Source: a virus. From it: 25,499 bases of DNA. The notes under the pieces are model-generated. The model saw nothing but the letters and a program-made list of their open reading frames with translations, had not been told where the DNA came from and ran no database searches. Of the stretch, positions 1-25,499 are shown piece after piece. The DNA lies in the IMG/VR virus record IMGVR_UViG_3300047470_000480, positions 1 to 25,499 of that record, one strand, 5' to 3'. Numbering within the stretch: the first letter of the stretch is position 1; each line of letters opens with the position of its first letter. Made by a program: the position numbers and the translations under genes.

Positions 1-441
1 GAGGGCGCGTGCGAGCTCCACCAGGACGGGGATGCAGCGTGGCTCGCGCTCGATGAGCGCCTCCAGGAGAGGCTTGGTCTTGTGCCACTTCTCGGCGGCC
101 TCGCGCATCTCGGCGAAGTCCAGGAGGTCGCAGACGGCCAGGTCGGCGTGGACCTCCAGGGAGGCGTTGTTGTAGAAGCGGAGGGCGAGCATGGGGAGTT
201 CGCCACTGGCCTGCTCTCCGGCCTTCTCCCACATGGCGCGGGTGATGCTGATGGACTTGGCCAGGGTGGACTTGCCGTCGACCGCGAAAGCGAAGGTGCA
301 TTCCGTGCGGTCGTGCTTGGCATCCATCTGGTCACGCCACTGGTTGCCACTCCCCCGGGTCTGGCGCATGCCCAGCACCTTGGCCAGACGCGCTTCGTGC
401 GCGTCTCCCATGCGCTTGTTCAGGCCCTTGTCGAAGGTCAC
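1..441 (-). CDS. Putative PD-(D/E)XK endonuclease (Holliday-junction-resolvase-like), 3' part cut by window edge
   Basis: The frame stays open from a GTG at 441 to the window edge (147 codons seen). The GTG overlaps the TGA of the preceding membrane-protein gene (GTGA), and an AAGAAGGG purine run lies upstream. Candidate nuclease signature: E16 in an early helix, the segment RGSGNQWRDQMDAKHD with D40, then VDGKS with D55-x-K57. This spacing fits the D...(D/E)-x-K core of the PD-(D/E)XK fold, used by phage resolvases and RecB-like nucleases to cut branched or double-stranded DNA. Lying just downstream of recA fits a recombination role. The C-terminus is missing, so length and subfamily cannot be judged. 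The reading frame is solid; the catalytic assignment is inference from motif spacing. Confidence 0.6.
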   Translation of the reverse strand, partial: MTFDKGLNKRMGDAHEARLAKVLGMRQTRGSGNQWRDQMDAKHDRTECTFAFAVDGKSTLAKSISITRAMWEKAGEQASGELPMLALRFYNNASLEVHADLAVCDLLDFAEMREAAEKWHKTKPLLEALIEREPRCIPVLVELARAL

Positions 442-833
442 TTGGCATGGCCCTTCTTGACGCAGACCAGCTTGGCGGGCTGGGGCCAGTGCCAGATCTC
501 GGTGCCGTCCTCGATCGGCCTGTTGTGGCAGGTGCAGCGCTCTGGCTCCCCTTCGCCCTGCAGGTAGACCATCTTGGTTGGCGGGAAGTCGGGGTCGACC
601 GGAAGCGGCTTGCTGGCGATACGCCAGGTCAGGACGGCTCCGAGCTGGGCGGTGCCCCAGAGGCTGGTGACGATGACCAGGACAGCGAAGCGGAAGCTCG
701 GGGTGTCGTCGAGCTGGGAGAGGTCGTAGTGAGTGGTGAAGCTGTACCAGGAGTAGGAGAAGACGCCGAGGGAGGCAATCCGGCCTATCCAGGTGGCAGT
801 TCGGCTGGTGAGGATCGTGAACAGGCGGTTCAT
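438..833 (-). CDS. Small membrane protein with C-terminal cysteine motif
   Basis: 131 residues. The ATG at 833 overlaps the recA stop as ATGA (830-833), and the TGA at 438 overlaps the next GTG, so the gene is embedded in a translationally coupled string. Two hydrophobic stretches, about residues 13-33 and 47-70, predict two membrane spans. There is no clear signal-peptide cleavage site. A polar C-terminal tail of about 60 residues carries CTCH (C100, C102, H103) and a later C124, which could bind a metal. I do not recognise the family. A membrane protein between RecA and a nuclease is unusual; it might tether or modulate host functions, but nothing in the sequence specifies its job. Confidence 0.7.
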   Translation of the reverse strand: MNRLFTILTSRTATWIGRIASLGVFSYSWYSFTTHYDLSQLDDTPSFRFAVLVIVTSLWGTAQLGAVLTWRIASKPLPVDPDFPPTKMVYLQGEGEPERCTCHNRPIEDGTEIWHWPQPAKLVCVKKGHAK

Positions 834-1957
834 GCGGCGGCCTCCAGGATCTCGCCGGTGGTGGGGTCGACGTCGTCGGGTACGTCGTCGTAGGAGACGG
901 TGTGGTCGGCCTTGACGTCACCAGAGATGGCGGTCAGGGCCTTCTCGCGGACCTGCTCGACGAGCTCGGGCCGCTCGGCGATGGCTGCTTCGACGCCGGG
1001 GCGGCCGCCCTTGACGGTGGTGCCGTCGGGCATCTCGTAGGAGACCGTGGACAGGCGCTTGATCGCGCCGGTGGCGATGCCGAGGGTGATGGCCTCGTCT
1101 GCGCGATCGATGCCGACGGGGCCGTACTTGTCGGTGGCGACGTTGCGGAACCAGAAGTCGGCGACCCTGCCCTGTGGGGCGAGCTTGTTGCGCTCGACCT
1201 TGACGCGGATCTGGCGGGCGACTTCCAGCTCGGCCGGGGCCTTGGAGACGGCGTCGGTGATGGACACCTTCTTTGTCGGCTCGCCGGTGCGGCTCATCTT
1301 GATCTTGGTGGTCGTGTTGTACTTCAGGGCCGAGGGTCCGGCGGACTTCTCGCCGCCGCGCGGGTTGCCGATTGCGGCCCGGTACTGGTTCACGAAGATC
1401 ACGGCCGCGTTGTTCGCTCGGCACAGGCCCGCAACGCGCTTGACCATGCGGGAGATGACTTGGGCGTTCTTGCCCATGGCGGACTCCTCGGCCTTCTTTT
1501 CGAAGGCTGCGCGACTCTCCATGCCGCCGACGGAGTCGACGACGACGAGGGAGATTTCTCCGTCTCGGAGGAACATGCTGACCTGGTCGGAGACATCCTC
1601 GGAGTGGTCCGGGTAGATGTGGACGAAGCGGTCTTCGTCGAGGTCCAGGCCGAGTTTCGCGGCCCACTCGAAGTCGAAGGACTGCTCCATGTCGATGATC
1701 GCAACGCCCCGGTCGGGGAACATCCTCTGGGCGTCGACCATGGCAAGGATGCATTGCGTCGTCTTGCCCATGCCCTCGGGGCCGACGATCTCGTGGGTGC
1801 GCTTCAGGGCGAAGCCGCCGCCGAGGGCGTAGTCGAGGGTGAGGCTGCCGCTGGATATGAAGGTGGGGCGGACCATCGTGTCGCGCCGGGTGACGCGGTC
1901 GCCGTAAACCTTGGTCAGGTCCGCGCGCAGCTTGGCGAGGCGGCTCTTGGGAGGCAT
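830..1957 (-). CDS. recA: RecA-like recombinase
   Basis: 375 residues from ATG 1957, chosen because AAGGAG lies about 10 nt upstream; an in-frame extension to 2011 has no such site. ATP-dependent strand-exchange protein of homologous recombination. Walker A is GPEGMGKTT (59-67), the catalytic glutamate lies in IDMEQSFD (E91), Walker B is SLVVVDSVGG (about 136-145), and the allosteric glutamine lies in FVNQYRAAIGNPRGGEKSAG (Q191), which corresponds to the L2 region of bacterial RecA. The canonical SSGKT of Walker A is here GMGKT. Length is slightly above the bacterial norm of about 350. The leader carries three tandem hairpins, the last pairing with the AAGGAG site, so translation may be controlled. 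The function call is firm; sequence divergence from host RecA suggests it is phage-borne. Confidence 0.93.
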   Translation of the reverse strand: MPPKSRLAKLRADLTKVYGDRVTRRDTMVRPTFISSGSLTLDYALGGGFALKRTHEIVGPEGMGKTTQCILAMVDAQRMFPDRGVAIIDMEQSFDFEWAAKLGLDLDEDRFVHIYPDHSEDVSDQVSMFLRDGEISLVVVDSVGGMESRAAFEKKAEESAMGKNAQVISRMVKRVAGLCRANNAAVIFVNQYRAAIGNPRGGEKSAGPSALKYNTTTKIKMSRTGEPTKKVSITDAVSKAPAELEVARQIRVKVERNKLAPQGRVADFWFRNVATDKYGPVGIDRADEAITLGIATGAIKRLSTVSYEMPDGTTVKGGRPGVEAAIAERPELVEQVREKALTAISGDVKADHTVSYDDVPDDVDPTTGEILEAAA

Positions 1958-1967
1958 GGTACGGGGG

Positions 1968-2022
1968 CTCCTTGGCGGTAGGAGTAGCTGATGGCGGTCA
2001 GCTGTGGCCAATGGCGGTTGGC
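1968..2022 (-). promoter_or_regulatory. Three tandem CCGCCA-loop RNA hairpins in the recA leader
   Basis: Read on the minus strand, in transcript order: GCCAA-CCGCCA-TTGGC (2022-2007), AGCTGA-CCGCCA-TCAGCT (2003-1986), and CTCCT-ACCGCCA-AGGAG (1984-1968). All stems are perfect. The third stem contains the AGGAG that serves as the recA ribosome-binding site, so the folded form would hide it. A TAAGCT hexamer at 2038-2033 could be a -10 element whose start point would fall about 4 nt before the first hairpin, but I see no good -35. Pairing is read directly; the regulatory role is inferred. Confidence 0.75.
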
Positions 2023-2035
2023 TCGATTTCGCAGC

Positions 2036-2674
2036 TTACGCGGCGGGACTGACAGTGGCCCGATTCTGGCCCTCCAGGATTTGGGCGGCCTGGCCCATCT
2101 CCCACTCCAGGGCCATCTCCAGCAGCGCCAGGCGCTTGAGGACGTACTTCTCGGACTGGTAGTCGCCAGGAGGCGCGGTGCGCGGGTCGCCGTACACGCG
2201 GCCCTCTTCGATGCGCAGGATGCTCTTGCTGGAGGACTTGATGGCGTAACCGAGGGCACCCCGGCTCATGTTGAAGGACATGCGGGAGGCCTGGATGGCC
2301 TTGCCGAGACGGCGCCAGGCGGCCTGCGGATAGGTGGAGCGGTCGAGGTGGGTGAGCGTCTCGCCGTCGACCGGCAGGGTGCTGACGGCGGCGGTCGGCC
2401 ACATGGCGGTCGTGAGGGCCTTGTCGACGTAGGAGCGGGCGTTGCCGTTGTCCCAGTCGAGGGCCTCGTCGAGGAGGGAGAGGCTGAGGCGGCCGAGGGC
2501 CTCGGCGACGTCCGGCGGGATGAAGCCGCTTTCCAGGGCCGCGTATTCACGGACTGTCAGGCCAGTGTGCTGGGCGACGGCGGCCTGGGAGATCTGCAGG
2601 CCGCTGCGGGTCTTCTTGGCGGCCGCGCCGAGGGCAGACCAGTAGGGGTGGCTGATGGAGGAGATGATGGGCAT
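2036..2674 (-). CDS. Putative DNA-binding protein with two tandem XRE-type HTH domains
   Basis: 212 residues from ATG 2674, 11 nt downstream of the dnaE stop, with a GAGAGG sequence upstream. Two HTH segments of the XRE/Cro type appear: about residues 10-50 (ISQAAVAQHTGLTVREYAAL) and about 118-162 (MSRGALGYAIKSSSKSILRI). Each is followed by a similar acidic helix, LSLSLLDEALDWDNG (about 63-77) and LALLEMALEWEMG (about 182-194), so the gene looks like an internal duplication. A two-headed XRE protein could bind adjacent operator half-sites as a monomer and is a candidate regulator of this operon. No cleavage or catalytic motif is seen. Its own start codon lies in a short CCGCCA hairpin (2670-2683). 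Confidence 0.8.
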   Translation of the reverse strand: MPIISSISHPYWSALGAAAKKTRSGLQISQAAVAQHTGLTVREYAALESGFIPPDVAEALGRLSLSLLDEALDWDNGNARSYVDKALTTAMWPTAAVSTLPVDGETLTHLDRSTYPQAAWRRLGKAIQASRMSFNMSRGALGYAIKSSSKSILRIEEGRVYGDPRTAPPGDYQSEKYVLKRLALLEMALEWEMGQAAQILEGQNRATVSPAA

Positions 2675-2683
2675 GGCGGTGCC
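2670..2683 (-). promoter_or_regulatory. Short CCGCCA-loop hairpin at the XRE-gene start codon
   Basis: Minus strand GGCA-CCGCCA-TGCC. The last A of the loop plus the first TG of the 3' arm form the ATG at 2674. With only 4 bp this is the weakest member of the family, but loop and placement at a start codon match the others. Confidence 0.45.
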
Positions 2684-2685
2684 TC

Positions 2686-5600
2686 TCACAGGGGCTGGTA
2701 GGCGACGAGGGACAGGCCCCGGTCGTTCTTGCGGAGTTCGGCCAGACAGAGGGCGCCCTTGACGAAGCGGCGCTGCTCGACGGCCCAGGCGTCGCGGAAC
2801 ACGGCGACGCGGAGGGTGGAGAGCTCGGTCTCCAGGGTCAGGAAGCCCATGTCGCCGGTTTTGTGCGGGCGGGCTCCGGCCACGATGGCGGCGACGTAGT
2901 ACGTGCCGTTCGGTCCGGCGGCCAGCTGCTCGGCCTGGGCCTTGCAGACGGCGCGGTCGTTGGCGTCGAGGTCGTCGAACGGTGTGGAGCTGAGGTAGGT
3001 GCCGAGCATCTCGTGCTCGATCTGCCGGACGTCCACGGGCGAGTACGGGTCGATGGTGTCGACTTGCAGTGGCGGCCGGGGCACGTACTGGCGGCAGGCC
3101 TTCGTGCAGCGCTTCGCGGGGGCCTTCTGCTTGAGGATCTTGCCGGTGCGCTGGTTGACCCGGGCGGGCTCCGCGTGCCAGTCGAAGCCGCAGACGTCCG
3201 GGGCGTCCGGGTGCAGCAGCTCCAGGCTGGTGCGCAGGCCCTCGTCCTTGTAGAAGCAGCGGGCGTCCTCGCCGGTCTTGGCGGCGAGCAGCTTGGCTTC
3301 CAGGCCGCGCCGGTTGGCGACGAGGGTGTCGAAGGCGCCGATGCGGGCGAGGAGGGCGACGACTCCGGCGTTGGCCTTGGGGCTCTTGCGCTCCTCGAAG
3401 TCCGCCCAGGAGGCGTACGGCTGGGTCTCGACGAGGGCGCGGACGGCGACGTCGCCGACGCCCTTGACGGAGCCGAGGCCGTAGCGGACGGCGTAGCGCT
3501 CGGGGTCGGCGGTGAAGCCGGGGCCGGAGTGGTTGATGTCCGGGGGGAGGACTTCGACGTCGAGGCGTCGGGCTTCCTTGACGAACTCGGGGACGCGGTC
3601 CTTGTCGACGGTGCTCATGGCGGAGACGAGGAACTCGCGGGGGTAGTTGACCTTGAGGAACGCGGTCCAGAAGGCGAGGAAGGCGTACGCGTAGGCGTGG
3701 CTCTTGTTGAACCCATACTTGCTGAACTCGGCCATCTGGGACCACAGGCGCTCGGCCTGCTCGCGGGGCATGTCGACGCGGGAGAGGAACTCCTGTCCGG
3801 CGTCGGCGATGGCGGAGACCTTCTTCTTGCCGAGGATGCGGCGGACGCCGTCGGCCTCGGACTCGTCGTACCCGGCGAGGAGCTGGGTGACGGCCATGAC
3901 CTGCTCCTGGTAGATCATCGCGCCGTACGTGGGGGCGAGGACGGCTTCCAGGCGGGGGTCGGGGTAGGTGACGGCCTGCTCGCCTGCGCGGCGGCGCAGG
4001 TAGAGGTCGGTCAGGCCGGAGTTCATGGGGCCCGGCCTCACGATGGTGACCATGTCGGCAAGTTCGGCGACGTTGCGGGGGCGCATCCGTTCGCACAGGC
4101 GGGTGCCGGAGTGGGTCTCGATCTGGAAGACGCCGAGGGTGTGGGCGGCCTGCAGCTCGTCCCAGACCAGCGGGTCCTCGAACTCGGTCTCCCAGGCCTC
4201 CAGGTCTATCTCGTACCGGCGCTGCTCGCGGACCAGGTCGAGGGTCTGCTGGATGGTGTCGAGGGTTCGCAGGGTGAGGATGTCGAACTTCACCAGGCCG
4301 ATGGCCTCGACGTCGCCCATGGCCCACTGCGTCACCATCTGCTCTTCGCCGTCGATGGTGCGCATCGGCAGCCAGTCGGTGAGCGGAGCGCCGGTGGAGA
4401 TGACCACACCGGCCGCGTGGCGGCCGTAGGACTTCAGGCGGCCGACCAGGCGCTCGGCCATGGCGAACAGCTCGGGGTAGCGGTCGGCGAACGGCTGCAG
4501 CTGCTCGCCGTGCTGGACCCAGAGGTCCTCCCAGGACATGCCGAGTCCGGCTGTGCCCGCTTCGGCCTCATCGATCAGGGCGGACACCTGGCGCAGGTCG
4601 GCCGCCGCGTTCTCCGGCAACTGGGAGGCCAGCGCACGGACCAGCTCGTTGATGACGGCCTTGTTCTTCAGGCGCAGCTCGGAGCCGATGGAGACGACGT
4701 TGCGCTCTCCCCAGCGCTCGCGGAGGTAGCCGAGGATCTCGGCCTTCTTCGAGGCGGGGAAGTCGACGTCGAAGTCCGGGAGTCCGGCGCGGCCGTAGGT
4801 CAGGAACCGTTCGAAGAGGAGGTCGTGTCGGACTGGGTCGAGGGCGGTGATGCGGGCGAGGTAGGCGACGAGGGAGCCTCCGCCGGAGCCGCGTCCGGGG
4901 CCGACGAGGATGCCCTGGTCCTTCGCCCAGGCACAGTAGTCGGCGACCATGAGGTAGTACCCGCAGAAGCCTTTGTCGACAAGGAGAGACATCTCCCTGG
5001 CGACCCGGTCGAGGTAGATCTTCCGGGTGGCTTCGTTGGTGATCGGCAGCCGGTCCCAGTTCTTCTCGATCAGATCCCACAGCCGGTTCGCGTCGGTTGC
5101 CGGGGCGCCCGTGAAGGACGGGGTGGTCGTCTCGCCTTCGATGCGGGCGTTGCAACGCTCCGCGAGCGCCGTGGTGTTGGCGATGGCCTCCTCGACAATG
5201 TCCTGGCCGAGGTAGGTGAGCCCGGCGCGGACCTCGTCCTCGCCCATGACGTAGAGGTTCAGGTCCTCGGAGAACAGGTCGCCTTCGTCCTGGACGTCCT
5301 TGTTGGTCTGGCAGGCGATCCAGACGTCGTGGGCGTGGGCGTCGTCGGCGGTCGGGAAGTGGGAGTCGACGGTGGCCAGCAGCGGCAGGCGGAACTCGCG
5401 GGCGAAGGCGACCAGGGCCTGGTTGAGCTTCACCTGGTCGGGCATGTCGTTCGGCTGCAGCTCGACGTACAGGCGGCCCGGGTAGAGGTCCATGAGCCGG
5501 GTCAGGCGGGCCTGCGCCAGCTCGTAGTCGCCTGTCTTGAGGGCGACGGCGACGGGGCCGCGCAGGCAGCCGGTGGAGGCGATGACGCCGTCGTTGAACC

Positions 5601-6384
5601 GGCCGAGGGTGTCCCAGTCCATGCGGGGGCGGTGGTAGAAGCCGTCGCGGAAGGACTCGGTGGAGGCGGCCCAGATGTTGCGCAGGCCGGTGTCGTCCAT
5701 GGCGAAGAGGCAGACGTGCCAGTAGTCGTTGCGGAGCTTGGCCTGCAGCTCCTTGTCTCCTGCCTCGGCGCGGATGACGCGGTCGTCGCACAGGTAGGCC
5801 TCGATGCCGAAGATCGGCTTGACCCCGGCCTTGTCGGCGGCGCGCTGCAGCTCGGGGTGTCCGGCGCAGGTGCCGTGGTCGGTGATGGCGACGGAGGTCT
5901 GACCGTGGGCGGTGACCTCGCGGAGAATCTCGTCCATGCGGGACAGGCCGTCGAGGGGGCTGTGCTCGCTGTGGGTATGTAGATGAACAAACCCGGAGCC
6001 CGCCTTGGGCGGGTCTTCCTTGGCTTCGAGCTGGTCGAGGACCTCGTGGTAGGTGGGGATGCCCTCGTCGTCGCCGAAGATCGCCGAATGGCCGAACCCG
6101 ATGGCCAACTGGCCGTTGCCGAGGTCCTGGTCCTCCAGCCGGTGTATCGGGACGGCCGCGACACCGTCCAACAGGACGACCATGACTCCGGCCGCGCCGT
6201 CTGCGAGCGCGCGGGCCCAGACCATGGGCGAGACAGTGATGGGCTCGACCGCCGGAACAAGCAGCCAGCGGGTGCCGTCTTCTTCGTGCTCAGCAAGGGA
6301 GGGGAGGTGGATGTTCAGGCCGCCGACACGGTGCGTCCCGCCGGGGAAGCGCTCGTGGGCGTAGGAGGTGATGAGGCGCAGCAC
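2686..6384 (-). CDS. dnaE: DNA polymerase III alpha subunit (DnaE-type replicative polymerase)
   Basis: 1232 residues from GTG 6384, preceded by AAGGA 8 nt away. Template-directed DNA synthesis by a C-family polymerase. A PHP domain starts at about residue 131 (FVHLHTHSEHS; H134, H136, H138). The palm contains GRGSGGGSLVAY (497-508), then PDFDVDF with D537 and D539, and KFDILTLRTL with D701, matching the three catalytic aspartates of bacterial DnaE. HAAGVV (656-661), YQEQVM, and a helix-hairpin-helix-like YGLGSVKGVGDVA follow. A C-terminal OB-like segment (GFLTLETELSTLRVAVF) is near the end. The first 130 residues before PHP are extra relative to bacterial DnaE. No separate proofreading exonuclease or beta clamp is visible in this window. 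It probably forms the replisome with the primase, helicase and SSB encoded upstream. Confidence 0.96.
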   Translation of the reverse strand: MLRLITSYAHERFPGGTHRVGGLNIHLPSLAEHEEDGTRWLLVPAVEPITVSPMVWARALADGAAGVMVVLLDGVAAVPIHRLEDQDLGNGQLAIGFGHSAIFGDDEGIPTYHEVLDQLEAKEDPPKAGSGFVHLHTHSEHSPLDGLSRMDEILREVTAHGQTSVAITDHGTCAGHPELQRAADKAGVKPIFGIEAYLCDDRVIRAEAGDKELQAKLRNDYWHVCLFAMDDTGLRNIWAASTESFRDGFYHRPRMDWDTLGRFNDGVIASTGCLRGPVAVALKTGDYELAQARLTRLMDLYPGRLYVELQPNDMPDQVKLNQALVAFAREFRLPLLATVDSHFPTADDAHAHDVWIACQTNKDVQDEGDLFSEDLNLYVMGEDEVRAGLTYLGQDIVEEAIANTTALAERCNARIEGETTTPSFTGAPATDANRLWDLIEKNWDRLPITNEATRKIYLDRVAREMSLLVDKGFCGYYLMVADYCAWAKDQGILVGPGRGSGGGSLVAYLARITALDPVRHDLLFERFLTYGRAGLPDFDVDFPASKKAEILGYLRERWGERNVVSIGSELRLKNKAVINELVRALASQLPENAAADLRQVSALIDEAEAGTAGLGMSWEDLWVQHGEQLQPFADRYPELFAMAERLVGRLKSYGRHAAGVVISTGAPLTDWLPMRTIDGEEQMVTQWAMGDVEAIGLVKFDILTLRTLDTIQQTLDLVREQRRYEIDLEAWETEFEDPLVWDELQAAHTLGVFQIETHSGTRLCERMRPRNVAELADMVTIVRPGPMNSGLTDLYLRRRAGEQAVTYPDPRLEAVLAPTYGAMIYQEQVMAVTQLLAGYDESEADGVRRILGKKKVSAIADAGQEFLSRVDMPREQAERLWSQMAEFSKYGFNKSHAYAYAFLAFWTAFLKVNYPREFLVSAMSTVDKDRVPEFVKEARRLDVEVLPPDINHSGPGFTADPERYAVRYGLGSVKGVGDVAVRALVETQPYASWADFEERKSPKANAGVVALLARIGAFDTLVANRRGLEAKLLAAKTGEDARCFYKDEGLRTSLELLHPDAPDVCGFDWHAEPARVNQRTGKILKQKAPAKRCTKACRQYVPRPPLQVDTIDPYSPVDVRQIEHEMLGTYLSSTPFDDLDANDRAVCKAQAEQLAAGPNGTYYVAAIVAGARPHKTGDMGFLTLETELSTLRVAVFRDAWAVEQRRFVKGALCLAELRKNDRGLSLVAYQPL

Positions 6385-6399
6385 GGTGGTGGTCCTTGC
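6381..6399 (-). promoter_or_regulatory. Variant hairpin enclosing the dnaE RBS and start codon
   Basis: Minus strand GCAAGG-ACCACCA-CCGTGC, with one A/G mismatch in the stem. The 5' arm holds the AAGG ribosome-binding site and the 3' arm holds the GTG start. Same architecture as the perfect hairpin at the DnaC-like gene (13509-13527), but the loop is ACCACCA rather than ACCGCCA, so membership in the family is tentative. Confidence 0.45.
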
Positions 6400-6421
6400 G
6401 CTGAAGGGTGTTGAAGGCTGA

Positions 6422-6494
6422 CCGGGCCGCCCCGGGGAAGAACGCAGCGCTGAACGCTGAGCGCCGTATCTGACGGCACCGGGGCGGACCGGTG
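6422..6494 (-). other. Structured intergenic leader between the ssb-like gene and dnaE
   Basis: The 124-nt gap holds no ORF I can support. Two hairpins are visible: CCGGG-CCGC-CCCGG type at 6422-6435, and CACCGG-GGCGGA-CCGGTG type at 6477-6494. Between them CAGCG is repeated three times (6446-6464 region). No T-tract follows either hairpin in the leftward direction, so they look like leader structure rather than an intrinsic terminator. I found no convincing promoter. Confidence 0.4.
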
Positions 6495-6508
6495 TCTGTG
6501 CGCCTGGA

Positions 6509-7507
6509 TCAGGCGGCTGCGGAGTCCTGCGGCTGGCCGAGCATCTGGATGCGGCTGCGCAGGTCGTCCGAGATGTTCGCCGGGCCGCTGGCGGCGTCGG
6601 CCGGGAGGTTCACCATGCCCCCGGTGGCCGCCGTGGCGGCGGTGATGGTGCCGTCCTTCTCGACCGACTTGGTCGGGTCGAAGAAGCGGGCGTAGTACTC
6701 GTCGCTGGCCTTGTCGGCGACGATGCCTTCCAGGCTGATCTCGCGCTCGGCGACGGCCTGGAGGTACTTCTCCCAGATGGGGGTGCCCGGCTTGATGAGG
6801 TTCTGGCCGGTCGCCGGGTCCGTGATCGGGTCGATCGGGACGATCTTGTACTCGGTGTCGGTGCCGGTGCCGCTGCGGGTGACGCTGAAGTCCCGGTCGA
6901 CGACCGTCCCGTACAGGCCGTGGAGGGCCTTGAAGTGGGCGAAGAAGCCCTTCATGGGCTGGTTGATCACCAGGATGCGGGGGTAGTGCAGCTTGTTGCC
7001 GGTGGGCTTGCCGTCGACGCCGAGCTCGTCGACCTCGTCGACCTTGTCGCGAATGCCGACGACGACTCCCTGCTTGGCCGGGCCGCCGAGGGCCTCGCTG
7101 CCGTCGCCGCGCACGATCTCCCGCTCGATGGCGAGGGCCCACACACGGGGGCGCGGGGAGGCGACCTTGCCGAAGGAGTTCTTCAGCTTGGCGTCGTCGA
7201 TGTAGCAGTCCTGGTAGTGGCCGCCGAACGCCTTGTCGTAGCGGCACACCGAGGTCATGTTCTTGGGCCACTTCTCCCCGGCGTCCTTGGGGGCGGGCTT
7301 GCATGGAACGAAGCTGTGCTGGTTGACCCAGATCCAGTCGTCGTGGTCCGTGAGGAGGCGGACGACTGCGGAGTCGCCGTCGTCCTTGAGGCCGAAGTAG
7401 TCGGGGCCGCGACGGCCGTTGGAGGAGGCGCTTGCCTCCTTCTCGGCCTGCTCGGCGGCGGTGCCGCCTCGGCGGAAGTTGATGACGGGGCTCGTGTTGG
7501 CGGTCAC
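6509..7507 (-). CDS. Single-stranded DNA-binding protein, T4 gp32-like
   Basis: 332 residues from GTG 7507, chosen because AGGAG lies 5-6 nt upstream; the frame is open further upstream without a matching site. The protein has an N-terminal basic/polar segment, then a cysteine-histidine cluster C69, C88, H97, C101 within FVPCKPAPKDAGEKW and CRYDKAFGGHYQDC, reminiscent of the zinc-stabilised OB core of gp32. Next comes a conserved-looking core (KGFFAHFKALHGLYG, DRDFSVTRSGTGTDTEYKI). The C-terminus is alanine-rich with scattered acidic residues, like the flexible tails by which phage SSBs recruit partners. It would coat single strands at the fork and assist RecA-type exchange. The position just upstream of dnaE supports this. 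Assignment rests on architecture, not a perfect motif. Confidence 0.72.
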   Translation of the reverse strand: MTANTSPVINFRRGGTAAEQAEKEASASSNGRRGPDYFGLKDDGDSAVVRLLTDHDDWIWVNQHSFVPCKPAPKDAGEKWPKNMTSVCRYDKAFGGHYQDCYIDDAKLKNSFGKVASPRPRVWALAIEREIVRGDGSEALGGPAKQGVVVGIRDKVDEVDELGVDGKPTGNKLHYPRILVINQPMKGFFAHFKALHGLYGTVVDRDFSVTRSGTGTDTEYKIVPIDPITDPATGQNLIKPGTPIWEKYLQAVAEREISLEGIVADKASDEYYARFFDPTKSVEKDGTITAATAATGGMVNLPADAASGPANISDDLRSRIQMLGQPQDSAAA

Positions 7508-7545
7508 GAAGGCTCCTGAAGATCTTTGATGGCGGATGAAGCCAG

Positions 7546-8295
7546 TTATCTGACGGCGGCAGTGGCGGCTGCCGCAATCAACTCCCCGGTCACCTTGGCC
7601 TGTTCGTGGAGAAGGACAACGGGGGGTCCGAGGTCCTTCGCCACGAGGAATGGCTGCTCCGATACGGCGTGGAATCCGATGATGAATCCGGGGCATCCAC
7701 GGTCGGCCAGAGCGTGTGTGAGTCCTTCCTGCCACTCGGCCAGCCTGGCGACATCGTCGCAGGTAGAGCCCAACAACAGGTAGGAGTACGGCCATGCGGC
7801 CGGGGGGTTGGATGGGGGATGGCGGTCCCCGTCTCCGTCATCATGAAAGCTGTCGGCGGAACCCGAAGCAAGGAATTCGAGGACCGGATTTCCGGTCTCC
7901 TCGGCCAGAGTTGAAACAATGTCTCTGGCGGTCGTTTCGGTGCCGTATTCCGTGTTCTGCCGGGAGGCCTGGATGGCAGCCTGGCGCAGGATGGTCTCGA
8001 TGACGGCTCGGTCGATGAAGGTGCTGCCGGGCTGCTTGGCGTCGTACGCGGCGCGCCGCTCACGGCTGATCAGCACCTTGAAGATCGCGGTCAGTTCGGC
8101 GTCGTTCGGGCCGCCGAGGGCCTGGTAGGCCTCGCGGATCTCCAGCTTGGTAGCGGTCGGCGGCACGCCGAGCCTGCGGTAGTAGCCGTTGACGTCGTAG
8201 GCGACCGGCGCCGGGCGGGGCGGGGCGGGCACCATGATGGTGCTGGTGGAGATGACGATGTGCTCGGGACGGCCGCTCATCTGCAGTCCCGTCAT
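7546..8295 (-). CDS. J-domain-like protein lacking the HPD motif
   Basis: 249 residues from ATG 8295, with GGGGAG about 8 nt upstream and 3 nt after the stop of the preceding small gene. Residues 33-86 resemble a J-domain: YDVNGYYRRLGVPPTATKLE, a second helix ending EAYQAL, then IFKVLISRERRAAYDA. The loop between helices II and III, where HPD should be, is GGPND, so activation of DnaK by the standard mechanism is unlikely. A Pro/Asp/Gly-rich linker (about 146-168) leads to a C-terminal alpha/beta segment of about 80 residues (YSYLLLGSTCDDVARLAEW, GFIIGFHAVSEQPFLVAKDL) that I do not recognise. It may be a scaffold using the J fold to remodel replication complexes, as lambda P/DnaJ systems do, but this is speculation. 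Confidence 0.72.
   Translation of the reverse strand: MTGLQMSGRPEHIVISTSTIMVPAPPRPAPVAYDVNGYYRRLGVPPTATKLEIREAYQALGGPNDAELTAIFKVLISRERRAAYDAKQPGSTFIDRAVIETILRQAAIQASRQNTEYGTETTARDIVSTLAEETGNPVLEFLASGSADSFHDDGDGDRHPPSNPPAAWPYSYLLLGSTCDDVARLAEWQEGLTHALADRGCPGFIIGFHAVSEQPFLVAKDLGPPVVLLHEQAKVTGELIAAAATAAVR
7556..7575 (-). promoter_or_regulatory. CCGCCA-loop hairpin at the 3' end of the J-like gene, upstream of the ssb-like gene
   Basis: Minus strand GCGGCAG-CCGCCA-CTGCCGC, a perfect 7-bp stem and the strongest member of the hairpin family. It overlaps the last codons of the J-like gene and lies about 50 nt before the GTG of the ssb-like gene. A second, unpaired CCGCCA follows at about 7530-7535 in the same leader. 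Role inferred from recurrence. Confidence 0.65.
7815..7830 (-). other. Intragenic CCGCCA-loop hairpin
   Basis: Minus strand GGGGA-CCGCCA-TCCCC, a perfect 5-bp stem inside the linker-coding part of the J-like gene. It is the only clear example well inside a coding region, so it may be coincidental or an internal processing or regulatory site. Confidence 0.4.
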
Positions 8296-8298
8296 CGT

Positions 8299-8445
8299 CT
8301 ACTCCCCCTCGCTGTCCGTCTCCTCGCCCTCGGCGAGGATGCCCGCGCGCTCCGTCTCGGTGAGCGCCACGGCGGTGCGGACCAGCTGGCCCTCTTCGTT
8401 GTCCTTCGCGACGGCGGTGATCGTGCCGGTGCCGAACTTGAGCAT
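8299..8445 (-). CDS. Small acidic hypothetical protein (48 aa)
   Basis: ATG at 8445 is preceded by GGGAGG with a 6-7 nt spacer, a strong ribosome-binding site that selects this start over the longer open frame. The 48-residue product has a basic-neutral N-terminus (MLKFGTGTITAVAKDNEEG) and an acidic C-terminus rich in Glu and Asp. It ends 3 nt before the J-like gene and follows a GGGG-TGA-CCCC hairpin. No domain recognised. It sits in the replication operon with tight spacing, which supports expression. Confidence 0.6.
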   Translation of the reverse strand: MLKFGTGTITAVAKDNEEGQLVRTAVALTETERAGILAEGEETDSEGE

Positions 8446-8461
8446 ACGTGCCTCCCTGGGG

Positions 8462-8578
8462 TCACCCCTTGGGTTGGTCGGGGCCCTCGGGACAGGCAGG
8501 CTCGTCCTCGACGGGCTCGGTGCAGTCACCGGGGCAGAAGTCAAAGATCGAGTGGACTCCGGGAGGGCACTCAGCCAC
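8462..8578 (-). CDS. Tiny cysteine-rich hypothetical protein (38 aa)
   Basis: GTG at 8578 has AGGAG 7 nt upstream and overlaps the 3' end of the primase gene by 8 nt. The product contains four cysteines (C4, C15, C19, C29) and is acidic and proline-rich, suggesting a single metal-bound or otherwise compact miniprotein. A longer in-frame extension upstream is arginine/serine/threonine-rich and runs antiphase to the primase, so it is a shadow. Function unknown. Confidence 0.5.
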   Translation of the reverse strand: MAECPPGVHSIFDFCPGDCTEPVEDEPACPEGPDQPKG

Positions 8579-9674
8579 GGCAGGCTCCTGAGTGGGCGGG
8601 CTGGAAGCAGCGGTGGCAGTACAGGGCCTTCGGCTGCTCCCACACCTGCCAGGGCACCGCGTACTCGTTGACGAGGACGTCGTACAGCGCGTCGGACATC
8701 TCGGCGGGGTCAGCGGCGAAGGGGCTCTGCACAACCCAGTTCTGGCACCAGCGGGAGGCGCGTTGCGGGGCGCCGGGGAAGAACTTGCCGTTGAAGGTGC
8801 GGCCCGCGACGGCGCGCCATCCGGCGGGGTCGTTGTCCATGAACCAGATGAGCTTCTTACGGCCTCGCACCAGGTGCTCGATCTGCTCGTCGGTGACGAC
8901 GGCGCCGAAGGTTCCCTCGATGTTGCTGTGGTGCTGGTGGCGGAGCTGACTCATGGGCGACTCGACGACGACGACCTCGTGCCGCAGGAACTCGCGGCCG
9001 AAGATCGTCTCGTCGCGAGGAAAGCCGGGGGTGCTCAGGTACTTCGGTGCGGTGGGGTCGGCGCTGGGCAGGCGCCGGGACTGCCAGCCGACGAGCTGGC
9101 TGTCCCAGTAGTGCGGGATGACGGCGCGCGGGCCAGTGCGCACCCGGGCCTCGGGCGGCCCCATGAAGCCGTCAGGGTCGAGGCAGATGTCCATGCGTTC
9201 GCAGGTCTCGATGGGGATGCCGCGCTCGCGGGTGATGTAGTCGGGGACGCTCCGCCAGCGCTCCAGCATGCGGGGGCTGTAGACCGGCATGGGCGGCCGG
9301 GTCTTCGGTGTGTAGAGGGCGTCGAAGAAGGCGAGCATGTCGGGCAGGCCGACGGCGCGGGTGAGTCCGGCTTCGCCGAGGAGCCATTCGCGGGCCTCGT
9401 CGATGGTGATGTCGCCGCGCACCGTGGCGATGAGCCACAGGATGGTGCCGCTGGAGTCGCAGCCCAAACAATTAAAAAGTAGCTTGCTGGCCGACAGAGC
9501 GGCGGTGGGGTTGCGTTCCTGGTCGTTGTGGAAGGCGCCGATGGGGCACGGGACGATGAGCTCGTCGCGGATCTGACGTTTGACCTGGATGCCGAGGGAG
9601 TCGAGGACGTCCTTGGCGATCTGGACCTTCTGCTCGTCGGGGAGCGCGGCGAGTTGGTCGAGGTCAGTACTCAT
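8571..9674 (-). CDS. DnaG-type DNA primase (CHC2 zinc finger plus Toprim)
   Basis: 367 residues from ATG 9674, which overlaps the end of the preceding gene by 11 nt. It makes RNA primers for lagging-strand synthesis. The N-terminal zinc finger is CPIGAFH (C43, H49) with FNCLGC (C69, C72), matching the CHC2 pattern that reads single-stranded DNA. The Toprim catalytic part has VVVVESPMS (E238) and IWFMDNDPAG (D280, D282), as in DnaG and topoisomerases. A further CHRC..H..C knuckle lies at the extreme C-terminus (YCHRCFQPAHSGAC). The protein is shorter than bacterial DnaG (about 600 aa) and lacks an obvious helicase-binding domain. Codon 67 and its neighbours contain an unusually A-rich run (about 9467-9480). 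Confidence 0.9.
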   Translation of the reverse strand: MSTDLDQLAALPDEQKVQIAKDVLDSLGIQVKRQIRDELIVPCPIGAFHNDQERNPTAALSASKLLFNCLGCDSSGTILWLIATVRGDITIDEAREWLLGEAGLTRAVGLPDMLAFFDALYTPKTRPPMPVYSPRMLERWRSVPDYITRERGIPIETCERMDICLDPDGFMGPPEARVRTGPRAVIPHYWDSQLVGWQSRRLPSADPTAPKYLSTPGFPRDETIFGREFLRHEVVVVESPMSQLRHQHHSNIEGTFGAVVTDEQIEHLVRGRKKLIWFMDNDPAGWRAVAGRTFNGKFFPGAPQRASRWCQNWVVQSPFAADPAEMSDALYDVLVNEYAVPWQVWEQPKALYCHRCFQPAHSGACRG

Positions 9675-9963
9675 CGACGGCGGCCGCCTTGACGCGCTCC
9701 AGGTCGGCCGGACTGGCCACGTTCTCACTCCAGGTGAAGCCGCAGGCGTGGCAGCCTCGGCAGAGGTGCTCGGTGGTCTCGTCAGGGACGTACTCGGGAT
9801 ACTCGGCCATGGCGACGATGGCGTCGCGGCGCTCCTTGCACATCCCAGCCACCACGGTGTCGTGGTACTCGGTGATGGGGTGTTGAGTGAGGCACTTCGG
9901 GCAGCGACCCTCGGGCTCACCGGTGAAAGCGACGAGCCACGGTCCTCGAACGGTGGAGGTCAT
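9664..9963 (-). CDS. Zinc-ribbon-like hypothetical protein (99 aa)
   Basis: ATG 9963 overlaps the WhiB-gene stop as ATGA; the longer upstream open frame is a shadow. Cysteine pairs CPKC (C21, C24) and CRGCHAC (C68, C71, C74), plus C42, fit a small zinc-binding fold. The last third is helical and acidic. Lying between WhiB and primase in a coupled operon, it could be a nucleic-acid-binding accessory factor, but I do not recognise the family. Confidence 0.7.
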   Translation of the reverse strand: MTSTVRGPWLVAFTGEPEGRCPKCLTQHPITEYHDTVVAGMCKERRDAIVAMAEYPEYVPDETTEHLCRGCHACGFTWSENVASPADLERVKAAAVDEY

Positions 9964-10532
9964 GCTGCTGCCTGCGCTTCCTTCAACAGGGCGCGTTCTG
10001 CCGCGCGCAGGGCCTGCCGGGCTTCCCGGCAGGTGCACTGGGGATGCGGGGGGAGCTGAAGTTCGCTGCGCTTGAGGTGTGCGCGGTAGCCGCGCTCGGT
10101 GCCGCAGATCGGCCGGAGCGGGGAGTGGAAGGGGTTCACCCGGCTTCCGGGGATCTCCTCGAACTCGGTGCGCCGGTTCTTCTCACTGGCGATCTTGGCG
10201 GCCTTGGCTTCCTCGTCGCGCTTGGCCTGCTCTTGCTCGCAGGTCTCGCAGGTCTCGCCGAGGGACTTGTGGCGGCTGAGGGCCTTCTCTGTGCCGCACT
10301 CGTGCGGGAGGGCGTCGGATTCGGTGATGCCAAGGGCGGCCCAGCGCTCCGGCTGGGTCTCTCCGCCCCAGATGCCGAACTCGCGGCCCTCCCGGCCCGC
10401 GCGGAGGCAGGCGAGGCGGACGGGGCAGGTGTCGCAGATCCGCAGGGCCTTGCGGACGACTCTGGTCGTGCGGCCCTTGCCGGTGTCGAACAGTCCGGGC
10501 TTGACGGCGCAGGGGAAGGCGTAGGCGGTCAC
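9960..10532 (-). CDS. WhiB-like iron-sulfur protein with two added CGTE-H-CxC modules
   Basis: 190 residues from GTG 10532, overlapping the helicase stop as GTGA. The N-terminal part is a WhiB-type transcription factor domain: C8, then ICDTCPVRLAC (C33, C36, C42) to hold a 4Fe-4S cluster, followed by the diagnostic turn GIWGG (53-57). WhiB proteins bind host sigma factor and redirect transcription. The other two thirds is unusual: CGTEKALSRHKSLGETCETC (79-98) and a second copy beginning CGTERGYRAHLKR (143-155) with CTC at 166-168. These look like a duplicated zinc-binding module. WhiB-like genes are common in actinophages, where they can interfere with host gene control. The domain call is firm; the tail function is unknown. 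Confidence 0.88.
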   Translation of the reverse strand: MTAYAFPCAVKPGLFDTGKGRTTRVVRKALRICDTCPVRLACLRAGREGREFGIWGGETQPERWAALGITESDALPHECGTEKALSRHKSLGETCETCEQEQAKRDEEAKAAKIASEKNRRTEFEEIPGSRVNPFHSPLRPICGTERGYRAHLKRSELQLPPHPQCTCREARQALRAAERALLKEAQAAA

Positions 10533-11833
10533 AGGGTCACCTCGCCGAGGACGTGCTGGGTGCCGTACCAGGGCTCCCAGGCGCAGCGCCAGTTGGTCAG
10601 GTCCATGCGTCGGGACGCGAGCATCTGCAGGGTGGCCATACCGGCGGCGACCTCGGTTTCTGAGCGGAGTAGGCCGAAGACCCAGGAGCTGTAGCGCTCG
10701 ATCGCGGAGGAGTCGGCGATGTGCTGCAGTTCCAGTCGTCCGGCCTTCTGGGCGGCGGCGACGCCCTCACGGTTGATCTGGCAGTTCAGGAACACCGGCG
10801 GCGTGTAGCGGCCGGTGGTGATGAGCGTGGACAGCTCGTTCATGATCTCGGCGATCGTTTCGTGCTTGGGTCGCCGGGCGTTGGGGGCGGGGTGCTGGAT
10901 GTGGGAGAGCTGGTCGATGATGATCGACTTCGCTCCGTAGGACTGGGCCTGCCGGATGATCGTGGTGGGGGTTCGCAGGCTGGGGTCCGGCGAGAGGACG
11001 TGCAGGCCGTCCTTCAGGTCGTCCTCGTTCTCGGCGAGCCAGGTGCGGACGCGGTCGACATCCTCGGGGGTGCAGGTGCCCTTCTGGTACTCGCGGTAGT
11101 CGACGGCGCAGATCTGGCAGGCGAGCCGGTCGTACGTCATCTGCACGCTGTTCTCCAGCGTGTACAGGACGGTGACGCGGCCGCGCTTCCACTCCGTGTG
11201 TGCGACGTGGGTGGCGCTGAACGACTTGGCGCCCTTGGGCGGAGCGCACCAGGCGCAGATCTCGCCGTCGTGGACGCCCAGGGTGTGCTTGTCGACGGCC
11301 TCCATGCCGACGGACATGCCGCTGATGACCTTGGGGGCGGCCGCTCGTTGGTCGTAGCGGGAGAGGCTGTCGCGCAGGCCTTGGACGCCCTCGACCTCGT
11401 CCTTGCGGTTGCGGACCGACATGGACAGCTGTTGGAAGGAGGCGGCGGCCCGGTGGACGGCTTCGACGCGCTCGTGCGGCTCGGAGCCCGCCATCTCGAC
11501 GGCGACTTCGCGCTGCAGGCGCTGGGACTCGGCGAGGACGTACTGGGACTGCAGGTACTCGATGGCCGGGCCGACGTCGTCGAGTTCCAGGTCCTCGTCG
11601 GGCAGGGCGATGTTGCACTGCTCCAGCCGGTGGCCCCACTGCTCCGTGAGGAGTTCGCGGGAGGGGGCCTTGTTCCGGCCGGAGCGGTAGAAGTACGAGA
11701 CGGCCCAGTCGACGACGTCGCGCATGCCGGTCGTCGGAATGCACGCCGGTTCCAGGCCGGTGTCGGCCAGCTGCTCCAGCGCGTCTACGTCGGTGAGGCT
11801 CGCGTAGAGGACGGTCTCTGCGTGCATGGTCAC
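10529..11833 (-). CDS. DnaB-like replicative helicase (RecA-fold ATPase)
   Basis: 434 residues from GTG 11833, which overlaps the LuxR-gene stop (GTGA) and has AGGTGG 7 nt upstream; ATG 11827 is an alternative. A helical N-terminal region (about 1-140) precedes a RecA-type core. Walker A is APPKGAKS (197-204), atypical because the residue before the lysine is Ala rather than Gly. A catalytic Glu is likely in LYTLENSVQ (E227), Walker B is SIIIDQ (D307), and the sensor glutamine is in FLNCQINREG (Q352). This layout matches phage DnaB/Twinkle-type hexameric helicases. A DnaC-like loader is encoded upstream and a primase downstream, so it is the best candidate for the fork helicase. A non-helicase RecA paralogue is possible. 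Confidence 0.82.
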   Translation of the reverse strand: MTMHAETVLYASLTDVDALEQLADTGLEPACIPTTGMRDVVDWAVSYFYRSGRNKAPSRELLTEQWGHRLEQCNIALPDEDLELDDVGPAIEYLQSQYVLAESQRLQREVAVEMAGSEPHERVEAVHRAAASFQQLSMSVRNRKDEVEGVQGLRDSLSRYDQRAAAPKVISGMSVGMEAVDKHTLGVHDGEICAWCAPPKGAKSFSATHVAHTEWKRGRVTVLYTLENSVQMTYDRLACQICAVDYREYQKGTCTPEDVDRVRTWLAENEDDLKDGLHVLSPDPSLRTPTTIIRQAQSYGAKSIIIDQLSHIQHPAPNARRPKHETIAEIMNELSTLITTGRYTPPVFLNCQINREGVAAAQKAGRLELQHIADSSAIERYSSWVFGLLRSETEVAAGMATLQMLASRRMDLTNWRCAWEPWYGTQHVLGEVTL

Positions 11834-12072
11834 TGAACGGCCACCTGCGGGAAGGCGAGGCCTCGGGCGACGGCGAGCGCCACGGCATGGGTGCGGTTGT
11901 CGGCGTCGAGGCTGGGGCGGATGGAGTAGCGCCAGTAGTCCCGGACGGTGTGGATGCTGATCTGCAGCTCGTGCCCGATCTCGCCGTCGGTGTATCCCCT
12001 GCTGGCCAGCTGGACGATGTCGCCCTCACGTGAGGAGAGCGGCGCCCCCAATTCTTTGAACACCATGGTCAT
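11830..12072 (-). CDS. Stand-alone LuxR/GerE-type HTH protein (80 aa)
   Basis: ATG 12072 overlaps the preceding stop as ATGA, and the stop overlaps the helicase GTG. Almost the whole protein is a LuxR-type tetrahelical DNA-binding domain: LSSREGDIVQLASRGYTDGE followed by IGHELQISIHTVRDYWRYSI. The typical 'LT.RE..VL.L.A.G.S..EIA..L.IS..TV' spacing is visible. There is no receiver or ligand-sensing domain. It could regulate phage or host promoters; its place between replication genes suggests co-expression with them. Confidence 0.82.
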   Translation of the reverse strand: MTMVFKELGAPLSSREGDIVQLASRGYTDGEIGHELQISIHTVRDYWRYSIRPSLDADNRTHAVALAVARGLAFPQVAVQ

Positions 12073-12659
12073 GGGCGCTCGCCCTGGGGCAGCCGGTCCA
12101 CATCGTCGGCGACCATGCGCAGGCCCATGGCGGCCCCCGCCAGGTAGGCGTTGTCGTCGGCGTGCTTCATGATCTCTTGGGCGAAGTACCGGATGGCGTC
12201 GCCGGGGGTCCGACGCAGGAAGCTGACGATCCCCTTCTCCACGGGCGTCTCGGACGGCTGCGCCTTCTGGAGCTCCTTGAGAGCGGCTTCCGCCTCCTTC
12301 GCGCGCTCCTTCCAGCGGCGGCACTCCTTGATGACGCTGTCGTTGCGGCGCTGGAGATCGATCAGGGCCTGGTTCGCGGTGGCCAGCTCGGACTCGGGGG
12401 CGCGGAAGTCGTGGACGAGGTCGCGAATCCTCTTCTCCAGCTCGTCAACCTCTTTCCTCGACGTGCCCAGGAGGTTCTGCAGAGTCCGGAGCTTGTGGTC
12501 GACGACGCGGACCTGCTCACCAGCATTCACGGCGGAGGCTCCCGCCCTCGGGGCGTAGTGCCGGGTCACCCGGTTGTCGGCGGTGGCCTGCCAGGCCGTG
12601 ACCGCCTCGCGGATCTGGCTGCCGACCTGGTTGGGGATGGAGTCGTACAGGTCACTCAT
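12069..12659 (-). CDS. Coiled-coil hypothetical protein
   Basis: 196 residues from ATG 12659, which lies one base beyond the TGA of the DnaC-like gene; a TTG at 12692 would give an overlapping longer form. Heptad-like Leu/Ile spacing and alternating charge run from about residue 55 to 135 (for example LRTLQNLLGTSRKEVDELEK and the later EAEAALKELQKA), predicting a long coiled coil. The C-terminal 50 residues are helical and acidic. No catalytic motif. Being between loader and helicase, it may be a structural partner in helicase loading. Function not recognised. Confidence 0.7.
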   Translation of the reverse strand: MSDLYDSIPNQVGSQIREAVTAWQATADNRVTRHYAPRAGASAVNAGEQVRVVDHKLRTLQNLLGTSRKEVDELEKRIRDLVHDFRAPESELATANQALIDLQRRNDSVIKECRRWKERAKEAEAALKELQKAQPSETPVEKGIVSFLRRTPGDAIRYFAQEIMKHADDNAYLAGAAMGLRMVADDVDRLPQGERP

Positions 12660-12660
12660 G

Positions 12661-13512
12661 TCATACCGCCGTGATGGGTCGAGCCAGGCCAAGGTCGGCT
12701 TCCTGGCGAGTGAGTTCGCGTCGCGCGGGCCTGTAGTCGGCGCCGGTGACCTCGATGAAGTCAGCGGCCTCGGTGAGTAGGCTCATCGCGTAGACGCCGT
12801 ACCCCGACTGGATCTCCTGTGGGGTGAGGTTCGTGGTGAAGACCGTGGGGGCTGCGTCGGCGACGCGGGAGCGGACGATCTGGTCGACCATCGACTCGAC
12901 CATCTCGATCCGGCCCTTGTTCTCCTTGCCCCAGTCGTCGATGGCGAGGACGTCCACGTTGCGTACGCGGCGCGTCCACTGCTCCCGCTCTTCCTTGTCT
13001 CTCCAGCTGGAGGTGAAGAGGTCGATCACCTCGTTGAACTGGGAGAAGTGGACCTGGAAGCCGTTGGCCATGAGGAACTTGGACAGCAGGGCGAGCAGGA
13101 GCGTCTTGCCGGTGCCGGGGGTCTTGGACCAGAGGATGAGGTTGCGTCCGGCGGCGATGTTGCGGGCGGCCTGCAGGGCGTAGCTCATGACCTGGTCGAC
13201 GACGGGCTGGGGAACGGTCTTGACGTCGTCCCAGCCCAGGCGCTGATAGTTCAGCGGGATGCCTGCGTTGAGGAACCACAGGTGCATGAGCCACTGGTGG
13301 GAGCAGTGGCAGTCGTAGGTGACGATGTCGCTGGTGCGGCGGCCAGCGTCGTCGTCGGCGTACCAGCGGTAGGTGCGGCCGTCGCGCTTCAGGCACGTCA
13401 GGCAGGAGTCCTTGGGACTGGCCCACAGGCGAGGGCGAGAGGCCTTGAGCCGCTCGAAGTCCGGGTTGGACAGCGGATGGCAGGACGGGGGAGGGATCGG
13501 GCGGTGTCTCAA
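12661..13512 (-). CDS. DnaC-type AAA+ helicase loader
   Basis: 283 residues from TTG 13512, chosen because AAGGA precedes it by 8 nt and the arrangement copies the dnaE start. An N-terminal cysteine cluster (CLTC at 37-40 and CHC at 68-70) suggests a zinc-binding domain as in DnaC/DnaI, which contacts the helicase. The AAA+ core has Walker A SKTPGTGKT (129-137), Walker B VLAIDDWG (188-195) and sensor-1 TVFTTNLTP (223-231). Such proteins use ATP to open and place the DnaB ring on single-stranded DNA. The helicase gene two genes downstream is the likely partner. The start lies in a hairpin that also hides the ribosome-binding site, implying regulated translation. Confidence 0.9.
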   Translation of the reverse strand: MRHRPIPPPSCHPLSNPDFERLKASRPRLWASPKDSCLTCLKRDGRTYRWYADDDAGRRTSDIVTYDCHCSHQWLMHLWFLNAGIPLNYQRLGWDDVKTVPQPVVDQVMSYALQAARNIAAGRNLILWSKTPGTGKTLLLALLSKFLMANGFQVHFSQFNEVIDLFTSSWRDKEEREQWTRRVRNVDVLAIDDWGKENKGRIEMVESMVDQIVRSRVADAAPTVFTTNLTPQEIQSGYGVYAMSLLTEAADFIEVTGADYRPARRELTRQEADLGLARPITAV

Positions 13513-13550
13513 GGTGGCGGTCCTTGATGAGGGCCCGGTGGCGGCCGGGC
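13509..13550 (-). promoter_or_regulatory. Two tandem CCGCCA-loop hairpins in the DnaC-like leader
   Basis: In transcript order on the minus strand: GCCCGG-CCGCCA-CCGGGC (13550-13533), then TCAAGG-ACCGCCA-CCTTGA (13527-13509). Both stems are perfect 6 bp. The second pairs the AAGG ribosome-binding site with the sequence containing the TTG start codon (13512). Folding would therefore block initiation directly. Confidence 0.75.
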
Positions 13551-13560
13551 GGGTGATGGG

Positions 13561-13683
13561 TCAGGCGACGGCAGGCTGTACCGCGAGGTGCTGACGGATG
13601 TGGTCGTCGAGCAGGTCTTGCTCCCAGAGGGCCATGGCTTCGTGCCAGGCCTGAAGGCTGTCGAAGGCGATCGGCTCAGGCAT
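13561..13683 (-). CDS. Small hypothetical protein (40 aa)
   Basis: ATG 13683 overlaps the TGA of the preceding gene (ATGCCTGA, 8 nt), and the frame closes at 13561. The product begins MPEPIAFDSLQAWHEAMALW and is amphipathic and probably helical throughout. Tight overlap and otherwise unexplained space support it as a real gene; no family recognised. The ribosome-binding site is weak, so it may depend on translational coupling. Confidence 0.5.
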   Translation of the reverse strand: MPEPIAFDSLQAWHEAMALWEQDLLDDHIRQHLAVQPAVA

Positions 13684-14107
13684 CGGTCAGCCGCTCCGAG
13701 ATCGGCCCGGCGAAGTAGTCGTCGTTGCCCTTGGTGAAGCGGGTGATGGTGACCGGCGCGTCCCGCCAGTAGCCGTCCTGCTGCTCGAAGGCGAAGCGGG
13801 CGATGGGCCCGGCCTGGCGGCCCCAGCGGACGGCGAAGCTCTTGAAGACCGAGTTGATCTGGGCCTGTTCGCGGCGCGGCTGGGGGCCGTGGCGCTCGGC
13901 GACGACGCGCATGACGTAGTCGCGCAGCTGCTCCCAGGACCAGTCCTCGGGGGCGTCGAGGAGGTCGGTGGCGGCCATGGTGACGGGGCCAGAGGTGGCG
14001 GCCGGGCGGGCGTGCAGCGGGTGTACGCCGTCGAACGTCGGGGAGAGCGGCCGGACCACGGTTGTGGTGGCGGCCTTGCCGTAAGCGGCAGCAGAGAAGT
14101 CGAGCAC
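13676..14107 (-). CDS. Conserved-looking hypothetical protein (143 aa)
   Basis: GTG 14107 is preferred because GGAG lies 5-6 nt upstream. GTG 14137 has no such site, and ATG 13978 would remove a variable N-terminus. The C-terminal two thirds looks folded, with tryptophan-rich helices (DAPEDWSWEQLRDYVMRVVA, FKSFAVRWGRQAGPIARFAF) and no catalytic motif. A promoter-like sequence and two CCGCCA hairpins lie in its leader, so it appears to head the dnaC-helicase-primase transcript. Role unknown; it may be an accessory helicase-loading or replication protein by position only. Confidence 0.7.
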   Translation of the reverse strand: MLDFSAAAYGKAATTTVVRPLSPTFDGVHPLHARPAATSGPVTMAATDLLDAPEDWSWEQLRDYVMRVVAERHGPQPRREQAQINSVFKSFAVRWGRQAGPIARFAFEQQDGYWRDAPVTITRFTKGNDDYFAGPISERLTDA

Positions 14108-14114
14108 GAGGTCT

Positions 14115-14133
14115 CCAACCTGGCGGTGGCTGG
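14115..14133 (-). promoter_or_regulatory. ACCGCCA-loop hairpin next to the RBS of gene 13676-14107
   Basis: Minus strand CCAGCC-ACCGCCA-GGTTGG, a 6-bp stem with one G-U pair. Its 3' arm runs into the GGAG ribosome-binding site of the GTG at 14107, so the folded state would partly hide it. This is the second of two family hairpins in this leader. Confidence 0.65.
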
Positions 14134-14134
14134 G

Positions 14135-14160
14135 CACGGCAAAAATGGAGGTCTGCCGTG
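14135..14160 (-). repeat. Perfect 7-bp inverted repeat between two leader hairpins
   Basis: CACGGCA (14135-14141) and TGCCGTG (14154-14160) flank a 12-nt spacer. On the leftward transcript this is a possible hairpin between the two CCGCCA elements; as DNA it is an operator-like dyad. It covers the alternative GTG at 14137, one reason not to choose that start. Confidence 0.45.
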
Positions 14161-14167
14161 GAAGATG

Positions 14168-14185
14168 GCCTCCTGGCGGTGAGGC
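14168..14185 (-). promoter_or_regulatory. ACCGCCAG-loop hairpin at the predicted 5' end of the gene 13676-14107 transcript
   Basis: Minus strand GCCTC-ACCGCCAG-GAGGC. The loop again carries CCGCCA, and the 3' side contains AGGAGG with no start codon at useful distance, perhaps a decoy ribosome site. The first base (14185) is exactly 7 nt after the putative -10 at 14192-14197. An alternative fold pairs GGCGGT with ACCGCC over 14175-14203. Confidence 0.6.
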
Positions 14186-14191
14186 GCTTTG

Positions 14192-14221
14192 ACGCTAACC
14201 GCCGGTCCAGGTCGAGAGCAA
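14192..14221 (-). promoter_or_regulatory. Possible leftward promoter, TTGCTC-N18-TAGCGT
   Basis: TTGCTC (14221-14216) and TAGCGT (14197-14192) are separated by 18 nt in the gap after the exonuclease gene. The -10 fits the TANNNT core of actinobacterial vegetative promoters. The same TAGCGT occurs in the stronger rightward promoter at 20926-20961. Predicted transcription start is about 14185. Confidence 0.45.
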
Positions 14222-14230
14222 GAAAGTGGC

Positions 14231-15112
14231 CTACCAGAGTTCTCCGGCCAGCAGGCGGCGCTCGATATCGCGGAGTTGGAGCTCGTTCAGGAACTTCCAC
14301 AGGGCCCGCCAGGCGGCGTCCGGGCCGGGTGTGACGGGCATGAACGGGCTGATGATGCCGTTGGCGGCCATCTCGTACGGCGGGTCGCGGAGATCGACGA
14401 GCTGCCGGTAGATGTCGATTTCGCCCTTGTCGCGGGCCTTGGAGATGGCCGGGTGCTCAATGGCGGCCATGTTCCACCCGGTGGCCGAGAGGTGCTTGAG
14501 GGCGAACTTCGGGCCGATGCCGCGTACACCAGGTATGCCGTCGGAGGCGTCGCCAGTCAGTGACATGACGACGGGGAGCTGTGCGGGGGTGCAACCGTGA
14601 TGCTCGATGACCTTGGCCTCGTCCCAGCGGTCGGTCGGGGTGTCGGCCGAGGAGACACGGATCTGGGTGCACGGCTGGCCGTTGGGGTTCGGGCCGACGA
14701 GCTGGAGCATGTCCTTGTCGCTGGAGAGGATGACGACCGGCTCGCGGGCGAACCGCCAGTAGGCGGCGATGAGGTCGTCGGCCTCGAAGCCGGGGTAGTA
14801 GGTCCAGTGCACCCGGGCGAGGTAGAGGAACTCCCGTACGAGCCTGCGGGTGATGCTGCGGTACTCGTCGGTGTGCTGGGGCCGGTTGGCCTTATAGGCG
14901 GGGTAGACATTGTTGCGCCAGCCTGGGCCGCTGTCCCAGCAGACCATGACACGGTAGGGCTTCTCCTCGCGTATGTAGCGGGAGATGGTCTTGACGAAGA
15001 CCACGAGGGCGCTGGTGTCGGTGCCGTCGTCGCTGTGCATGGCGGAGCGACGAGTGGCCTCGACGGCCCTGATCAGGATGTTGTTGCCGTCGATGAGCAG
15101 GGTCGGTCTCAT
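14231..15112 (-). CDS. 5'-3' exonuclease / flap nuclease (T5 D15 / PolI N-domain family)
   Basis: 293 residues from ATG 15112, overlapping the previous stop as ATGA. Metal-binding acids of the FEN family appear in order: LLIDGNN (D8), VCWDSG (D59/60 region), GFEADDLIA (E110, D112, D113), LSSDKDML (D132, D134), and LTGDASDGIPGVRGIGPK (D188, D191), which also starts the helix-hairpin-helix for DNA binding. YKANR (73-77) matches the conserved lysine-arginine region. It would remove RNA primers and flaps during lagging-strand processing, complementing a DnaE polymerase that lacks this activity. Length is normal for phage members. Confidence 0.92.
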   Translation of the reverse strand: MRPTLLIDGNNILIRAVEATRRSAMHSDDGTDTSALVVFVKTISRYIREEKPYRVMVCWDSGPGWRNNVYPAYKANRPQHTDEYRSITRRLVREFLYLARVHWTYYPGFEADDLIAAYWRFAREPVVILSSDKDMLQLVGPNPNGQPCTQIRVSSADTPTDRWDEAKVIEHHGCTPAQLPVVMSLTGDASDGIPGVRGIGPKFALKHLSATGWNMAAIEHPAISKARDKGEIDIYRQLVDLRDPPYEMAANGIISPFMPVTPGPDAAWRALWKFLNELQLRDIERRLLAGELW

Positions 15113-15573
15113 CGGTCCTGCAGCCTCCGCTTGTACTGCTCGGCGACGGCAAGCACGATCGTGAAGGCGCACTGCAACTGGTGACCGTCGATGTCGCCTC
15201 GCTCGTACAGGGCCCAGGCCAGGCGCTCGATGTCGGCCAGGGTGAAGCGGCGCTCGCCGGTGCGGCCCCGGGGGACGGTGCGGAACACAAGCGGGATGCC
15301 GTCCACCATCAGGGGCGTCTTCTTGTAGGGCGCCCCCTTGAGCTGGGTCTTCATCCACTCGGGGTTCTGACCGAAGGCCCAGCCCGCGACCTCCCCTGGG
15401 GGAAAGTGCGGCCAGCGCAGCGGCGGTGTGCCCGGCGGCTGCCGGAATTTCGGATCTGTCTCCACCGGCCAGTCGTGGTCGTGCAGCTCGAACTCGCCCT
15501 TATAGCGATCGATCTCTCGGGCGTTGCTGTCTTTCGGCTCCACGACGATGGGCTCCAAGGTCAGGGGAGGCAT
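15109..15573 (-). CDS. Hypothetical protein, possible MerR-like HTH at C-terminus
   Basis: 154 residues from ATG 15573, chosen for AAGGA 5 nt upstream. The N-terminal half is proline-rich (PKFRQPPGTPPLRWPHFPPG). From about residue 108 to 150, FTLADIERLAWALYERGDID and the following helices resemble the first HTH helices of MerR/excisionase proteins, but the wing is unclear. Stop overlaps the exonuclease ATG, so the two are co-translated. A DNA-structure-binding partner of the exonuclease is possible but unproved. Confidence 0.65.
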   Translation of the reverse strand: MPPLTLEPIVVEPKDSNAREIDRYKGEFELHDHDWPVETDPKFRQPPGTPPLRWPHFPPGEVAGWAFGQNPEWMKTQLKGAPYKKTPLMVDGIPLVFRTVPRGRTGERRFTLADIERLAWALYERGDIDGHQLQCAFTIVLAVAEQYKRRLQDR

Positions 15574-15587
15574 ATCGGTCCTTCCAC

Positions 15588-15630
15588 ACACCACTGCCCC
15601 CGCCCGGTGAGGGGACGGAGGTGGTGGTGT
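15588..15630 (-). promoter_or_regulatory. Stem-loop leader before gene 15109-15573
   Basis: ACACCAC (15588-15594) pairs with GTGGTGT (15624-15630), and an inner C-rich/G-rich pair (about 15597-15600 with 15610-15614) tightens it. The structure ends about 10 nt before the ribosome-binding site. No T-run follows, so it reads as a regulatory or RNA-processing leader rather than a terminator. The 87-nt gap contains no other gene. Confidence 0.4.
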
Positions 15631-15660
15631 TGAAATGTAGGCGTAGAGAACCTGTGCTGA

Positions 15661-16401
15661 CTAGCGCAGGTGGACGCTCAGCGCGCCGTACGTCACCACG
15701 CTGATCTTGCTGACGATCTCCTGGGTGCGGTGCATCTTGTTCTTGATGGTGAGCAGACGGTTGATCTTGGCCTTGTCGACGACGCGAGTCGGGCTGGTCA
15801 CCATGAGGAACTCGGCGCGCGTGATGTCACCGTTCTCGTACAGGGCGAGCAGCTTCTCCATGCTGAAGACGACCTTGTCCTTGGCCTTCTCGCGCGTGAA
15901 GTGCTTCTCGCCGTCCTTGACCACGGCCTTCTCCGGGTTGCCCGCCGAGGCGAGCAGGTAGTGGCCGTCCTTGTTCTTCGGGGTCTTCTCGGGGTCGATC
16001 CGCTTCTGCCGTTCGGCGACGACATCGAAGTGGACGGAGATCATACGGTGGATCTCCTCCTTGCGCTTCTTCAGCGCCTTCTCCGCGAGGTCGATCTGGA
16101 TCTTCTCGGCCCGCAGCGAGACCAGCTCGGTGGAGTTGAGGAGCCGACGGCTCTGCGGAGGCTTGACGTCACCGAAGACCTTGGGGATCTCCGTGATGGC
16201 CGCCATGAGGGGGGCGGTGACCAGGTCTACAGCGGTGGCCGCCTTGACCGGCTTGGCCGGGTCGAAGGGCGGGGCGGTGGCCAGCCTGGCCAGAACGTCG
16301 GTGAGGTCGAGCTTCGGGTCGTTCTTGAGCTCGATCTCGACCTGGTCGAAGTTGAAGGCGGGAACGAGGGCGGTTTCCGTAGCGGAGGCGGAAGTCGTCA
16401 C
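15661..16401 (-). CDS. Conserved-looking phage protein with coiled coil (246 aa)
   Basis: GTG 16401 is selected by CAGGAG 5 nt upstream; the upstream in-frame extension runs through the promoter region. The protein has a flexible N-terminus, an Ala/Pro segment (about 38-80), a charged helix likely to form a coiled coil (about 96-135, including RAEKIQIDLAEKALKKRKEE), and a basic C-terminal half with KDGHYLLAS and LYENGDITRAEFLM. No catalytic residues stand out. It is the first gene after a good promoter and a CCGCCA hairpin, consistent with early expression. A DNA-end or recombination accessory role is possible but I cannot name the family. Confidence 0.72.
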   Translation of the reverse strand: MTTSASATETALVPAFNFDQVEIELKNDPKLDLTDVLARLATAPPFDPAKPVKAATAVDLVTAPLMAAITEIPKVFGDVKPPQSRRLLNSTELVSLRAEKIQIDLAEKALKKRKEEIHRMISVHFDVVAERQKRIDPEKTPKNKDGHYLLASAGNPEKAVVKDGEKHFTREKAKDKVVFSMEKLLALYENGDITRAEFLMVTSPTRVVDKAKINRLLTIKNKMHRTQEIVSKISVVTYGALSVHLR

Positions 16402-16428
16402 TGGTGCTCCTGTACATGTGAGGTTGTG

Positions 16429-16446
16429 CGCTCTTGGCGGAGAACG
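16429..16446 (-). promoter_or_regulatory. CCGCCA-loop hairpin at the 5' end of the gene 15661-16401 mRNA
   Basis: Minus strand CGTTCT-CCGCCA-AGAGCG, 6 bp with one G-U pair. It begins one base after the start point (about 16447) predicted from the adjacent promoter. A 15-nt core (16429-16443 read leftward) is repeated exactly on the other strand at 19328-19342, upstream of the rightward HTH gene. Confidence 0.65.
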
Positions 16447-16453
16447 TGAATTC

Positions 16454-16482
16454 ACCGTACCCCACCGATGGGGTAGGGGCAA
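16454..16482 (-). promoter_or_regulatory. Leftward promoter TTGCCC-N17-TACGGT with an embedded dyad
   Basis: -35 TTGCCC (16482-16477), 17-nt spacer, -10 TACGGT (16459-16454), start predicted near 16447. The spacer is filled by a perfect dyad, TACCCCA-CCGA-TGGGGTA on the plus strand (16458-16475), and a 10-bp palindrome GTGAATTCAC covers the start region (16446-16455). Both could be repressor sites. This is the most convincing leftward promoter in the window. Confidence 0.6.
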
Positions 16483-16504
16483 GAAATTCGGAGTCCGGAA
16501 AATC

Positions 16505-18616
16505 TCAAGCTGCGGCGGGCAATTCACCGTCGAGCGGCCGGTAGAAGCCCCGGACGTCGCCGAGGACTGTGGTGACCGGAGCGGGCGGGAGCGCCTTGAC
16601 GATGCCCCGGCCGTAGCCCTTGCTGGCGAGGCGCGGGTCCATGATGGCGACGGTGCCGCAGTCGTCCACGCTGCGGATGAGGCGGCCGTAGGCCTGCAGC
16701 AGGGTCAGGGTCATGGACGGCACGACCAGGTCGGCGAAGGCGTTGCCGCCCTGGCGCTCGATGGCCTCGCTGCGGGCCTTGTGGATGGGGTCGCTGGGGA
16801 CGGCGAAGGGGAGCTTGTCGACGACGACCAGGCGGCAGGTATTGCCGGGGAAGTCCATGCCGGTCATGAAACTGCGCAGGCCGAACAGGACGCTGTGCTC
16901 GTCGGCGCGGAAGCGCTCGGCCATCTCCTTGACGCTCATGTCGCCGCCCTGGACGAAGGTGGTGTAGCTGTCGGCGCGCAGCTGGCCGCCGACGGCGTCG
17001 TAGGCCTCGGTCATGGCCTTGCGGGAGGTGTAGAGCAGCAGGGCGCCTCCCCCGGCGGCGCGTACCAGGTCCAGGGTGGCGGCCGCGACCCAGGTCTCCC
17101 ATTCGCCTCGGGTCGCTCCGGCCGGGGCCGGGACGTCGGCGGAGGGGTGGAAGGTGAGGGCCTGGGCGCGGAAGTTGAAGGGGCTGCCGACGTCGAGGGT
17201 GGCGGCGGTGTCCTTCAGGCCGAGGCGGCGGGCGATGTAGTCGAAGCGACCCCCGCCGGTGCCCGCGCTGAGGGTGGCCGACATCAGGACGGCCGGGTAG
17301 CGGCTCCACAGCTCCTCGCGGAGGTAGGAGCCGACTCCGATGGGCGCGGCCTTGATCATCCAGCGTTTGCCGACGGTCATGCGTTCGTGGCCGTACATCT
17401 CGGCCCAGCGGACCATCTCGTTGGGGTCGGCGAGCAGGACGGCCTTGATGTTGGCCAGGAAGTTCCGGCCGACGGTGATGATCCGGTTGCGGATGGCCTC
17501 CTCCTTCTCCTGGTCGGAGGAGTCGGCGATCTTCCGCTTGAGGACGCGCTGGCGCAGGACTTCGAGGTTCATCCAGAGCGCCACGAACCGGTCGGCGTGG
17601 TCGTTGATGAAGTCGGCGTCGATGCCGCCGGTCTGGTCGTGCTCCAGCTGGTCGGCGATCGGCTGGGTCAGGGCGTCGATCGCGGTGATGACGTCCTGGT
17701 GAGCGTCGTAGCTCTTCCCGACGCGCTGTTCGTCCACGTCCTCATGGACGGCGAGGAAGCTCATGGCCTGGTCGGCCCACTTGAGCAGGCCGCCCTGCTT
17801 GATGTCGAAGCCGAGGTGGCTGGTGGCCTGGTCCTCCAGCTCGTGGGCCTCATCGATGATCAGGCCGTCGTACGGGCCGAGGAGGACGTTGATCCGGGGG
17901 CCCTCGCCGTCGTCTCCGGCGGTCTCCCGGGCGATCTTGGTGTCGGTGAGCAGGACGGCCATGTTGGTCGCGACGATGTCGGCTTCCATGGCGGCGTCCT
18001 TGTGCCGGAGGCCGAAGCACTGCTCGGCGAAACCGCACTTCGAGCGGCCGGGGCACTCGTCGCTGGAGGCCGAGACCAGCGGCCACTCGCGGCGCTGGTC
18101 GATCGGCGTGGTGACGTCGTCGCGGTCGCCGGTGTGGGTGAGCTGGCCGTCCTCGTCCGGCGCGATCTCCTCCCGCAACGCCTGCAGGTTCTCGATCTTG
18201 GGGCTGTCGGCCATCTTGGCCAGGCAGATGAAGTTCCCGATGCCCTTGAGCGGGGCCCAGGTGAAGTCGATGCCGACCTCGCCGAGGACCTCCTCCAGCC
18301 ACGGCAGGTCCTTCTTCGTGTACTGGGTCAGCAGGGCGTTGGTCGCGGTGGCGACGACGAACCTCTTACGGGGCACGTCCTCTCCCCCGGCGCGGCTGGC
18401 GAGGATCGCGGCGACGAGGGCGGCGTACGACTTGCCGGTGCCGGTGCCCGCCTCGGCGAGCAGGTGCATGGGGTCGTGCTCGGTGAGGTCTTGAGTCAGC
18501 GTCAGCTCGATGGCCTGCGCCAGGTGTTCCTGCTGCGGGCGGCGGCGGTACCCCGGGAGATGACGGGCGAACAGCTCTTGCAGGGACAAAAAGGTCGCAG
18601 GCGGAGCGGACGGCAT
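16505..18616 (-). CDS. DinG-like superfamily 2 helicase with Fe-S cysteines
   Basis: 703 residues from ATG 18616, chosen because AAGGGG precedes it by 6 nt; ATG 18649 lacks a site but gives 11 more residues. 5'-3' DNA helicase of the XPD/DinG family. Walker A AEAGTGTGKS (54-63), four cysteines placed as in the Fe-S domain (C131, C188, C194, C200), DEAH box LIIDEAHELED (252-262), SAT motif VLMSATLSAG and motif VI QAYGRLIRS. It could unwind forks, R-loops or recombination intermediates. It is the most upstream leftward gene of the replication block, with a family hairpin in its leader. Confidence 0.92.
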   Translation of the reverse strand: MPSAPPATFLSLQELFARHLPGYRRRPQQEHLAQAIELTLTQDLTEHDPMHLLAEAGTGTGKSYAALVAAILASRAGGEDVPRKRFVVATATNALLTQYTKKDLPWLEEVLGEVGIDFTWAPLKGIGNFICLAKMADSPKIENLQALREEIAPDEDGQLTHTGDRDDVTTPIDQRREWPLVSASSDECPGRSKCGFAEQCFGLRHKDAAMEADIVATNMAVLLTDTKIARETAGDDGEGPRINVLLGPYDGLIIDEAHELEDQATSHLGFDIKQGGLLKWADQAMSFLAVHEDVDEQRVGKSYDAHQDVITAIDALTQPIADQLEHDQTGGIDADFINDHADRFVALWMNLEVLRQRVLKRKIADSSDQEKEEAIRNRIITVGRNFLANIKAVLLADPNEMVRWAEMYGHERMTVGKRWMIKAAPIGVGSYLREELWSRYPAVLMSATLSAGTGGGRFDYIARRLGLKDTAATLDVGSPFNFRAQALTFHPSADVPAPAGATRGEWETWVAAATLDLVRAAGGGALLLYTSRKAMTEAYDAVGGQLRADSYTTFVQGGDMSVKEMAERFRADEHSVLFGLRSFMTGMDFPGNTCRLVVVDKLPFAVPSDPIHKARSEAIERQGGNAFADLVVPSMTLTLLQAYGRLIRSVDDCGTVAIMDPRLASKGYGRGIVKALPPAPVTTVLGDVRGFYRPLDGELPAAA

Positions 18617-18641
18617 GAAGGGCCCCTTGAAGGTGGTGACA

Positions 18642-18661
18642 CTGCTCATGGCGGTGAACAG
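18642..18661 (-). promoter_or_regulatory. CCGCCA-loop hairpin in the dinG-like leader
   Basis: Minus strand CTGTTCA-CCGCCA-TGAGCAG, a 7-bp stem with one G-U pair. It contains the alternative ATG at 18649. It lies 26 nt upstream of the chosen start at 18616. Confidence 0.65.
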
Positions 18662-18679
18662 GAAAGTTCTGGCGGCGAG

Positions 18680-18719
18680 CGCGACGCTACACAGCGCCCC
18701 AGGGCGAAGTCGCGTTTTT
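18680..18719 (+). terminator. Hairpin followed by T5, possible rightward terminator
   Basis: CGCGAC (18680-18685) pairs with GTCGCG (18709-18714), a small CGCCC/GGGCG hairpin fills the loop, and five T residues follow (18715-18719). It has the form of an intrinsic terminator for rightward RNA, although no rightward gene ends here. On the leftward strand the same sequence holds a TAGCGT (18689-18684) that could be a -10 for the helicase gene. Confidence 0.3.
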
Positions 18720-19006
18720 CGTCCGGCGGATTTTCTGGCCGGGCCGACGGGCCGTCAGGAAGGCGCGCTCACAGGTTTCATGCGCGGGGTCCGTGCATTG
18801 AGCACCCGGGAGGGACTAGGGTGGCCGACGCGACCATCGTCGGTACCGCCCCCGGCGGTCGCGCATGGCTCCAGAAACACCAACGGCCGCCTTACGGGAT
18901 CTCCATCCCTTGGCGGCCGCCCGACAGAGACTTTGGCCGGTCAGCCTGTCGGTGGGGCCAACAACCTCATACCCACTGAAGATCCACGATCCTGGAGGTC
19001 GCTGGC

Positions 19007-19300
19007 ATGGGCCAGCCTACCCAAAAAACACCCTCGGTGTACACGACCCGAGGCACAGACACGCCGCCGCAGGCCAGCGCCCGCAGCCCGTTCGGGACGC
19101 GGCTGTCCTTTTCGGCCCCCGATGATGTTCAATGTCTTCCAGACCGGGCCCGCCAGCCTGGCACCACCACCACAGACCACCCCCGGGCACGCGTGTGCCC
19201 GAACCCGCCAAGGGGGCTGACGATGTCTCACGAACTTGCTGCAGAAAGGCTTGAGGGGCGCCCGGAGACCAACATCTCCGTGACGCCCCTCGCCGCATAA
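19007..19300 (+). CDS. Possible small gene (97 aa) or short leader ORF
   Basis: ATG 19007 has a full GGAGGT seven bases upstream, the best Shine-Dalgarno in the region. The product is Pro/Thr/Arg-rich with no recognisable fold, and third-position GC is lower than in neighbouring genes. An internal in-frame ATG at 19223 has its own AAGGGGG and would encode a 25-residue peptide beginning MSHELAAERLEGRPETNISV. The start ATG sits exactly in the loop of a 6-bp hairpin (19001-19016), and the C-terminal codons form the 19253-19291 hairpin. Either a real early gene or a leader ORF controlling the downstream HTH gene; evidence is modest. Confidence 0.35.
   Translation: MGQPTQKTPSVYTTRGTDTPPQASARSPFGTRLSFSAPDDVQCLPDRARQPGTTTTDHPRARVCPNPPRGLTMSHELAAERLEGRPETNISVTPLAA
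19144..19161 (+). promoter_or_regulatory. Rightward CCGCCA-loop hairpin
   Basis: Plus strand CCGGGC-CCGCCA-GCCTGG, 6 bp with one G-U pair. It is the only well-formed family member in the rightward orientation and lies ahead of the 19462 gene, within the possible ORF 19007-19300. Confidence 0.5.
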
Positions 19301-19327
19301 CGGCCCTGCCTGGGCCGGGGGAAGCCG

Positions 19328-19373
19328 TCTCCGCCAAGAGCGGACTTCCCGGGAAGAACGTGAAGGTTCTTCC
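19328..19373 (+). promoter_or_regulatory. Cascade of hairpins upstream of the rightward HTH gene
   Basis: Contains a 15-nt match to the gene 15661-16401 leader (19328-19342), TCCGC-CAAGA-GCGGA (19330-19344), a perfect 12-bp palindrome CTTCCCGGGAAG (19345-19356), and GGAAGAAC-GTGAAG-GTTCTTCC (19352-19373). The last two share bases and cannot form together, as in attenuator-type switches. An alternative GTG start at 19360 lies precisely in the last loop. Confidence 0.45.
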
Positions 19374-19461
19374 GCCAGGCGACGCGACATTTTCGGTCAG
19401 ACCATCGCCAACACGGTGGTTTGGCCCTCGACCTCGAAGTCATAGAAAGGGCACACCCGCC

Positions 19462-20880
19462 GTGCCAGAGCAGTCTACGGGCCTCGCACCCGTGCCGCAT
19501 GCCAGCCGTGGCGAAAATCTCGGCCAAGTTCAGGTGACCGCGCCAACGACGAGCGCTCCCTGGCTTGATGATCTTCACCCCAAGCACTGGATTCGCCGGT
19601 TCCCCACCCTCTCGCCGTACATGACGGTCCTGATGGACAAGGGCGACGTCGAACTGCGCTACGGATCTACCGACCGCTCCAGCAGCAAGACCGCGAAGTC
19701 CAACCACCGGCACGCCGCCACGGCGGCTGCTGCTGCTGGCTGTGCTCGCTTCGGCTGGAACGGGGGCCAGTTCGTCGAGGCCAACCTGGACTGCCCGTCG
19801 GCGGTGGGCCGCCACGCCCGCCGGATGATGCACCTCAAGGGCCGCGAGCACGCCATCGGCTACCTGGACCGTGTCTGGGAACGTGCGGTCGAGCACGTCG
19901 GCACCCGGACCATGATCGCCTCGCGCCAGGACTCCGTCTTCGACCTGATCGCGCTGCGGGACAAGATCGGCCAGGCCGTCTGGCGCGGTACGGCAGGTTC
20001 GACGGCGCTGCGCGTGCTCATGGCCTTCTGGGAGACCGGCAGCAAGGTCGGTGGCCGGATCTTCGCGCTGTCCTACCGTGACGCCGCTGAGCAGGCCGGG
20101 TGCACCGCCCGCACGGCCTACCTCGCGGTGAAGAGGCGGCTGGAGGGCGTCTGGGTGCGGCTGCTGGAGTCGGGCAAGGGCGAGGAGGCTTCCACCTGGA
20201 TGCTGCTCGACGGCACCGGTTCTCAGCAACGACCCACCTTCATGGGGGCGCAGCCCAAGGGGGGCACTCAGAGTGTGTCGTCGGTGAGAAACGGTGAGCT
20301 CGACGCCGCCGTCGTTGCCCACCTGATGTCCCTGGACGCCTTCGCCCACCGGGGCCTGGGTGCCTCTTCGCTCAAGATCCTCGCCGCGCTCCGCCTGCAG
20401 GACTGCCAGACCGTGAAGGACCTGATCGAGTCCGCCATGCTCAGCCAGTCCACGGTCTACCGGAAGCTCTCCTGCCTCTCGGAGCACGGCCTGGTCGTCA
20501 AGAACGGCGAGGTCTGGGAGCTCACTGAGACGGCCTACGAGGCCCTGGCAGGGGCCTGGGAGGGCTGGGACACCGTCGCCGCCGAGATCGGCACGTACGG
20601 GACCGCCTGGCGCCGCCAGCAGCGTCACAAGGACGAGCGCGCCGTCTACCACGGCATGGTCCTCCCCCGCTTCCGGGAGCGCCGTGCGGCCGACGTGATT
20701 CCGATCCGGGGGGATGAGGTCGAGCCGGACTGGGTAGCCGACGGCTGTGCCATCGACCCCGTCACCGGCGAGATCATCGAGGACCTCGTAGTGGCGTCAG
20801 ATGGCCGGTTCCTGCTGGTAGTTGATGAGCTGGACTACGACGAACTGCTCCGCCGCAATGCCCTCGCCTGCGCAGCATGA
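19462..20880 (+). CDS. DNA-binding protein with two HTH domains, candidate replication initiator or regulator
   Basis: 472 residues from GTG 19462 (GAAAGG upstream, long spacer); a GTG at 19360 would add 34 residues but lies inside a hairpin. The N-terminal 180 residues include PWLDDLHPKHWIRRF and MMHLKGREHAIGYLDRVW and match nothing I can name. A helix-turn-helix appears at about 203-233 (LSYRDAAEQAGCTARTAYLA), and a winged helix at about 318-358 (LIESAMLSQSTVYRKLSCLS, then EHGLVVKNGEVWELTE). Two wHTH domains behind a helical N-domain recall plasmid and phage initiators; a transcription factor is equally possible. Residues about 253-273, the linker between the HTHs, are encoded by the inverted-repeat copy 20220-20280. 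The acidic C-terminus contains DPVTGEIIEDL. It is transcribed opposite to the replication block. Confidence 0.8.
   Translation: MPEQSTGLAPVPHASRGENLGQVQVTAPTTSAPWLDDLHPKHWIRRFPTLSPYMTVLMDKGDVELRYGSTDRSSSKTAKSNHRHAATAAAAAGCARFGWNGGQFVEANLDCPSAVGRHARRMMHLKGREHAIGYLDRVWERAVEHVGTRTMIASRQDSVFDLIALRDKIGQAVWRGTAGSTALRVLMAFWETGSKVGGRIFALSYRDAAEQAGCTARTAYLAVKRRLEGVWVRLLESGKGEEASTWMLLDGTGSQQRPTFMGAQPKGGTQSVSSVRNGELDAAVVAHLMSLDAFAHRGLGASSLKILAALRLQDCQTVKDLIESAMLSQSTVYRKLSCLSEHGLVVKNGEVWELTETAYEALAGAWEGWDTVAAEIGTYGTAWRRQQRHKDERAVYHGMVLPRFRERRAADVIPIRGDEVEPDWVADGCAIDPVTGEIIEDLVVASDGRFLLVVDELDYDELLRRNALACAA
20220..20280 (+). repeat. Left arm of a long inverted repeat (inside the HTH gene)
   Basis: Bases 20220-20268 are the exact reverse complement of 21265-21313 (49 of 49). 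After a two-for-one base difference, ten more bases match (20271-20280 with 21254-21263). A TGAGAA block at 20285-20290 also aligns with 21244-21249. This arm codes for the linker containing QQRPTFMGAQPKGGT. Confidence 0.9.
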
Positions 20881-20925
20881 TCCCTCCAGCCACGAATAGT
20901 CGCTGATCAGACGGCATACATGGCC

Positions 20926-20961
20926 TTGTCAGTCTTCTCCCCGTCCCTTAGCGTGCTCAGC
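20926..20961 (+). promoter_or_regulatory. Rightward promoter TTGTCA-N17-TAGCGT, leaderless type
   Basis: -35 TTGTCA (20926-20931), 17-nt spacer, -10 TAGCGT (20949-20954). Standard spacing puts the transcription start at about 20961, directly before the ATG at 20962, and there is no ribosome-binding site. This matches the leaderless mRNAs common in actinobacteria. Confidence 0.65.
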
Positions 20962-21216
20962 ATGCAGCGACCGACTCCCGCCACGGGCTGCCTTGACAAA
21001 GAGGACGCCTACGCCAGCCTCCCTGGCATACGCAAGCACCTGAAGTACCGAGGACTGACCAAAGATCCCCACGCCATGTGCGCCGAGGTGAGCAGGTATG
21101 GCGACGGGTGGGCCGTGTACATCGGATTCCAGGACTCCGTCGACCTCACAGAGGCCATGAAAGCCCTCGGCGTCAGCGCAGAATCCGCCGTCGCCGCCCT
21201 CGGAGCAGCAGCCTGA
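20962..21216 (+). CDS. Small hypothetical protein (84 aa)
   Basis: ATG 20962 is chosen because the promoter's predicted start point lies one base upstream; the in-frame ATG at 20920 lies before the promoter. The product has two helical stretches and a central beta-like segment (HAMCAEVSRYGDGWAVYIGF), then an alanine-rich helix (SAESAVAALGAAA). It is likely a small globular protein. No family recognised. A separate strong promoter suggests independent, possibly immediate-early expression. It may be a host-takeover protein or a small regulator, but nothing proves this. Confidence 0.65.
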   Translation: MQRPTPATGCLDKEDAYASLPGIRKHLKYRGLTKDPHAMCAEVSRYGDGWAVYIGFQDSVDLTEAMKALGVSAESAVAALGAAA

Positions 21217-21220
21217 ACCC

Positions 21221-21238
21221 AAAAAAGGCCTCTGACCT
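21221..21238 (-). terminator. Intrinsic-type terminator for leftward transcription
   Basis: Minus strand AGGTC-AGA-GGCCT followed by five further T residues (six T in all, one paired); one G-U pair in the stem. It lies about 230 nt past the stop of the SNF2-like helicase gene and just beyond the end of the convergent 84-aa gene, where a leftward terminator would prevent head-on transcription. Confidence 0.45.
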
Positions 21239-21253
21239 GGGGATTCTCAGGTT

Positions 21254-21313
21254 CGACACACTCAAGTGCCCCCCTTGGGCTGCGCCCCCATGAAGGTGGG
21301 TCGTTGCTGAGAA
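21254..21313 (-). repeat. Right arm of the long inverted repeat (intergenic)
   Basis: Reverse complement of 20220-20280. Read leftward it would encode the same QQRPTFMGAQPKGGT peptide but meets a stop at once, and no start or flanking homology makes it a gene. Read rightward, it is antisense to the HTH mRNA. Confidence 0.9.
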
Positions 21314-21352
21314 AGTCGGTCATCTGTCGGGTTAGCGAAGTAGCCTCATGCC

Positions 21353-21469
21353 ATGACAATGATCGTGCGCGTGTGGGACTGGTGCGCTGAGTCCTTCTTC
21401 ACTCTGATCACTCCCCAGCCCGCGTTCCGCCTGCCGAAGGTCCAGCTGCCACCAGACGATCTGGCCTGA
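21353..21469 (+). CDS. Possible small protein (38 aa)
   Basis: ATG 21353 to TGA 21469, one base short of the convergent helicase stop. The peptide starts MTMIVRVWDWCAESFFTLIT and is amphipathic and aromatic, possibly membrane-active. A TAGCCT (21341-21346) 7 nt before the ATG could be a -10 giving another leaderless mRNA, but I see no good -35 and no ribosome-binding site. It is otherwise unexplained space. Confidence 0.4.
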   Translation: MTMIVRVWDWCAESFFTLITPQPAFRLPKVQLPPDDLA

Positions 21470-21470
21470 G

Positions 21471-23087
21471 TTACGCCACCAGGTAGCTCCGGCGCCGCTG
21501 CACCGCCCCTACGTGGCCCTCGGCGCCGGTGTCGCCGAGGAACCGGTCGGCCATCTCGTTGCGCGCCAGCATGGACTCGACGATCCCCTCCTCCACGGTG
21601 CCCTGCAGGACGAACGTGGTGCAGGTGATGGAGGGTGCGGTCGAGGTGATGCGGTCGATCCGGCCGAGGCGCTGGGTGCGGGTCTCGTACGTCAGTGCTG
21701 ACTCGTACTCGACCAGGTAGGTGGCTTCGGGCAGGTTGATGCCGTCCTTGCCTGCGTCGGAGGTCAGGAACACGCAGGGCTCGGGGTCGGCGCGGAAGCC
21801 GGTGCGGGCCTGCTCTCGGTCGGGGCCGTCCATGGCGCCGGTGTAGAGGTAGCTGCGGATGCCCTCCTTGCGCAGGGCGTCGGCGAGCAGCGGCAGGGCG
21901 GACGGGCCGAACTGGGAGAACACGACGGCCTTGTCACCCTGCCCATGCACGATGGATGACAGGTACTCGACAAGCTCTTCGGTCTTCCTCGACGGCAGCG
22001 ACCGCAGGTAGTCCACTCCGTACGCCTGCACCAGCTCCATGGCCAGCTGAGAGGTTCCGGCGGCCGCCGAGTGCGCCAGGGCCATCGGGTGCGCGGCGAC
22101 CTGCCGGAGGGCCGCGTGCAGGCCGGGAACGGGCTCTTCGTACCGGTCCTGCAGGGAGGCGACCTCGTTGTAGAACCGCTCCTGCTCCCGGGCCATCTGC
22201 AGCGTGCGGAACTCCTCGATCCGCCGGGGGAACAGGTCGCGGACGTCCGGGTCCGTCTTGCGCTTGCGCCAGATGTGCGGCCGGGCCAGGGCGACGAACT
22301 GCTCGACGCCCTCGTCGTAGTAGCGCGGGCGGCCATAGTCGTCGCGGCTCTTGATCACCGCGTCCTCGAAGGCCTTCACCGTCGGCATGGCGGCCGGGAC
22401 GGCGAGCCGGAGCAGGTTGAAGCCGTCCTCGTAGGAGCGGCTGATCGGGGTCGCGGTGAGACCGACGACGCGGAGGTCCTTCTGTCGTCGGCGCAGCTGG
22501 GCGAGAGCGAAGCCGTGGGCCTTGTAGAGCTGGCTGGTCCGGTTGCGCAGCTTGTCGGACATCTCGTCGTAGACGACCAGGACGCGGCGGCCGTCGGCCT
22601 GGGCGGCCAGCAGGGCCTCCAGGACGGGCCCGGGGGTCGCGACCTTGGTCCGCTTGCCCAGCGGGATGGAGAAGCGGGCCAGGTCGGCGCGCAGCGTCTC
22701 GTACGTGCTGATCACGACGTGCGGCAGGCCGAGCTTGAGGGCCTTCATCCGGCTGGGGCCGTGGTGGACGGCGGCCGCCAGCGTGGTGAACGAGCCGAAG
22801 TCCTCGTGCCACTCGGCGAGCTTGTTCTGCTTGCACACGAGCAGCACGAGGTCCTCGGCGCCGTCCTCGGTGAGCAGCGCGGCGAGTGCCATGGCGATGA
22901 CGGACTTGCCGATGCCGGTGTCCGCCACGAGCAGGCCGGAGCGTCGCATGTAGGCGAACGCGGTGCCCTCCTGCTGGCACGGGAACAGGCCGTGCGGGCT
23001 GTGGAAGGAGGGGGCGTTCACGCTGGTCAAGGTAGGTGTCAAGGTGGTTGGAGGTGGATTAGGAGATTTATTCATCTCTCGATCCAT
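21471..23087 (-). CDS. SNF2/SF2-type DNA helicase-translocase
   Basis: 538 residues from ATG 23087. The start is uncertain: GTG 23147, ATG 23075 and GTG 23021 are alternatives and none has a good ribosome-binding site. ATPase motifs: Q-like PHGLFPCQQEGTAFAY (31-46), Walker A ADTGIGKS (55-62), motif II VVYDEMSD (DEMS in place of DEAH, about 171-178), motif III GLTATPIS (209-216). The second lobe has VVFSQFGPSA, DAGKDGINLPEA and RTQRLGRIDRI (motif VI). Such enzymes remodel protein-DNA complexes or migrate branches. It lies between the regulatory island and tail genes, not in the main replisome block. Confidence 0.88.
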   Translation of the reverse strand: MDREMNKSPNPPPTTLTPTLTSVNAPSFHSPHGLFPCQQEGTAFAYMRRSGLLVADTGIGKSVIAMALAALLTEDGAEDLVLLVCKQNKLAEWHEDFGSFTTLAAAVHHGPSRMKALKLGLPHVVISTYETLRADLARFSIPLGKRTKVATPGPVLEALLAAQADGRRVLVVYDEMSDKLRNRTSQLYKAHGFALAQLRRRQKDLRVVGLTATPISRSYEDGFNLLRLAVPAAMPTVKAFEDAVIKSRDDYGRPRYYDEGVEQFVALARPHIWRKRKTDPDVRDLFPRRIEEFRTLQMAREQERFYNEVASLQDRYEEPVPGLHAALRQVAAHPMALAHSAAAGTSQLAMELVQAYGVDYLRSLPSRKTEELVEYLSSIVHGQGDKAVVFSQFGPSALPLLADALRKEGIRSYLYTGAMDGPDREQARTGFRADPEPCVFLTSDAGKDGINLPEATYLVEYESALTYETRTQRLGRIDRITSTAPSITCTTFVLQGTVEEGIVESMLARNEMADRFLGDTGAEGHVGAVQRRRSYLVA

Positions 23088-23092
23088 CGAGA
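23077..23092 (-). promoter_or_regulatory. Operator-like dyad over the helicase start
   Basis: TCTCGAT-CC-ATCGAGA on the plus strand, seven complementary bases on each side of a 2-nt centre. It contains the ATG at 23087. It is shaped more like a protein-binding palindrome than an RNA hairpin, because the loop is so short. Confidence 0.45.
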
Positions 23093-23094
23093 AA

Positions 23095-23126
23095 ACCGCA
23101 AAACCGCATTTCCGTTGAGGCGGAAA
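23095..23126 (-). terminator. Possible terminator after the tailspike gene
   Basis: Six bases after the tailspike stop, TTTCCG-CCTCAA-CGGAAA forms a perfect 6-bp hairpin (23126-23109). It is followed by TGCGGTTTTGCGGTTTT, an interrupted T-rich tail made of two GCGGTTTT repeats. This would separate late tail transcription from the helicase. Confidence 0.45.
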
Positions 23127-23131
23127 GTGGG

Positions 23132-25153
23132 TCAGGACAGGGCGCACCAGTACGCAAGGGCGGTGGCCTGGCCGTTGGCGGACGGAGTGAACGAGGCAGG
23201 CAGCGCGGTCTGGCCGGTGCCGCTGTTGGCCACGCGCAACGCCGCCGCAGACAGATTCCCGTTCATGCTGGACAGGAGCGCCGAGGACGCCCGGTACGGG
23301 GACGGGTTGGTGGCGCCGTTGAACAGCAGGGCCATCCAGTACATGCCGGGCGTCAGCGTGATGGAGCTGGCGAACGTTGCTGCGAGATGTCCGGCGGCGG
23401 TGATCTGACTGGTGATGTCCACCGAGCCCAGCAGGGCCCCCGCCGAGCTGTACAGACCCATCCAGTTCTGGCCTGCCGTCGGCGTGGTGGCGCCTGCTGC
23501 GAGGTTGATGTACCCCTTGGTGACCGTAGTTGACCGGGGCACGTACAGCGCCCGCAGGAGCAGGACGCCGCCCGTAGCGGCCGAGCTGCTCGTGCCCGCC
23601 GTCTCCGGATCACCAGTCCACGCCGCGTACCCGTTGGCCACGAACGGAGTGGGCACCCCCAGGGCGGGGCCGTTGCTGGACAGGGCCTTGGAGGCGTTGA
23701 CCTCACCGGTGCTGCGGGTGATCGAGAACGGGACATCGATCTCGGTTCCGGCGTCGCTGAAGCGAGCGATCTGGTAGTTGGACCCGGCGTTCGACCCGGA
23801 CTCGGTCGTGGATTCAGCCCGCGCCTCCCACCGCTCTCCGGCGCCCCGGCTGAAGTACCGCAGGGCCCGGGTGGCGCCAGGGGCTCCGGCAATGTCCATC
23901 CGGTCCGAGTTGGAGACCGTGGACACGCCGGTGGACGGATCAACGGTTGCCTGGACGACACCGCTGGCCTTGCTGATGGCGAACGACGTGTCGTTGTAAG
24001 GGCTGGTGGTGCCCTCCAACCAGCCGCCCGAGAGCTGCACACGGCGGGCGAACTGGGTCTGGATTCCGTAGGCGGGGCTGCGGTTGCCGGTGCTGTCGTC
24101 GTTGTATCCCACGTAGACCGAGCAGCCCTGGAATATGGCGCCCGGGGCCTGTGTGCTGGAGTTGGTGCCCTGGAGGTTGAAGCCTGCCCAGGTGCCCGTC
24201 GAGGAGCCGTCCCGCTTGGCCTGGCACCCCACCAGGAGAGGCAGCTTGCCACCGTCCAGGCAGGTCAGGTGGAACCCGTGCTTACCGGATCGGTCGGTGT
24301 TGCAGCCGATCATGACGAGGCTGTAGTTGATGCCGTTGATGTTGTAGCCGTAGCCGTTGTTCCACTCGGCCCTGCAGCCGATCATGGACACGGCGTTGGG
24401 GTTGGTCAGGATGAACCCGTCTCCGCCGTTGCCCTGGCTGTAGCACTCGATCAGGTCGACGTCGGTGGCGCCGCCCGTGGTGCTGGTGGTCAGGTTGATG
24501 CCGTTGCCGCCGTTGGTGGAGGCAGTGATCTTCTCGAAGATCATTCCCGCGCCGCTGTCGGCCTTGATCGCGTCACCGGTGAATTGCCAGATGGCGACGT
24601 TGCGGACCGCGATGTCCTTTACGCCGCTGCTGATGGCGATACCGGCGATGGCGCCGCTGGAGGAGTTGTTGACGCTCCTGCCATGGAGCGCCAGGCCCTC
24701 GATGCGGGGGCCGCCGCCGTAGGCGGAGTCGAGGTAGGTGCCGTTGACGGGGGCCGGGTCGACGCGGATCAGCTGGCTGCCGGTGAACAGGCCGCTGGTG
24801 GCCGGGCGCAGCATGGAGGTGGTGATGTTCGTACGGGGGGCGAAGTGCGGGCTCCATCCGCCGCCGCGCAGGACAACACCGAGGGAGAGCACCAGCGGGC
24901 TGCCGAGGCGGTAGTGGCCCGGCGGGATGTAGACGACATCACCCTGCTTGGCCGAGTCGATGGCTGCCTGGATCTTGGGTGAGTTGTCGGTCGGGCTGGC
25001 GTTGCTGCCGTCCGGGACCGCGCCGAAGTCGAGAACGTTGATCCACGACTTGTTGTACGTCGACAGCGCCGTGACCTGCGTCTGCATGTCGGCCATAGCG
25101 TTGTTGAAGGCGTCAGCCCAGGGGGTCGTCCCTCTGTTGATACCCGTGAACAT
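23132..25153 (-). CDS. Beta-helix tailspike / tail fibre, possible depolymerase
   Basis: 673 residues from ATG 25153 with a strong GGAGG 7-8 nt upstream. A short helical N-terminus (about 1-35) probably attaches to the virion. From about 38, NVLDFGAVPDGSNASPTDNS and AAIDSAKQGDVVYIPPGHYR match the start of pectate-lyase-like right-handed beta-helices. Repeating short strands rich in Gly, Asn and Ser, with GC in the turns (SMIGCRAEWNN, VMIGCNTDRSG, LLVGCQAKRDG), run to about 400. A C-terminal region of about 130 residues looks like a separate binding or trimerisation domain. It would bind and perhaps cut host surface polysaccharide. Catalytic residues cannot be assigned by eye. Confidence 0.85.
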   Translation of the reverse strand: MFTGINRGTTPWADAFNNAMADMQTQVTALSTYNKSWINVLDFGAVPDGSNASPTDNSPKIQAAIDSAKQGDVVYIPPGHYRLGSPLVLSLGVVLRGGGWSPHFAPRTNITTSMLRPATSGLFTGSQLIRVDPAPVNGTYLDSAYGGGPRIEGLALHGRSVNNSSSGAIAGIAISSGVKDIAVRNVAIWQFTGDAIKADSGAGMIFEKITASTNGGNGINLTTSTTGGATDVDLIECYSQGNGGDGFILTNPNAVSMIGCRAEWNNGYGYNINGINYSLVMIGCNTDRSGKHGFHLTCLDGGKLPLLVGCQAKRDGSSTGTWAGFNLQGTNSSTQAPGAIFQGCSVYVGYNDDSTGNRSPAYGIQTQFARRVQLSGGWLEGTTSPYNDTSFAISKASGVVQATVDPSTGVSTVSNSDRMDIAGAPGATRALRYFSRGAGERWEARAESTTESGSNAGSNYQIARFSDAGTEIDVPFSITRSTGEVNASKALSSNGPALGVPTPFVANGYAAWTGDPETAGTSSSAATGGVLLLRALYVPRSTTVTKGYINLAAGATTPTAGQNWMGLYSSAGALLGSVDITSQITAAGHLAATFASSITLTPGMYWMALLFNGATNPSPYRASSALLSSMNGNLSAAALRVANSGTGQTALPASFTPSANGQATALAYWCALS

Positions 25154-25155
25154 GC

Positions 25156-25499
25156 TTACCCTCCAAAGAGAACATCGCCGAAGCCGCCGTTGCCGAAGCC
25201 GTTGACATCAGCGGGGTTGACGGCACGGACGAGTACGCGGCCGATCTGCGGGGTGAAAACGCTGGCGTTGGTCTGGGCCGTCAGGCGCAGGTACTTCGCG
25301 CCGGGCGGCAGCGGCCGGGCGTTGGCGGCCCAGGTCTGGTACCAGGAGGCCGTCGTGGCGGCGAGCGGCTGCCAGGTCAGCGGCACCTGAATCCAGGTGC
25401 TGTTGTCCGAAGAGGCGTGGGCGACCAGCTCGGTGGAGAGCGTGGCCACGTCCGGCCCGGACAGCTGCCAGGCGAAGACGTGCACCCGGAAGTCGCTCA
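25156..25499 (-). CDS. Tail structural protein, C-terminal part (5' end outside window)
   Basis: The frame is open from the right edge to TAA 25158-25156, three bases before the tailspike ATG, and its last codons carry the tailspike ribosome-binding site. The visible 113 residues are beta-rich (FRVHVFAWQLSGPDVATLST, ELVAHASSDNSTWIQVPLTW, KYLRLTAQTN), like a carbohydrate-binding or discoidin-type jelly roll, and end in a Gly/Phe-rich tail (GFGNGGFGDVLFGG). Probably a minor tail or baseplate protein. A GTG at 25485 is internal, not a supported start. Confidence 0.7.
   Translation of the reverse strand, partial: SDFRVHVFAWQLSGPDVATLSTELVAHASSDNSTWIQVPLTWQPLAATTASWYQTWAANARPLPPGAKYLRLTAQTNASVFTPQIGRVLVRAVNPADVNGFGNGGFGDVLFGG

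Follow-up and report, generated by a model that had tools for sequence, protein, structure and literature searches.

A palindromic element within and downstream of an HTH gene as a candidate replication origin of Streptomyces phage-plasmids

The window, the whole 25,499-bp stretch analyzed here (an IMG/VR virus record), contains an inverted repeat whose two arms are copies of one element of about 70 bp. One copy lies within an HTH gene, in the codons of a linker between two winged-helix domains, and the other lies between convergent genes. By analogy with known replicons, we consider it somewhat probable that each arm is a palindromic site bound by the HTH product, which would be the replication initiator of a phage-plasmid, and that the element is its origin or a central component of that origin.

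Results

The inverted repeat and its palindromic arms

The initial annotation described a perfect inverted repeat of 49 bp, extending to about 60 bp, with one arm coding and the other non-coding, and both points were confirmed. A repeat finder returned exact reverse complements of 49 nt with a spacing of 996 nt (Table 1). Gapped alignment extended the repeat to 60–61 nt (20,220–20,280 and 21,254–21,313) when a 1-nt indel and a single mismatch were allowed. The longest other exact complementary stretches near the repeat were only 12–14 nt, and nothing comparable was found elsewhere in the window. When a 26-mer from the arm was searched with a tolerance of three mismatches, it occurred at only these two places in the window and at none in 100 shuffles. 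The full arm is longer than the repeat (70–71 nt, from TTCTCAG to TGAGAA), and each arm is itself a palindrome.

Table 1 Features of the window (strand relative to the sequence as given)
Feature	Position	Strand	Evidence
DnaB-like helicase	10529..11833	-	Pfam DnaB_C
IstB-family ATPase, putatively a DnaC-type helicase loader	12661..13512	-	Pfam IstB_IS21
HTH gene, 472 aa, candidate replication initiator, two winged-helix domains	19462..20880	+	Open frame, Pfam, AlphaFold2
In-gene palindromic element copy, encoding linker residues about 253–277	20220..20290	+	Repeat, dyad scan, alignment, covariation
Perfect 49-nt inverted-repeat arm 1	20220..20268	+	Repeat finder
Left half-site TTCTCAGCAACGACCCA, in-gene copy	20220..20236	+	Alignment of arms; dyad scan
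Core mini-hairpin GGC-GCA-GCC	20247..20255	+	Covariation analysis, helix 3
Right half-site TGTGTCGTCGGTGAGAA, in-gene copy	20274..20290	+	Dyad scan; alignment
98-aa ORF between the arms, matching no family; pRLB1-9.1 has an annotated CDS at the equivalent place	20920..21216	+	
Intergenic element copy, inverted relative to the gene	21244..21313	-	Repeat, alignment; found in 7/7 phages
Perfect 49-nt inverted-repeat arm 2	21265..21313	-	Repeat finder

The element is a nested palindrome, in which TTCTCAGC-N3-GACACA is followed by a G-rich core with the mini-hairpin and then by TGTGTC-N3-GCTGAGAA. In the dyad scan, 15 of the 18 outer bases were symmetric. As single-stranded DNA, the gene arm folds at −22.7 kcal/mol (z = −4.0); the intergenic arm of the window folds less strongly (z = −1.45), and the z scores across element copies range from about −1.3 to −5. 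Each phage copy has one inverted pair of two-box half-sites, forming a long inverted repeat of short boxes. A direct iteron array is absent from the phages, extra GTCTCA repeats being found only in plasmid L009. No AT-rich tract was found near either copy in the window, where the GC content is 55–74% per 100 bp. In L009 (plasmid pSTRVI02, 5623–5690), the extra GTCTCA(C) repeats are in frame directly before the palindrome and resemble an in-gene iteron array.

Distribution of the element among phages and plasmids

A DNA search identified one plasmid, pRLB1-9.1 (Streptomyces sp. RLB1-9, 154 kb), which matches 20,217–21,320 at 73% on the nucleotide level and has the inverted repeat at the equivalent places. 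Its annotation, with an HK97-type capsid, a baseplate J protein, ParA, and Pol III alpha, marks it as a phage-plasmid. The phage collection held no close DNA relatives of the window, and an exact 20-mer of the window core had no match in the viral contigs. A protein-query scan of these contigs with the window sequence alone gave no match, but an alignment query succeeded: four contigs (L023, L024, L027, and L028) have both arms about 1 kb apart and oriented as in the window. L025 and L026 are identical to L024 at the site, and L027 is the RLB1-9 plasmid again. Five distinct phages including the window thus keep both arms in a constant orientation, and the inverted form was seen in none of them. 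The amino acid identity of the four two-arm relatives is 57–68%.

Two more distant phages of ~156 kb each, L029 and L030, have the intergenic arm only, and the linker of their HTH protein is short and without the element (LLDGPKGAVEAGGIDAAV in L029). Searches of whole records found two copies in pRLB1-9.1 and one in L029, and a profile search found a single intergenic copy in L030. All seven phages therefore have the intergenic copy, which rules against a stray remnant; its absence from relatives, which the initial annotation had proposed to look for, was not seen among the close phages.

Homologs of the HTH protein occur in 22 Streptomyces or Kitasatospora plasmids, including pRLB1-9.1. In six of them (L004–L009), the linker DNA bears a related dyad, mostly GTCTCAC..CTGGnCCAC..core..GTGGnCCAG..GTGAGAC, and a second copy is absent within about 5 kb. 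In a distant subfamily, the dyad scan found a dyad of its own kind at the same place in L011 (GTGCnCGnCCGGGACAC) and L014, and L012 and L013 are similar in sequence. Because single-copy relatives exist, a single copy is enough, and what is conserved is the element and not the arm–arm pair.

Among 2.9 million viral contigs, a 19-mer of the core was confined to this group. The one match in the genome-contig scan, to a Pseudomonadota MAG, was weak and probably spurious. In viral contig L031 (6954–7091), the in-gene element has its G-rich core reversed between unchanged outer boxes, as if flipped in place. Distant homologs of about 575–600 aa were also observed in Rhodococcus plasmids (L044, L045, L046, and L058), in three of four cases near ParA, and one such 41-kb plasmid, which encodes both a distant homolog and ParA, has no annotated Rep. 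The scan found no convincing mid-gene dyad in the three Rhodococcus homologs tested; the element may therefore be confined to the homologs from Streptomycetaceae.

Covariation and nucleotide-level constraint

The palindrome shows covariation between its two sides. In an alignment of 18 element copies and 25 pairs, with related sequences counted as independent, 11 of the 25 pairs had double changes, 84% of cells were paired, and 49 cells were double-changed, as compared with 8.4 pairs, 75%, and 21.8 cells in shuffled controls. The covariation score was 0.256 versus 0.107 for the shuffles, and it fell to 0.07 or less when the partner was shifted by one column. RNAalifold finds the hairpin unaided. 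The boxes switch on both sides together, from TTCTCA to GTCTCA and from GACACA to GAACA or GnCCAC. In the core mini-hairpin, all cells (100%) are paired, with compensatory G-C to C-G changes, the plasmids pairing as GCC-NNN-GGC. Judged from these alignments, folding is conserved inside the individual arms and not from arm to arm, and the element is most likely palindromic through selection. A protein-bound dyad and a hairpin would both produce such covariation, and the element may be read either in double-stranded form or as a cruciform.

The initial annotation had suggested that the linker-coding arm is under selection at the nucleotide level, and codon conservation supports this. Synonymous constraint in the plasmid homologs is strongest in the linker: the conservation in linker windows was 0.95 versus 0.57 overall with five homologs, and 0.86 versus 0.55 with seven. 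The corresponding values in the distant subfamily were 0.89 and 0.61. Among the close phages, the linker was not one of the most synonymously constrained windows. The dyad scores of single genes were near the codon-shuffled maxima; the case for the palindrome depends on its repeated occurrence at one position and on the covariation.

Identity of the two arms in the window

The arms are more similar within a genome (mean identity, 0.88) than between genomes (0.80), a result reached by 4 of 120 permutations. Other genomes retain arm-specific differences, with GGGGGGGCA in the gene and GGGGGGTCA in the intergenic copy. The intergenic arm of the window is of the gene type; its last 20 nt (GAGTGTGTCGAACCTGAGAA) are equal to the L028 gene arm, unlike other intergenic arms. 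As its right half matches a gene-type arm, the source of the perfect identity was probably a gene-type arm, and a recent gene-to-intergenic conversion is the simplest reading of these sequences. The copying between arms suspected in the initial annotation is thus supported.

The HTH protein and its genomic context

The HTH gene most likely starts at the GTG codon at 19,462, a start position conserved in L029 and L030. The second domain matched Pfam HTH_IclR and HTH_5 over the cut-off. In the AlphaFold2 model, which is weak overall (mean pLDDT, 59), the winged helices span residues ~155–248 and 300–363, and a low-confidence linker (251–299) covers the element-encoded part. The linker encoded by the element is predicted to be disordered. 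The structural matches were generic winged helices, the second domain being MarR/ArsR/IclR-like; no Rep initiator was among the fold matches listed for this poor model. The protein had no match to the lambda O family in Pfam, PHROGs, or NCBIfam.

The minus strand of the window carries a replication module with a DnaB-like helicase, an IstB-type ATPase, Pol III alpha, RecA, a 5′–3′ exonuclease, and two helicases. No other initiator is named in the annotation of pRLB1-9.1, which was examined for the whole plasmid except about 4.2 kb; there, the HTH gene is separated by about 16 kb from ParA and the gene that follows ParA.

Discussion

Proposed role of the element

Here, we propose how the HTH protein and the element may act in initiation. 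A half-site has two boxes, which the pair of winged-helix domains would recognize, and the two half-sites would face each other across the G-rich, hairpin-forming core. With one copy lying in the DNA of the predicted disordered linker, the protein and its site would share sequence. The second, inverted copy downstream may be redundant or regulatory; for example, a DNA loop may join both sites (handcuffing) and limit initiation. Binding by the HTH protein, origin function, and looping are what we infer from the conservation of the site and its setting. As a counterpoint to an origin, the resemblance of the second winged helix to MarR/ArsR/IclR regulators also fits a repressor. The lack of an AT-rich tract near either copy, the lack of direct iterons in the phages, and the modest synonymous constraint on the linker in the close phages likewise speak against an origin. 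In addition, a conserved non-coding region lies upstream of the HTH gene (18,650–19,460), with blocks such as GATGATGTTCAATG and GACGCGACCTA..CGGTC.GACCATCGCC in all or most relatives. This region could be the true origin instead, or a regulatory region.

A wider proposal, to which we give somewhat less than an even chance, is that an undescribed initiator family of actinobacterial phages and plasmids reads a hairpin-forming palindrome in its own linker codons. The inverted partner in phage-plasmids, 1 kb away, would co-evolve with the in-gene site by gene conversion, and the site could move from the gene to the intergenic position with loss of the linker. If the origin reading is true, the initiator and origin of little-studied large Streptomyces phage-plasmids would be identified, as would those of several large Streptomyces plasmids without an initiator among the annotated genes near the HTH gene. 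The dual-use sequence would provide a natural test, with a single stretch of bases acting as both protein linker and DNA site and with the linker gone where the site is kept elsewhere. A small vector might also be built from the HTH gene and the element.

Alternative explanations

The HTH protein could instead be a regulator that represses its own gene through the in-gene and downstream sites as operators, looping the DNA between them. The MarR/ArsR/IclR-like second domain is in accordance with this, the two dyad sites about 1 kb apart flank the 3′ half of the HTH gene, and the site sequence follows the protein subfamily. Nevertheless, we consider this explanation unlikely. The HTH gene has its promoter at neither of the two sites. 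The plasmids have one mid-gene site only and L029 and L030 one downstream site only, so a requirement for looping is not conserved. Copies dispersed over the genome were not found either, each ~155-kb genome having one or two.

A centromere-like or architectural site bound by the HTH protein, with a role in partition, packaging, or dimer control, appears improbable. ParA genes are within a few kilobases of the HTH gene in several plasmids, but ParA is about 16 kb distant in pRLB1-9.1, and the plasmid centromere-binding protein (4rs8) found among the structural matches was matched as a generic winged helix.

We assign little probability to a function at the RNA level, in which the palindrome would be an RNA hairpin or the intergenic arm would give an antisense RNA to the HTH mRNA. 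Antisense pairing, an option raised in the initial annotation, requires both arms, yet both single-arm states occur: plasmids lack a second arm within about 5 kb, and L029 and L030 lack the in-gene target. A giant stem formed by both arms in one transcript, another such option, is at odds with the single-arm relatives and with the conserved folding inside each arm. An RNA stem would show the same pair covariation, and a hairpin between convergent genes could serve as a two-way terminator. However, the in-gene element of L031 is in the opposite orientation, an Rfam search gave no match, and no sigma-70-like promoter was found at the intergenic arm, although this last test is weak for Streptomyces.

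Inversion of the 1-kb segment by recombination between the arms is very improbable. It would, as previously noted, truncate the HTH protein after residue 269 (...GGC ACT TGA, when read from the GTG start). The arms are long, inverted, and nearly identical, and their higher similarity within than between genomes (0.88 versus 0.80) fits occasional arm recombination. Against this, all five distinct two-arm phage assemblies have one orientation, in which minor forms would be invisible; single-arm relatives exist; and no recombinase was identified among the window ORFs examined. Single-copy relatives of both kinds, together with the constant orientation, leave both antisense RNA and programmed inversion poorly supported.

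It is likewise very doubtful that the pair is without function, the intergenic arm being a remnant copied from an HTH gene by recombination: the L028-type end does point to copying from a gene-type arm, so a related gene is a probable source of the perfect identity, but the intergenic copy occurs in 7/7 phages and is the sole copy in L029 and L030, where paired changes keep the palindrome.

Comparison with known systems

The lambda initiator binds to sites in ori-lambda, midway along its own gene O, and additional sites there lengthen the protein in a portion not thought to contact DNA (PMC7466680). The present element, a conserved palindrome, is comparable in its position in mid-gene, within a predicted disordered linker, and in accompanying a phage replication module with helicase functions. 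Ori-lambda has direct iterons and an AT-rich tract, whereas here there is one long palindrome with a GC-rich core; some phages here also have a second, inverted copy outside the gene, and no family link to O was detected. Since direct iterons and an AT-rich tract were looked for and not found, we do not place the element among lambda-type origins.

In the Streptomyces theta plasmid pWTY27, the site bound by RepA is a long inverted repeat of 105 bp (PMC3583192). The resemblance is in site architecture, the HTH gene being a putative rep: both sites are long inverted repeats of short boxes in both orientations with a proposed stem-loop, in a Streptomyces host. The pWTY27 site, unlike the in-gene copy described here, is outside the gene and adjoins repAB.

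By their description, pSLA2-type linear replicons of Streptomyces are also similar, with a phage-like origin at or within a Rep gene. The origin of these replicons is inside rep1. One paper calls rep1 the iteron of the rep2 helicase (PMC13152386).

Mycobacterial RepA-dependent extrachromosomal prophages belong to temperate actinophages that persist as plasmids by means of parABS and an initiator containing an HTH (PMC7157519). The likeness is again one of description; by contrast with the present element, no repeated motif was found at their origins, and one predicted HTH is reported.

In pRLB1-9.1 itself (69,862–71,032; L042, 19,862–21,032), an ATP-grasp-modified RiPP precursor (tgmA) and its ATP-grasp enzyme are annotated, a possible peptide cargo on a phage.
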